Assembly (NCBI GenBank): GCA_022827275.1
Contig: JAJDTG010000015.1
Coordinates: 62,001-126,000, forward strand
DNA length: 64,000 nt
Direction: 5' to 3'
Source: Candidatus Dadabacteria bacterium
Lineage (GTDB): Bacteria > Desulfobacterota_D > UBA1144 > Nemesobacterales > Nemesobacteraceae
A model generated the notes under the pieces. The model did no database searches. It was not told the origin of the DNA and saw nothing but the letters and a program-made list of their open reading frames with translations. The translations under genes and the position numbers were made by a program. Of this stretch, positions 1-64,000 are shown in pieces (the first letter of the stretch is position 1; every line of letters begins with the position of its first letter).

Positions 1-2
1 TA

Positions 3-392
3 GGCCTCGGCGCACGCCTCGTCAGTCTGCATCTAATGGAAGCCGAGGGCACGGACGTGCAGGTGACGTTTCCTGATACCGGCAGCAACCAAGTGGACAA
101 AGTGTATTACACGCCCTCGACCGATGGTTTACCGGGGTGCGTATGGATCAATCACAAACAGCATTTCGAGAACATCGAACCAGAGGTCTGGGCGTTCACC
201 ATCGGTGGCTACAAACCTGCGGACAAGTGGCTCAAGGATCGAAAAGGCCGCACGCTTTCCGAGGACGACATTGACCACTACCGGAAGATCATTGCTGCCC
301 TTGCTGAAACCCGGAGTCTGATGATTGAGATCGACGACGTTATCGAACAGCACGGCGGCTGGCCTGTTGCATTTCAATTGGGGCAAGATTAA
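3..392 (+). CDS. 3' end of type ISP-like restriction-modification / adenine methyltransferase (C-terminal specificity region), truncated by window start
   Basis: Frame is open to the window edge (GLGARLVSLHLMEAEG...). Motifs VWAFTIGGYKPADKWLKDRKGRTLSEDDIDHYRKIIAALAET...IDDVI resemble type ISP C-termini. Confidence 0.75.
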   Translation, partial: GLGARLVSLHLMEAEGTDVQVTFPDTGSNQVDKVYYTPSTDGLPGCVWINHKQHFENIEPEVWAFTIGGYKPADKWLKDRKGRTLSEDDIDHYRKIIAALAETRSLMIEIDDVIEQHGGWPVAFQLGQD

Positions 393-841
393 GGACTGAG
401 ACATAATCTGCATGTCACCAACTCCACTGAATAAGAACCGTTGCGACGGCACGTTCAGAGGGTCGGAGGATAATATCGGCCCGGCGCGAGGTTGAGGAGC
501 TACTCGTCGGCACCGGCGCGGACGGGCTCATACCGACGATTTTGTACTCTTCTATCCGATTAACTTTTGGGATCTGCAGTTCAGCCAACAGTTCTTCTAC
601 ACGCTTGGCAAACTCGCTTCCCGTTGAGACAATCTTCAAGCAGAGATTCCGAGAATCCCTGCTCGGATCTGAAATCAAACGTGAAAATTGACGAGTAAGA
701 TGGTAGGGGATTTAATAGAGGATAACTATATAATAATCTATTTTCTATGTAATCCGTACGGTTTAAGCAGCCGGGTATTCATCCCAAGTGCGGTCTTCCA
801 GAATACGCCCCGCTTTCTTTTGGGATAAGACCCCTAATAAG

Positions 842-2431
842 TCAAAATTGGGAATTGCCTCTGAATTTCTTTTTCCCTTTTATCTTTGAGTGACAACAGA
901 TTTTAAATTTTAACCCGCTTCCGCAAGGACATGGATCATTTCGGCCTATATCGGAAACATACTTCCAAAACTCTCGCTTTCCTTGTTCTCCGTGTGAATA
1001 TTGCCCACAAGGAGGGATTTTTCTAAATTTCTCAAAGTAGGCTTGCCAAACAAAGTACGGATATACCTTGTTAATAACAAAGTCGCTTAAGGTTTCTCTT
1101 TCGTTTATCAAAAAGATCCCCAAGCAGCAACTTTCATCCTCAGGAAATAAATGCAAGTCAACAATCGGGCAATCGATTTCTTTGGCCAGCTTTTTAATCC
1201 TACCCCCAACTTCGAAAACTTTAGGTTTTCCATTGAGAAGTATTTCAATTTCGTAAACATCCTGAATACAATCTTTCCCCGAAGAGCAATTCGTTATTAT
1301 CCATTTTTTCTTTTTCTTCCTACCCGAAAGTTCATACCTCGCACTGAAACTGATTTCTCCTCTGACAGCACCCTTGTCATAGTACAAACCGGGAAAACGA
1401 CGCTGTATTTTCTCCATCTCCGCAGGGGTGCATTCAATCGTGGGCAAGGGGGAGCTTTCATGGCTGGCATATGGCTTGGTTGGATACACGGGTGCCAAGC
1501 CGCCGCCGGTCGCCCCCGAACTGGGTTTCACCTGTAATTTGCCGAAATCGTCGCCAAACACTTCTCTCCAGAGTTTCACGCTCTTATTATGGTCTTTCTC
1601 TTCAAAGGCTTTATTAATTTTAGTGTTATATAAGTCAAACTTTTCACGGAAGTTCCTGTATTTAGTTTCGTCCCAGTTTCTATTGAAATTCTCCCCAGGT
1701 AAGACCGGGTTTTCGACGGTCGGCATTTGCGGATTATTCTGCAGGAACTCATTAATCCTGTTGGACAGAGTCTTTAACGCCTGTGGCAGATCGCTGAAAG
1801 CGGACGAACCCTCATCAGAGCTATAAACATGATTCCCAAGAAGGGTCGTCAGCAGAATCGATTTTATAGAATAGTTGCTCTTGTGGTCGCGCTGGAACTT
1901 AAGAAGGCGAGTCACTTTTCTCAAAAGATTGTTGCCGGTAATTCTGTTCTTCTCAGCAAACCACTTTTTGTATCCATCACCGTCCGTCTGTTCATATTTC
2001 TTTTCGACTCTGTTACATACATAGAATTTCCCTTGGTACTCGATGCATGGAACCGCGTCAAGGTGAAAATCTCCGGCATAATCGATAGTAACGCATCTGG
2101 TGCTTAAGCGAACGATGTCTTTGTAGTTCCCATTATCCTTGAAAATGTCATATACTTCCTTTACGTAATCCTTCTGAAACTCATCGGGCTTAAAGTACTC
2201 ATCCTTGATGAAGATCAGGATGTCGGCATCAAACTCATCATTCTCCGCAACGGGTTTGATGATGGTTTTATGGGCATAGGATCCTTGGGGGCTATATTTC
2301 CGATAGCCAGGCAGTTTAGATTTAAGCAAGCCCGTAACGGTTTTGACCCTGCTGTCCAAAACATCCAGTCTCGACTGATTCAGATCCACATGTTCCTTCA
2401 GAAAATCCTCAAAATACTTTACAAACTTCAT
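842..2431 (-). CDS. CBASS-like CD-NTase (cyclic oligonucleotide synthase) with apparent E2-like domain and C-terminal SEC-C motif
   Basis: NTase motifs GSYAHKTIIKP...DEFDADILIFI and HLDAVP. Aa ~331-490 E2-like pattern (DLHLFPEDESCCLGIF...LSDFVINKVYPYFVWQAYFEKFRKIPPCGQYSHG). SEC-C IGRNDPCPCGSGLKFKICCH. Confidence 0.8.
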   Translation of the reverse strand: MKFVKYFEDFLKEHVDLNQSRLDVLDSRVKTVTGLLKSKLPGYRKYSPQGSYAHKTIIKPVAENDEFDADILIFIKDEYFKPDEFQKDYVKEVYDIFKDNGNYKDIVRLSTRCVTIDYAGDFHLDAVPCIEYQGKFYVCNRVEKKYEQTDGDGYKKWFAEKNRITGNNLLRKVTRLLKFQRDHKSNYSIKSILLTTLLGNHVYSSDEGSSAFSDLPQALKTLSNRINEFLQNNPQMPTVENPVLPGENFNRNWDETKYRNFREKFDLYNTKINKAFEEKDHNKSVKLWREVFGDDFGKLQVKPSSGATGGGLAPVYPTKPYASHESSPLPTIECTPAEMEKIQRRFPGLYYDKGAVRGEISFSARYELSGRKKKKKWIITNCSSGKDCIQDVYEIEILLNGKPKVFEVGGRIKKLAKEIDCPIVDLHLFPEDESCCLGIFLINERETLSDFVINKVYPYFVWQAYFEKFRKIPPCGQYSHGEQGKREFWKYVSDIGRNDPCPCGSGLKFKICCHSKIKGKKKFRGNSQF

Positions 2432-2446
2432 TTCAACACCTCCGTG

Positions 2447-3358
2447 TTATCTTAAGAATCCCTTAATTAGCTCTCCGCGGTTCGTTACCTCTCGCAAGGC
2501 CAAGCTCTTTAACGTTGGCAGAACCTTGCAATCATCAAGTTTCCAATTTTCAATCTCCGGATTTATTCTCAGAATGTTCTCAGGCATTATCAGGTTCAGG
2601 CAATTCTCAGCGTATTGAGTCTGGTTAAGCATGGCAAAGCTCACGATTTTTTCTCTCCTCCAGCCTGTTGCCAGCCCCCATATATACGAGGGGAGGTAAA
2701 ACTGTCTGGTATTTCCGGTCCCTATAGACAGTAGCTTCGTGTTTTCTGGGGTTTTATTGAAATTTCTTATTGCGTCAACATATCCAACAAGCGCTGGATT
2801 ATTCGCCCACAGGCCACCATCGCAGACAAGGTCCCCCGCAATCTCCACGGGATTAAAGTAAACAGGCGCCGAACACGACGCTAAGACAGCCTTATAGAGG
2901 GGCACATCCACATCACGGGAATAGTCGCCGCCACGTCTATCTTCTTGATAGGAAGACTTGAAAACATGTACCCTCCCAGTGCTGACATTCGTTGCGTTAA
3001 TTATCAGGGGTGTTTTTATATCACCCAGGGTAATTTCTCCAAAACTGTCACGCAGAAGGCTTTCCAGAACTTTGTTGTCATATCTACTTCTCAAGAAACC
3101 ACATAGGGAAAACCTCTTTTTGAATATCTGGGGAGCATAGCACTCATAGTCCCGGACTAGCTTCGATAAGTCATATTTTGTTGCGATGGCAGCGGCAACG
3201 ATGCTTCCCGTACTTGTACCTACGAGAAGATCGAAGGTATTATAGATATTGATGCTTAGTTTATCGTTCATTAAGCTGAGGGCTCGAGCCGAGAAAATTC
3301 CCCTGATTCCGCCCCCGTCAAGGGATAATATTTTGAAGAATTTGCTTTTCTGTTTCAT
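2447..3358 (-). CDS. capV: Patatin-like phospholipase, CapV-type CBASS effector
   Basis: DGGGIRG, GTSTG nucleophile elbow and DGGLWANNP; directly upstream of and co-directional with the CD-NTase. Confidence 0.85.
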   Translation of the reverse strand: MKQKSKFFKILSLDGGGIRGIFSARALSLMNDKLSINIYNTFDLLVGTSTGSIVAAAIATKYDLSKLVRDYECYAPQIFKKRFSLCGFLRSRYDNKVLESLLRDSFGEITLGDIKTPLIINATNVSTGRVHVFKSSYQEDRRGGDYSRDVDVPLYKAVLASCSAPVYFNPVEIAGDLVCDGGLWANNPALVGYVDAIRNFNKTPENTKLLSIGTGNTRQFYLPSYIWGLATGWRREKIVSFAMLNQTQYAENCLNLIMPENILRINPEIENWKLDDCKVLPTLKSLALREVTNRGELIKGFLR

Positions 3359-3498
3359 GGGTATTTACTATACTTGTTTTCTATGTCTTCTCAAGCAATA
3401 AATGTTCGGTACTCTGAACTTATTATTTCCTATTGAATTTCTGAAGTCAAGTAATTAAAATACTTCTACAGTGAACTGCCTAAAAACGGGAAAAGTCT

Positions 3499-3819
3499 AT
3501 GTCAAGCACTCTGGGAAGTAAGATTCAAAAAATCAGAAAGCAGAAAGGTTTGACCCTTGAGGAACTTGCGAAACTAACAGATTCCAGCAAAAGCTATATC
3601 TGGGAGCTTGAGAACAGAAACCTTCCCCGACCGTCTGCGGCGAAGATAGCCAAGATCGCCAAAGAACTTGAGGTGGAAATAGAATATCTGCTGGACAATG
3701 AAGCGGCAGTGAGCAAAGAGGAGGCAGTTGACGCAAAATTTTATCGAGAATATAAAAAAATGACTCCTGAAACCCGCAAGAAAATTCGAGATATAGCAAA
3801 ATTGATTGGGAAAAAATAA
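3499..3819 (+). CDS. XRE-family HTH transcriptional regulator
   Basis: SKIQKIRKQKGLTLEELAKLTDSSKSYIWELENRNLPRPSAAKIAKIAKELEV. Confidence 0.85.
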   Translation: MSSTLGSKIQKIRKQKGLTLEELAKLTDSSKSYIWELENRNLPRPSAAKIAKIAKELEVEIEYLLDNEAAVSKEEAVDAKFYREYKKMTPETRKKIRDIAKLIGKK

Positions 3820-4728
3820 ATGACCAAAGAGCTGTCTCCTGAGCGTTGGGCTACTGATCTTACTGTAATACTCAATGCTACTCATAAAGCCGACCGGTTT
3901 CCGGTAAAAGTAAAACAGCTTGCGCTTGACTTTTCCCAGAATAAGTTTCCCGGTGATCCTATCACAGATGTACTAGACGATTCCCTGCCCGGCTTCGAAG
4001 GTGCTTTGCATCCTGCCCAAAATGGTAAAGAAGGCTGGGGGATTATCTATAACAACGCCATAAGTTCATCAGGCAGAATAAATTTTACTATAGCCCATGA
4101 GTTCGGTCATTACCTTCTGCACCGGTTGAGGTATCCAGAGGGTATCCAGTGTACGGAAGAAGACATGGCAATATGGAACTCCAACTATAAACAAATCGAG
4201 AGCCAGGCCAACAATTTTGCGGCAAATCTACTCATGCCTCTTGATGACTTCAGAAAACAAATTGGACCGCGCGTAAAACCCGATCTGGAGATGATTGGAA
4301 TGTGTGCCGATCGATATCAAACTTCTCTGACGGCTTCAATATTGCGCTGGTTACATTATACTGAGCGGCGGTCTATTCTTGTCGTCTCAAGAGATGAGTT
4401 CATTTTGTGGTCGAGGTCAAGCGAACCTGCGTTCAAAACCGGTGCGTTTTTCAAGACAGCAGACAGACCGCCCATTGAAATCCCTGATAAATCGCTTGCC
4501 GCTCAAAGAAAAGTTGCTGAAAAAAACAATGGAGTTCTTGAGATTGACGCTGGGGTATGGCTTGGAGAGCCTTGTGAAGAAATGGTCCTCTTTGCGGACC
4601 AATATAATTTCACGATCTCATTGTTGCATCTAGACGAAGCGACTCCAGATTTCGAGTCAACCAAGGAAAATGAACCAGATGCTTACGATAAAATAGCCTA
4701 TCATACATTTGGATCGTCTTCCGTATAG
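3820..4728 (+). CDS. ImmA/IrrE-family metallopeptidase
   Basis: INFTIAHEFGHYLLHR (HEXXH); start codon directly follows the XRE stop codon. Confidence 0.85.
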   Translation: MTKELSPERWATDLTVILNATHKADRFPVKVKQLALDFSQNKFPGDPITDVLDDSLPGFEGALHPAQNGKEGWGIIYNNAISSSGRINFTIAHEFGHYLLHRLRYPEGIQCTEEDMAIWNSNYKQIESQANNFAANLLMPLDDFRKQIGPRVKPDLEMIGMCADRYQTSLTASILRWLHYTERRSILVVSRDEFILWSRSSEPAFKTGAFFKTADRPPIEIPDKSLAAQRKVAEKNNGVLEIDAGVWLGEPCEEMVLFADQYNFTISLLHLDEATPDFESTKENEPDAYDKIAYHTFGSSSV

Positions 4729-4907
4729 TAAAGCTACCTTCACTCTAGCCTGAAAATAATCATTGGAATAATAAAAACAATTATTTGAGCAAGTTAGAGT
4801 TGATACTTAAAACATTTTTTATTGTTCTTTCTTTCCCCCTTATTTTGCTCTAAAACCTTGACATCACCCTTTTGATGATTAGTTTGAGAAGTGGAGGTAC
4901 ATGCTAG

Positions 4908-5768
4908 ATGCAAACGGCAGTTGCAACGTGCGATTCACTTTCGGTTTTCATGCGGGAAATGGAAAAACATCCACTTCTCTCAAAAGAGGAAGAGCACGCG
5001 CTTGCGGTTAGATATTACGAAAACGAAGATCTTGAAGCGGCCAACAAACTCGTGGTGTCAAACCTCAGGTTCGTGGTAAAAATCGCTTCTGAATACAGAT
5101 CTTACGGTTTCCCGATGATGGACCTTGTCCAAGAAGGTTCGATAGGACTGATGCGCGCCGTTCAGAAATTCAACCCCTACAAGGGCTACAGGCTAATATC
5201 CTACGCGGTGTGGTGGATCAGGGTAAGGATCCAGAACCATATAATGAAGTTCTGGAGCAACGTTAAGATCGGAACAACGCAGTCCCAGAGAAAGCTTTTC
5301 CAGAGAATAGAAGGGGCGAAGCGCAAACTCGGTATAACAGCCGCCAGCATGGAAGATGACGACATAAGCCGTCTGGCCGACCATTTCGGCGTCAAGGAAG
5401 AGGAAATCTCCGAGATGCAGGTTCGCGCTTCAAAAAGAGATCTCTCCCTCTCGGAGCGTCCCGCAGGAGACGACTCCTCAGCCACTTACGGGGAACTGCT
5501 ACCCGACCCGTCGGATAACCAGGAGCAGGTGCTCGGCGAGCTCGGGTTCGACAGCCTTGCCAGGGAGAATCTGCGCGAAGCTCTCGAGATGCTTTCAGAG
5601 AGGCAGGAAAAGGTGATAAACGAGAGGTATTTCACCGAACCTCCAAGAAAACTCCACGAAATAGCCCGAGACCTCGGGGTTTCCCAGGAGAGGGTAAGGC
5701 AGATACAGGCCGAATCCATAGGGAAACTCAGGGCACACATGGCCGAAAAACTAGAAATTCACCCGTAA
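4908..5768 (+). CDS. rpoH: RNA polymerase sigma-32-like heat-shock factor
   Basis: Region 2 (NLRFVVKIASEYRSYGFPMMDLVQEGSIGLMRAVQKFNPYKGYRLISYAVWWIRVRIQNHI) and region 4 HTH; adjacent to dnaK. Confidence 0.85.
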   Translation: MQTAVATCDSLSVFMREMEKHPLLSKEEEHALAVRYYENEDLEAANKLVVSNLRFVVKIASEYRSYGFPMMDLVQEGSIGLMRAVQKFNPYKGYRLISYAVWWIRVRIQNHIMKFWSNVKIGTTQSQRKLFQRIEGAKRKLGITAASMEDDDISRLADHFGVKEEEISEMQVRASKRDLSLSERPAGDDSSATYGELLPDPSDNQEQVLGELGFDSLARENLREALEMLSERQEKVINERYFTEPPRKLHEIARDLGVSQERVRQIQAESIGKLRAHMAEKLEIHP

Positions 5769-5794
5769 AAAGAAAAAACCCCAGGAGGAATTAA

Positions 5795-7714
5795 ATGGCT
5801 TCTAAGATAATAGGAATAGACCTCGGAACGACTAATTCATGCGTCGCCATTGTTGAGGGCGGCGAACCGAAAGTGATAATAAACGAGGAAGGCACGAGAA
5901 CCACCCCGTCGGTGGTCGCGTTTCTAAAGGACGGAGACGAGGTTCTGGTCGGCGGACCGGCGAAGCGCCAGGCCGTCGCCAACCCCGAAAACACCGTCTA
6001 CTCTACCAAAAGGCTTATGGGCCGCAGGTTCGAGGAGATATCGAGTGAAGCTGACAGCCTTGCCTACAAGGTAGTGAAATCAGGCAAGTCAGACGCCTGG
6101 GTCGAGGTCGAGGGAAAAGAGTACTCCCCCCCGCAGGTCTCAGCGCACGTGCTGACGAAGCTCAAGAAAGCCGCAGAGGATTACCTGGGTTCAGAAGTCA
6201 CTGAAGCCGTTATCACCGTTCCCGCGTATTTTAACGACAGCCAGCGCCAGGCCACAAAAGACGCCGGAAAGATAGCCGGTCTTGACGTAAAGCGCATAAT
6301 AAACGAGCCGACCGCGGCGGCGCTTGCCTACGGGTTTGACAAGAAAAAAGAGGGGATGATAGTGGTCTACGATCTCGGGGGCGGAACTTTCGACGTGTCG
6401 GTGCTTGAGGTCGGAAACAACGTAATAGAGGTTAAGTCAACAAACGGCGATACCCACCTCGGCGGAGACGATTTTGACAAGAGGGTTATTGATTACATCG
6501 TCTCCGAGTTCAAGAGGGATTCCGGGATAGACCTCGGGGCGGACAAGATGGCCGTGCAGAGGCTCAGGGAAGCCGCTGAGAAGGCCAAGATCGAGCTTTC
6601 AAACACCGTCGAGACGGAAGTAAACCTGCCGTTTATAACGGCTGACGCGAGCGGTCCCAAGCACCTGGTGCTTAAGATAACGCGCTCCAAGTTCGAGCAG
6701 CTTGTAGAGGATCTCGTAAAAGGCACCCTAAAGCCCTGTGAGCAGGCCCTCAGGGATGCGGGGCTTCGCCCGGGCGAGATAGCCGAGGTGATACTGGTCG
6801 GCGGATCGACCAGGATCCCGCTTGTGCAGAAAGTCGTGACTGACTTTTTCGCAAAGGAGCCGAGCAGGGGGATAAACCCAGACGAGGTGGTCGCTATGGG
6901 GGCCGCCATACAGGCGGGCGTGCTTGGCGGAGACGTAACCGACGTGCTTCTTCTCGACGTGATACCACTCTCACTGGGTATAGAAACCCTTGGAGGGGTC
7001 ATGACCACCATCATCGAGAGAAACACGACCATTCCCACAAAGAAAAGCCAGGTTTTCACAACGGCCGAGGACAACCAGAACTCGGTTGAGATCCACGTGC
7101 TGCAGGGAGAGCGGCAGATGGCGGCTGATAACAGGACGCTTGCCAGGTTCATTCTGTCGGGTATTCCCGCGGCGGCAAGGGGCATTCCGCAGATAGAGGT
7201 GACTTTTGACACCGACGCCGACGGGATACTCCACGTTTCCGCTAAGGACAACGCGACTCAGAAGGAACAGAAGGTCAAGGTCGAGGCCTCAAGCGGGCTA
7301 AGCAGTGATGAGATCGACTCCATGGTCGAGGACGCCGAGAAAATGTCTGAGAAGGACAAGGAGAAAAGCGAGCAGGTTCAGAAGAGAAACCAGCTTGACG
7401 AGCTTGTCTACAGGACCGACAAGAGCTTCCAGGAGCTTGGCGACGGCCTCTCTGAGGATGAGAAAAAGGAGCTTGAGCAGGCTCTTGAGGAAGGAAGAGA
7501 AGCCCTTAAATCGGATGATCCGGGCAAAATTGACCAAGCGACGGAGAAAATAACAGCAGTTTCTCACAAGCTTGCGGAGCTGATGTACAAAAAGCAGCAG
7601 GAGGAAGCCTCCGCTGGTACCGGAGAGGGCGGGGCGGAAAGCCAAGCCTCCGAACAGGGAAACTCTACCTCGGGCGACGACGTGATAGACGCCGAGTTTA
7701 CCGAACAAAAGTAA
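5795..7714 (+). CDS. dnaK: Molecular chaperone DnaK (Hsp70)
   Basis: [24 protein letters not shown]..., [14 protein letters not shown], acidic C-terminus. Confidence 0.98.
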
Positions 7715-7949
7715 CTGCGAGGGGTTGTGAGTTACACTCCGTTTTTCCACAGCTACTGCTTCGCCGACCGAAAAAAAGGATTATATACCTTGTTGTCCAC
7801 CGCTTAAGCGGTTCATGCTAAAAAAAAGCACGGTACGTTGAGTCATCAATATGCCATGCTATAATTAGTTCTGAGGGTAGAAATATTACCAAGAGAGTCT
7901 CTAAAATCTGATGAATAAAACATTTAATAAAGGATAAGTAGGAAAGTCA

Positions 7950-8384
7950 ATGGCACAAGAATCTGTATACCTCTCTGCTATTCTTCTCTGTCAACAAATA
8001 TTAAAATCAGAAGGAAAAGAGAAGCTTGTAAGTTTAATAAATATCTTTGATAATTTGGTTGTTTCTACAAATGCCCCGGTTTCGGCAACAATACAAATTC
8101 CGATCGAATGTTATTTATTTGCAAAGCTAGCGGATAAGAAACCAAGGGGGAATTATGAGCTTGTTATTGAAATATTTTCTCCTTCTGGGAAAAAGCTCGT
8201 ACAAATTACAGGAAATTTGCAAAACAAAAATATTAGCAAAGCTGGTAGCATTGGAGATATACTACAGCCGTTACATTTTACAACTGATGAGGATGGAGAT
8301 CACTTGATAACTATTAAAATTCAAGATCAAATTATAGGAGAAAGAAAATTATATGTCTCCCGTGAATTTACAACCAAACCTTAA
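7950..8384 (+). CDS. Conserved protein of unknown function (DUF6941-like)
   Basis: ORF with overall resemblance to DUF6941-type small proteins; first gene of a three-gene operon. Confidence 0.5.
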   Translation: MAQESVYLSAILLCQQILKSEGKEKLVSLINIFDNLVVSTNAPVSATIQIPIECYLFAKLADKKPRGNYELVIEIFSPSGKKLVQITGNLQNKNISKAGSIGDILQPLHFTTDEDGDHLITIKIQDQIIGERKLYVSREFTTKP

Positions 8385-8872
8385 ATTCAAATAGGAGAAA
8401 CTCTATGAGTATCAAAGCTATTATATTTAAAAAAGAACCTAGCCGACTTGGTATTGGTATCACCAGTTACGGTCAACCTTCACATGATGTATGGTCTTCT
8501 CCCCGTCAATCAGTCATTTGTGTTTACCCTTCTGTGCCTATCCAAGGAAGTCGAAACGAAATGGTAGTAACAGAGGAAAAAGGAGAAGATCAACTTCCTT
8601 TTTCGGAACGGTACACAATCAAAAAATCTATTCGAGAGTTGTTAAAGGATGCAGGAACAGAAAATTGGGATGGAGAAAATGCTTTTCCCATATTTCCAGA
8701 AAGTGTAGAAATTGCAGAAAGTATGGTGGATTTATTCCCGTCAGCCGATTTCTTGCCAGAGGTTTCTGCAACCCCTAATGGTGAAATAGATTTCGACTGG
8801 ACTATCTCAAGAGATATCATGTTAACCCTTAGTGTATGTCCCAAGGGTAAAATTGCATATTCAGGTATCTTC

Positions 8873-8877
8873 AACGT
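8873..8877. repeat. Left copy of 5-bp target-site duplication AACGT
   Basis: AACGT precedes TGCATATTACGA; matched by AACGT at 11531..11535. Confidence 0.85.
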
Positions 8878-9041
8878 TGCATATTACGATTTATTCGGAC
8901 TATCTTTTCAATTGAATTCGGACGGTCATTACGAACGAATTCGGACGGCTGAATCTCTTTTTTCTTTTCCCTCAAAACAGACTCTAACACGTTCAGAATT
9001 TCTCTGTCAAACGACGATTAAAAAGTCTGTTTTTTTCTCTC

Positions 9042-9830
9042 CTAACAATCACCTTTATTCTCTTCTTTTTCCTTTGCCGATGTCTGTTTTTCTTCCTTCT
9101 CCGCAACGATCTTTCTCATAGATTCCCCGCCGAGTTCAAGACGATGAGAGTTGTGAACGATTCTGTCAAGGATCGCGTCGGCAACCGTGTTGTCCCCTAT
9201 CATTCCGTGCCACTCACTCACCGGAAGCTGACTTATCACCACAGTAGAACTCTCCCCGTAACGGTCATCCATTATCTCCATCAGATCATATCTCTGGGCC
9301 GTGGTCACAGCCTCAAGACCCCAGTCGTCTATGATAACAAGCCCCACTCTGGCAAGCTTTGAGAGAAGCTTGTTGTAGCTTCCGTCCGCCTTTGCCTGAG
9401 AGAGAGACAGAAACAGTCTTGAGATCCTGTAGTAACGAACCGATACCCCTCTGAGACACGCGTTATGACCCAGGGCGCACGCTATCCATGTCTTGCCGCT
9501 TCCACAAGGACCCGTGATAAGAAGATTACGGCCCCGCTCTATCCAGTCCCCCTGGGCAAGCCCTGCTATCTGGGCCTTTCTCAGGTTACGGGAATGGCCG
9601 TAGTCAATATCTGCCAGGTCGGCTTTTAACCTGAAGCGAGCGTTGCTTACGAGACGCTGCTGTTTTCTGCTCTCCCTCTCAACGCATTCTCTCTCCACAA
9701 GCAGTCCGACCCTCTCGGTAAAACCCAGTTCATCGTAAGTGCGGGGCTGCTCGCACTGACGCTCAAGCGCCTCGGCCATGGCTCCAAGCCGAAGTCCCCG
9801 AAGACGTGACAATGTCTGTTGCAAACTCAT
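9042..9830 (-). CDS. istB: IS21-family helper ATPase IstB
   Basis: GPCGSGKTWIACALGHNACLRGVSVRYYRISRLF...VIIDDWGLE. Confidence 0.95.
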   Translation of the reverse strand: MSLQQTLSRLRGLRLGAMAEALERQCEQPRTYDELGFTERVGLLVERECVERESRKQQRLVSNARFRLKADLADIDYGHSRNLRKAQIAGLAQGDWIERGRNLLITGPCGSGKTWIACALGHNACLRGVSVRYYRISRLFLSLSQAKADGSYNKLLSKLARVGLVIIDDWGLEAVTTAQRYDLMEIMDDRYGESSTVVISQLPVSEWHGMIGDNTVADAILDRIVHNSHRLELGGESMRKIVAEKEEKQTSAKEKEENKGDC

Positions 9831-9848
9831 AACAATCTCCTCCTGTTT

Positions 9849-11393
9849 TTATTTGTATTTCTTTGCTCCCCTGATGTTCTTGTGATCCTGGGGAAGAACT
9901 GTTTCTTTTTCCTGCTCCTCAAACAGCGGCAACACCTTGTCCCTCCCGTTTTTAAGAATCTCCCTTACCTGCTTGTACCCTGTAAGTCCTTTCCTGTTGG
10001 CCACCCTGCATGCGTCGTTGAGTCTTTTGGGATAATCATTGGAGAGCTTCCTCAACCCCAGAAACGTCCTGTAGACCTGCTCCACATGATCTTTTAACTC
10101 AAACTGACGCTCAAGCCATTCACTTACCTCCTCCCCCTGATTCTTTGCCCAGTTCCGAAGACTCCGCGGATTCCACCTGTAATGTTGCTGATGTCCCCTG
10201 GGCATGTGAGAGAACTCGGTACAGTAACGCCTTGTGCTCCGTCTATGCTGCGCTATGATCCTGCCTTTGAGGTAGATCGTCACAATGTTCTGTGAGGCGT
10301 GAATCTCTACCCTCTTGCCCCTGTGAACGCAGGGAACCGAGTACAGAACCTTTTTGTACTCCACATGATAATCAATGTTCACCTTCGCTGTCTTTATCTC
10401 AGTGTAGATGTAGGGATACGGAGGCAGGGGTTTGAGAGCGGGCAAATCAATCTTATCGAATTCATCCCGCCGGCATCCCTCTTCCTTCTGGAAGGGCTTT
10501 TTGTTCAGCTTCTCAACAAGCCCCTTTGCGCGTTTGTTGAGCTCTGCAATGGAGAAGAACTTCTCGTTTCTTATCGGAGCCAGAACGCTTCTCTCCACTA
10601 TCTGCACAGCCTTCTCCGCCCTGGCCTTGTCCCGGGGCTCGCGGGGTCTTGTCGGGATTACTATCGTATTGTAGTGATTCGCCCATTGAGCGTAAGCGGG
10701 GTTCGTATCGGGATCGTAACGGCACGCCCTTGAAACACCGCTTTTAAGATTGTCGGGCACTATTATCTCAGGAACCCCTCCGAAGAACTCAAGCATCCGT
10801 GTGTGACTCCCAAGCCAGTCGGGAAGGGTCTGTGACGCGGTGGCTTCGGCAAAGGTGTAATTCGACGCCCCCATGACCCCGACGAATATCTGAGCCTTCG
10901 TAACTTCTCCCGTATGTGGGTCCGTTATGTTCACTGCAGGCCCGGAGTAATCCACAAAGCACTTCTCCCCGGCCTTATGCACCTGCACCATTGAGGGTGG
11001 CCTGTTCTCTTTACGCCACGCATTGTACAGCTCGCAGAACCGAGTATAGCTGTAACAGTCTTTGCCCTTGTTGGCTTCGATGTACTCTTCCCAAAGAAGC
11101 TGCCTCGTCACCCCCTTTTTGGTGAGTTCCTTGTTTATATAAGAGAAGTCAGGCAGCACCTTGCCATCATAGACTGCCTCGGGCCTGGGATAGAGAATCT
11201 CCTCAAGCTTCTGATCATTAAGATCTTCGGGGAGGGGACATTGCAGACCCGCTTTCTCAGCCTTGCGAATTATATCGTTAACGCTGCTTTTGGCCTTGTT
11301 AACGCTTTGGCCGATCTTCATGGTTGAGAGATTCAGGGACCTGAGCCTCAGGACCTCTCTTATTGTTCTCGTATCCATTCTTCTTCTCGGCAT
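9849..11393 (-). CDS. istA: IS21-family transposase IstA
   Basis: N-terminal HTH plus DDE core (CFVDYSGPAVNI...EIIVPDNLKSGV...RARAEKAVQIVER). Confidence 0.95.
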   Translation of the reverse strand: MPRRRMDTRTIREVLRLRSLNLSTMKIGQSVNKAKSSVNDIIRKAEKAGLQCPLPEDLNDQKLEEILYPRPEAVYDGKVLPDFSYINKELTKKGVTRQLLWEEYIEANKGKDCYSYTRFCELYNAWRKENRPPSMVQVHKAGEKCFVDYSGPAVNITDPHTGEVTKAQIFVGVMGASNYTFAEATASQTLPDWLGSHTRMLEFFGGVPEIIVPDNLKSGVSRACRYDPDTNPAYAQWANHYNTIVIPTRPREPRDKARAEKAVQIVERSVLAPIRNEKFFSIAELNKRAKGLVEKLNKKPFQKEEGCRRDEFDKIDLPALKPLPPYPYIYTEIKTAKVNIDYHVEYKKVLYSVPCVHRGKRVEIHASQNIVTIYLKGRIIAQHRRSTRRYCTEFSHMPRGHQQHYRWNPRSLRNWAKNQGEEVSEWLERQFELKDHVEQVYRTFLGLRKLSNDYPKRLNDACRVANRKGLTGYKQVREILKNGRDKVLPLFEEQEKETVLPQDHKNIRGAKKYK

Positions 11394-11530
11394 CTTGTTA
11401 CCTCCTTGCCTCAGATTGCAAGCAGGTTAACAAAACGCTTTTTAATGATGTTTTCGGGAAGAAGAAAAAGGGGGGATTCAGCCGTCCGAATTCGCTCGTA
11501 ACTACCGTCCGAATTCAGTCGTAATATGCA

Positions 11531-11535
11531 AACGT
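11531..11535. repeat. Right copy of target-site duplication AACGT
   Basis: AACGT follows TCGTAATATGCA. Confidence 0.85.
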
Positions 11536-11620
11536 GGAAGGAAATGAAGAATGGAACAACCAGTTACCCTCTGGTGTCGTCTGTTGGCTTGCTGGTTTAC
11601 AAAAATGCCAACAGAAATAA

Positions 11621-12031
11621 ATGAACAATTTTTTAGCTCGCTTTGCTTTAGAAAGAGGGAAAATAAAAGAAAAAGCAGGGGAAATAATTGTCGACCCTCG
11701 ATTATTTGAACCCAATAGCCAATTACTTCTATCCACTGCACGAATAGAGGATTTAACTTGTGCGGAGATAAAAGAAGTAGGAATTAATGTTGCTAGAAAA
11801 CACAAGACTGCAAAACATCTTTACGGATGGGCACAATTTTCTAGGAATGTAATAAATGAGATTGGTCTTGAAATTGACGATGACCCACCACCATCTCGAC
11901 ACTCTGATATAAAAGGTTGGCCGAAAGAAAAAGAAAAACGAGTGAGTATGAGACGTGAATTAGCACTAAAATCGAAACCAGTCTTACTAGAAGAAAAAAT
12001 TCCTATAAACAAAACAGAAGCATTAGATTAA
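11621..12031 (+). CDS. Conserved protein of unknown function, third gene of the DUF6941-like operon
   Basis: Start directly follows the reconstructed upstream stop; FEPNSQLLLSTARIEDLTCAEIKEVG...DPPPSRHSDIKGWPKEKEKR looks conserved. Confidence 0.6.
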   Translation: MNNFLARFALERGKIKEKAGEIIVDPRLFEPNSQLLLSTARIEDLTCAEIKEVGINVARKHKTAKHLYGWAQFSRNVINEIGLEIDDDPPPSRHSDIKGWPKEKEKRVSMRRELALKSKPVLLEEKIPINKTEALD

Positions 12032-12367
12032 TAACTCCCAAAAAAACCAAAACTCATAGAACCGATTCCCGCAACTTTGGGTCAGATTGTTAAGTCGTTC
12101 TTTATCAAAGCCCCAAAACCTAAGAAGCTTTCTAAGAAAAACAAGAAAAGTCAGTCCTAACCTACTTAATCTTGGCTAGTTTTGTATCGTGCTTTCAAGT
12201 TTGAAACGCAACAGGTGGATTAGTACCGAAGAATACCTGATTGGGGGTTTTTGTGTTATTCGCTTTTTTAAGAGTGGGAATAACTTTTTAAGCTTACAAG
12301 CTGTGTTGCTTCAGAACATAGGCAGTGCTCTTAGTTCTTTGAAGATCCAAGTCCGCAAAAGCCAGTA

Positions 12368-12574
12368 TTATTTCTCTACCAATCCCAGAACATCTAAGAT
12401 TTTAAGAGCGCTTGACAGCTGAATGTCTTGTTTTTGCTGCTCAAAGCGCGAGATCGTCGGTTGACTTACCTCCGCTATAGTGGCCAGGCGGCGCTGGGAG
12501 ATTTTTCGTTCCTTGCGCCGCTTTATTGCTTCTTTGACAAGTAAGTCCCAATTGAGTCGAATGTCCCGTTCCAT
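12368..12574 (-). CDS. hipB: HipB-like XRE antitoxin
   Basis: RRKERKISQRRLATIAEVSQPTISRFEQQKQDIQLSSALKILDVLGL; overlaps the 3' end of hipA. Confidence 0.8.
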   Translation of the reverse strand: MERDIRLNWDLLVKEAIKRRKERKISQRRLATIAEVSQPTISRFEQQKQDIQLSSALKILDVLGLVEK

Positions 12575-13734
12575 CTTTTCTCCATTTGCCGATGTAGTTT
12601 GTCTTTAATGTCCTGGCCGATACCCTTCGAAGCATCAACGACGCTGTGGGCTTTGTCGAGACGGCTGGCGAAATCCGAAACTGCCAGCATGACCGCTCTG
12701 TCAGGCAGGCCGAACAGCTTGCCCAGCCGGATCATGTTCTTCGCGCCGATCTTGCCGATTCGCATGTTCTCGGTCCCTGAAATCCCCAGTGCCAGTGTCT
12801 GATATTGCGGGTAGCAGGCGGCTGCAACGAGATCATAGCAGGGCGCGAGGCGTAGTCCGCTTTCTGTATGCTCCATAGCGAAGTTTTTAAGATGTGCATC
12901 TGTATTTCCCGTGAGAATACAGGCCATTACCCGGCGAAACAGTGTATCGCACTCTGCCCGCAGGCATATGTCGCCATTTTGGATAATGAAATCGGCCATG
13001 TGCTCGTAGCAGCCCTCATACTTGTCCTCCGAGTGGTTACCGAGCAGCTGGTTAAATTCCTCGAAGTGAATTCGCTCGCCGTCTTCAGTCCTGTCAAACC
13101 GTTTGACGAGCAGAGATCTATCCGCAACGCCTTGGAGCGGCGCCAAGGTCATCTCCGCAACGGTGTCTTCCTTAAGAAGGGCTGCGCACGCCTGCGTAGT
13201 TACACACTCAAGCCCCAGGATATCGGGCAGCACAGGGGAGGGAAGCTTGGCTATATGGGTTGCCCGTTCACCGCGCCCTACAGGGCGAAACACGCGGCCT
13301 TCCTTTATTGCGCCCAGTTTTGGCTGAACCCCGCAAAGAGACGCCCTTGCTGAAAGCGCCGCAATGTTTTCCGGGTCGTCGTGGTCGATTTTAATGTCCC
13401 CGGCAGGATCCGGGTCAATGATGCTTACGGCGCCGGCAAGGTCTGTGCCGAAGGCAAGCAGCAGCGGGAAACGGTCGTCCCTCTGCAGGCCGAGTGCGCG
13501 TGCCTGCGCATCCTTAAGCCAGCCCTCGGCGCATAGATTGTCAAAGAAAGGATGCAGTCCGTATTTGCTTAAATGAGGCTCGGTCCGAAGCGGCAGCGTG
13601 TAGGAAATAGCAGGCGAAGAGCTTTGCAGATAGCCCTCGTCGTAAGTGAATACGCATCGGCTTCCAGCCTCCTGCGAGAGAACGCCGGCGAAAGTATCCT
13701 TGTAATATACTTTGCCCCAGAGATTGGTTGCCAT
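12523..13734 (-). CDS. hipA: HipA-family serine/threonine kinase toxin
   Basis: GKVYYKDTFAGVLSQEAGSRCVFTYDEGYL...LSYTLPLR-type N-subdomain and HipA C-domain (DRSLLVKRFDR...GNTDAHLKNFA). Confidence 0.95.
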   Translation of the reverse strand: MATNLWGKVYYKDTFAGVLSQEAGSRCVFTYDEGYLQSSSPAISYTLPLRTEPHLSKYGLHPFFDNLCAEGWLKDAQARALGLQRDDRFPLLLAFGTDLAGAVSIIDPDPAGDIKIDHDDPENIAALSARASLCGVQPKLGAIKEGRVFRPVGRGERATHIAKLPSPVLPDILGLECVTTQACAALLKEDTVAEMTLAPLQGVADRSLLVKRFDRTEDGERIHFEEFNQLLGNHSEDKYEGCYEHMADFIIQNGDICLRAECDTLFRRVMACILTGNTDAHLKNFAMEHTESGLRLAPCYDLVAAACYPQYQTLALGISGTENMRIGKIGAKNMIRLGKLFGLPDRAVMLAVSDFASRLDKAHSVVDASKGIGQDIKDKLHRQMEKRWNGTFDSIGTYLSKKQ

Positions 13735-13979
13735 TGATTCAATCCGTCTAATTATTGTTAATAGTATTAGAGATTATAAAATATATTTTGTCAAACATGG
13801 ATATTGTAACATTTAAATAAAATAGGATTAATCAAACAAGCCCTTAAATAGTTTAATAATCAAATATATTTGATCCATTTTCCAAATAAGAATTTGTCAG
13901 TAGTTTTGGTTCCTGCAAATTGTAGGGACGGAACTATATACCTTGTTAACCAGAGGAGGCTGGATAAAGCACCTGGAAA

Positions 13980-14306
13980 CTAGGAATACAAAAGAGGTTT
14001 ACCGACTTGCATGCTTGAAGGCAAAGTAGGGACATTTCTATAAGAGCAGTGCTCACACGGTCGCTTTAACTCTTCAGTAAATTTCATAGCAATTTCGTGT
14101 ATTTCACGCTGGAGATCTTTATCCCCACGGTACTCTAAAGGCACTTCAACAGTTGCACAGTTGCCCTCTGCATTGCGTTTGTAGGTTAAGGTGTAGATTC
14201 TATAAATTTTTCCTTTCCTTTCTAGTCTTATCAGTTTTGCTCTCGGGTCTGTCTGCAATCTTAGCCGACTGAGCCAACAAGGCAATCTAATGTTTGGGGA
14301 TAACAT
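13980..14306 (-). CDS. Hypothetical protein
   Basis: 108-aa ORF in an otherwise non-coding gap; no recognised domain. Confidence 0.3.
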   Translation of the reverse strand: MLSPNIRLPCWLSRLRLQTDPRAKLIRLERKGKIYRIYTLTYKRNAEGNCATVEVPLEYRGDKDLQREIHEIAMKFTEELKRPCEHCSYRNVPTLPSSMQVGKPLLYS

Positions 14307-14401
14307 ACAGTGCTAGCCAAGATTTTCGGAGTTTTTGGGTGGTCGGTTTCTTTCTCAAATACAGTCCGAGATGTTTTATAAGAAGAAGAGTAGCTGCGCG
14401 A

Positions 14402-15481
14402 CTAGAAGGAATATTTTTCGCAACCGTCAACATCCTCATTGTCCTCATAATCATATACGAATGCTACGCTTTGTTCGGCGCGCGTTATTGCCACATACAA
14501 TTTAGAACGGCTTGTTGGTGCAAGATCACTGCTATTGTCTTTCAGCCACTTTTTTATCGGAATGGTTGGATAAATAAGCACTCTTTCGAAAGAAAGTCCT
14601 TTGGATTCCCCAAAATTCATAACTGGAGCATAGTCTTTTACCTCAACGTCTTCTCTATTCCGCAGTTGCATTGGCCTATACCTGGAAAGGTAACAATCTA
14701 CATCTTTTTGCCTAACCAGGAACACTCCATCATGATTCGTTGAACGCTTGTTGCCTGACTGGGTCTGCGGACGCTGATAAAACAATTTATTTGATAAATC
14801 GCAAATCGCTGGAATGCTGCGGTAGTTTATTCTGAGTAGTTGATCATCTACTTCAATATTTGAGATATCCTCGAAAAAATCGAGGATCTTATCTCTTGCG
14901 TATTGATTATTTCTAGCGGAGTTGCTCGTGGAGTAAGTTGCCTGACGCAGGTCACCCACAAGAAGGGTATTGATGTTAGAGTCAAAGAGCAATCTAAGAA
15001 AATCAAGATCATAACCAGACAAATCCTGCACCTCATCAATAAACAAATAGTGGTAAATCCGAGATAACCTGTCTAAAACTTTTCCGTCGCTTGCTTTGTT
15101 ACATTTTAAGAGAAATTTTGATATCTTGTCCGAGTAGATTTTTTGTCTCCCATCAAAATAATGTTTTTTAATGTCGCTTTCCTTACTGTATGGAGCAGAT
15201 CTGCTGTTGACCAAATTCATCCCTTTAATGTCATGATCAAATAAACCTCCTTGATAAGGTCTTGCACCGTGTTGCAACAGTGTCGAAAACCATGTCTGTA
15301 CAGTGATATTGCCCGGCATGAATTTATTTTTCTCTGTTATCTTTTTTCTTATTTCTGCCTCGTTTGCTTCCGTGAAGGTGGTCATCAAGACATTCTTGTC
15401 TTTTATCTTTAATGCCTCTTCCACGAGGAGGGTGGTCTTGCCGGAACCGGCGGCCGCAACAATAAGCCTGTTATTTTTCAT
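14402..15481 (-). CDS. gajB: UvrD/PcrA-like helicase, GajB-like (Gabija)
   Basis: Walker A AAAGSGKTTLLVEEAL, FIDEVQDLSGYDLDFLRLLF, motif V/VI (SKGLSFERVLIYP; KLYVAITRAEQSV); TAATG overlap with gajA. Confidence 0.8.
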   Translation of the reverse strand: MKNNRLIVAAAGSGKTTLLVEEALKIKDKNVLMTTFTEANEAEIRKKITEKNKFMPGNITVQTWFSTLLQHGARPYQGGLFDHDIKGMNLVNSRSAPYSKESDIKKHYFDGRQKIYSDKISKFLLKCNKASDGKVLDRLSRIYHYLFIDEVQDLSGYDLDFLRLLFDSNINTLLVGDLRQATYSTSNSARNNQYARDKILDFFEDISNIEVDDQLLRINYRSIPAICDLSNKLFYQRPQTQSGNKRSTNHDGVFLVRQKDVDCYLSRYRPMQLRNREDVEVKDYAPVMNFGESKGLSFERVLIYPTIPIKKWLKDNSSDLAPTSRSKLYVAITRAEQSVAFVYDYEDNEDVDGCEKYSF

Positions 15482-17133
15482 TATTTGGTTCCGATCGCTT
15501 TTAATATGTACCGCGGGAATTTCACGGTTCGCTTTGTGTTAAATATTTTCAAAGCGCAGTCGGTCTTGTTCGCCTTCATAAATTTAAGTAGGGCCTCATC
15601 GGTTCTGTGAGATGTACCGAAAATTTTATTCAGCCTGCTTCTGCTATTTTTTCTAAGCAGGTTAGGTTCTAGAGTGTTGTAGTTAAAATCTGGAGGGAGA
15701 CCGCCATTCTTTGCTTCTCTCACTTTCTTATCAAAGTGAATCTTGATGTTTTTCTTGCTGCTTCCTCCAAGGTACTTGGAGTACTTTTTTCTCACGGCCT
15801 CAATATCGCCATCGTTATCTGTAACCACTACGACATTCTTGCCTATTTTTTCCGCTACTTCCAGAAACCTTAAGAATGAAGTGCCGACGGAGATAACGTC
15901 AATTCCGTCTTCAATGGGTAACCTGTCTTCATTATGAATCATATAGGCTTTCTGCACGATTAACTCATCGGAATCACCTTCTACTAAGATTGCTTTCTTG
16001 CACAAGATAAGCCGGAGGGTATCGTATCCAGCCAGCTTCGAGAAGAAATCTTTAGTATTTGAACCCAGTTCGTTTAGCCTTGTGCTCTTAGAGTCGTTTA
16101 AGAATATCAATTGATCCAGCCCCAGCTTGTTTGCGACAAAACTTGAATGCGTAGATACGATGAGTTGTTTTTCCTTAAGGTTGGCCGAAATTCTTTTTAA
16201 AAGTTCATTTAATTTCGAGTGAGACAAGTGATTCTCCGGTTCTTCGAGAAGAATAACGTTGGCCTCTTGAGATTTCTTGTGACTCATCGCAAGATTGGCT
16301 TTAACGATGCTCTGTTCTCCTCTTCCAACATAATGAAGCGGGATATCGTCAAGATAAGTCATTAGGCTTGTTTCCCATGCATTCTGTGTGGAAAGATCAA
16401 CTGATATTTTGATATCTTTGTCTGTAATATTCGCATTTTCTTTAATTTTTTTGTTGATGGACTGCACGGATTTCTCATTCATAAAAGCTTCCTTCATCTT
16501 TCTGTGAGCCTGAGAAATTTCTACCCGTTCTCTGTCCTCCAAGTTTTCTCGGATAATCCTTGAAATATAAATATCCGAACCGTTCAGAACGCGCGCACGA
16601 GCGGAATCTATTAACGCTGACTTGATAGGGATGCTTCTACTAGTAATTGTATCTCTGGCGAATGATCGCCAAGAGATTTTGTAGTACTCTATAGGTATGG
16701 TTTTGATGCCGCCCGTTTTAACCAGTTCCGCATATTCCGATTGATATTGGTCATCAAATTCAATTCGGAATGAGACACCACTGCCAGAGCTCTTTTCACT
16801 GTTGTTATTGCCCTTAAGTCGTGCAAGTGCCGGACAGTCTTCACCGGATAAGAACAACTCAATCGAAATATAAGGAGGTGTTTGAGGTGGGTCCGTCTCG
16901 AGGCTTTCGATATACTTTTTTTCTACCTCTTTATTGAAGAGATACTGAGAAAGTTCATTTTTTAGGTACCTGCCATTCAGTACGCCTGAGAGAGCAAGAT
17001 GTATAGCCTCAAGTATCGTGGATTTCCCTGCCTCATTATTCCCGACGAGTATATTTATGCCCTCATTCAGTCCGAGAGAAAATTCGCCCTCGAAGCACTT
17101 AAAATTCTCAATTTTTACTTTGTCTATACGCAT
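15481..17133 (-). CDS. gajA: OLD-family ATPase/TOPRIM nuclease, GajA-like (Gabija)
   Basis: ILVGNNEAGKSTILEAIHLAL, VILLEEPENHLSHSKL, TOPRIM AILVEGDSDELIV and VVVTDNDGD. Confidence 0.9.
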   Translation of the reverse strand: MRIDKVKIENFKCFEGEFSLGLNEGINILVGNNEAGKSTILEAIHLALSGVLNGRYLKNELSQYLFNKEVEKKYIESLETDPPQTPPYISIELFLSGEDCPALARLKGNNNSEKSSGSGVSFRIEFDDQYQSEYAELVKTGGIKTIPIEYYKISWRSFARDTITSRSIPIKSALIDSARARVLNGSDIYISRIIRENLEDRERVEISQAHRKMKEAFMNEKSVQSINKKIKENANITDKDIKISVDLSTQNAWETSLMTYLDDIPLHYVGRGEQSIVKANLAMSHKKSQEANVILLEEPENHLSHSKLNELLKRISANLKEKQLIVSTHSSFVANKLGLDQLIFLNDSKSTRLNELGSNTKDFFSKLAGYDTLRLILCKKAILVEGDSDELIVQKAYMIHNEDRLPIEDGIDVISVGTSFLRFLEVAEKIGKNVVVVTDNDGDIEAVRKKYSKYLGGSSKKNIKIHFDKKVREAKNGGLPPDFNYNTLEPNLLRKNSRSRLNKIFGTSHRTDEALLKFMKANKTDCALKIFNTKRTVKFPRYILKAIGTK

Positions 17134-17397
17134 TCTGAACTCCGTAAAAGTTAAATAGTTGTATTATTTTACCCACAGTTTTTTGGAAGAGTCTGACAAA
17201 CTTGCAGAATCCACCTGTATAAAGATTCTCCGACGGCTATTAATATCTGGGATAGGTAGGGATAACTGTATAGCTTAGAAAATCATAAAGAGAGAAAAGA
17301 AACTCAACGGTTATGATCCAAAACCTATTAGACATTGTTATAACAAAGCGAGACAATACAATTCTTTACGGTTCGGGGCGCTAGAAGAGAGAACAGA

Positions 17398-18282
17398 ATG
17401 AGCTTATTTGAAACGGACAACTGGGAGTCGGAGAAGGTTTATCGTACTGATTCCGGCGATATGGTTCGGAGCAAGCAGGAGAGGTTTGTTGCCAATCTTC
17501 TTACTTCAGAGGGTGTTTCCTTCGAATATGAAAGGGAACTGTCTAGCTGGGATGGTTCTTTCCGCTACCCGGACTTTACTCTCTTTATCAAAGGCGAACT
17601 GTATTACTGGGAACACTGGGGGATGGTTGATGATTACTCTTACCGACAATACATTGCCAGGAAGATCAGGTGGTATCGTGAGCACGGCTACTATGACTAC
17701 CTGATTCAGACATGGGGAGGGGGCGACAGAGACTTGAGGGGGCAGGTTCTGGCCGAGTTGCACAGGTTGAGGAAACCCAAACGCAGGAAAATCGGATACA
17801 AGCCTGTTTCCGATTCCCATGCTGGCTGGAAGACGGGACATGAACGCCTGACGGAAAAGCTAGAGAAGACGGTTAGACATAAAATGTCTCGGTCCAGGGC
17901 TGCGAAGAAACCTAGGAACAGAAAGACACCGCAATCTCCCCGTGGCCAGCAACCCGAAACAGCCTATAGGCCTGAAGAAGAGGACTCTGTTGGATTTATT
18001 AATCAAGATAGCGGACAGAACACGCGGGGATGGGTCATACCCCTTGCCGTAATCTTAACGCTTTTTATTCTCGGCGCTTTTTTTAGTTCCATACAGGTGC
18101 CCGAGCCAGTCACCAAGTCGAAAGCACTGAAAGCTGTTTCGCAGAAGCCGGAACCGGAAAAAGAATTGGAAACAGTAAAAAAGCCTCATTCAACCACCCA
18201 GGAGATTAAGACTGGGGAACCGATAACGGAAAAGAAGGAAAAAGAAGAGATGTTTTATATGGGAATCAAGATATCTCAATGA
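17398..18282 (+). CDS. PD-(D/E)XK-like nuclease-domain protein with C-terminal TM segment
   Basis: MVRSKQERFVANLLTSEGVSFEYERELSSWDGSFRYPDFTLFIKGELYYWEHWGMVDDYSYRQY; TM WVIPLAVILTLFILGAFFSSI. Confidence 0.65.
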   Translation: MSLFETDNWESEKVYRTDSGDMVRSKQERFVANLLTSEGVSFEYERELSSWDGSFRYPDFTLFIKGELYYWEHWGMVDDYSYRQYIARKIRWYREHGYYDYLIQTWGGGDRDLRGQVLAELHRLRKPKRRKIGYKPVSDSHAGWKTGHERLTEKLEKTVRHKMSRSRAAKKPRNRKTPQSPRGQQPETAYRPEEEDSVGFINQDSGQNTRGWVIPLAVILTLFILGAFFSSIQVPEPVTKSKALKAVSQKPEPEKELETVKKPHSTTQEIKTGEPITEKKEKEEMFYMGIKISQ

Positions 18283-18552
18283 AAAACTAAGTGTTCCCCT
18301 CTTTTTTTTACGGAATTTTTGGCTAGTTATGTGTATAATTCCCCCTTCAGAAGGTAGGTGAATGAGGCTGTGGGAAGGCATAACGCAAGGCAGGAATCCA
18401 CTATGGAAAACATCTCGAAGGTAGCCAGAGGCATGCTTGGTAAGAGACTTAGTTACAAGGAACTCACGAAAGAACTGTCACCTGAGAGTGAGTGGGTGAT
18501 TTTGTTAGTCTGTAAAGATAATCATGGTATATTCATGTGACATAGGTGAAAA

Positions 18553-19095
18553 ATGAAAATGCGATTGACAAAGATACTGGCTTTCTTTTTTCTAGGATTT
18601 CTTATTTCTGCAAGCGTGCAAGCGAACCAACTGGCAGCGGAGGACGAAGAATTCATTGACACTTATATGAGACAGTTTCAGCTTTTTAACAATTGTGAAC
18701 AGATTGGATTGAGTGTAGCCATTGAGAGACAATCCTCAAAGTTGAATTTAACGGAGAAAGCAATAACTAACGCCGTAGAATCGAGACTGCGTTCTGCTCG
18801 TATTTTTACTGATAGCTACAATAATTTCTTAGATGTAGATGTAACCATAGTGGGACCTGCATACAACATATATGTCGCATTTGTAAAATCTCTTGAGGAC
18901 TACCGCTTGAGCGAACATCTTTCCTCTCCCCTTCCTATAGTTGGTTCAGCACACACATGGCGTATGGGGTCTACTGGTGTACACGCCGGACAAGAAGGCT
19001 TTATCTTATCACGACTTTCGCAAATAGTTGACGGGTTCCTAGTTGACTATTTTAAGGCGAATCAGGAGAAATACTGTAGCAAGAAAGGGAACTAA
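18553..19095 (+). CDS. Secreted hypothetical protein
   Basis: N-terminal signal-peptide-like sequence MKMRLTKILAFFFLGFLISASVQA. Confidence 0.5.
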   Translation: MKMRLTKILAFFFLGFLISASVQANQLAAEDEEFIDTYMRQFQLFNNCEQIGLSVAIERQSSKLNLTEKAITNAVESRLRSARIFTDSYNNFLDVDVTIVGPAYNIYVAFVKSLEDYRLSEHLSSPLPIVGSAHTWRMGSTGVHAGQEGFILSRLSQIVDGFLVDYFKANQEKYCSKKGN

Positions 19096-19195
19096 CTGCA
19101 CCTGTGTGGCTCTGACAACGTTTTACGAATAAAGAGAAAAATCAAAGTGGCTAGCCACATTCAATGTGCTATACTTTAGGTGTGGAGGTTGCCCT

Positions 19196-19423
19196 ATGCC
19201 AGACTCGGATGGAAAATTTACCCAAGCAGAATTTAATACATTGTCTCAGTGGCTAGCCAGTAATAATATAAAATGTGCTTCATGTGGCCATAGAGGTCTA
19301 TCCATAGGGACTTATCAAGTACAGATAAATTGCTCTAAGCCTGGATTAAGCTATCCGGGAATGCTCGTGGTATGTAGCAAGTGTTCATATTATAACATCT
19401 TTGGATTGGAGGGAAAATTATGA
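19196..19423 (+). CDS. Small zinc-ribbon-like protein
   Basis: CASCGH...CSKC pairs; GGAGG 8 nt before ATG at 19196. Confidence 0.55.
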   Translation: MPDSDGKFTQAEFNTLSQWLASNNIKCASCGHRGLSIGTYQVQINCSKPGLSYPGMLVVCSKCSYYNIFGLEGKL

Positions 19424-19728
19424 CTGTTGGTACCTTTGAACCTCAAGAACACCAGCAAAATGGATTTTTTGAGCCTCAAGAAGACTGGAAAGCGAGTTCT
19501 CCCACATTGGAACAAATAATGACAGACATAAAGTATCGAGGCACTAAAGAAGATTTTGCTAACGTAAAAGCTGATTTTTATTTGAAGACTGCTGAAATAC
19601 AGCAGGAACACCATCTCACCGTCAGATATGTAGTAACACTTGTTCTTCTTGCTATGGGAGTGGTGTTCGCTGTGTTTGCTTTGTTTGTTAAGTTTTTCCC
19701 GAATAACCCAACTCCTTTTTCTTATTAG
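19420..19728 (+). CDS. Small single-TM protein, translationally coupled to the zinc-ribbon gene
   Basis: ATGA overlap with the preceding ORF; TM YVVTLVLLAMGVVFAVFALFV. Confidence 0.55.
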   Translation: MTVGTFEPQEHQQNGFFEPQEDWKASSPTLEQIMTDIKYRGTKEDFANVKADFYLKTAEIQQEHHLTVRYVVTLVLLAMGVVFAVFALFVKFFPNNPTPFSY

Positions 19729-19786
19729 TTCTTTCCAATCGGTAAAACAAAAAACTAGGGAGGGGCAACAATGTACATAATTCCCA

Positions 19787-19970
19787 AGCTTTCTTTAAGC
19801 TAGGGCAACCTATCTCCGCAACCATGCGGATTTTCCGCTGAAACCCGAAAAGCGTAAGCTAGTGATTAGAAGGACTTATGAAACACGAAATTCCGCAAAT
19901 TCCGTTATTTTTTCACACCCCGAAAAACCTCGTTTTTAAGCCGTTTTTTTTAACGAGTTGAAACTTTCGG
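19787..19970 (+). ncRNA. Putative structured RNA: three short hairpins closed by an outer stem, followed by a long U-rich stem
   Basis: TAGG-GCAA-CCTA (19801-19812), TCCGCA-ACCA-TGCGGA (19815-19830), CGCT...AGCG (19836-19854), outer AGCTT/AAGCT (19787-19791/19856-19860), then CCGAAA..CTCGTT..AACGAG..TTTCGG (19920-19970). Confidence 0.35.
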
Positions 19971-20070
19971 CAATCGTTGAAAAATTGCACGTTTTGGTTA
20001 GTTGAGTATATGTCATCCCCACAGTGGTTAAGACATTTGAGTATGACACAAATCTAGTTGCTATGGTTGT

Positions 20071-23000
20071 TCAGATTTCTTCATTGACTAAAAGTGCATA
20101 ACGTACTTCTGGCATTGGGTCAGACTGTGAGGTCTCTATCCATTCATTGAGCACTGGTTCTTTGAGACCTGCGTTTTTTAGAGCTACAGCAAGCCTCACA
20201 CCCTTTTTACGAATCAGTCCGACATCAGAACGACGGGACATATCACGCCAATTTTCATAGTTTGTCTCAGTGTCTAAGAGTTCAAGTGCATGGACAAGTT
20301 GATGTTGGTCTGGTGTCGAAACGATAGCCGAATCAACAAACAGACGCACGAGGTTAAGAGCCGAGATCAGACCCGGTTCACGTCTCATTAAACAGATTGA
20401 AACTGTTTCATCAATAAGTTTTTTAGGAATTTTGGAGATGTTCTGTTGCTTCTTTAGTCTATAAAACCGGAAAACCGCCGCCAGTGCGGCTCTGACAATA
20501 TCTGAATCTTGGCTGATCATCCCTTTTTGTATTGCTCTCGTTGCTTCTTCAGCCAAGCTCTCGTCAAGCCTCACAAGTTCCGGCAGGGCTGTCAGGAGCT
20601 CTGGAAAAGATCCGTCCGAAGCACGGTCTATAAAAGCACGAGTTTGTTCCTCTCCAATTTCGGACGGTTGAAGTGAAGGTAAAACGGTTGATGCCAGCGC
20701 ATTAGCAATCAAATTAGGAATTTTTCTATCATTAAAGTCTTTGCGCCAAAATGTTGAATTGACACTTGTGGTTTGAGATTTCCAATCTAGGGCATGTTTC
20801 ACAATATTCAGTGCATTCTCAGGGCTTATTCGGTAGGGTTTGTACTGGCCTTTGAGTGAATACGATATTCCAACAATAGATAGCAAAAGATCTTCATTTA
20901 AAGAACCGTTTGCTAATTCTATAACGACTTCTCTGTCGAAAATCTCCCGAGATGCATCAGGGTTGGGGCTTGGTAATTGCAGGAAGACATAAAGTAAAAG
21001 ATTAGTATTGGCTGGAAAATCGTTGTTTCCAGCATGTTTCCAGATTGCCTTCCCGAAATCTCTGATCTCATTTTTTGTCAATTTATCGTGTGTAAAGAGT
21101 TTGAAGAGCCTGTAAGTTGCGTCTGGACGTGGTGAATTACTTGAGTTGTCAGAAACAGCGTTGATGAGGGAAGTCACCCGGGATGACCATTCGCGATTCC
21201 GTTTTCGTGCCTGCCATGCGTTATTATCTAGAGCGTTAAAAACATTCATCCATATGAATTCTGATTCACTGATTTCCTTTTCACGGCTAAACGGTAATAG
21301 CAGAACATCAAGAGCAGCTTCCCCGTGCCTTTCAGGTTCTAATGCCTTCAAGCTCCGGAACAAGAGATTACTCACGCTTTTAAGTACCCATTTATCCTTC
21401 AAGTTTGGATCATGAGCTAACGAGACTCCAAAACGAAACAGGTCTAATGCCTTATCGCCTTGGAACCGCATGCTGAGGCGAGACAAAAGTTCGGTAAGAA
21501 CGTGGATGCGTTCATTCCAAAACATGTTTTGTCCTGTTGAGCCATCGTCATTAATTTTTAAGAGTCTGTTTTTTCCAAACACAATGGCGTTACGCAAGCT
21601 TTGGACAATTTCTGATATAATATTGCATTCTAGGCGAGCGACCGCAACACGGTTGAAATGATTTTCAATTGTTTTACGTTCCTCAGCTATTACGGCATGT
21701 ACAGATGCCCAAATGCCTACAGGACTGTAGTCTTCATTTAAGACTTTTACTGCTCGGACCAATCGCCACCCGAAAATGTCCATTATGTCGAGTCTGAGCG
21801 GAATACCTATATATTCGGCCAAGCGGTTAAGGTCATTGTAGGGAGATGTGACAGCGGGGTTAGAGAATGTATTATATGCTGGAACCATAACGGTACTGTA
21901 AGTGCCCGCATCAAACTGTGGATCTCGGTCAAGTAAATTATCATGACGCGAATGGTCGGCATCTTTGATTTTTCCTTCAAGATACTGCAGTTCATCCCAA
22001 GGGTCGGTGTCGTTAGCTTTATACTCGGGAGGCCAGTCCACTCGTTCGTCAAATGGATATTCTTCCAACGCAAAACGTGCACTTTCTTTAAGCCATGATA
22101 TCCAAGCTTCCCTCGAAAGGAGCCATAACGATCTTCGGTCCTTTGTTCTTTTTTGCTGAATTTCATGGTGAGCTTCGTAAATCAGCTTGGATGCTGCAGA
22201 GGCATCTCCAAGTTCAGCGATAAGAGCAGCTTTGCGCAGCAACCAAATCGGATCAGATCCGATAATATCTTTAGCATGTGTAGCTAAAAACTTGTAATCA
22301 AGTTCATCTTTGGCTCTAAGGCAGCGTTCGTAGAGAGCTTCTACTTTTGCTGCCGGATCGTCCAGCATGTCAAGAAACTGGATCCGCTGATCAAAAGTTA
22401 CCCAATCCCGTCTATGGCGTGCAACGCGGATGATTGCCGTGCGGAGCAGGATCCGATGTTCCAAAGACAGCGAACTATCATCATTGGTTTTCACCATTTC
22501 GGACACTGTATTTTCTAGAAAATTTGGCAATGGCCAGAATGCAGTCTCGGATAACCAGACCGCTTCGTAGAGAGCAGAAGCTCTTGTAGATTTTGAGGCG
22601 TTGGTGAAAAGATCTGACTCAAAAAGTTCTCTGGACTCGCTGAGGTTGTTCCGTATAGTTGCTCTCAACGGCGGCGGTGTTACCAACCACCCGGGATGAG
22701 TTTCCCTGTCTCGCTTCCAGATTTTTATTATATGGGTTAATTGTGAGTCGGATTCAGGAACATTCTGATCGCTTCCTTTGTATGGAGTAGGGCTCCATTT
22801 TGCCTTTGAGGGTTTTCCCCGCTCCAGAAATTTTAGGAAGACCTCAATTGCGTAGCGATGATGATCTTCTGGATTAAGGTCGCTTGGTATTATAGGCGCA
22901 AGGTCAATTGGGGTAATATTGCGTCCTCTTAGGAAATGGCGTCTGGAGTCGGAAAGATTAAGAACACCGACTAACCTGATTGGTCTGGCCATAGTTCCGA

Positions 23001-23709
23001 GATGATCTCGAACCCACCCCGACCATTTGAGAAAGTTGGGGTCTTCGCCTGAGAATCCAAGCAAGCAGAGTTCATTCTCAAGCAGTACTTGCCGTACCAG
23101 ATTAACAAACGGTGCGTATAGTGTTGGATAAGTGCGGAAATCTTCTTCAGTGAAGATAAGGGGACTGTGCGATGGCAAGCTACCATGAAGCTTGACAATC
23201 CGAGGGGACTTGGTGCGGGTAATATCGAGTGGAACACGCACAACATCAAACGAAATGTCTGGATTGGATTCAGCGGACCTCTCCAAGAGGGTATCCCAGT
23301 TGGTTGTTAATACATCCATCCATGGTAAGGATAAAAGACGACGGTGAATTTCTGCTGGATTTCTTTCGGTGTCTCTTATTTTAGATCTGATTAAGTTCTC
23401 TAGGGCTGAATCGCCGAGTGCGGCACCATATTCTTCCGCAAGGGCTAGTGGATCGGATGGACCACCTTCTTTCGGATAGAGTAGTTCCTCTAGCATCGCC
23501 TTATGAAAATCGGGCCACAAAGGGGCAAGAGGTGTTGTATCGGCAATTCGGTCCGCAAACCTGCTGAAGCCTGCACCAATCATCACAGCGGCACCGTAAA
23601 TTTCTCCGATTCTCCAGAGTGCATTTCGAACCTGGCACAATGCCGGATAGTCAGGAAGCTGTTCTATTTCTATTTTTTCTATATCTGTCAAAAATCTTTT
23701 CCTTTCCAT
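20071..23709 (-). CDS. Large SIR2-domain protein (putative defense-associated sirtuin)
   Basis: AVMIGAGFSRFAD...PLWPDF, LPWMDVLTTNWDTLLERSA, VKLHGSLPSHSPLIFTEEDFRTY, LCLLGFSGEDPNFLKW; ~900-aa helical C-terminus. Confidence 0.9.
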   Translation of the reverse strand: MERKRFLTDIEKIEIEQLPDYPALCQVRNALWRIGEIYGAAVMIGAGFSRFADRIADTTPLAPLWPDFHKAMLEELLYPKEGGPSDPLALAEEYGAALGDSALENLIRSKIRDTERNPAEIHRRLLSLPWMDVLTTNWDTLLERSAESNPDISFDVVRVPLDITRTKSPRIVKLHGSLPSHSPLIFTEEDFRTYPTLYAPFVNLVRQVLLENELCLLGFSGEDPNFLKWSGWVRDHLGTMARPIRLVGVLNLSDSRRHFLRGRNITPIDLAPIIPSDLNPEDHHRYAIEVFLKFLERGKPSKAKWSPTPYKGSDQNVPESDSQLTHIIKIWKRDRETHPGWLVTPPPLRATIRNNLSESRELFESDLFTNASKSTRASALYEAVWLSETAFWPLPNFLENTVSEMVKTNDDSSLSLEHRILLRTAIIRVARHRRDWVTFDQRIQFLDMLDDPAAKVEALYERCLRAKDELDYKFLATHAKDIIGSDPIWLLRKAALIAELGDASAASKLIYEAHHEIQQKRTKDRRSLWLLSREAWISWLKESARFALEEYPFDERVDWPPEYKANDTDPWDELQYLEGKIKDADHSRHDNLLDRDPQFDAGTYSTVMVPAYNTFSNPAVTSPYNDLNRLAEYIGIPLRLDIMDIFGWRLVRAVKVLNEDYSPVGIWASVHAVIAEERKTIENHFNRVAVARLECNIISEIVQSLRNAIVFGKNRLLKINDDGSTGQNMFWNERIHVLTELLSRLSMRFQGDKALDLFRFGVSLAHDPNLKDKWVLKSVSNLLFRSLKALEPERHGEAALDVLLLPFSREKEISESEFIWMNVFNALDNNAWQARKRNREWSSRVTSLINAVSDNSSNSPRPDATYRLFKLFTHDKLTKNEIRDFGKAIWKHAGNNDFPANTNLLLYVFLQLPSPNPDASREIFDREVVIELANGSLNEDLLLSIVGISYSLKGQYKPYRISPENALNIVKHALDWKSQTTSVNSTFWRKDFNDRKIPNLIANALASTVLPSLQPSEIGEEQTRAFIDRASDGSFPELLTALPELVRLDESLAEEATRAIQKGMISQDSDIVRAALAAVFRFYRLKKQQNISKIPKKLIDETVSICLMRREPGLISALNLVRLFVDSAIVSTPDQHQLVHALELLDTETNYENWRDMSRRSDVGLIRKKGVRLAVALKNAGLKEPVLNEWIETSQSDPMPEVRYALLVNEEI

Positions 23710-23991
23710 GATTTTTTCACAGTTGGAATTATATACAATCCTACCAAATTTCTCCCTTGAAAATTAATGTCTTTTGTGCACATTATACAGTGTGAGGGAG
23801 GGTTTTGACCACAATATAAAGAGTATTTGACGGAGAATTGCAATTTCCTCGTCAGTCCTTCTTGTAGATATAAGGAAGAATCTTAGAATGCCTAAACCTA
23901 AAAAAGAAGTAATACAAGTTCTCCCGAGAGAATGCGTCTATTGCTCTCACCACAAACATTTTGTCCAGAACACAACATCTAATAATTCATA

Positions 23992-24924
23992 TTGTTTGGA
24001 GGAAAAACAATCTATATCAAAGGAGAGGTGTCGCTAGAGACGCGCCGAAACATCATTGATTGTCTGAGGATTGAACAGGTTCCTTGGAGTGGCACCCTGG
24101 AAGACATTGAGTTTTTGGAACGCCTCTACGATCTTGACTCGCTCCCATCTTATGATAGCCGTTTTGATAATGCTGCTAGTGATATATGGCAGCATCGGGT
24201 TAATAACCACGATTGGGATAACGACTGGGTATATGATGATTCTCGCTTCGACCTGTTAAATGGACCGACGGATACTTTTCTACGGTTCTTGTGTGAGGTT
24301 GTTCATCCCGTCGTACGCCCTGATCAAGATGAGTCTCGCCAACTGGTTCGGCACTTCAATGACCAGCTGCAACCTGAAGGTTGGCAAATTGTTGAAAAGG
24401 GGAAAATTGCTGGACGCCCATGCTTTGTCGCTCAGCGGATGCAACCTGAAAGCAATCAGTTAATATCTCGTGCGCATTCGGTTGCTACAGCACTTGATGC
24501 AGATTGGATGAGGAACGAAGTTGAACGGTTACAAGAAGCTATAGAAGATGATCCTGCGCTTGCTATCGGCACAGCCAAAGATCTTGTCGAGACATGTTGC
24601 AAAAGCATATTGTCAGATCGGGGTGTGCAGATTCCTCGTAAAGCAAATTTGCCAAAACTCACCAAGCTTCTTGCAAAAGAACTGAAGCTGGTTCCTGAAG
24701 GTGTTTCCGATGAAGCTAAAGGTGCTGAGAGAATTCGTCTGATATTGAGCAATTTATCTGCCCTGACGCAGTATCTAGCTGAGCTTCGTGGTTTATATGG
24801 TTCTGGTCACGGCCGCAAGGGAAAATATCGGGGATTGAAACCACGACATGCTCGCCTTGCGGTTGGAGCGGCGGTGACTTTTATTGAATTTATTACAGAG
24901 ACGCATTATCAGCGAGGTAACTAG
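23992..24924 (+). CDS. Abortive-infection C-terminal (AbiJ-like) domain protein
   Basis: EDDPALAIGTAKDLVETCCKSILSDRGV...ERIRLILSNLSALTQYLAELRGLYGSGHGRKGKYRGLKPRHARLAVGAAVTFIEFI; start uncertain. Confidence 0.8.
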   Translation: MFGGKTIYIKGEVSLETRRNIIDCLRIEQVPWSGTLEDIEFLERLYDLDSLPSYDSRFDNAASDIWQHRVNNHDWDNDWVYDDSRFDLLNGPTDTFLRFLCEVVHPVVRPDQDESRQLVRHFNDQLQPEGWQIVEKGKIAGRPCFVAQRMQPESNQLISRAHSVATALDADWMRNEVERLQEAIEDDPALAIGTAKDLVETCCKSILSDRGVQIPRKANLPKLTKLLAKELKLVPEGVSDEAKGAERIRLILSNLSALTQYLAELRGLYGSGHGRKGKYRGLKPRHARLAVGAAVTFIEFITETHYQRGN

Positions 24925-24937
24925 AGCAGTTATTGAT

Positions 24938-25741
24938 TTAAAACAGCGTTTTAGTAAGTTTCATAACACCATTGATAAGGTCAGTTACTTCATCTTCTGA
25001 AGGCTCTTTTTCCTTGTTGTGGTCACATAGATTTCTAAGGTCACCGAGATATTGATTTGATCTCCATTGAGGAAGATCAATTACATTGGCATTTTTCAAT
25101 GCGTCATTAAAGTCTGCAATTACAAGGTTTCTCTTCTTGATTCTGATTCCATGGTTTCTGCAGACTTCCGCAATATGTTTTTCCATCACAACCCCTGCTA
25201 TTGCACCCCCAGCTCTGAAAAAGCCATGCTTTACCAGTGCCATTGCGGCTTCTAATTCAGAGTCGAATAGGTCTGCCTGGACAATTTGTTTGATATCGAA
25301 GAGCGAACTTTCAAAACGGTCCCTAATGGCTTTGACTATCGCAAGTTGCTGTCTGAACCGAGGGATTGCTGCGTCAGGGCCAACAACAACTTCGTAACTC
25401 CTGCGAGTTATGTTAAGATCCATAAGGTAGTCGGATATCCGATAGCTTTCGTAGTCTATCTCTTTACGTCCCCTTGGTTTCTCGTAATGACCAGCAAAAT
25501 CATCTAGACGGTCTGGGAGTAATTGACGTATAAGAGCCTTTGCTTCTGAATACCAAGTTTCATACTTCTCAGAAAAATTCGGCAAGTTGTCTAAAAACTC
25601 TGAAGTTTTATCCTTTAGTTTTTTTCTAACAAGGTTTTCATAATCTTCTGGGTCACATTCATAATGCATAGCATGAAATAGTTCGCTGCCCGTTTTTATG
25701 AGTTTTTCCAGATCATTCTTATGTCGTTCTAAATTATTCAA
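24938..25741 (-). CDS. Conserved hypothetical protein, possible HEPN/DUF4145-like domain
   Basis: AAMALVKHGFFRAGGAIAGVVMEKHIAEVCRNHG...LPQWRSNQYLGDLRNLCDHNKEKEPSEDEV. Confidence 0.5.
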   Translation of the reverse strand: MNNLERHKNDLEKLIKTGSELFHAMHYECDPEDYENLVRKKLKDKTSEFLDNLPNFSEKYETWYSEAKALIRQLLPDRLDDFAGHYEKPRGRKEIDYESYRISDYLMDLNITRRSYEVVVGPDAAIPRFRQQLAIVKAIRDRFESSLFDIKQIVQADLFDSELEAAMALVKHGFFRAGGAIAGVVMEKHIAEVCRNHGIRIKKRNLVIADFNDALKNANVIDLPQWRSNQYLGDLRNLCDHNKEKEPSEDEVTDLINGVMKLTKTLF

Positions 25742-25877
25742 TGATAAGATCCCCGAAGATTGTTTGGAATGAAATCACTGTGTCGATTGTTTCGTGTGAC
25801 TATAACAGATAATGGAAATCTTCACCACGATGAAACACATATAAGGATTTCCGTCTAGCTATGTATATAGTTCCCTT

Positions 25878-25890
25878 GGGGGGGGGGGGG
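25878..25890. repeat. Homopolymer tract (13 G)
   Basis: Direct read ccctt(G)13tagtg upstream of aceE. Confidence 0.9.
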
Positions 25891-26064
25891 TAGTGATATT
25901 TTTTCCTCTGCGGTTAAAATGTTTCTCCGAATCCGGGCTTCCGCCTAGGATCCAAAGTACCTTTTTTAGCGTTTGAGGTCGGATTCTCGATAGCAAAAAA
26001 AACGCGGTTGCTCTGCGTTGCAAATTCCCCCGCGGCCCATCTTCGTCGCGTTTTGCATGGACAA

Positions 26065-28734
26065 ATGGAAGAAGATCCTCAAATATCGGAAGAAGAAGCC
26101 GAAGACCGGGAGTGGATCGAATCGCTTGAATACGTGATCGAAAATTCCGGGCGCGAGAGGGCGGCAGAGCTGCTCCGAAAACTCAGGATTTACTCCCAGA
26201 AAAAAGGCGTGCAGATTCCCTACGCCGCAAACACCCCTTACGTGAACACCATATCCGTGGAGGACCAGCCCTCTTACCCCGGCAACTACGAAATAGAGCG
26301 CAACATAAGAAGCATAATAAGATGGAACGCCATGGCCATGGTCGTGCGCGCGAACAGGATAAGCGACGGCATCGGCGGACATATCTCAACCTACGCCTCA
26401 GCCGCGACGCTCTACGAGATAGGGTTCCACCATTTCTTCAGGGCAGGCGACGAGAACAGGGAAGGGGACATAATCTACTTCCAGGGACACGCTTCGCCGG
26501 GCATATACGCAAGGGCGTTTCTCGAAGGCACGGTATCAATCGAGCAGATGCGCAATTTCAGGAGGGAACTCAGCGGAGACGGCCTCACCTCCTATCCGCA
26601 TCCCTGGCTCATGCCGGGCTTCTGGGAGTTCCCTACGGTCTCGATGGGACTCTCCCCCATAATGGCGATCTACCAGGCCCGTTTCAACAGGTACCTCGAG
26701 GACAGGGGTCTCAAGCCCCGCACCGACGCCAAGGTGTGGGCCTTTATCGGAGACGGGGAAACGGACGAGCCCGAAACCCTGGGAGCCATCACGCTTGCGT
26801 CAAGGGAGAGACTCGACAATCTCATATTCGTGGTCAACTGCAACCTCCAGCGCCTTGACGGCCCCGTGAGGGGAAACGGCAAGATAATACAGGAGCTAGA
26901 AAGAATATTCAGGGGGGCAGGATGGAACGTGATAAAGGTCATCTGGGGAGGGACGTGGGACCCGCTTCTGGCCCAGGATAAAGACGGCTTCCTGGTCGAG
27001 AGGATGGAGGCGGCCCTTGACGGCGATTACCAGAGGTACACCATATCTCCCGGGGACTACATAAGGGAGCATTTTTTCGGCACCCGCCCTGAAATCCAAA
27101 AGATGGTCGAGAAACACTCAGACGAGCAGCTTGAGAAACTCGCAAGAGGAGGCCACGACTCAGAGAAGGTCTACGCCGCCTACAAGGCCGCGGTTGAGAA
27201 CACCGGTTCTCCCACGGTGATTCTCGCAAAGACCATAAAGGGCTACGGCCTGGGGGAAGCGGGGGAGGGCAAGAACATTACCCACCAGCAGAAAAAACTG
27301 AACGAAGAGGAACTAAAGCGCTTCCGCTCCCGCTTTTACATACCGCTAACGGATCAGGAAGTGAGAAGAGCTCCCTTCTACAGGCCCGCTCCCGACAGCC
27401 CCGAGATGAAATATCTGCGCGAGAGAAGAGAAGCCCTCGGCGGACCCGTCCCGAAGCGGGTCGTGCGCGCAAAGCCCCTTGAGAAGATCCCCGAGAAAGT
27501 GTTCGAGGAATTCAAAAAGGGCTCGGGTTCCAAGAGAAAAGTGGCCACTACCATGGTGATCGTCCACATGCTCTCAAGGCTCATGCGGGACAGGAATATA
27601 GGAGACCTTATAGTCCCCATAGTCCCCGATGAGGCGAGAACTTTCGGGATGGAGGCGCTTTTCCGCCAGGTGGGCATATACTCAAGCGTGGGACAGCTCT
27701 ACGAACCCGTCGACGCGGACACCCTCCTTTACTACAAGGAGGAAAAGGACGGACAGATTCTCGAAGAAGGCATAACGGAGGCGGGCAGCATGTCCTCCTT
27801 TATCGCGGCCGGCACTGCCTACTCGACCCACGGCATAAACACCATCCCCTTTTTCATCTACTACTCCATGTTCGGCTTCCAGAGGATAGGAGATCTTATC
27901 TGGGCCGCGGCCGACATGAAGTGCAGGGGTTTCATGGTGGGAGGCACCGCCGGGCGGACCACCCTTGCGGGCGAGGGCCTTCAGCACCAGGATGGAAACA
28001 GCCATCATTTCGCCTACGCATATCCGAACCTGCGGGCTTACGACCCGGCTTTCTCCTACGAGATAGCGGTGATAGTCAGGGACGGGATAAAAAGGATGTA
28101 CCAAGACGGGGAGGAGATATTCTACTACATAACGGTGATGAACGAGCGCTACGTGCAGCCCGCCATGCCTGAGGGGGTCGGGGAAGGTATAATAAAAGGG
28201 ATGTACAAATTCGCCCCTTCGCAGATCGAGGACTCGGGGAAAAAGGTCCATCTTTTCGGAAGCGGAGCGATCATGAACGAGGTTCTCTGGGCAAAAGAGG
28301 TCCTTGAGAGCGGCTACGGCGTTCCGACCGATGTCTGGAGCATCACTAGCTACAAGGCGCTTTACGATGACGCGAAGGAGACGGAGAGGTGGAACCGCCT
28401 CAATCCCGGGGAGAAGAGAAGAAAAAACTACATTTCAGAGTGCATGGAAGCAGAAGACGGGGTATTTATCGCAGCGACCGATTACTTAAAAAGCCTTCCG
28501 GAGTCCGTTTCCGCCCACTTCCCAAGGCCCCTTGTTTCCCTTGGAACTGACGGGTTCGGAAGAAGCGACACCCGCGAGGCGCTTCGCGACTTTTTCGAGG
28601 TCGACTACCGCCACATCGCGATCGCCGCGCTTTACGAGCTTACGAGGGAAGGCAGGATCGATGAAAAAACCGTCAATGAGGCGATAAGCGAATTTGGAAT
28701 TGACCGGGGAAAGCCAAGCCCCTCGGTCACATGA
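26065..28734 (+). CDS. aceE: Pyruvate dehydrogenase E1 component, homodimeric type
   Basis: Near full-length AceE similarity ([31 protein letters not shown]..., [10 protein letters not shown]). Start taken at ATG 26065; the ORF opens at 26008. Confidence 0.95.
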   Translation: [889 protein letters not shown]

Positions 28735-28747
28735 CGAGGAACGTCAA

Positions 28748-30049
28748 TTGATAGAGTTCAGGCTTCCCGAACTTGGAGAAGGAATTGAATCCGGGCAGGT
28801 GATAGAGGTTCTCGTCGCGCCCGGAGACAGGGTCTCGCTTGAGCAGCCTCTGCTTGAGGTGGAAACTGACAAGGCCGCGGTTGAGATTCCTTCCCCCACA
28901 GACGGAACGGTTACGGACGTCCTTGTAAGCGCCGGGGACACCGTGGCGATAAACGATGTCCTTGTGAGGATAGACGGCGACTCGGAGGGCAAAGAGCCCG
29001 CATCAGAAGAACCCGCAGCTTCTGCCGCGGCGGATGAGGCAGAAGGGAAAAGTCCCGCCGCAACTGAAAAACCCGCAAAGGAAGAAAAAAAGCCTTCTCC
29101 GCCGAGAGCCCCGCGCGCAGACGACACGGCACCGTCAGGTTCCCTCAAAGTGGCCGCGGCGCCTTCCGTGAGGCGTCTTGCGAGGGAGCTTGGCGTTTCG
29201 CTCGGTTCCGTTACGGGCTCTGGCCCCAGGGGGAGAATCCTTGAAAAAGACGTAAAAGCCCACGCGAAGGCCATAATAAGATCCGCTTCCTCGGCCCAGG
29301 CGGCGGCGCCAGCAGAACCCGAGCTTCCCGATTTCTCAAGATGGGGGGAGACGGTTACAGAGAGTTTCTCGACCGTTAGGAAGCTTACGGCCGAGCGCCT
29401 CACCCAGGCGTGGGCGGCCCCGCACGTAACGCAGTTTGACAAGGCGGACGCCACTCGGCTTGAGGAGCTTCGAGGACTCAACAAGGAGAAGGTGGCCGAA
29501 GCCGGGGGGAACCTTACCGTAACCGCGATCCTGGTAAAGGCCCTTTCCCGGGCGCTTTCCGAATTTCCGAAATTCAATTCAAGCATACATATGGGCAGCC
29601 GCACGATCGTTTACAAAAAATACGTGAACATAGGGGTCGCGGTGGATACCGAAAGGGGGCTTCTTGTCCCGGTGATAAGGGATGTCGACAAAAAAGACGT
29701 AACGCAGATATCCGTTGAGCTAACCGATATCTCTTCCCGGGCGAGGGAGAAGAGACTCTCTGCCGACAGGCTCCAGGGAGGCTCCTTCACCATAACCAAC
29801 CTAGGGGGAATAGGGGGAACCTTCTTCACCCCGATTCTAAATCCGCCCGAGGTGGCCATACTGGGAGTATCGAGATCCTCCTTTGAGCCCGCGTATGTAG
29901 ACGGGGAGTTCGTGCCGAGATTCATGCTTCCGCTTTCGCTTTCCTACGACCACAGGATTATAGACGGGGCCGAGGCGGCCAGATTCCTGAGATGGCTCTG
30001 CGAGATGCTTGAAAAGTCTCCCGAGAGCATATTTGAGCAGGCGGTGTAG
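28748..30049 (+). CDS. aceF: Dihydrolipoamide acetyltransferase (E2) of pyruvate dehydrogenase
   Basis: Lipoyl motif VETDKAAVEIPSP, PSBD, catalytic LSYDHRIIDGAEAARFL; likely TTG start at 28748. Confidence 0.93.
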   Translation: MIEFRLPELGEGIESGQVIEVLVAPGDRVSLEQPLLEVETDKAAVEIPSPTDGTVTDVLVSAGDTVAINDVLVRIDGDSEGKEPASEEPAASAAADEAEGKSPAATEKPAKEEKKPSPPRAPRADDTAPSGSLKVAAAPSVRRLARELGVSLGSVTGSGPRGRILEKDVKAHAKAIIRSASSAQAAAPAEPELPDFSRWGETVTESFSTVRKLTAERLTQAWAAPHVTQFDKADATRLEELRGLNKEKVAEAGGNLTVTAILVKALSRALSEFPKFNSSIHMGSRTIVYKKYVNIGVAVDTERGLLVPVIRDVDKKDVTQISVELTDISSRAREKRLSADRLQGGSFTITNLGGIGGTFFTPILNPPEVAILGVSRSSFEPAYVDGEFVPRFMLPLSLSYDHRIIDGAEAARFLRWLCEMLEKSPESIFEQAV

Positions 30050-30055
30050 CAGACG

Positions 30056-31486
30056 ATGGAGAGAATAACGACTGAAGTGGCGGTAATAGGGGCGGGCCCG
30101 GGAGGGTATCCCGCGGCGTTTGCCCTAGCCGACAAGGGAAAGAAAGTCACGCTTATAGATCCTGAGGCAAACCCCGGAGGGGTCTGTCTCTACAGGGGAT
30201 GCATACCTTCAAAGGCCCTTCTTCACGCGGCGAAGGTGGCCGAGGAGGCAAGGGACGCCGTGGATTTCGGCCTTAGCTACGGGGAACCGGAGATAGACCC
30301 CGGGAAGCTCTTTTCGTGGAAAGACGAGGTGATCTCCAAGCTAACGGGCGGGCTTCGCACGCTTGTTAAGGCAAGAAAGGTAAATTACGTGCGGGGGAGG
30401 GCGTCTTTTACCTCTTCCAGCACCCTCCGCGTCGTAACGGCTTCCGGCGAGGAGCGGGAAGTCCTCTTTGAGAGTGCTATTATCTCAACGGGTTCTGTCT
30501 CGAGGAGGATCCCGGGAGTGGACAGTTCCCCGAACGTGGTTGATTCCGACGGCGCTCTCTCCATGGGGGAGATCCCGAGGAGCCTGCTTGTGGTGGGCGG
30601 GGGTTACATAGGCCTTGAGCTTGGGACTTTTTTCTCTTCCCTCGGCACCGAGGTCACGGTCGTTGAGATGCTCCCAGGGATCGTCCAGGGGGTTGACAGG
30701 GACCTCGCGAGGGTTCTTAAAAAGAGGCTCGATCAGAAATTTCGTTCCATAATGCTTGAAACAAAACTGATTTCTATAAGTGAGTTAGACAACGAAGTTA
30801 AAGTTTCATTTGAAGCTGATGGGAAAAGCTTCGAGGAGAAATACGAAAAGGTTCTGATCTCGGTCGGAAGGGTGCCGTACACAGAAGGTCTCGGCCTTCG
30901 GAACACCCGGGCCGTGGTGGACGAAAAGGGCTTTATAGAGACCGACTCCCAGAGAAGGACGGCCGATCCGGCGATTTTTGCGATCGGGGACGTTGCCGGG
31001 GAACCCATGCTTGCCCACAAGGCGACCTATGAAGCCAAGATCGTGGCCGAGGTTATAACGGGAGCCAAGACCCAGTATGACCCAAGGGCCGTTCCGGCGG
31101 TCATATTTACCGATCCCGAGATCGCCTGGTGCGGGGTTACCGAAAGCGAGGCCAGGGAGTCGGGGATGGAAGTGGACGTGTCAAAGTTTCCGTGGGCGGC
31201 CTCGGGCAGGGCGCTTACGCTTAACAGGACCGACGGTCTAACGAAGCTGATAACCCACAAGGGGACCGGGAGAGTGGTCGGCGTCGGAGTTGTCGGACCG
31301 CAGGCGGGGGAACTCATATCGGAATCCGTCCTGGCGATTGAAATGGGCGCGACCGCTGAGGATATAGCTTTTTCAATACATCCTCACCCGACTCTCACAG
31401 AGACCATTATGGAAGCGGCAGAAGGCATATACGGAGCAAGCACCCACATTATGAAAAGACGTTCGGGCAAATCCTCGCGGAAGTGA
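30056..31486 (+). CDS. lpdA: Dihydrolipoamide dehydrogenase (E3)
   Basis: VIGAGPGGYPAAFALADKGKKVTLID, GGVCLYRGCIPSKALLHAA, HPHPTLTETIMEAA. Confidence 0.95.
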   Translation: MERITTEVAVIGAGPGGYPAAFALADKGKKVTLIDPEANPGGVCLYRGCIPSKALLHAAKVAEEARDAVDFGLSYGEPEIDPGKLFSWKDEVISKLTGGLRTLVKARKVNYVRGRASFTSSSTLRVVTASGEEREVLFESAIISTGSVSRRIPGVDSSPNVVDSDGALSMGEIPRSLLVVGGGYIGLELGTFFSSLGTEVTVVEMLPGIVQGVDRDLARVLKKRLDQKFRSIMLETKLISISELDNEVKVSFEADGKSFEEKYEKVLISVGRVPYTEGLGLRNTRAVVDEKGFIETDSQRRTADPAIFAIGDVAGEPMLAHKATYEAKIVAEVITGAKTQYDPRAVPAVIFTDPEIAWCGVTESEARESGMEVDVSKFPWAASGRALTLNRTDGLTKLITHKGTGRVVGVGVVGPQAGELISESVLAIEMGATAEDIAFSIHPHPTLTETIMEAAEGIYGASTHIMKRRSGKSSRK

Positions 31487-31845
31487 CGGAGTAATATCCG
31501 GACCGCTTAAAGCTTCCTTTCTTTTTCAACTCATCTTTATAGTAATATCTTCCTTAAGTCTGGTTGCGGGGATTATATGCAACAGAGAATGTTAATCCGG
31601 ACCGCCCAAGGCCAGCCGGCAACAGGTTGTTTCTCTCCTTTCTCCATGATATAGTTATGACTGTTCGTAGCTAAAAAGGGCCTCTTGTTAGATTTCCCTG
31701 GCATGACACTCGTTACAGGGAAATAAACGAAACGTTCGACCCTCATATGGCTTTATGTGAGTTTTTGCTAGGATCTGGAGCCGGCTTGGAAGAAACAGCC
31801 CGCTCCTTCTTTGCCAGGTGGCCTGAACCAGGAGACCCGATCTTA

Positions 31846-31873
31846 TTGACAATGCGGGAAGAAGGTGTAGAAT
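31846..31873 (+). promoter_or_regulatory. Sigma-70-type promoter for rpsT
   Basis: TTGACA-16 nt-TAGAAT about 34 nt before the rpsT ATG. Confidence 0.6.
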
Positions 31874-31906
31874 TCAACCTTCATTTTTAAACCCTGGAGG
31901 ATTTTC

Positions 31907-32188
31907 ATGGGCCTTAGAACAAAATCGGCGCAGAAACAGCATCGCCAGAACTTGAAGAGACGAGAGAGAAACAGGTTCGTAACGTCCACTCTTAAAACCA
32001 AGATAAAGCGTTACTCGGAAGCTATCGGGAACGAGGACATCGAACAGTCGCAGACTCTCCTGAAGGAACTGGTTTCCCTCACCGACAAGGCCGCCACGAA
32101 AGGGGTTATTCACAAGAAAAAGGCCTCAAGGTACATATCGAGGTTCTCAAAAAAGCTCTCGGCCCTCAACCAGAGCGCCGGCTCCTAG
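31907..32188 (+). CDS. rpsT: 30S ribosomal protein S20
   Basis: KSAQKQHRQNLKRRERNRFVTSTLKTKIKRY...KGVIHKKKASRYISRFSKKL. Confidence 0.95.
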   Translation: MGLRTKSAQKQHRQNLKRRERNRFVTSTLKTKIKRYSEAIGNEDIEQSQTLLKELVSLTDKAATKGVIHKKKASRYISRFSKKLSALNQSAGS

Positions 32189-33147
32189 GTTTCCCGCGAG
32201 CAAATTCCCAGAAGAAGTTTCTCAAGAAGCACGTAGTTGTTCCCGGAACTGTTTTTGATTCCGAAGTCCGTTTCCTCTATAAGACCCAGTATCCTGCCTA
32301 GATCGCTCTCCCTGAAGTTGCGCACGCTTTTTTTAAGGTAAAAGACGGCCCCGCGGGACGTTTTTATGGCCTTGGCGATGGCTTCATCGGATTTTCCTTC
32401 CCGAAGATGCTGGGACACCTTGAATATCTGGCGGAATCTCCAGGCAACCATGTAGAGTATGGAGAGGGGGTCCTCCCTGTTTCTCTCAAGCTCCCGGAGT
32501 ATCCTGAGAGACCCCTTGAGGTCCCTGTTTGAAAGCGCGGTTGAGAGGGAAAACACGTTCTCGGTGCTTCGTTTCTCGATAAGCCCCCTTAACTCCCCCT
32601 CTCCCACGGGCTTTTTCCCGTCAACGTAAAGGGATATCTTCCCAAGCTCGTTCTTGACCAGGTTCATGTCCTCGCCGAGCATGGTTTTCACGAAACCCAC
32701 CGCCCCGGGAGTAAGGGATATCCCGAGTCTTTCCCCGAGGCGCCTTATTTCCCGCTCGGGCTTGCTCCCACGGTCAAGATCGACAAGCTTTATGCCTTTT
32801 GCGGGCTTTGTCTTCCCTCTCCGGGATCCCCCCGAGAGCAGGACAAGCACGGAGGAAGAGGCCGGGGCCTCTGAGTATTCGTTTAGGAGCAGAAGATCGT
32901 CTTTCCCGAGACCGTCATACCCCTTTGCCACGATCAGTTTTTTCTCGTGGAACATGGGCAGCGTCCTCGCGTCCTCGACTATTTCCTGAAGGGAGGTGTC
33001 GTCTAGGTTCCTGCTCTCAACCAGAAGCTTGGGGGAACCGCTTGAGAGCTTCTTTTTTATCTCCTCGATAAAGTCCTCGACCAGAAGGGGCTGCGTGCTT
33101 TTAAGTACGGTTACCGGATGAATGTCGATGCTTTTCTCGGAAGGCAC
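32185..33147 (-). CDS. holA: DNA polymerase III subunit delta
   Basis: HolA architecture; ARTLPMFHEKKLIVAK, REDPLSILYMVAWRFRQI. Confidence 0.88.
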   Translation of the reverse strand: MPSEKSIDIHPVTVLKSTQPLLVEDFIEEIKKKLSSGSPKLLVESRNLDDTSLQEIVEDARTLPMFHEKKLIVAKGYDGLGKDDLLLLNEYSEAPASSSVLVLLSGGSRRGKTKPAKGIKLVDLDRGSKPEREIRRLGERLGISLTPGAVGFVKTMLGEDMNLVKNELGKISLYVDGKKPVGEGELRGLIEKRSTENVFSLSTALSNRDLKGSLRILRELERNREDPLSILYMVAWRFRQIFKVSQHLREGKSDEAIAKAIKTSRGAVFYLKKSVRNFRESDLGRILGLIEETDFGIKNSSGNNYVLLEKLLLGICSRET

Positions 33148-33190
33148 GACTTGGTTTTCTCCCTGGCCGAGGCGGTCTGCGGGCGGGACC

Positions 33191-33610
33191 CTATCGGCTG
33201 TTTATCTCAAGCTCGCTGAAGAAATATCCTATCTCATAGGCGGCCGATTCCGGAGAATCTGACCCGTGCACTATGTTCTTTTCTATGCCGGAGGCGAAAT
33301 CCTTTCTTATGGTTCCGGGATCCGCCTGCTCGGGGTTCGTGGCGCCCATGATGGCCCTTACCCTCGAGATGGCCTCCTCTCCCTCAAGAACCATCACCAC
33401 GCACGGTCCCGAGGACATGAAGTCCGTGAGGCTTGAGAAAAAGGGTCTTTCCCTGTGCACGTGGTAAAACCCCTCGGCCTGTTTCTTTGAGAGGTGTATC
33501 ATCCTGAGAGCCACAACGCTTATCCCCTTCTCCTCGAACCTCCGCAGAACCTCGCCTATCAGGTTCGCTCCGACTCCGTCGGGTTTTACTATTGACAATG
33601 TTCTTTCCAT
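33191..33610 (-). CDS. ndk: Nucleoside diphosphate kinase
   Basis: [12 protein letters not shown]...[18 protein letters not shown]...[12 protein letters not shown]. Confidence 0.97.
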
Positions 33611-33715
33611 TTTCTGCCTCCGTTTGTATGTGATTGTGATGACTGTCTGACTGTCAGCTTCGCGGCGGGAGCTAAAACAGGATGCGCCGCTTCAGGGGGA
33701 CTCGGTACCGTGTGT

Positions 33716-34147
33716 CTAGTATTCCTTCTCAAGCTTCCCTACCAGGTTCTTCCTTCTCCTTCGGCTTTTTATCCTGAGATACACCTTGTGCTTCAGATCA
33801 AGGGTGATCGGCAGGTCAAACTCACTGCTTACCATCTTGCAGAGCTCTTTTCCCTTGATGCCGGGCTTGCGGGAGATCGCGTCGTTCATGAAAGACCTGA
33901 TTTTCCTTTTCCGGGTCTTCTCCGCCTTGTCCAGGATCTCGTTTCTCTCAGAGGCGTTCAGGTTTCTGAGGTAAGCGATCACCTCGGACCTAGTAGGCTC
34001 GTTACTCTCTTCTCTGGTCTTTTCTATCGCTGTTCTTATGAATTCGCTTGAGCTTATGCCTTTGCTGTCTGCGGTCGAACATACGTAGTTATAGTCATTT
34101 TCGGGAATCCTGAAACTCACGAGCTTGTCTTTAACTTCGGAAGCCAT
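33716..34147 (-). CDS. Ribbon-helix-helix-like DNA-binding protein
   Basis: VSFRIPENDYNYVCSTADSKGISSSEFIRTAIEK; no adjacent toxin. Confidence 0.55.
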   Translation of the reverse strand: MASEVKDKLVSFRIPENDYNYVCSTADSKGISSSEFIRTAIEKTREESNEPTRSEVIAYLRNLNASERNEILDKAEKTRKRKIRSFMNDAISRKPGIKGKELCKMVSSEFDLPITLDLKHKVYLRIKSRRRRKNLVGKLEKEY

Positions 34148-34340
34148 AGGTCACTCCGGAAAACCAGGTTCCGGCCATTAATGCTGAATCCGCATCGGGA
34201 AATTCCGCCCCCGGTTTCGGAACTAGATTCTAATTATTACGGTATGAAGAATCAAGTGTTACACGGTTTTCATGCCGTGTTCGCGACCGCGCTCTGGAAC
34301 AGGGCGGTTTTCTAGGTTATTCTGGTAGTGCCTGGTCCTA

Positions 34341-35984
34341 GTGATTATGAGGGCGAACTCGGAACCACACGTCATTAAGCGAAACGAAGTGAACAACCTT
34401 TCCATCGGGCTTCTTTTTTTCCTGTTGACCGTTTTCCCCGCGGCTTCTTACAGCGGTGCGGTCACGATCGAGGCGATATACGCTGACGTTCCCGGAACCG
34501 GGTTTAACGATACGAGCGGGTTGACCGAGGAGGAAAGGGCGATGCTCGGCGATAACGGCAATAACGCGAGCACGCTCGGGCAGGCGAGAAGAAACGCCTT
34601 TGAGCATGCCGCCGGTTTGCTTGAACAGAGATTGCCGGGTTCGAACACAATCCGGGTTGACGTGTCGTTCAGATTCTTTGAGGATGAAGCCACGGTCGCC
34701 AGGGCCTATACGGGGAAAGCCATAAGTTTCGGGCCGGAAGAACTGCTTCACATAGGGTACCCCCCGGCGCTTGCGGAAAAAATCGCGGGAAGGGCTTTAA
34801 TAGACGAATCGGTGCCTCATCTCGTTGTGGCATTCTCAAGGAGTCTTGAGTTCTATTACGGTTTTTATGGGGAAGCGCCGCCGTTTTCAATAGATTTCGT
34901 TGGCATTGCCGTGCACGAGATCATTCATGGGCTCGGGTTTCATTCCTCCCTTGAGGAAGACGGTTCCTTTCCCAGTGCGACCCTTAACGTGACCGGCGAA
35001 ACCCAGAGTTTTTCACTTGATGTGCCGGAGTGGCAGAGAATCTACGACGTGCAGATGTATTCTGAGGAGGACCGTGAATTTATCGTCGATCTTGAGCCGC
35101 GGGAAAGGGAGCGGGCCATTACTTCTGACACCGGCCTTCTTTGGGGCGGAACCGCGCGGCCCGGGGAGGAGAATTCATGCAGTTACGGACAGCGCATGGC
35201 CGAGCTTAAATCCGCCGGCATAGCTCCGGACGGAAAACCCCGGCTCCACGCTCCCCCGACTTTTGAGGAGGGCAGTTCCATAACCCATGTTCACACGGAC
35301 ACAGAGGATATCATGGAATATCTCTACCCCTATCCCGCGGACATGGACCTGAGTCTTGCCATGCTCAGGGACATGGGCTGGGAAATAAACGACGAGGGCT
35401 TTCCGCCTTCCTGCGTGCTGACCGGAATAAGCGTTACGCCGACTTCGGGGCTTGTGACCACGGAGGGGGGCGGGACGGCGGCGTTTCAGGTGAAACTTGA
35501 GTCAGAACCGATAAGCGACGTAATAATCCCCCTGCGTAGCAGCGATCCGTCTGAGGGAACGGCCGATACCCGGGCGCTTGAATTCACTCCGGATGACTGG
35601 GAGGTTTCAAAGACCGTGACTGTAACCGGCATGAACGACGGCGATGAGGACGGCGCCAGGCGCTACGCTATCGTGCTTGAGCGGGTGCGGAGCCGGGACA
35701 GGTTCTATCATGGCTTCGATCCTGATGACGTGTCGTTAACCAACCGGGATAATGATCCGGAACCGGGTGTCCCTTCGCCTGACTCCGCGTCGCCACCGGG
35801 GGAGGAGGCGGGACTGGGCGGCCTCGGATGCGCAATTGCCGCAGAAGAGCAGGTGCAAGACACATCTCGAGGCGGGATGCCTGTCCAGCTTCTGCTCGCC
35901 GCGCTTCTCATTTTCGCAATTCCGTGGAGAAGCCTGCGAACGCAAAAGCGGCACCTCATCCGGGCGGATTTTCTCTCTGGTTAA
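34341..35984 (+). CDS. Secreted metzincin-like metallopeptidase with Calx-beta-like domain and cysteine-containing C-terminal sorting tail
   Basis: VHEIIHGLGFHSS zinc motif; TDTRALEFTPDDWEVSKTVTVTGMNDG; tail GLGCAIA-TM-WRSLRTQKR. Confidence 0.65.
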   Translation: MIMRANSEPHVIKRNEVNNLSIGLLFFLLTVFPAASYSGAVTIEAIYADVPGTGFNDTSGLTEEERAMLGDNGNNASTLGQARRNAFEHAAGLLEQRLPGSNTIRVDVSFRFFEDEATVARAYTGKAISFGPEELLHIGYPPALAEKIAGRALIDESVPHLVVAFSRSLEFYYGFYGEAPPFSIDFVGIAVHEIIHGLGFHSSLEEDGSFPSATLNVTGETQSFSLDVPEWQRIYDVQMYSEEDREFIVDLEPRERERAITSDTGLLWGGTARPGEENSCSYGQRMAELKSAGIAPDGKPRLHAPPTFEEGSSITHVHTDTEDIMEYLYPYPADMDLSLAMLRDMGWEINDEGFPPSCVLTGISVTPTSGLVTTEGGGTAAFQVKLESEPISDVIIPLRSSDPSEGTADTRALEFTPDDWEVSKTVTVTGMNDGDEDGARRYAIVLERVRSRDRFYHGFDPDDVSLTNRDNDPEPGVPSPDSASPPGEEAGLGGLGCAIAAEEQVQDTSRGGMPVQLLLAALLIFAIPWRSLRTQKRHLIRADFLSG

Positions 35985-36001
35985 GCGAATCCCTGTCGGT
36001 G

Positions 36002-36031
36002 TGGACAACCCTTGTTTCCGTGCTGTATAAT
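36002..36031 (+). promoter_or_regulatory. Candidate sigma-70 promoter upstream of cysC
   Basis: TGGACA-18 nt-TATAAT. Confidence 0.4.
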
Positions 36032-36136
36032 GTTGCCCCAAGAGCTTTGGGAAGAAAGAGGAATTAGCACGAGGAGCTTGGCTGTCTTGCTCTGCTTTTC
36101 CTTCTCTTTTTCAATCATATCCGCATCTTACAATCA

Positions 36137-36754
36137 TTGGAGGCAACACAAATGGAAAGGTTTGTTATTCCACATCAGCATGAAATCACTAAAGAGGACA
36201 GAAGAAGGCTAAACGGCCACGGTTCCTTGATTCTATGGTTCACCGGACTTCCGAGTTCCGGAAAATCCACTCTTGCAAATGAAATCGAAAAAGAACTTAT
36301 ACAGCGAAACCACCGCACCTACATACTGGACGGGGACAACGTGAGGATGGGTCTCTGCAAGGACCTTGGTTTTTCCGCCGAGGACCGCGAGGAGAACATA
36401 AGGAGAATAGGTGAGGTTTCCAAGCTTTTCATGGACGCGGGAATTCTTGTCCTCTCAGCCTTTGTCTCCCCCTACCGCGCCGACCGCGACGCCATAAGGG
36501 AGCTTGTTGAGGAAGGGGAGTTCGTCGAGGTGTTCGTTGACTGCTCCGTCGCGCAGTGCGAGCAGCGGGACGTAAAGGGGCTTTACAAGAAGGCCAGAGA
36601 GGGGGTCATAAAAGGATTTACGGGAATTGACGATCCGTACGAGGAGCCCTCTGCCCCCGAAATCGTGGTCGATACGGAGAAACACTCGATCGAGGAGTGC
36701 AAGCAGCAGATACTCGATTACCTGATCGCGCGCGACGCGGTGAACATGGGATAA
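36137..36754 (+). CDS. cysC: Adenylylsulfate kinase
   Basis: LWFTGLPSSGKSTLANEIE...LDGDNVRMGLCKDLGFSAEDREENIRRIGEVSKLF. Confidence 0.92.
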   Translation: MEATQMERFVIPHQHEITKEDRRRLNGHGSLILWFTGLPSSGKSTLANEIEKELIQRNHRTYILDGDNVRMGLCKDLGFSAEDREENIRRIGEVSKLFMDAGILVLSAFVSPYRADRDAIRELVEEGEFVEVFVDCSVAQCEQRDVKGLYKKAREGVIKGFTGIDDPYEEPSAPEIVVDTEKHSIEECKQQILDYLIARDAVNMG

Positions 36755-36852
36755 GGGAAGCCCGGGGGGCCGTCTCTTAGAAGCCGCTTCTTTTATTCGC
36801 GTTTATAGATCATAATAATAGGATTGCGTTAAGGTTTTTCCCGGAAACAAAG

Positions 36853-38148
36853 ATGTCTGCTTCAAACAATGAATCGGGGGCTTCTGACTCAATGAGCCCA
36901 GCTCAGCTGATAAGCAATATCGCCGAGAATTCAAGAAAAGCCTCAAGAATCCTGGCTTCCGCCCCGTCTTCCCGGAAAAACGACTTTCTCCTGCGCTTCG
37001 CGGACCTTCTGGTAGCTCAGACGGACGGCCTTCTGTCCGAGAACGCAAGGGACGTTTCGGACGCCGAGGAAAAAGGCCTTTCCACCGCCCTTGTGGACCG
37101 CCTGAGGCTTAACCCCTCGAGGATAAGCTCCTTGGCCGACGGGCTTCGCGAGGTGGCGGAGCTTCCCGACCCCGTGGGCAAGATATCGGCAAAGTGGGAC
37201 AGGCCTAACGGGATTTCAGTTGAGAAAAAAAGAATTCCCCTGGGCGTCATAGGGATTATTTATGAGTCAAGGCCGGGGGTTACGGCCGACGCCGCCGGGC
37301 TCTGCGTTAAGTCCGGCAATTCCGTAATTCTCCGCGGCGGCTCGGAAACGATAAGATCCAACCTTGCCATCTCCCGGCTTATGGCCGATTCCCTATCCCA
37401 AAGCGGTCTCTCTCCCCACACGGCCCAGGTCGTCCCGGTCGCCGACAGGGAAGTCATAACCGAGATGCTGAAACTCGAGGACAAGATAGATCTCATTATC
37501 CCGAGGGGAGGGGAGGGGCTTATAAGGTTTGTCGCTGAGAACTCCCGGATCCCGGTTCTAAAGCACTACAAGGGGGTCTGCCACGTTTACGTGGATGAGC
37601 ATGCGGACCTCGGGATGGCCGAGGAGATCTGCCGGAACGCGAAGGTGCAGAGACCGGGGGTGTGTAACTCGATGGAGACAATGCTCGTGCACTCCTCGGT
37701 GGCGGGTGATTTCCTGCCCGCGGCGATAAAGAGGCTTGAGGGAGAGGGAGTGAGCATAAAGGGCTGCGAGAACACGAGGGGGCTTCTTCCCGGCGTTGCC
37801 CCGGCAACGGAAGAGGACTGGCACGAGGAGTATCTTGACCTTGTCCTTAACGTAAGGGTCGTCGCGACGATTGACGAGGCTATAGAGCATATACAGACCT
37901 ATGGCTCCATGCATACGGACGCCATAGTTACGGAACATCCTGAAAATTCTGAGAAATTCGTAAAGGAAGTGGATTCCTCCGCGGTCATGGTCAATACGTC
38001 GACCAGGTTCAACGACGGTTTCCAGCTGGGTCTCGGCGCCGAAATAGGCATAAGCACTTCAAAGCTGCACGCCTTTGGCCCGATGGGGCTTGAGGAACTG
38101 ACCACTTCGAAGTTCGTGGTAAGAGGAAACGGCCAGATAAGGGGCTGA
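36853..38148 (+). CDS. proA: Glutamate-5-semialdehyde dehydrogenase
   Basis: IPLGVIGIIYESRPGVTADAAGLCVKSGNSVILRGGSE; RPGVCNSMETMLVH. Confidence 0.96.
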   Translation: MSASNNESGASDSMSPAQLISNIAENSRKASRILASAPSSRKNDFLLRFADLLVAQTDGLLSENARDVSDAEEKGLSTALVDRLRLNPSRISSLADGLREVAELPDPVGKISAKWDRPNGISVEKKRIPLGVIGIIYESRPGVTADAAGLCVKSGNSVILRGGSETIRSNLAISRLMADSLSQSGLSPHTAQVVPVADREVITEMLKLEDKIDLIIPRGGEGLIRFVAENSRIPVLKHYKGVCHVYVDEHADLGMAEEICRNAKVQRPGVCNSMETMLVHSSVAGDFLPAAIKRLEGEGVSIKGCENTRGLLPGVAPATEEDWHEEYLDLVLNVRVVATIDEAIEHIQTYGSMHTDAIVTEHPENSEKFVKEVDSSAVMVNTSTRFNDGFQLGLGAEIGISTSKLHAFGPMGLEELTTSKFVVRGNGQIRG

Positions 38149-38223
38149 ACCTTTCGGGGGCCTGGGGAAATTTCGCGGGATCGCCCGGTTCCGCGAGGGT
38201 ATGGCAGGGGGCTTTAAAAACAG

Positions 38224-39900
38224 ATGCTTGTTGAACTCAGGCTTAAGAATTTCGCCATAATAGACGAGATTTCCATTGGTTTCGGGGCAAACCTGAACAT
38301 AATTACGGGAGAGACGGGCACAGGGAAATCCCTGATTGTTGACGCTATAAACATAATCCTCGGTGACAAGTTTACGGCGGACCACGTTAAATCAGCCGAC
38401 ATGCAGACATCGGTGGAAGCCCTTTTCGAAGTTCCGGATGACTGCGGTATCGGGGAGAAACTCGAGCAGTTCGGCATCGGGGAGGGAGAAGGCGAGCTTG
38501 TCATAAAAAGGGTCTTTAACCCGGGCGGCAGGAACAGGATTTATATAAACGGTTCGATGGCGACGCTCGGGACGCTCTCCGGGGTGACCGACGGACTCGT
38601 TAACATGTTCGGCCAGCACGAACACCAGAGCCTCCTTAAGAAAAGCAATTATCTAAGCTATATAGACACCTTTTCTCAACTTGAACATGAAGTCTCCGAA
38701 TACAAGGCATCCTACGCAGAACTCGTGCGTGCGGAGAATGAACTTGAGGTGCTGAGGAAAAAAGAACAGGAAGGGGCGGAAAAAGAGGATTACCTGAGGT
38801 TCCAGGCTGAAGAGATAAAAAAAGTCTCCCCCGCGCCGAACGAGGATTCCGAGCTTGAGGCGGAGAGGGTGAGGCTTGAGAACTCAGAGAGGTTCTCATC
38901 TTCGCTTGGAAGCGCGACCGGGCTTGTGTACGAGGGGGAGAGCTCGGCGATCGGCTTTCTGAAGCAGGCACTCTCGCACCTTGAGGAGGTTTCTGACCTT
39001 GATTCATCTCTCGGGGAGCTTCGCGACAGGATTGCGGCCATACTCATAGAAACCGAGGATGTTTTCTACGGTCTGAGTGAATTCGCGGGGAAGATTGAGC
39101 ATAACCCAGAGAGGCTTGAGGAGGTGCTTGCGAGGCTTGAAGAGATAACCAGGCTCAAGAGAAAGCACGGGGGCTCGATCGAGGAGATAATAAAAAAGCA
39201 GCACGAGATCGAATCCGAGCTTGAAGGTCTTGAGAATTCATCTGAGAGGCTTGGGGAAATCGAGCGGAGAAGGGATTCTCTTCGGGAGAAGGTTTCCGCT
39301 ATGGCCTCTTCGATATCGGCCGCGAGAAAATCGGGGGCCGGGCGGCTTCAGGATCTTTTCTCCGGGCAGGCAGAGTCCGTGGGGCTTAAAAACGCCCGTT
39401 TCGAGGTGGAATTCTCAGAAAAGGATCTCTCGGGAGACGGCCGCGACAGCCTGCAGTTTCTTTTCTCAGCCAACCCGGGCCAGGCTCCGAGGCCCGTTAA
39501 CAGGGTCGCTTCCGGCGGAGAGCTCTCAAGAATAATGCTTCTGCTTAAAAGTTTCGTTTCCACCGGCGATTCAGGCTCGATCTTCATATTCGACGAGGTG
39601 GATGCGGGCATAGGGGGAGTCGTGGCTGAGAGCATAGGGAGAAAAATAAAGGATCTCTCGGACCAGAGCCAGGTGGTGTGCATAACGCACCTCCCTCAGG
39701 TCGCCAAGTTTGCTGACACCCACCTGCTGGTTGCGAAGGAATCCAGCGAAAGTGAAACGGATGTCTCGGTCGATGCCCTCAGCGAAGAGGAGAGGGTAAT
39801 GGAAATCGGCAGGATGCTTGCCGGAAAAAGCGTGTCCGAAAAAACCTTTGAAGTTGCCCGCGAGCTTATAAAAGAAGCCGCTCGAGCTGATCTGCCGTAG
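38224..39900 (+). CDS. recN: DNA repair protein RecN
   Basis: LRLKNFAIIDEISIGFGANLNIITGETGTGKSLIVDAI; FDEVDAGIGGVVAE. Confidence 0.96.
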   Translation: MLVELRLKNFAIIDEISIGFGANLNIITGETGTGKSLIVDAINIILGDKFTADHVKSADMQTSVEALFEVPDDCGIGEKLEQFGIGEGEGELVIKRVFNPGGRNRIYINGSMATLGTLSGVTDGLVNMFGQHEHQSLLKKSNYLSYIDTFSQLEHEVSEYKASYAELVRAENELEVLRKKEQEGAEKEDYLRFQAEEIKKVSPAPNEDSELEAERVRLENSERFSSSLGSATGLVYEGESSAIGFLKQALSHLEEVSDLDSSLGELRDRIAAILIETEDVFYGLSEFAGKIEHNPERLEEVLARLEEITRLKRKHGGSIEEIIKKQHEIESELEGLENSSERLGEIERRRDSLREKVSAMASSISAARKSGAGRLQDLFSGQAESVGLKNARFEVEFSEKDLSGDGRDSLQFLFSANPGQAPRPVNRVASGGELSRIMLLLKSFVSTGDSGSIFIFDEVDAGIGGVVAESIGRKIKDLSDQSQVVCITHLPQVAKFADTHLLVAKESSESETDVSVDALSEEERVMEIGRMLAGKSVSEKTFEVARELIKEAARADLP

Positions 39901-39936
39901 GGCGGTATGGAAAAACCGGCCTGAATTCAAGCGGGC

Positions 39937-41481
39937 TCACTCTTGGTCGAAACCGGCGAACCCCTCCGCCACTATAGCTTCAAGTGCGGCAGTCTGACTT
40001 TCGGTAAGCTCCGGAAATTCTTTTTTGCGGCGTTTCTTGGGAAAGACGCCTCCGTTGCGGCGAATGAGCATGATGATGTCTTCCGCTGTCCGGTTCGGCA
40101 CGTCAAAGGCGTTTATGATCTGTTTCACGACGGCGTCGTGGCGCTTGAGGTAGTCGATTTCGCGCGGCAGGTCGGATTCTGTCGTCTGCAGAATGCAGTC
40201 GTAGAGGAATTCCGCTTCGTTCGTGCAGTCGTAGTAGCGGTAGAGATCCGAGGTATCATTTGTGACCTCCACATTGCCGTTCGGCAGAGCCCTCCAGGCT
40301 ATGAACTGCATCAAGGGGCCGGAATGCGCCCGCAATGTAGCTCCGTAGTCATCTATGCGGTTCAGCATTACGGATGAAACGGGGAAAACCATCTGCGGAG
40401 GTGTAAATCCACGCTCTGCGAGGACCTGATGGATCAGGCAGCGGTGCAGGCGCCCGTTTCCGTCGGTAAACGGATGGATATATACAAACCCGAACGCCAC
40501 GCAGGCGGCGTGGAGAACGGGGTCGATCTTTGAGTTGCGCAGGCGGTCTCCGCATTCCTTGAGTGCGGTCATTACACGCTCAACATCGTCGTGACGCGTG
40601 CCGATAAACTCGGGCAGGGGTTCATAGTAGCGGTTGCGAGAGCCGAGAAACACTTCTTCGGTTCTGTATCCCGTGGTTTTTGATCGGTCGTTTCCGATCA
40701 GGATGCTGTGGAGGCGGTAAATTTCCGCATGCCGAAGGGGCCTCTGCCCAGCCTCCATAACCGCACGTCCCCATCCCTCGAGCCGATTGACCGGCGGATG
40801 TTCTCCCTCGATCTCAAAACTCGCCCGGCTGTCTTCAAGCAGTACAAAGCTCGCGGCGCGCGCAATGAGTTGCGCGCCGACTTTTCCGATTGTATCCCGC
40901 GTCTTTGCCGAGAGATCAAGAGCAATCATTTTTTCAAGCTTCGGAGTTCGCCTTATGACGGGGCACAGTTCCCCTGTACCCAGGAGATTGTCGCGGACTC
41001 GGTGTCTCGGTGAAATCCGCCTCCCGGCTGTATAGTAGCGGTCCGGGTCAAGGGCATTGACGGCAGTGACCGCAGGCGCGTCTGCAATGTCGAGGCGCTT
41101 TCCAGTCAGAGTCTCAAAGAAAAACCATATCCTCCGCGTCGTGGCCCCCCTCGGCTTAGCGCGGATCATTTCGACAAGCGCGGTTTCGGGAACCGCCTCG
41201 AGAATTCTTTTGAGGACCAGAAGATCGATCGTTTCATGACGCATTGCGAAGGTCAGGTGTCCTTCGAGCGTTGACTCCGGGCGGTACCTCTTGTCATAGA
41301 TATTCCAAGTACCGTCGCTTCGCTTGCCTCCGCGAACATGCCTTTGCGAAACGCAGGAGAGATTGCGGACTGGCGCGGCAACGTCAAGCGAGTGGGCCAA
41401 GGCGGACCAGCCGACCAGATCTGCACCCTGTGGCAGGGGACTGCCCTGAAAGAAATCCGGTGTTGCGTCCTGTATTTGCAT
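39937..41481 (-). CDS. Fic-family protein with N-terminal inhibitory motif
   Basis: Fic motif HPFTDGNGRLHR; SFEIEG matches the (S/T)xxxE(G/N) inhibitory motif. Confidence 0.93.
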   Translation of the reverse strand: MQIQDATPDFFQGSPLPQGADLVGWSALAHSLDVAAPVRNLSCVSQRHVRGGKRSDGTWNIYDKRYRPESTLEGHLTFAMRHETIDLLVLKRILEAVPETALVEMIRAKPRGATTRRIWFFFETLTGKRLDIADAPAVTAVNALDPDRYYTAGRRISPRHRVRDNLLGTGELCPVIRRTPKLEKMIALDLSAKTRDTIGKVGAQLIARAASFVLLEDSRASFEIEGEHPPVNRLEGWGRAVMEAGQRPLRHAEIYRLHSILIGNDRSKTTGYRTEEVFLGSRNRYYEPLPEFIGTRHDDVERVMTALKECGDRLRNSKIDPVLHAACVAFGFVYIHPFTDGNGRLHRCLIHQVLAERGFTPPQMVFPVSSVMLNRIDDYGATLRAHSGPLMQFIAWRALPNGNVEVTNDTSDLYRYYDCTNEAEFLYDCILQTTESDLPREIDYLKRHDAVVKQIINAFDVPNRTAEDIIMLIRRNGGVFPKKRRKKEFPELTESQTAALEAIVAEGFAGFDQE

Positions 41482-41620
41482 TGTTCGAAAATCCTTTATT
41501 GTTGTCGAAATATGCTATATAAACTCCAATTGTGTCGAGTTTCCATATTTTATCCTTCGCAATGTCGAAAATCAAGGATTTATGTCGAAAATTGTGTTGT
41601 TGGGGCTGGAAATGTCGAAA
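41481..41620. repeat. Array of six TGTCGAAA-like repeats upstream of fic in exact 10-bp register
   Basis: ttgttcgaaa 41481, gttgtcgaaa 41501, tgtgtcgagt 41531, aatgtcgaaa 41561, tatgtcgaaa 41581, aatgtcgaaa 41611. Confidence 0.85.
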
Positions 41621-41777
41621 ATCAGTTGCGCAGTTTGAACTGTAAGTTGCCTTCAGGAAATCTAGCAGACAGGTAATTTCAAATTTGTAAAAGATATCGG
41701 GACACAGTCGATTCGAATAAAATCCAAGGTCCGACCCCTCAAAACTCTTCCGTTTTGCTTCCTATGTGGAATGAGAA

Positions 41778-42341
41778 CTAGCTGATCGTCTTTGTCTGAT
41801 AGGAGCAGAAAACCACCGCGGTAAGAACCGTTGTCCAGAGTCCGTTCTTATCCCCCACGGCGGTCTGCGTTACGTTTCTGCTTTTTACCTTGTGCCCGCT
41901 TATCTCCCATATGTCTTTCTGCTCGTCGTAACTTTTATCGGGGTCAAAGGGAGCGTTAAGGGTGGTGGCGAGCATGTAGGCGGCAAGATCTTCGGCGTAT
42001 TCCCCAGCGAGGGCTTCCTTCTGCCCGTAGCTGTGGTGTTCCGAGATGTATCCATAGCGCGTCTTATCCTTCGGGATCGCAAGGCCGGTGGACGCGGCGA
42101 TGAGCCTGCTGGGCTCGTTTGTGGAATTTTCGCTCATTACCACAAACGCTATCTGCCCGGGGGAGAGCATCGTGAGTCCCTGTTTTCTGCTTACGAGCTG
42201 ACAGCCCGGGGGAAAAATGCTTGACACCTTGACCAGATTGAACTGAGCGATGCCCGCGTCTCTCAAAGCAAGCTCAAAGCTTGAGAGCTTTTTCTTGTGC
42301 TTGCCTACGCCCTTGGTTACGAAAGCTTTTGTAGGGGTCAA
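41778..42341 (-). CDS. pdaD: Pyruvoyl-dependent arginine decarboxylase
   Basis: [14 protein letters not shown]...[46 protein letters not shown]. Confidence 0.88.
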
Positions 42342-42413
42342 TCCACCACTCCTTATAAACCTGCATTCAAGTTATATTTACGGGGTGAATTTGTCAAACG
42401 AGGGTGAAATGCG

Positions 42414-43250
42414 ATGAAATTCGGAGCGCATGTTTCAATAGCAGGCGGGATTGAGAATGCACCGCTTAGGGCGAGGCAGCTTGGATGTGAATGTTTTCAG
42501 ATGTTCACCCGTTCGCCGAGGGGCGGCAGTCCCCCGGAGCTTGAAGATCGCCTGCTTGAGGCATTTTTTCTTAACTGCTCGGAGGTTTCCATAAGCGATT
42601 ACTACGTCCACACTCCTTACTTCATAAACCTTGCTTCCGGAAAAGAGGACCTGAGAGAAAAAAGCGTGAACCTGGTGAGGGAGGAGCTTGAGAGATCAAG
42701 CGTCCTGGGGGTGAAGTACATGATGACCCACATAGGAAGCGCGAAGGGGCTTGAGAGAGACGTGGCGGTGGACAACGTGGTTGACTCAGTTTTGAGGGTT
42801 CTTGACGGCTACGGCGGCACGACGGAGCTTCTGCTTGAGAACACGGCGGGGCAGGGGTACACCATAGGGGCAAGCTTCGAGGAGATTTCCCTCATACTCA
42901 AGCGCGTTGCGCATGACGGTCTCGGGGTTTGCATAGATACCGCCCACATGTTTGCCTCCGGATACGATATAAGGACCCGCGAGGGCGTTGAGGAACTGGT
43001 AGGGCGCATCGGCGCCGCGTTTGCTCCCGGGACCGTGAAACTAGTTCACGCCAATGATTCCAAGGCAGAGTTTAACTCAAGCAAGGACCGCCACGAACAT
43101 ATAGGAGAGGGGGAAATAGGGATTGACTGCTTCGGGGCGATGGTTAAAAACCCGTTTTTCGAAGATCTCGACATGATAGTGGAAATGCCTCCACCCGAGG
43201 TGTCAAAAGACATCGAGGTTCTTAAGGGGCTGAGGGACGGAAGTACTTAA
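42414..43250 (+). CDS. nfo: Deoxyribonuclease IV / AP endonuclease
   Basis: GAHVSIAGGIENAPLRARQLGCECFQMFTRSPRG...LENTAGQG...CIDTAHMFASGYDIR...HANDSKAEFNSSKDRHEHIGEGEIG. Confidence 0.95.
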   Translation: MKFGAHVSIAGGIENAPLRARQLGCECFQMFTRSPRGGSPPELEDRLLEAFFLNCSEVSISDYYVHTPYFINLASGKEDLREKSVNLVREELERSSVLGVKYMMTHIGSAKGLERDVAVDNVVDSVLRVLDGYGGTTELLLENTAGQGYTIGASFEEISLILKRVAHDGLGVCIDTAHMFASGYDIRTREGVEELVGRIGAAFAPGTVKLVHANDSKAEFNSSKDRHEHIGEGEIGIDCFGAMVKNPFFEDLDMIVEMPPPEVSKDIEVLKGLRDGST

Positions 43251-43252
43251 TC

Positions 43253-43972
43253 TCAGGGCGAGAGCGAAAAACCGCTTTTACCTGTCCCCTGACCGTCAAC
43301 GTAGATATTGTTTTCCCCGTCAATCGCTACCCTCCCGTTTGCGATCAGATCATGGACCACGAAGGGAAACAGCTCCCATTCTCCCTGTTCTCTGATTTTC
43401 TCTTCCATCGCCGCCACGTCCCCTGTGCCGAAACCCTCAAGGGATATGTCGGCCGACTGGGCAACCGCGGTTCCGAACCTTACCTCGGGGTCGTTTTCAA
43501 GATAGACGGTGCATCTTATACTCTTCTCTCCGTTCTCCAGTGCCTGGACGCACGCGCTTTTTCCTCTTACGAGGTAATCCTTGCTTGTGTCCCCGGGGTA
43601 GAGGTTCAAGATCCTGTTTGCGAACCTCTCGACAAACAGACGGCTAAGCCTTCTTCTGTATCCGGCAAGCACCACGAGATCTGGCTCAAGAGTCTCTTCA
43701 ATCAGGGAAATGACGGCAGAATCGTAAAGAACCCGGCCGTCTTCATCGGAAGGCGGTTTCCCAATATCTGCGAAGAACTTCTCGGAACTTATGGAGGAAG
43801 TCTTGATCTTGAGCGCTTTTGCCTTTTCGAGAACCGGGGACTTGGGGTCGTTTGAGAAGACATGCTCTATGGTTCCATAGTTCTTCCCGCCTTCCTGCTT
43901 CAGCTCCGTCTGTCTTGAGTATATTTTCTCAAAATTCGTCCCTCTTCCCGAGGCGAGCACGAGAATTTTCAT
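43253..43972 (-). CDS. PurN-like formyltransferase-fold protein, divergent
   Basis: MKILVLASGRGTNFEKI; PDLVVLAGYRRRLSRLFVERFANRILNLYPGD. ORF opens at 44011. Confidence 0.7.
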   Translation of the reverse strand: MKILVLASGRGTNFEKIYSRQTELKQEGGKNYGTIEHVFSNDPKSPVLEKAKALKIKTSSISSEKFFADIGKPPSDEDGRVLYDSAVISLIEETLEPDLVVLAGYRRRLSRLFVERFANRILNLYPGDTSKDYLVRGKSACVQALENGEKSIRCTVYLENDPEVRFGTAVAQSADISLEGFGTGDVAAMEEKIREQGEWELFPFVVHDLIANGRVAIDGENNIYVDGQGTGKSGFSLSP

Positions 43973-44063
43973 CGGGCGGGCGGTATCTGAGTAAAGCGGC
44001 GTTATTTGCATTGATTCCTCTATCGTTTAATTTTTATGCGATTCCAAGTAAGTGTGACGCAGC

Positions 44064-44948
44064 ATGGAAGAAAGCAGAAACCTGATCACAAGAATTGCCA
44101 CGGCCGTCGTTGCCGTACCGATACTTCTTCTCATATTCTACCACGGGGGAGTGTACTATCTCGCTTTCATGTGCCTGGTTGCGGCTCTTTGCTCCGTTGA
44201 GTTCTTCGCGCTTGCGGGCCCGGATATCCGGAAGTCGAGAAGAACTTATATAACGGCTATCTCCCTGCTTCTGATCGTGAGCGCGTTTTTCGACTTCCTG
44301 CTCATGAGTTTTTTCTTCACCTTTTTGATATTTCTTTCCATAATACTTGAATTTCGCAAAAAGGATTTCAGCGACTGCCTGCGAGACCTCGGCATGACCC
44401 TTCTGCCGCTTATATATTTCGGCTGGATGCTTGCCCACGGGGTGTTGCTGAGAAATATCCCGGGCGGCGAGGGCGCCCTGAATTACGGTTCGTTTTACGG
44501 GGCTCCGGAGGGCGTAGGGTTTTTTCTCGTGGCGCTTGCGGTCTCCTGCACTTTTCTTAACGACGCCGGAGCGTATTCCTTCGGAAAAGCTTTCGGGAAG
44601 AAGAAGCTTGCCCGTCACATAAGTTCGGGCAAGACCGTGGTGGGGCTCATCGGGGGATTCTTTGTTTCGGTCGTAAGCGCTTTCGTGGTGAATCTTGTAT
44701 TCGGCAGCCCTCTTCCAGCCCTCTGGGTGGTCCTTTACGCGGTAATAATAGCCGGGGCCGCAGTTGCCGGCGATCTTTTCGAGTCCACCATAAAAAGGGG
44801 GGCGGGGGTGAAGGACTCCGGTTCCCTGATTCCCGGACATGGCGGGGTGCTTGACAGGTTCGACAGCCTGATATTCGTTTTCCCCTGTACATATTACACT
44901 TCACTGATCTTTTTCCACCGTTACGGCGAGATGGTTCTATGGGGGTGA
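44064..44948 (+). CDS. cdsA: Phosphatidate cytidylyltransferase
   Basis: Polytopic; AGDLFESTIKRGAGVKDSGSLIPGHGGVLDRFDSL. Confidence 0.95.
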   Translation: MEESRNLITRIATAVVAVPILLLIFYHGGVYYLAFMCLVAALCSVEFFALAGPDIRKSRRTYITAISLLLIVSAFFDFLLMSFFFTFLIFLSIILEFRKKDFSDCLRDLGMTLLPLIYFGWMLAHGVLLRNIPGGEGALNYGSFYGAPEGVGFFLVALAVSCTFLNDAGAYSFGKAFGKKKLARHISSGKTVVGLIGGFFVSVVSAFVVNLVFGSPLPALWVVLYAVIIAGAAVAGDLFESTIKRGAGVKDSGSLIPGHGGVLDRFDSLIFVFPCTYYTSLIFFHRYGEMVLWG

Positions 44949-45382
44949 GTATGGAGATATCCATAGTGGACAGGGAGGGATTCATTGACGCTCCAGCCAG
45001 GGAAGAGCTTGTGTCCCTGATCGAAAAAATACTCGCCTATCTCGATCTCTCCGCCCGAAGCGAGCTCTGCGTCTCGCTTGTAAGCGACGGGGACATGCGG
45101 GAGCTTAACAGGCAGTACAGGCAGATTGACTCGACTACGGATGTTCTCTGCTTTCCGCAGAAAAACGAGGCAACCCCGGATCTTCTGGGCGATATAGTGA
45201 TATCCTACCAGACGGCCCTCCGTCACTCCCGGAGGCTTGAGATCACAATGGACGAAGAACTTCGTCTGCTTATAGTCCATGCGGTCCTGCACCTGCTCGG
45301 ATTTGACCACAAGAAGAAAAAAGAAAGGGAGATGATGAGGGAGAAGGAAAAAGAGGTGCTTGACTACCTTGCTGAAAGGTGA
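44939..45382 (+). CDS. ybeY: Endoribonuclease YbeY
   Basis: DVLCFPQ...LGDIVIS...LLIVHAVLHLLGFDH. Confidence 0.94.
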   Translation: MGVSMEISIVDREGFIDAPAREELVSLIEKILAYLDLSARSELCVSLVSDGDMRELNRQYRQIDSTTDVLCFPQKNEATPDLLGDIVISYQTALRHSRRLEITMDEELRLLIVHAVLHLLGFDHKKKKEREMMREKEKEVLDYLAER

Positions 45383-45522
45383 AAATGTGCTTAAGAAAAC
45401 ACCAAGATTTCCAGTCTTCGACCTTGGTAATTCTCGGCTTGCTCTTCTCATCTTCTTCCCATTTGGTAGAAATTGAATTTGTTCAAATACCATTGATATA
45501 GTATTTCTCAGGAGAGAAAACC

Positions 45523-45804
45523 ATGGCCAAGCTGAAAGAGGAAATTGCCGCTTACGAAGAAATGCGTGATGACTTGGAACTTGATCACTTTGGAAAGTGG
45601 GTCATTGTCCATGACAAGGAACTTGCCGGAACATACGACTCTTTTGAGTTGGCAGCTGAAGACGCTGTAAAACGTTTCGGTCGGGGTCCCTACCTTATAC
45701 GGAAAGTCGGTGCATCACCAATAACGCTTCCTGCTTACCTGCTGTACCACACAGATTGTAGTCCCCACAAGAAACAGTCTGAAGGAAGCAATCGTTTTCA
45801 ATAA
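45523..45804 (+). CDS. DUF5678-like small protein
   Basis: GKWVIVHDKELAGTYDSFELAAEDAVKRFGRGPYLIRKVGA. Confidence 0.55.
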   Translation: MAKLKEEIAAYEEMRDDLELDHFGKWVIVHDKELAGTYDSFELAAEDAVKRFGRGPYLIRKVGASPITLPAYLLYHTDCSPHKKQSEGSNRFQ

Positions 45805-46067
45805 CGCGGAAACCATGGGATTAAGCAACAAGGAGATGCGAGAACGCATTTCGAGAAGCAAGAAAAAAGCGGTCGAGAAAAAGAAGAAATCATAATTGTC
45901 CCCCCGATTATTCCTATAGAGATTGACCCAGTTATACAGACCGTAGTACAGACCACGACCTAGGTTGTTCTGGCAATCGCAACTTGATTTTCTTTTCTAG
46001 ATTGATATATCTTTTTAGAGTCAAAATGGACCGGTTGTTTAACTGCATGTCGGGAGGGCAGATCTAA

Positions 46068-46328
46068 ATGGAGAATCTAGTTTTTGAGGTTTCTTGGGAT
46101 GAGGAAGCCGAGGTCTGGTACACTTCGGAAACTCCCATTCAAGGGGCAATGGCCGAGGCTCCGACTCTTGAAGAGTTAAGCAAAAAGCTGTCTGTGATTA
46201 TTCCTGAAGTGCTAGCTGTAGATCGGGAAACGGAGGCTACTCACTCTGTCTTTGCTTCAAGCAAAACTCCCAAAGAAAATCCTTTGCCTTTTATAGTGAG
46301 ATCCCTGCATTATACACACGCAACTTAG
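46068..46328 (+). CDS. HicB-like / DUF1902 antitoxin
   Basis: FEVSWDEEAEVWYTSETPIQGAMAEAPTLEELSKKLSVIIPEVL; overlaps the HicA start. Confidence 0.75.
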   Translation: MENLVFEVSWDEEAEVWYTSETPIQGAMAEAPTLEELSKKLSVIIPEVLAVDRETEATHSVFASSKTPKENPLPFIVRSLHYTHAT

Positions 46329-46522
46329 TGGCTACCTATACTCCCAAGGTAAAGAAAATTTTGAGAAGACACGGATTCTCTTTTCATAGATCAGGAAAAG
46401 GAGATCACGAGATCTGGCTAAATCCAGAAACCAGAATAAAAGCAACCGTCGATGGCAAGATAAAATCCCGGCACTTTGCAAACAGGATTCTTAAGAATGC
46501 AGGGATTGATGAAACCGTCTGA
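46328..46522 (+). CDS. hicA: HicA-like mRNA interferase
   Basis: KVKKILRRHGFSFHRSGKGDHEIWLNPETRIKATVDGKIKSRHFANRILKNAGI; likely GTG start. Confidence 0.8.
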   Translation: MATYTPKVKKILRRHGFSFHRSGKGDHEIWLNPETRIKATVDGKIKSRHFANRILKNAGIDETV

Positions 46523-46606
46523 CCCCCCTTTTTTCTCTCATTTATGTAACATTGTATATGACCCTCGAATTTCTAGTATTAAGGGAATTTTTCAAAGGTT
46601 AAATCG

Positions 46607-46933
46607 ATGGGAACCATGGCATTAACGCGTAGTTTCAGGGAGATAGTAAAGGAGCGTGCGATGGGAGACCCCGAGTTCCGCGTCGGGCTTCTGACCGAAG
46701 CGATTGAGTGCGTGCTCAATGATCAAATCGACGTAGCGAAGGTATTGCTGCGAGACTATGTTAACGCGACAGTCGGTTTCGAGGAGCTTGGAGTTCTTAC
46801 GAAGAAAAACCCGAAGAGCTTGATGCGCATGCTCAGTCCGGGAGGAAACCCGAGTCTTAAGAATATTTCCTCTCTGCTGGCACCTTTAAAAGAACATGAA
46901 GGAGTCAAGCTCCACGTGCATGCAGTCAGATAA
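46607..46933 (+). CDS. HigA-like addiction-module antitoxin, orphan
   Basis: FRVGLLTEAIECVLNDQIDVAKVLLRDYVNATVGFEELGVLTKKNPKSLMRMLSPGGNPSLKNISSLL. Confidence 0.65.
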   Translation: MGTMALTRSFREIVKERAMGDPEFRVGLLTEAIECVLNDQIDVAKVLLRDYVNATVGFEELGVLTKKNPKSLMRMLSPGGNPSLKNISSLLAPLKEHEGVKLHVHAVR

Positions 46934-46972
46934 TCAATACGTCCACGCAGGAGGTGGAGTAGGGAGTTCCGG

Positions 46973-47524
46973 TCACCCCGGTTCCTTAAAATCCTCTTTA
47001 ATCTTCTCGATTTCCTTTACTGTGGGCAGGTCCTTCAGGTTTTTAAGACCGAATGTCTCGAGAAAAAGATCGGTGGTCCTGTAGAGAAAAGGCTTTCCCG
47101 GAACTTCCTTCCTTCCCGCGATCTCGATGAACCTTCTCTCAAGGAGCATGCTCACGCTGCTTGAGCAGTCAACCCCTCTTATCTTCTCAACCTCGATTTT
47201 CGTAACGGGCTGCTCGTAAGCCATTATGGCAAGCACTTCAAGGGCGGCCTTGGAGAGCCTGAATTTCTTTATTTCCTTGTTAAACTCGACTATGTATTGC
47301 GAGTACTCGGGACGGGTCCTGAACTGATATCCCCCCGCGACTCTGCTTAGAAAGAAGCTTCGCCCCATCTCCTCCCAGCGCTTTTCTAGTTCGTCGAGAG
47401 CGACGGTTATCTCTTTTTTCTCAGCGTCCTTAAGAAACCCGGAGATTTCCTGAATAGTTAAAGGGTGTTTAGAAACGAATATCAAGCATTCTATTATATT
47501 TTCAAGAGAACTTCTATCGTCCAT
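46973..47524 (-). CDS. scpB: Segregation and condensation protein B
   Basis: LENIIECLIFVSKHPLTIQEI...LEVLAIMAYEQPVTKIEVEKIRGVD. Confidence 0.95.
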   Translation of the reverse strand: MDDRSSLENIIECLIFVSKHPLTIQEISGFLKDAEKKEITVALDELEKRWEEMGRSFFLSRVAGGYQFRTRPEYSQYIVEFNKEIKKFRLSKAALEVLAIMAYEQPVTKIEVEKIRGVDCSSSVSMLLERRFIEIAGRKEVPGKPFLYRTTDLFLETFGLKNLKDLPTVKEIEKIKEDFKEPG

Positions 47525-48263
47525 TTTCCTCCCTCAGAATTATCTTTATGGGCTCTTCGAAGGTCGGCTGAAAAACATCCAGGACGCCTTCTTTCAGCAG
47601 TTCCAGTATCGAGAGAAAGGTTACCACGAGTTTCATGCGGTTTTTATCCCCCTCGAAGAGGTCCCCGAAGAGAACCTCTTTTTCTCTCCTGATTATTTCG
47701 ATTATCTGGTCTTTTCTCTCCTCAACGCTGTAAGTCTGTGGTGTAAGGGATATTTCCCTTGTCTCAGCCTTCTTTGTGTCTTCGCATATCTTGGAGAAGG
47801 CGTCCACCAGGGACCAGAGGTCGAATTTCACGAATTCCGTCTCTTCTGCCGGCTCTCCGAACATTTCCCTGCGGTCGTAACCCGCCAGGAAGACGTCTTT
47901 TCCGAGAATCTCCATCCCCCCGAGCTCCGCCGCCGCGCTTCTGTACTTCTCATACTCAAGCAGGCGTCTTACGAGTTCCTCCCTGGGGTCCTCTTCCTCC
48001 TCTTCGCCTTCTTCCTTTATCCTGGGAAGAAGCATGCGTGACTTTATGTACCCCAGTTCGGCCGCCATGGACATGTAGTCCCCGACGATCTCGAGGTTCA
48101 CGTCCTTCAGGAACTCCAGATATTCAAGGTACTGCTCGGTTATGAGCGCAATGGGTATGTCGTAGATGTCCACCTCGTGTTTCTTTATGAGGTGAATCAG
48201 CAGGTCAAGCGGGCCGTTGAATATCTCGAGCTGTACGCTGTAGGCTGACTGCGGGTCTTCCAT
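47514..48263 (-). CDS. scpA: Segregation and condensation protein A
   Basis: VQLEIFNGPLDLLIHLIKKHEVDIYDIPIALITEQYLEYL. Confidence 0.95.
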   Translation of the reverse strand: MEDPQSAYSVQLEIFNGPLDLLIHLIKKHEVDIYDIPIALITEQYLEYLEFLKDVNLEIVGDYMSMAAELGYIKSRMLLPRIKEEGEEEEEDPREELVRRLLEYEKYRSAAAELGGMEILGKDVFLAGYDRREMFGEPAEETEFVKFDLWSLVDAFSKICEDTKKAETREISLTPQTYSVEERKDQIIEIIRREKEVLFGDLFEGDKNRMKLVVTFLSILELLKEGVLDVFQPTFEEPIKIILREENGR

Positions 48264-48287
48264 TTCTCCCTTTCTCTTGCCGAACCG

Positions 48288-48950
48288 CTACGGGTTCATT
48301 GCCCGGATCACGACCTCAAGTTCGCTCGGGCTGAAATTGCACATTTCTATAAAGATAACCACAGGAACGCGTATGAAGTAACCCAGGAATTTCCCGCCGA
48401 ACAGGAAAAAGGCGAAAAGAATGAATATTCCGTAGGTTTCAAATCTCGCGTACCTGTAAGCGAGACTGTCGGGAAGCAGTCCGTAGAGCACCCGCGAGCC
48501 GTCAAGCGGCGGAACGGGGATCATGTTGAAAACGGCAAGCACTATCCCTATGTACATGAACCACACGAGCATCCGCGCGGCGACGTCGACCCCGCTTCCC
48601 GGAGTTATGGCCGCGGAGTTCTCGAATATGACCTTTAGAATCACGGCAGCCGCAATCGCCGTCAGAATATTGGATATGGGCCCCGCGATCGCGACCATAA
48701 GCATGTCTTTTTTCGGGTTCCTGAAGTTTCTCGGGTCAACGGGAACCGGTTTCGCCCACCCGAAGTGCACGATGAAAAGCAGCAGGGTTCCCAGGACATC
48801 AAGGTGCACGAGAGGGTTAAGCGAGAGTCTTCCCTGTCTCTTCGCAGTGTCGTCCCCGAGCCTGTGGGCCACAAGCGCGTGGGCGTATTCGTGTATGGTA
48901 AGCGAGAAAAGGATTACGGGGACCAGTATTATGAGAAATTGGTAGTTCAT
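48288..48950 (-). CDS. Site-2 protease (M50) family
   Basis: TIHEYAHALVAHRLGD; FNMIPVPPLDGSRVL. Confidence 0.93.
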   Translation of the reverse strand: MNYQFLIILVPVILFSLTIHEYAHALVAHRLGDDTAKRQGRLSLNPLVHLDVLGTLLLFIVHFGWAKPVPVDPRNFRNPKKDMLMVAIAGPISNILTAIAAAVILKVIFENSAAITPGSGVDVAARMLVWFMYIGIVLAVFNMIPVPPLDGSRVLYGLLPDSLAYRYARFETYGIFILFAFFLFGGKFLGYFIRVPVVIFIEMCNFSPSELEVVIRAMNP

Positions 48951-48959
48951 ATCTATAGT

Positions 48960-49853
48960 TTACGCCCTTGGGTGAGATTTTTCGTGTATGCGTTTCAGTC
49001 TTTCTTTTTCAACGTAAGTGTATATCTGGGTCGTGGATATGTCCGAGTGACCGAGCATGGCCTGTATGGCCCGCAGGTCGGCCCCCCGCTCAAGCAGGTG
49101 CGTGGCGAAGGAGTGGCGAAGCACGTGGGGGGTTATGTGGGAGTGTATGCCTGCGGCGAGGGCATAGTCCTTTATCATGCGCCAGAAGCGCTGGCGGCTC
49201 ATCTTGGAGCCGGTTCTCGAGGTAACGAAAAGGTACTCCGAGCTCCTTTCGCGAAGGAGTCTCGGCCTTGAGTCAGAAAGGTAGTCCCTTACTTTCCTGA
49301 TTGCGGCGTCGCCTATGGGAACTATTCTCTCCTTGCTTCCCTTGCCGAGGGTGATGACGTAGCCGTGGTCAAGATTGACGCGGTTAAGCTCAAGTGAGAT
49401 CAGCTCAGATACCCTGACTCCGGTGGCGTAGAGAACCTCGAGCATCGCGCGGTCCCTCAGCGCTTCTGCGGACTTGCCCTCCTCGGGTTCCCGAAGGAGT
49501 CTCTCGACCTCTTCAAGCGAGAGAGTGTGGGGGAGGGTTTTCGGGGGCTTGGGAGAGACGGTGTTTCTGAGCGGATCCTCGGTTATGACGCTTTCTGTCA
49601 GCAGGAACCTGAAGAACTGCTTTATGGAAACTATGTTTCTCGCCACGCTTCTCGGGGAGAGTTTCTTTTTTCTCAGGTGATCGAAAAAAGCGGCTATCTC
49701 GCCTTCGCTTACGGCTGCGGGGTTGGATATGCCCCTTTTGTCTAGAAAAGCCGCAAGGGACGTTATGTCCCTTGAATATGACTGAATGGTGTTTTTCGAA
49801 AGGCCCCTGTTCACAGTAAGATATACAAGGAACGAATCGACATGTTCATCCAT
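48960..49853 (-). CDS. xerD: Tyrosine recombinase XerD-like
   Basis: LEVLYATGVRVSEL...HVLRHSFATHLLERGADLRAIQAMLGHSDISTTQIYTYV. Confidence 0.93.
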   Translation of the reverse strand: MDEHVDSFLVYLTVNRGLSKNTIQSYSRDITSLAAFLDKRGISNPAAVSEGEIAAFFDHLRKKKLSPRSVARNIVSIKQFFRFLLTESVITEDPLRNTVSPKPPKTLPHTLSLEEVERLLREPEEGKSAEALRDRAMLEVLYATGVRVSELISLELNRVNLDHGYVITLGKGSKERIVPIGDAAIRKVRDYLSDSRPRLLRERSSEYLFVTSRTGSKMSRQRFWRMIKDYALAAGIHSHITPHVLRHSFATHLLERGADLRAIQAMLGHSDISTTQIYTYVEKERLKRIHEKSHPRA

Positions 49854-49858
49854 TAATC

Positions 49859-51115
49859 TTATGTTCCAACCTGCCAGGAACTTAGATATTTCTTCTGTTC
49901 GGCCGTCAGGGTGTCTATGGTGACTCCCAGGGTCTTAAGCTTTATCTTGGATATCAGGCGGTCTATTTTCTCCGGAACGTCGTGAACGTCGTTTGCAAGC
50001 GTCCCTCCGTTTTTCACCATGTACTCGCAGCAGAGCGCCTGGTTGGCGAAGCTCATGTCCATCACGCTTGAAGGGTGCCCTTCGGCCGCGGCGAGGTTTA
50101 TGAGCCTTCCTCCGCCGAGAACGTTGACTCTCCTTCCGTTCTCGAGGGTATGTTCCTCAACATACTCCCTTATGGCTCTTTTAGAGGTTGTTATCTCGGC
50201 AAGGGCGTCAAGATCGAGTTCCACGTTGAAGTGTCCGGAATTGGCCACTATAGCCCCGTCTTTCATTTTCTCAAAGTGCTTTTTCCTTATTACGTGTATG
50301 TTGCCCGTAACGGTGCAGAAGAAGTCTCCAAGCGGCGCTGCCTTCTCCATCGTCATTACCCTGAATCCGTCCATCGTGGCCTCGAGTCCCGCAAGCGGCT
50401 CAACCTCGGTTACGATGACGTTCGCTCCGAGTCCCCTGGCTCTCATGGCAAGCCCTTTTCCGCACCATCCGTATCCCGCGACTACGAAGGTCGTGCCGGA
50501 GACAAGCCTGTTGGTGGCGCGTATGATTCCGTCAAGGGTGCTCTGCCCCGTGCCGTAGCGGTTATCGAAAAGGTGCTTGGTATCCGCGTTGTTAACGGCG
50601 ACTATCGGATACTGAAGCACTCCGTCATCCGCCATGCTCTTGAGTCTTATTACTCCGGTTGTCGTTTCCTCGGTTCCCCCGATTACGTCGTCTATCAGGT
50701 CTTTTCGGTCCGTGTGCAGGGTTGATACCAGATCCGCCCCGTCATCCATGGTCACGTGCGGGCGGGCGGCCAGCACTGCGTTTATATGCTTGTAATAGGT
50801 TTTCGTGTTCTCTCCCTTTATCGCGAAAACGGAGATCTTGTGGTTCTTTACCAGATGGGCGGCGACGTCGTCCTGCGTGCTGAGGGGGTTTGACGCGCAG
50901 AGGTAGGCTTCTGCTCCTCCGGCCTTGAGGGTGGTCATCAGGTTTCCGGTTTCCGTGGTAACGTGAAGGCACGCGGCGACTCTTACTCCCTTAAGCGGCT
51001 TTTCCTTCTTGAATCTTTCCTCTATCTGTTTGAGAACGGGCATTTCCTGCGCGGCCCATTCGCTTCTCAGTTTCCCCTCGCGGGCAAGCTTTAAGTCTTT
51101 TAAGTGGTAATCCAT
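49859..51115 (-). CDS. ahcY: Adenosylhomocysteinase
   Basis: [53 protein letters not shown]. Confidence 0.97.
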
Positions 51116-51165
51116 TTGTTCCTCCGTTGCTTTTTCGCGGTCAGAAGCCCCGAGCGCTCTTTGGC

Positions 51166-52314
51166 TCAGGCGTTCTCCAGGGCTTTTTTAAGTTCCGCGA
51201 TTCTGTCTGTTTTCTCCCATGAGAAAGTTTCTTCGTTTCTGCCGAAATGGCCATAGGAAGCAGTTTTCCTGTAGATGGGCCGTCTGAGTCCCAGGTGCGA
51301 TATTATTCCCTCGGGAGTAAGGTCGAAAATCTCCCTCACTGCTTCCGAGATCTTCTCTTCCGCCACAGCGGCCGTGCCGAAGGTGTCGATCATTACTGAA
51401 ACCGGCTCCGCGACTCCGATGGCGTAGGCAAGCTGCACCTCGCAGCGCGAGGCAAGAGAGGCCGCGACTATGTTTTTCGCCACGTACCTTGCCATGTAGG
51501 CCGCACTTCTGTCGACCTTGGAGGGGTCTTTCCCCGAAAACGCCCCGCCGCCGTGTCTTGACCATCCGCCGTAGGTGTCGACTATGATCTTTCTCCCGGT
51601 AAGGCCGGTGTCTCCCATGGGACCCCCGATTACGAAGTTCCCGGTGGGATTTATATGAATTTTCGTGTCCCCGGAAACAAGCGTTCCGATGCAGGGATTT
51701 ATTACGTTCTCCCTGATTCCCTCGATGAGGTCCTCGCGCGAGACTTCCTCTGAGTGCTGCGATGATATCACTACTGCGTCCACTGCAACCGGTTTTCCGT
51801 TTTCGTACCTGAAGGTGATCTGGCTTTTTCCGTCGGGCCTTAAAAAGGGCAGGGTGCCGTCTTTTCTTACCTCGGAAAGACGCTTTGCCAGCCTGTGGGC
51901 GTAGAGTATGGGGGAGGGCATGAATTCTTCGGTCTCATCGCATGCGTAGCCGAACATGAGCCCCTGGTCGCCGGCTCCTTCCTTGTCGACCCCGAGAGCT
52001 ATGTCCTGGGACTGCTTGTCGATCGTCAGGAGGACCGAACAGGTGTCCGCGTCAAATCCCATCGCGCTGTCCGTGTAGCCGATCTCTTTTATCGTGTCTC
52101 TCACCACCTGCCGTATGTCGACCTGGCTTTTTGTCGTTATCTCGGCGGAGATCACCACAAGGCCGGTTGTGATCAGCGTCTCGCACGCGACCCTGCTTCC
52201 GGAATCCTGCTCGATCATGGCGTCGAGTATCGCATCTGATATTTGATCCGCAATCTTGTCCGGGTGACCTTCCGTTACGGATTCTGAGGTGAATATGAAG
52301 TTTTTAGGGGGCAT
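51166..52314 (-). CDS. metK: S-adenosylmethionine synthetase
   Basis: [38 protein letters not shown]. Confidence 0.98.
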
Positions 52315-52547
52315 TAAGCGACCTCAAAAGTCCAAGTAATATAATTATTCTGGTCTTTCTGTCAACAATCCGTTTTTTTGTAATGGGGTCAATCAGATTC
52401 ACCGTTTTTTGAGCTGACTGGTTGTCCGGTTCCCGGGAATTTATCTTGATGCGCTTGAAGGCGGAACCTCGTGTCATGTATCATTTGTAGAATTTTTCAG
52501 AAGGACAAAACAGTCGGTAACACCTTCTGTGACAAAACAAGGAATTA

Positions 52548-53340
52548 TTGAGGAAGAGTAGACTTATGAAGGGATTTTTCTTGGCTGTAGCTCTGGTTCT
52601 GGCAAGCGGTTTTATTGCTGTTCCGTCTTTTGCGCATGATGGAGACCATCAAAACACGACCTTGGCCAGCGCCGTAATGAATGGTGTTGACAACGAGGAG
52701 AACAGGGAAGCTCTCAAAAATTTTGTTATGCACGCAAAAGCTCATATTGAGGAGGCTGAGTATATTGAGGATTTTCTCATTCTCCTAAGTGAATTCAGGG
52801 ACGAGGACGGAGATTGGATGGCGCATGACCGCAGTATATACCTGTACATTTTTCACAGCGGGTGAAGCCGACGAAGATGGTAAGCATCAGGAGATAGGTA
52901 TTTTTAACGCACTCAGTCCACTAAGAGAAGGCACTAACATACATGATATGACAGATGCTAACGGAGTGGAGGTTGCTCATGAACTTATAGACGCGGCAAC
53001 AGAACCGGGAAGAGATGGTTTTGGCGAGTATACGTGGGATGATCCGAGAATTGAAGGGGACGAGGTGAATGAACCCGGAAAATCTCCCGGTACTTCCCCC
53101 AAGATCGGCTATACCGTAATAGTGCAACTTCCCGGCGGTGATCAGCTAACGTCAACAAGGTTTGTGCTGGGTTCCGGTTTTTACCCTACTCCATTAATGG
53201 ATAGCGATAGTGATAGCGGATGTGCGATCGCAGGAGGAAACACTGGAAAAAACGGTCTCAGTTCGCTGTTTAACCTGCTTTTAGTGGTATCCGCCCTGTT
53301 TTTGGCGGTCTCGTGGAGAGCCCACACGGCCAGGAGATAA
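52548..53340 (+). pseudogene. Secreted cache-like sensory-domain protein with frameshift (T-run at 52847-52851) and cysteine-containing C-terminal sorting tail
   Basis: Two ORFs in frames 0 and +1; deleting one T joins ...DRSIYLYIFTAGEADEDGKHQEIGIFNAL. Tail DSGCAIAGG...TM...WRAHTARR. Confidence 0.6.
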
Positions 53341-53490
53341 ATCTGCGCATGGGTGCAGCTGCGAGTGACTGCGGGAGAGGGGGATATTATGATCTCTCCG
53401 CTCCCACGCCGTTTAAGCCCTGTTGTCACCGAGTCAGACGGATGTTTTTCCCGGGCATCTTGATTTCACAAAAAACGCGAATGCTGTTGG

Positions 53491-53513
53491 TTCCGCGCGC
53501 CTTGCGCGCGGAA
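53491..53513. repeat. Perfect 10-bp GC-rich inverted repeat (TTCCGCGCGC-CTT-GCGCGCGGAA)
   Basis: Direct read. Confidence 0.85.
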
Positions 53514-53734
53514 CGAGCAGTGCTGTCTGCATGATAGCTGCCGAGAGACTCGTAAGGTTTGTTTCCCGGTAAAAACACGCATAGTTTCGAAAAATTTTTC
53601 TGCCCCGCTATCGTCTGGGGATTCGTTTCTTGGCATGAAATGGCCTTGGTTTCCGCGCAGGGGGCGCGTGGGTTTTTGCTGTTGTTCGGGTAAAATACAG
53701 AAAAACCCCACTTCACTCTGCGGAGAATAATGAA

Positions 53735-54409
53735 ATGAAGAAACTCTTGGCTCCTTCGATACTCTCGTGTGACTATCTTCGCCTTGAAGACGAGGTAACC
53801 GCCGTCTGCCAGGCGGGCGCCGACCTAATACACGTCGACGTGATGGACGGGCATTTTGTTCCGAACATAAGCATAGGAATACCCATAGTGGAGGCGATTG
53901 CCCGGATGGAGTCGCCGCCCCAGATGGATATACACCTGATGATTGATAGTCCCGAGAAATTCACGGAAAAATTCATAGACGCGGGCTCTCCCCACGTGAA
54001 GATCGTCACGGTCCAGATGGAAGCCTGCAACCTTCTCTACAGCGCTCTCTCATCCATCAGGTGGAGAGGGGTTATGACCGGGGTGGCACTTAACCCCGCG
54101 ACCCCGATCGGAGTGATCGAGGAAAAGCTGATGGAGCTTATAGACGTGATAGTGATAATGACCGTGGAGCCGGGATTCGGGGGTCAGAAGTTCATTCCCG
54201 AGATGCTGTCGAAAATAAGAGACCTGAGATCTCTACTTGACAAGATGGATGGAAAGAAGCCGCTTATTGAAGCTGACGGCGGCATAAATCTCGGGAACAT
54301 AAGGGAAGTGGTCGAAGCCGGGGCGGACATAGTGGTAACGGGCTCCGGAATATACAAGACGGAAAACTACGCCGATACGATGTCGGCCATGCGCGAGATG
54401 ATGGAGTAG
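53735..54409 (+). CDS. rpe: Ribulose-phosphate 3-epimerase
   Basis: LAPSILSCDYLRLEDEV...GADLIHVDVMDGHFVPNISIG; MTVEPGFGGQKFIPEML. Confidence 0.97.
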   Translation: MKKLLAPSILSCDYLRLEDEVTAVCQAGADLIHVDVMDGHFVPNISIGIPIVEAIARMESPPQMDIHLMIDSPEKFTEKFIDAGSPHVKIVTVQMEACNLLYSALSSIRWRGVMTGVALNPATPIGVIEEKLMELIDVIVIMTVEPGFGGQKFIPEMLSKIRDLRSLLDKMDGKKPLIEADGGINLGNIREVVEAGADIVVTGSGIYKTENYADTMSAMREMME

Positions 54410-54429
54410 GGACCGGACCCGAGGGCCGC

Positions 54430-55104
54430 GTGTTTTTCCGGGGAAAGATGAAGTCTCAAGAGCGAAACTACATAGCCGACATAGAGCGGTATTTTCTCGG
54501 GCTTGCGGGGAAGGGCCTGATGCTTTCAGCCAGGGACTACGGTTTCATAAGGGAACTTGGCGAAAGATCCGTCTCAAAGGAAATGGTAATTAAGGCCATA
54601 GCCTACGGCTTTGAGCAGAAGAGGCAGAGAGGGGCCCAGGAGCCGAGGGGGCTTTTTAACCTGAGGCATGAAATTGAAGATTACCTGAGAACGCAGTCGG
54701 TAGAACGGGAATCGGAACAGACAAGACCCAAGAGCGCCGCTTTTACGAGGAGCAGCATAGTAGAGCAGACCCTGAAGAGGCTTGACAGGATCATAGTTGA
54801 GGAAAGAAGAGAGGATATACGGGGGAGATACGAGGAACTAAGAAGCAGGGTCCGGAAGACGGACGGCGCGGGACCCGCTAACGTATACAAACAGTTTGAT
54901 TTGCTGTGGCGGGAGTTCATGGGGGATGTTTTCTCGGGTCTTTCCGAAGAGAGGAAAGAGCAGATAACAGATGCCGCGCTAAGCAGGCTTCCCGCCGAGG
55001 CTAAGCTCTACGACGAGGATGCCAGAAGAAAAACCCTTAACGCTTTCAGGGATGAAATCGTATGCGAGACTTTCGGCATAAATAATGTTTTCACGATGAA
55101 GTAA
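54430..55104 (+). CDS. Conserved hypothetical protein adjacent to DnaC-like loader
   Basis: 224-aa ORF 1 nt upstream of the DnaC-like ATPase gene. Confidence 0.6.
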   Translation: MFFRGKMKSQERNYIADIERYFLGLAGKGLMLSARDYGFIRELGERSVSKEMVIKAIAYGFEQKRQRGAQEPRGLFNLRHEIEDYLRTQSVERESEQTRPKSAAFTRSSIVEQTLKRLDRIIVEERREDIRGRYEELRSRVRKTDGAGPANVYKQFDLLWREFMGDVFSGLSEERKEQITDAALSRLPAEAKLYDEDARRKTLNAFRDEIVCETFGINNVFTMK

Positions 55105-55105
55105 T

Positions 55106-55927
55106 ATGGCCAGGAGAAAACACATTGCGGCCGGTTGTCAAACATGTTCCGGCAGGGGGTACATGATTTCCACGGAGAACGATCAGTACGCCCGCGCGCA
55201 GGTCTGCGGCTGCATCTCCGAGTGCGGCGACTGCGGAGGGTCGGGGACGGTGTTTCTGGAGAACGAAAGGGGCTATAGGTACCTTGAGCGTTGCGGAACC
55301 TGCGGGGTGGTAAGACTTAAAATCAGGAGATACAACAATGCGAAGATTCCATCAAAGTTCGCCGGTGTTCTTCAGTCAGACGATATAGACCCCCGTGGAC
55401 AGAGTCAGCTTGATGCAATGACCTACGTAAAGTCGTTTGTCGACAAGTACCCGGAGGAAAAGGGCTTTCTGCTTATGGGAGGTCCCGGGCTTGCCAAGAC
55501 ACGCCTGGCCGTAGGGGCCATAGCGGAGCTTACTCTCCAGAAAGCCGTTGAATGCGTGTTTACCGATTTTTTCTTTCTCCTCGGGGACCTGCGGGAAGCC
55601 TATTCCGCGGGAATTCCTGAAAACGAGATAATAGGACCGCTGATAAACGCGGAAATTCTGGTGATAGACGAGATGGGAAAGGGAAGGAGTTCCGAATGGG
55701 AACAGAACATCCTTGACCAGCTTATCTCCAAGCGCTATAACTCCTCAAAGAAGACTCTCGTTACCACCAACTACATAGCCAGGGAGTCGCTGCCAAAGAA
55801 ATCCAGGAGCAAAACGGAAGTACTTGAGGACAGGGTGGGGGAGAGGATAGCTTCAAGGCTTTATGAGATGTGCACCCCGCTTTTCATCGATGGAAGCGAC
55901 TATAGGAAAGGCGAAATCTCCTCGTAA
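55106..55927 (+). CDS. DnaC-like AAA+ ATPase with N-terminal zinc-finger region
   Basis: Multiple CxxC pairs, GFLLMGGPGLAKTRLAVGAI, ILVIDEMGKG, LVTTNY. Confidence 0.8.
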   Translation: MARRKHIAAGCQTCSGRGYMISTENDQYARAQVCGCISECGDCGGSGTVFLENERGYRYLERCGTCGVVRLKIRRYNNAKIPSKFAGVLQSDDIDPRGQSQLDAMTYVKSFVDKYPEEKGFLLMGGPGLAKTRLAVGAIAELTLQKAVECVFTDFFFLLGDLREAYSAGIPENEIIGPLINAEILVIDEMGKGRSSEWEQNILDQLISKRYNSSKKTLVTTNYIARESLPKKSRSKTEVLEDRVGERIASRLYEMCTPLFIDGSDYRKGEISS

Positions 55928-56114
55928 ATACCACCCGTTCAACTGAAATCCAAAGCTAATGTGCCGAGGGTAGCGCACCTGCCCTTGATGTTTTTTTATT
56001 TGACCTTTTCCGCAGTCTTTTATCCTAGATAACTTTTAGCAAAAATTAATTAAATTATTGAAAGATTGTAAAAACTATTGATATTTGCTATTCTTTAGTG
56101 CCGGAGGTGATGTC

Positions 56115-56381
56115 ATGGCTAAGGAGAGAAGTGGTTCATCTGACATGGTAAATATCTCGGCGCAGATTCCTGCTGAAATCGCCGAAATATTAGGCAAGGT
56201 ATCGAGAGCGGAGGAAAGGTCAAAAAGCTATTACGTAAGAAAGGGATTAGAGCTGTTTTTAATGGCTAGGCTGGAAGATCTTGAGGATTATGAAGAAGCT
56301 GCTAAAGCTTATGAGGAATTTCTGGCCTCTGGAGAAAGAACGGTTTCTTTTTCTGAACTCAAAAAGGAACTGAACCTCTAG
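56115..56381 (+). CDS. RelB/CopG-like antitoxin
   Basis: VNISAQIPAEIAEILGKVSRAEERSKSYYVRKGLELFLMARLEDLEDYEEA; upstream of RelE-like gene. Confidence 0.75.
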   Translation: MAKERSGSSDMVNISAQIPAEIAEILGKVSRAEERSKSYYVRKGLELFLMARLEDLEDYEEAAKAYEEFLASGERTVSFSELKKELNL

Positions 56382-56385
56382 AATT

Positions 56386-56664
56386 ATGTGGAAGGTGGAG
56401 TTCAGCGAAAAGGCCGCAAAGCAATTCGCCAAATTGCCTAGAAGTATTCAGCAAAACATTGTTATGGCCATAGACGAGAAACTGTTGATTGATCCTGATT
56501 TTTATCTTTCCCGGCTGTCGGGTCATATGGGAAGCGTTTATAGATTCAGAGTTGGCAACTCTAGATTGTTGTGTCTGAAACGAGATGAAGAGATATTTAT
56601 CATAGCCGTCGGGCACAGAAAAGATATCTACAAGAGCATGTCGACTACAGTGACACCACAATAG
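56386..56664 (+). CDS. RelE/ParE-family toxin
   Basis: WKVEFSEKAAKQFAKLPRSIQQNIV...GHMGSVYRFRVGNSRLLCLKRDEEIFIIAVGHRKDIYK. Confidence 0.85.
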   Translation: MWKVEFSEKAAKQFAKLPRSIQQNIVMAIDEKLLIDPDFYLSRLSGHMGSVYRFRVGNSRLLCLKRDEEIFIIAVGHRKDIYKSMSTTVTPQ

Positions 56665-56696
56665 CTTTAACTTCTGGCACTACATGACTTGTTGCT

Positions 56697-57731
56697 CTAG
56701 AAATCCCAGAATTTCGAATAAATCCTTCTGATTTCCGAGACTGTGTGTTCGCAGTTTGTCCGCTTGGGATCAAAACCGGTATCCGATGTCTTAAGATCGA
56801 GTATCTCCTCTATGACCGACTTCATGATCAGTCCCATTTCCGCGATGTTGTAGCCGCCTTCGAGCAAAAAGGCGATATTTCCGCGGCAGTGTTTCTCGGC
56901 GAGCTGCATAACGAATCTTGTAAGCCTGGCGAAACCTCCTGAGGTAACCAGCATTCCTCCCATCGGGTCGACCTGGTAAGCGTCAAAGCCCGCGGAGATG
57001 AGAATGAATTCCGGGGAGTACTGCTCCACCACGGGTTCGAGTATCTCGGCGAAGATCCTGAGGTAGTCCTCGTCTCCCAGCATCGCGGGGCAGGGGACGT
57101 TAACCGTGTACCCGAGCCCGTCTTTATATCCGAGTTCCTTAAGGCTTCCGGTGCCGGGGTAAAACGGGAACTGGTGCACTGAGAAGAAAAGCACGCTGGC
57201 TGAATCATAGAAGATATGCTGGGTGCCGTTTCCATGATGCACGTCCCAGTCTATGATCAGGACCCTCTCAAGCCCGCAGTTGGCCAACAGGTGGGCTCCC
57301 GCGACCGCCACGTGATTAAACAGGCAGAACCCCATCGCCCTGTCGTGTTCGGCGTGATGTCCGGGAGGGCGGGCGAGTACGAACGCGGTATCAATTTTCC
57401 CTGAGAGAATATCGTTTACCGAGCATATAAGCCCCCCTGAGCCGGCAAGCGCGGCGTCAAAAGAAACCTCGCACGTAGTAGTGTCGGCATCGAGCTGCGA
57501 GAACTCCTTGCCGGAGGTGCTTTTGACCATGTCGAAATAGGGCTTGCTGTGTGCGAGGGTGATCTCTTCCTCCGTAGCGGGTCTTGTGTCGGCGGGAACC
57601 GTTTTCTCCATAAGGCCCGAACTCTCAAGCACCCCCAGAATGCTGGTCAGTCTTTCCGGACACTCCGGATGTCCGGGAGGGTTCTGATGAGCCAGGAAAA
57701 GATCGTTACTTACTATCGAGAGTCTCTTCAT
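56697..57731 (-). CDS. Histone-deacetylase-like / acetoin utilization AcuC-type deacetylase
   Basis: RPPGHHAEHDRAMGFCLFNHVAVAG; IIDWDVHHGNGTQHIFY; ISAGFDAYQVDPMGGM. Confidence 0.92.
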   Translation of the reverse strand: MKRLSIVSNDLFLAHQNPPGHPECPERLTSILGVLESSGLMEKTVPADTRPATEEEITLAHSKPYFDMVKSTSGKEFSQLDADTTTCEVSFDAALAGSGGLICSVNDILSGKIDTAFVLARPPGHHAEHDRAMGFCLFNHVAVAGAHLLANCGLERVLIIDWDVHHGNGTQHIFYDSASVLFFSVHQFPFYPGTGSLKELGYKDGLGYTVNVPCPAMLGDEDYLRIFAEILEPVVEQYSPEFILISAGFDAYQVDPMGGMLVTSGGFARLTRFVMQLAEKHCRGNIAFLLEGGYNIAEMGLIMKSVIEEILDLKTSDTGFDPKRTNCEHTVSEIRRIYSKFWDF

Positions 57732-58980
57732 TTTGGATCACTTCTTTAAGATAACCTACCAGATAAAAGGAACCACATACACAGGCTGCTTCTCCGTAAC
57801 CAAGAAGCTTTTCATATGCCTCCCGGGGATCCTTTACCATCTCGACCGAATCGAATTCTCCACGGGTAAGCGCCAGAATTCTTTCCGTTTCCAAGGATTT
57901 CCTGACTCCGGGAAGTTCCGTTATGATCAGTTTTCCCGAGACGCGGGAGAGCGTTTCGGTGAACCCTGCGATGTCTTTGTTATCAAGCATTGTTAAGAGG
58001 AAATTGAATTTTTTCCCGGGATGATAAAACTCAAGCGACTTAACGAGGTTCTCTCCCGCGGCTAGGTTGTGCGCGCCGTCGATTATAACGGGAGTCCCCC
58101 TGTCCAAGTATTCCATTCGTCCTCCCAGGCCGACTTCCGAAAGAGCCTCCTTTATTTTTCCCGGATCCGTTTTGTAGCGGGTATGCATTGTCAGCAGCTC
58201 GGCCGCCGCTATGGATATAACGGCGTTTTCCACCTGGTGCGTGCCCGCCAGAGAAACTCTGAGTCCCGGAATATTCCACCTGGGTCCAATGTAGTCGAAG
58301 CTCAGATCCTCTTTTTCCCTGTAAGTGAACTCTGCTCCGATTCTGTGGCATACTGAGGAGTTCTCCCGGACCCTGCGCTCGATTACCGACAGGGCCTCGC
58401 CCGTGCATCCTGTCACCACGCGGGCGTTTTTCTTGATTATTCCGGCTTTTTCCCCGGCAATCTCACCCAAGGTATTTCCCAGGTATTCGGTGTGGTCAAA
58501 GGACACGTTCGTTATAACGCCTGCAAGGTGGTCGCATACGTTTGTCGAGTCCCATCTCCCGCCCATCCCCACTTCAAGCACGCCTACGTCTATTGACTTG
58601 CCGTTGAAGTGAAGGAATGCGGCTGCGGTGAGCGTTTCGAAATAACTGAGCTCCACGCCAATCCTGGCGCAGGCGGCAAAGACCGTGCCCAGGGTCTCTT
58701 CAAGCTGATCCCCGGTTATCTCCTCTCCGCCTACCTTTATTCTCTCCGTGACGTCGATCAGGTGAGGGGAGGTAAAGAGACCTGTGCGATAGCCGTTTGC
58801 CTCGAATATTGACGCGATGCAGGTCGCCACGGACCCCTTGCCGTTAGTTCCGGCAACGGCGACGTAATCCTTTTCCCTGTGAGGAGAGCCCAGTTCTTCA
58901 AGAACCGCGGTGATTCTGCCGAGCCCCGGTTTTACGCTGTCCACTCCCTTCAGGCGGAGTCTGTCGAGATTCTGAAACAT
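57706..58980 (-). CDS. folC: Folylpolyglutamate / dihydrofolate synthase
   Basis: VAVAGTNGKGSVATCIASIFEANGYRTGLFTSPHLIDVTERI. Confidence 0.95.
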   Translation of the reverse strand: MFQNLDRLRLKGVDSVKPGLGRITAVLEELGSPHREKDYVAVAGTNGKGSVATCIASIFEANGYRTGLFTSPHLIDVTERIKVGGEEITGDQLEETLGTVFAACARIGVELSYFETLTAAAFLHFNGKSIDVGVLEVGMGGRWDSTNVCDHLAGVITNVSFDHTEYLGNTLGEIAGEKAGIIKKNARVVTGCTGEALSVIERRVRENSSVCHRIGAEFTYREKEDLSFDYIGPRWNIPGLRVSLAGTHQVENAVISIAAAELLTMHTRYKTDPGKIKEALSEVGLGGRMEYLDRGTPVIIDGAHNLAAGENLVKSLEFYHPGKKFNFLLTMLDNKDIAGFTETLSRVSGKLIITELPGVRKSLETERILALTRGEFDSVEMVKDPREAYEKLLGYGEAACVCGSFYLVGYLKEVIQNEETLDSK

Positions 58981-59081
58981 TTTGGGCCTACAGGGTTAAA
59001 GATAGCACATGCCGGCTTGAAATCCTGTTCACGTTGCAGGAGCGTTTTTTCGAGGCGGGACGGAGATCCGGGCTGAAGCAG

Positions 59082-59459
59082 TCAGTCCTCAAGTATAACT
59101 ACGGCGACTGAGTATTCGCCGTCGTGTGATATGGTGGTATGAATCCGGGTCAGGCCCCTTTGTTCGGCTATTTCCTTCGTGCTTCCCCGAAGGTCTATGA
59201 AGGGTTTTCCAAGCTCGTTGCGCTTGACCGCTATGTTGTGAAACTTTATTCCCCGTCTGAACCCGGTCCCAAGCGCCTTGACAAAGGCCTCCTTGACCGC
59301 GTAGTTGGCCGCGTAGGTTATGTTCCTGTTCTTGCCGTTACCGTTTTGCGCGAGTTCGTCATCGGTGAAGACTTTTCGAAGGAACTTCTCCCCCCATCTC
59401 TCGATAAGGCTCTCTATGCGACTGTTGCGAACCATATCGATGCCTATGCCTGAAACCAT
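59082..59459 (-). CDS. acpS: Holo-[acyl-carrier-protein] synthase
   Basis: GIGIDMVRNSRIE...YAVKEAFVKALGTG...ISHDGEYSVA. Confidence 0.95.
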   Translation of the reverse strand: MVSGIGIDMVRNSRIESLIERWGEKFLRKVFTDDELAQNGNGKNRNITYAANYAVKEAFVKALGTGFRRGIKFHNIAVKRNELGKPFIDLRGSTKEIAEQRGLTRIHTTISHDGEYSVAVVILED

Positions 59460-59493
59460 ATCTTTTTGCCTTATGCCTTGCTGTAGAACAATA

Positions 59494-60207
59494 CTATAGC
59501 AGGTTGATCATGTCTCTTACGGCTTTCTCCATCCCGGAGAGAACCGCCCGTGAAACTATGCTGTGGCCGATGTTGAGTTCCTCAATCCCGTCTATCTGTG
59601 AAACCGCGGTCACGTTGACGTAGTTTAGCCCGTGACCGGCGGATACCCTGAGTCGCTGGGAGAGGGCGTCTTCCGTTGATTTTCTGATCTTTTGAAGTTC
59701 CATCATCATCCCGGTCTCGTCGCGGGCGTTTGCGTAACTTCCGGTGTGGATTTCAACCATGTGAGCGCCGGCCTGCGCGGAAGCGCTTATCTGGTCGGGA
59801 TCGGGGTCTATGAAGATGCTTACGAACAGTCCGGAACTCTTAAGCTTCTCAACCCCCGCGGCAATTCTCTCCGTATCCCCGCGCACGTCAAGCCCTCCTT
59901 CGGTAGTTATCTCCTGCCTTTTCTCAGGAACAAGGGTCACGACGTCAGGAAGCGTCCCGCACGCAATCTCGATCATCTCGTCCGTTACGGCCATTTCCAT
60001 GTTGAGCTTCGTCCGCACCGTCTGTTTCAGCAGAAGAAGGTCCCTTTCCTGAATGTGCCGGCGGTCTTCGCGAAGATGGACCACTATTCCGCTCGCTCCG
60101 GCGAGCTCGGCCACCGCGGCGGCAGCCACGGGATCGGGCTCATCCCCCCTCCTTGCCTGTCTCAGGGTTGCCACGTGGTCAACGTTTACGTTCAGTCTGG
60201 TTTTCAT
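59494..60207 (-). CDS. pdxJ: Pyridoxine 5'-phosphate synthase
   Basis: [40 protein letters not shown]. Confidence 0.97.
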
Positions 60208-61590
60208 CTACAGGTTTCCTGTTCCTATGTTCTCGCTTATTACGGAAGATACGCGGGAAGCGATTCCGTTTATCAGGGTTTCATCCTCTCCCTCCACCAT
60301 TACCCGTGCCAGCAGTTCGGTTCCGGAATATCTGAGGTTTATTCTTCCTTTGCCCCCGAGGATTTCTTCAGATTCCCTGACTATCTCGGCAAGTCCCGGG
60401 ATCTGCTCAAACGGTTTTTTCTCTTTGATCTCGAAACTGTTAAGAACCTGCGGAAACATGTCTATTATCCCGGCAAGCTCAGAAAGCGGTTTCCCCTTTC
60501 TTTTCATTATGCCCAGAATCTGAAGCGAGGCCAGCAGGCCGTCCCCCGTGGTCGAGTGGTCAAGAAACAGCAGGTGGCCCGATTTTTCGCCTCCGAGGTT
60601 AGCGCCCAGTTTTCTCATCGCTTCTACGACGTACCTGTCTCCCACGCGGGTTCTCTCGAGTTTCAGCCCTTTTGCGTTAAGGTAGTTCTCAAGGGCCATG
60701 TTGCTCATCTGGGTAGATACCACGGTGTCCGTTGCCAGGGTGCCGGTCTCAAGCATTTCGGATGAGCAGATAGCAAGCACGTGGTCGCCGTCGACCTCAT
60801 TTCCGTTCTCATCGCAGAAGACCACCCTGTCCGCGTCTCCGTCAAGCGCTATTCCTATGTCGGAGCGGCTTCGCACTACTTCTTCGCATAGTATCTCGGG
60901 CCGCAGGCTTCCGCAGTCAACGTTTATGTTCGTTCCGTTGGGATCAGTGCCGATCGTGATTACCTCGGCTCCGAGCTCCTCAAAAATTATGGGTGCGACC
61001 TTGTACGCGGCTCCGTTGGCGCAGTCAACCACGATCTTAACCCCGTCGAGCGTGAGATCGTCGGGGAAAGTGTTTTTGAGAAACACTATGTAGCGTCCGA
61101 CCGCGTCCTCGATTCTTTTCGCCTTTCCCGTCAGGGGAGGGGGGCTTAACTGCTTTTCTCCGAGAACCATGTTCTCTATCTCTATCTCCGTTGCGTCCGG
61201 AAGCTTGAAGCCCGTGGAATCGAATATCTTTATTCCGTTATCGGTGTAGGGATTGTGTGACGCGGAGATGACAACTCCGGCCGTGGCTCTCATGTTTGAA
61301 GTGAGAAAAGCTATCGCCGGAGTCGGCAGGGGACCCACGAGCAGTACGTCGGCTCCCATGGACGTTATGCCCGAGGCTATTGCCTGTTCGAAGACGTAGC
61401 CTGAAAGGCGGGTGTCTTTGCCGACGAGTATCTTCACGTGGCCGCCCGTCTTTTCGGACAGATATTTTGTGAGCGCTTTCCCGAGGGCAAGCGATATCTC
61501 GGGGGTCATCGGGTAGGTGTTGGTAACCCCCCTTATTCCGTCGGTTCCAAAAATTTTTCTTTCGGGAAATTCAGATGCGGAGTTCTTCAT
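60208..61590 (-). CDS. glmM: Phosphoglucosamine mutase
   Basis: FGTDGIRGVTNTYPMTPE; GVVISASHNPYTDNGIK; LDGDADRV. Confidence 0.97.
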   Translation of the reverse strand: MKNSASEFPERKIFGTDGIRGVTNTYPMTPEISLALGKALTKYLSEKTGGHVKILVGKDTRLSGYVFEQAIASGITSMGADVLLVGPLPTPAIAFLTSNMRATAGVVISASHNPYTDNGIKIFDSTGFKLPDATEIEIENMVLGEKQLSPPPLTGKAKRIEDAVGRYIVFLKNTFPDDLTLDGVKIVVDCANGAAYKVAPIIFEELGAEVITIGTDPNGTNINVDCGSLRPEILCEEVVRSRSDIGIALDGDADRVVFCDENGNEVDGDHVLAICSSEMLETGTLATDTVVSTQMSNMALENYLNAKGLKLERTRVGDRYVVEAMRKLGANLGGEKSGHLLFLDHSTTGDGLLASLQILGIMKRKGKPLSELAGIIDMFPQVLNSFEIKEKKPFEQIPGLAEIVRESEEILGGKGRINLRYSGTELLARVMVEGEDETLINGIASRVSSVISENIGTGNL

Positions 61591-61593
61591 GAT

Positions 61594-62550
61594 TTACGTC
61601 TCGGGAGATTCTTCCGGGGCGGGCGGCTTGACTCTAACCCTGACACTTCTCGGAGATATGCTCGTGAGTTTAAGGAGGTTTGAACTTGGATATTGAACCT
61701 TGACGTTGAGTCTTTTCTGCGTGCTCCCGCCCATCTCCGCCCCGTCTATGAAAACTTTGACGTCGTCGCTTGTAAGGTCGTTGATGGTTTTGTAGGGGCC
61801 GTTGAAAACCAGTGTGGCCTTAAGACTGGAAGTAGTGCTGTATTCAAGTTCTCCGAAATTCCGGGGGACTATGTCGACGTCCCGAAACTCCTTGGTCAGT
61901 ATTATCTCTTTTATGTAAACCGTCACGTTCACGTGATCGCCTTCGAGGACTTCCATGTACTGGGAGGGCAGCTGCAGCTGCGCCGGCGCCGTGAACTCGG
62001 CTTTCTCGCCTTCAAGCTTTATTTTCGCCGTTTCTATGGTTTCCAGCTTGCCGAGCTGCGAAGCGGGCCCTTTTACCTTTACGAATCGCGGGACGACCTT
62101 TACTTTCTTCGATATCTCGTAGCCGGAGTCCAGTTCTCCGAGAACGGGTTTCACCTTGAATCTTTTCGTCACAAGCCTGTCTATGTTAAGCGAGAGTTTT
62201 GAGGGCCTCGTAGCGACTATATCGATTCCTCTGGGAACTACCTGCGATGCCGCGCGCTTCAGGTCTATTTTAAGGACGCCCTGTTCCGTTTTCTGCAGGT
62301 CAATGGGAATTGACTTGTTCGAGAAGGCAAATGAAGAGAGCAGGTTTCTCGACCCCCTGAGAGAGAGGTCAACGTTCTCGGGGGCATTGTTCACGATAAT
62401 AAGCTCTTCAGGCAGGCCGCTTAGGTGAAGCGGAAGCCTGACGTCCCTTTCCACGTCAAGTTCGAAATTCGTAAATGCCCAGAGAACTACGGCCAGCGCA
62501 AGCGCGATTGTCTTTTTTGCAAGACCTTGAAAGAAAGGTTTTTTCTCCAT
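61594..62550 (-). CDS. ybbR: YbbR-like / CdaR regulator
   Basis: YbbR-type repeats; between glmM and cdaA. Confidence 0.85.
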   Translation of the reverse strand: MEKKPFFQGLAKKTIALALAVVLWAFTNFELDVERDVRLPLHLSGLPEELIIVNNAPENVDLSLRGSRNLLSSFAFSNKSIPIDLQKTEQGVLKIDLKRAASQVVPRGIDIVATRPSKLSLNIDRLVTKRFKVKPVLGELDSGYEISKKVKVVPRFVKVKGPASQLGKLETIETAKIKLEGEKAEFTAPAQLQLPSQYMEVLEGDHVNVTVYIKEIILTKEFRDVDIVPRNFGELEYSTTSSLKATLVFNGPYKTINDLTSDDVKVFIDGAEMGGSTQKRLNVKVQYPSSNLLKLTSISPRSVRVRVKPPAPEESPET

Positions 62551-63347
62551 CAGGCTTTTCCCGTCTGGCCTACTTTTATGCTGCTCAGGCTCTCAGTGCT
62601 AAGTTCGGAAACCAGGCTCGGCTTTAGCAGCCTGTCGTTGGCGATTCTTTTAAGTTCTCCGTCTGCCGCCAGCGAGATTTTTCCCGTTTCCTCGGACACG
62701 ATTACCACGACAGCGTCAGTTTCCCTGGAGAGCTCTATTGCGGCCCTGTGCCTTGTTCCAAGTTCTGTTCCAAGTTCAAGGTCCGTACTGATCGGAAAAA
62801 AACACCCGGCTGAAACAATAACGTCGTCTTTGACTATCACCCCTCCGTCGTGAAGAGGGGATGCGGGGTTGAAAATGGTTATGAGCATCTCGCTTGATAA
62901 ACTGGCGTTAATAGGTCTTCCGGGGAACACTCTGAGGCTCTCCTGCCTTTCAATGGCTATAAGAGCTCCGGTTTTCCTTGAAGAGAGAAAAGAGCAGGCA
63001 TCCGCCAGCTCTTCTATCATTGCTTCGTTTGCCGCATGTTTCACGAAACTGAAGAGAAGAGGTTTCTTCCCTATGTTCGCAAGTCCCCTTCTTATATCAT
63101 CCTGGAAGAGAATTATTATTATGAGGATAGCGAAACCGAGAAAGTGGGTAAGCACCCAGTTAAGCGTGAAAAACCCCCATTTTCTCGAGGCGAAGTAAAG
63201 AACAGCCATCGCCACCAGTCCGACCAGTATCTGCGAGCTTCTGGTCCCCTCTATGGCCTTCAGTACGTAGAAGAATATTATGGCGACGATCAGGATATCC
63301 AGACTGTCAGAAAAGAATCGAAAGTTCTGTATGGTAGAGTCTGTCAT
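62550..63347 (-). CDS. cdaA: Diadenylate cyclase CdaA (DAC domain)
   Basis: Three N-terminal TM segments; ASPLHDGGVIV and LGTRHRAAIELSRETDAVVVIVSEETGKI. Confidence 0.95.
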   Translation of the reverse strand: MTDSTIQNFRFFSDSLDILIVAIIFFYVLKAIEGTRSSQILVGLVAMAVLYFASRKWGFFTLNWVLTHFLGFAILIIIILFQDDIRRGLANIGKKPLLFSFVKHAANEAMIEELADACSFLSSRKTGALIAIERQESLRVFPGRPINASLSSEMLITIFNPASPLHDGGVIVKDDVIVSAGCFFPISTDLELGTELGTRHRAAIELSRETDAVVVIVSEETGKISLAADGELKRIANDRLLKPSLVSELSTESLSSIKVGQTGKA

Positions 63348-63350
63348 CTC

Positions 63351-64000
63351 CTAGTTGACCCCGTATATGCTTTTTACCGTCCGAATTGCCTGCACTGTTT
63401 CAAGTACATCATGAACTCTTACGATAGAAATGCCCTTGAGCATTGATATTATTACTGAACAGACGGATCCTATCAATCTTTGCTCAGCGAGCGGGCTCCC
63501 CAGGATTTCCCCTATAAAGGATTTTCGCGAGGTTCCGAGGCAGACCGGGAACCCGAGCTCGCAGAATTCCTCGAGCCTTCTTATGATCTCGAGGTTCTGC
63601 GGGGTGGTTTTTCCGAATCCGATGCCCGGGTCAATTATTATATGGTCCCGCGGAATTCCCGCCGACATGGCCGTCTGGGCTGAATTCAGAAGAAAGTCCG
63701 CTATGTCGGGAACAAGCGAACTGTATTGGGTTTTTTCCTGCATGTCCGACGGTCGCGAACTCGTGTGGGTGAGTACGATTGCGGCTCCTTTTTCCGATAC
63801 TCTCTGCGCTACCTGCGGTTCGAAACTCAGTCCGCTTATATCGTTTACCATCGAAGCGCCGCGCTTTAGCGCCTCTTCGGCAACGGCTGCTTTTGTGGTG
63901 TCGACGGATATCACGGTGTCGAATTCCACCGAAGCCGCCTCTATTACCGGTATAACCCGGTCAAGCTCCTCTTCTGTGCTTACGCCGAGAGAGCCCGGCC
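63351..64000 (-). CDS. folP: Dihydropteroate synthase, 5' end beyond window
   Basis: Open to the edge: SLGVSTEEELDRVIPVIEAASVEFDTVISVDTTKAAVAEEAL; IIDPGIGFGKTTPQNLEIIRRL. Confidence 0.93.
   Translation of the reverse strand, partial: PGSLGVSTEEELDRVIPVIEAASVEFDTVISVDTTKAAVAEEALKRGASMVNDISGLSFEPQVAQRVSEKGAAIVLTHTSSRPSDMQEKTQYSSLVPDIADFLLNSAQTAMSAGIPRDHIIIDPGIGFGKTTPQNLEIIRRLEEFCELGFPVCLGTSRKSFIGEILGSPLAEQRLIGSVCSVIISMLKGISIVRVHDVLETVQAIRTVKSIYGVN

Follow-up and report, generated by a model that had tools for sequence, protein, structure and literature searches.

In type II CBASS with Cap2 (E1-E2) and Cap3, the CD-NTase undergoes ubiquitin-like conjugation (Jenson 2023, PMC10097602), and in the type II-short form of Serratia marcescens (SmCdnG with its E2) the cyclase is accompanied by an E2, with no E1 or JAB. 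A first-pass annotation of the 64,000-nt stretch of Candidatus Dadabacteria DNA analysed here (hereafter, the window) placed an apparent E2-like domain, recognized by eye, inside the cyclase polypeptide itself. We asked whether this region is an E2, whether the fused gene belongs to a CBASS system, and what it would mean for the cyclase to be made as one chain with an E2.

Domain organization of the fusion protein

The annotated open reading frame was found on the minus strand, running from 2431 to 842; it starts with ATG, has GGAGG 7 nt upstream and encodes 529 aa (Table 1). Pfam placed a SMODS domain at aa 1-162 (E 4.6e-30) and, at the C-terminal end where the annotation had expected it, a SEC-C motif, with no Pfam assignment between the two. 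The catalytic GS and Asp triad of CD-NTases, already named in the first reading, were present, and G50/S51, D68/D70 and D125 were invariant among the cyclase homologues. Two PADLOC models of CBASS E2s matched the C-terminal half of the fusion, PDLC00872 at aa 338-492 (7.5e-19) and PDLC00865 at aa 387-521 (2.7e-15). By these matches, one polypeptide combines a CD-NTase, a prokaryotic E2 and a SEC-C motif. The linker between cyclase and E2 reads PTKPYASHESSPLPTIE and runs directly into the E2.

Table 1. Features of the fusion gene and its cassette (positions in the window; aa numbering of the fusion)
Feature	Position	Strand	Evidence
CD-NTase::E2::SEC-C fusion, 529 aa	842..2431	-	ORF, Pfam, PADLOC models, fused homologue
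CD-NTase domain, aa 1-300	1532..2431	-	PDLC00793, 5.9e-120
Linker, aa 301-331	1439..1531	-	Of all parts, varies most between the two species, PTKPYASHE excepted
Internal KPY motif, aa 319-321	1469..1477	-	Aligned with TKPYGDYDGVE* of split relative L230/L242; tail census
Predicted E2/UBC domain, aa 332-494 (about)	950..1438	-	PADLOC E2 models; PDB profile search; dN/dS 0.048
C436, predicted E2 catalytic cysteine	1124..1126	-	24/24 conserved; aligned to the cysteine of UBE2W HxxxxxxxCL
H427, opening the HxN-like motif that precedes the cysteine	1151..1153	-	24/24 conserved
H480, conserved His in the E2 domain	992..994	-	24/24 conserved
SEC-C zinc motif, aa 497-514 (C501, C503, C511/C512)	890..943	-	PF02810, 4.4e-9; Cys conserved in 23-24 of 24 sequences
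CapV-type patatin phospholipase effector, at the head of the operon, 15 nt upstream of the fusion	2447..3358	-	NF041079; PADLOC 5.9e-80
CapH-like HTH repressor, divergent	3499..3819	+	PADLOC capH 9.4e-29
CapP-like M78 metallopeptidase, divergent	3820..4728	+	PADLOC capP 1.8e-71

The E2 region and the UBC superfamily

A profile of the E2 region was built from 24 sequences, namely the window protein, its fused homologue, and 22 sequences from split relatives; all but that of the window protein were trimmed before the SEC-C motif. Searched against the PDB, this profile matched 142 sequences under E 5, with UBE2W (2a7l, 2.4e-5) at the top, and the best 60 of the 142 were all ubiquitin-conjugating enzymes or UBC-containing fusions (UBE2W, UBE2A, UBE2K, UBE2D and others). 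The alignment paired 'HinkdgslCL' of the E2 family with 'HVYSNGHICL' of UBE2W, so that the eukaryotic active-site cysteine falls on C436. The annotation had offered two candidate cysteines, C435 and C436 (ESCCLG, aa 433-438), and only the second stands: C436 was invariant in 24/24 sequences, as were H427, H480 and the zinc cysteines C501 and C512 (C503 in 23/24), whereas C435 was not conserved. The His of the HPN motif was likewise invariant; at the Asn position the window protein has Phe (HLF) and the relatives vary.

Some members of the E2 family also weakly matched the Pfam families Prok-E2_B, E2-ntca and UQ_con. An hhalign comparison of the E2 family with three Cap2 N-terminal domains, a set that is perhaps too small, was not significant, and AlphaFold, run on aa 309-529 with an alignment of 2 sequences only, returned a pLDDT of 32, too low to be of use. 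Judged from the PADLOC and PDB profile matches, which bear out the reading by eye, aa ~332-494 of the fusion are a UBC-superfamily E2 with an intact predicted catalytic cysteine.

The CBASS cassette around the fusion

The fusion is the second gene of an operon that opens with a CapV-type patatin, on which the NF041079 model (CBASS_lipase) scored 210 bits (cut-off 200). Divergent genes for CapH-like and CapP-like regulators lie on the other side of the patatin, and beyond them come ORFs that look, by reading, like a sigma factor and a DnaK. No E1 (ThiF), JAB or separate E2 was detected among the scanned cassette genes. A promoter and terminator scan gave counts near chance, and an Rfam scan of positions 1-8000 of the window gave no match. 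By gene content, CapV, the fusion and CapH/CapP make up a complete CBASS cassette, and the gene is placed with E2-only type II CBASS, in a fused form. The core of the first reading, a CD-NTase, a prokaryotic E2 and SEC-C within a single CBASS polypeptide, is thus supported, and the fusion is equivalent to the E2-only form.

Fused and split relatives

A second species of the same genus (genome G017) carried the same cassette, with an ungapped 529-aa fusion of 89% protein identity. Between the two fusions, dN/dS was 0.084 for the cyclase, 0.215 for the linker, 0.048 for the E2 and 0.068 for the SEC-C part (0.079 for the whole), and the low value for the E2 therefore indicates that the fused E2 is under strong purifying constraint. 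Within the linker, PTKPYASHE was identical in both species and the flanking residues varied.

Split forms of the system were also found. G017 itself had, on another contig, an operon of a Cap15-type effector, a cyclase ending in KPWISF and an E2-SEC-C, and two further genomes (G019 and G021) had split patatin/cyclase/E2 operons. The closest split relative was locus L242 of a gammaproteobacterium (G113), with a patatin, a cyclase 63% identical to that of the window and an E2-SEC-C. Its gene order and its TKPY tail are those of the window, but cyclase and E2 are two overlapping genes: the cyclase ends in TKPYGDYDGVE, and the E2 frame has an ATG that shares bases with the Tyr codon of KPY. If an indel struck an overlap of this kind, it would join both genes and leave the tail in place; the fusion probably arose in this way. 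Judged by alignment with this relative, the internal KPY of the fusion is the equivalent of the C-terminal [KR]P[WY] tail on split partners.

Ten samples, with 1,929 genomes from several phyla in all, were scanned with the E2 profile. Matches were obtained in 31/1,929 genomes, and the cyclase-fused frame was present only in G000 and G017. Plasmid and phage collections yielded no fused case, and the viral contigs scanned yielded no further E2s. Of two scans of genome contigs, one gave no match, and the other was dominated by the SEC-C of SecA and other proteins and recovered one true relative (L045). Within the window's own genome, neither another E2 of the same class nor a related cyclase was found at the thresholds used. 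The E2 is not a common feature of the nearest cyclases: those most closely related, on viral contigs and several plasmids, carry in its place a C-terminus that by eye resembles AGS-C.

Two neighbouring observations were made in these scans. In G017, two adjoining short E2-like ORFs of other classes were seen (L223, contig C14, about 112966-113627). On plasmid pHALHY02 of Haliscomenobacter hydrossis (L036, 9208-13565), a protein that resembles a DHH-CorA fusion adjoins an E2-SEC-C CBASS operon, as do type III-B CRISPR genes.

A [KR]P[WY] tail on the partners of E2-SEC-C proteins

At each of 36 loci, the gene directly upstream of the E2 was taken and the end of its product inspected; before any exclusion, 27/36 products ended in [KR]P[WY] with a few residues after it. 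Seven loci were excluded after the data were seen: L255 was a near-duplicate, L211 had an IS element upstream, L260 had an unclear frame, L231 belonged to another E2 class, and L239-L241 had E2s without SEC-C, with partners ending in RFYGE or NYGGKVY. Among the remaining partners, [KR]P[WY] followed by 1-8 residues stood at the C-terminus in 26/29 and P[WY] in 28/29, the exceptions to the full motif being QPWKD, SPWSR and RPHRC. One of the 29 loci (L258) lacks SEC-C by pattern and has a KPW tail. The chance of a [KR]P[WY] tail is ~0.0045 per protein, and it was absent from all 20 CD-NTases that lack such an E2 (Fisher 6e-11, to be taken as a guide only, the loci being partly related and the exclusions post hoc). 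The contrast of 26/29 with 0/20 does not depend on this p-value. A solved cyclase, 9woo, which matches the Vibrio gigantis cyclase of the set, also ends in KPWFK.

The tailed partners were not all CD-NTases. Pycsar-type cyclases preceded the E2-SEC-C in Chryseobacterium (L205, tail RPWLKRS) and in three Bacteroidota loci (L233, KPYFY; L237, KPYFNYG; L238, KPYFNEGKNKT), the L233 cyclase matching PADLOC PycC at 3.7e-135, and in Runella (L210) the partner was an MBL-fold protein ending in KPWQRG. Because one motif is common to unrelated partners of one E2 family, the short C-terminal motif is best read as a recognition or conjugation site of the E2.

Three sets of loci deserve mention in their own right. 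The E2-SEC-C genes that follow RPW- or KPY-tailed Pycsar cyclases (L205, 2003-3636, with L233, L237 and L238) suggest E2-only conjugation in Pycsar. On the Runella slithyformis plasmid (L210, 1902-5813), the MBL protein and the E2-SEC-C are followed by a pair of small membrane-like proteins and another MBL protein, possibly an unnamed E2-linked system. The CBASS E2s without SEC-C (L239-L241) accompany cyclases with RFYGE or NYGG tails, and NYG stands close to the end of the solved CD-NTase 7ljo, so that the partners of E2s may come in two tail dialects.

Proposed mechanism and alternatives

Yan et al. are said to have described in 2024 an E2 that processes the cyclase C-terminus, forms a cysteine-linked intermediate and ligates the cyclase to lysine, giving poly-cGASylation. 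On balance we lean towards a similar course here, a fused E2-only type II CBASS in which the E2 would process the tail, load the cyclase on C436 and prime signalling. In split systems, the E2 would recognize the [KR]P[WY]-x(n) tail of the cyclase and remove the residues past the aromatic, and the cyclase would be held on the E2 as a cysteine thioester and then ligated to a lysine. Poly-cyclase chains would activate signalling, by analogy with the Serratia E2. In the fusion, the KPY lies internally about 10 residues before the E2, and substrate and enzyme would share one chain. As the E2 itself follows the aromatic there, attack by C436 after Y321, in cis or between fusion copies, would give a loaded E2 with cyclase(1-321) linked to it. 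The loaded E2 would pass the cyclase to lysines and leave it primed, and the cyclase product would activate CapV, with membrane phospholipid being degraded and the infected cell killed or halted.

Cyclase-cyclase chains have been proposed for E2-only CBASS (PMC11153139). For cGASylation in prokaryotes, the entry in a 2025 review (PMC12135389) gives Y405 as the site and E2 as the enzyme, with credit to Yan et al. (2024); the residue listed there for type II-short systems is an aromatic too, which would fit the aromatic-ending tail and the KPY of the window. We infer that the E2 acts on the KPY in cis. The retained partner-tail motif in the linker would give a concrete basis to the 'self-contained priming' that the first-pass annotation had considered. 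A bolder proposal, which we hold tentatively, is that the fusion is a self-processing precursor in which C436 cuts Y321|A322 and leaves the cyclase pre-loaded, and that the [KR]P[WY] tail is the substrate signal of E2-SEC-C proteins across CBASS, Pycsar and MBL enzymes, in effect a ubiquitin-like conjugation signal without the ubiquitin fold.

The main rival, which we consider unlikely, is that the chain stays uncleaved and the E2, without covalent chemistry, binds the KPY in its active site as a pseudosubstrate or adaptor and so holds or releases the cyclase by allostery. The tail lies inside the chain, where it may be out of reach, and the constraint on the E2 and the KPY would suit either binding or catalysis. 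The E2 also lacks the canonical Asn of HPN (HLF in the window), a point for an adaptor and against processing in cis. We know of no precedent for cleavage of a tail that precedes a folded domain, as opposed to 1-8 free residues. However, all 24 sequences keep C436, H427 and H480, which is more than binding would need.

It is improbable that the intact fusion works only in trans, modifying another protein or a cyclase such as one with a free KPW tail. G017 has both the fusion and a split operon with such a tail, but in the window's genome the fusion stands alone, and no free-tailed partner was found there at the thresholds used.

It is very improbable that the fusion exists only on paper, be it through an error in sequencing, because a frameshift has recently inactivated the gene, or because the E2 is made separately from an internal start. 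Fused frames were seen in only two of the genomes sampled, and an in-frame TTG at L329 could in principle start the E2; this start was rejected, the codon being TTA in the second species, and the ungapped, constrained fusion of that species largely refutes the explanation as a whole. There is equally little chance that the fusion is a member of the catalogued CD-NTase-E2 family implied by PADLOC PDLC00816, a 542-aa model that matches cyclase at 9-383 and E2 at 423-540, since the window cyclase scores best on PDLC00793 (5.9e-120, vs 5.8e-29 on PDLC00816), and the E2 class of that model has no SEC-C and its split partners are tailed RFYG or NYG, not KP[WY].

Comparison with known systems

The favoured reading, a fused E2-only type II CBASS, places the cassette closest to type II-short systems. 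As in these, a CD-NTase, an E2 cysteine and an effector gene are present and no E1 or JAB was found; what is absent is a separate E2. Type II-short systems have a separate cyclase and E2, with a free cyclase C-terminus, whereas the window encodes one chain with the motif internal. Cap2/Cap3 CBASS has an E1, a JAB and a cyclase ending in Gly or Ala, in contrast to the cassette here, with no E1 or JAB and an internal KPY. CapV/CapH/CapP cassettes share with the window the patatin effector and the divergent HTH and M78 regulators, but where the window has the fused cyclase-E2 they carry a cyclase that is either alone or accompanied by Cap2/Cap3.

The E2-SEC-C arrangement is the ordinary layout of known E2s of E2-only type II CBASS and no new addition. 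A full-text search of a limited literature set found no CBASS paper that mentions SEC-C. The search for further examples that the annotation had called for recovered the second fusion in G017. The arrangement is only in part uncatalogued: a CD-NTase-E2 fusion of another, SEC-C-less class is, by its profile, already implicit in PDLC00816. That model resembles the fusion here in joining cyclase and E2, but differs in its cyclase clade and in its E2, and the two fusions look independent. What is newly found, as read from the alignments, is the partner-tail rule and the retention of the KPY inside the fusion.

E1-independent loading of a substrate by an E2 is recent and unusual biochemistry, and a natural cyclase-E2 fusion that keeps the tail motif makes the loading question testable in one polypeptide. 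The tail motif common to CBASS, Pycsar and MBL partners provides a simple sequence rule for predicting the targets of E2-SEC-C proteins, and its sharing suggests that E2-only conjugation extends beyond CBASS. Having retained the tail motif on which such E2s appear to act, the fusion protein may process or activate itself.
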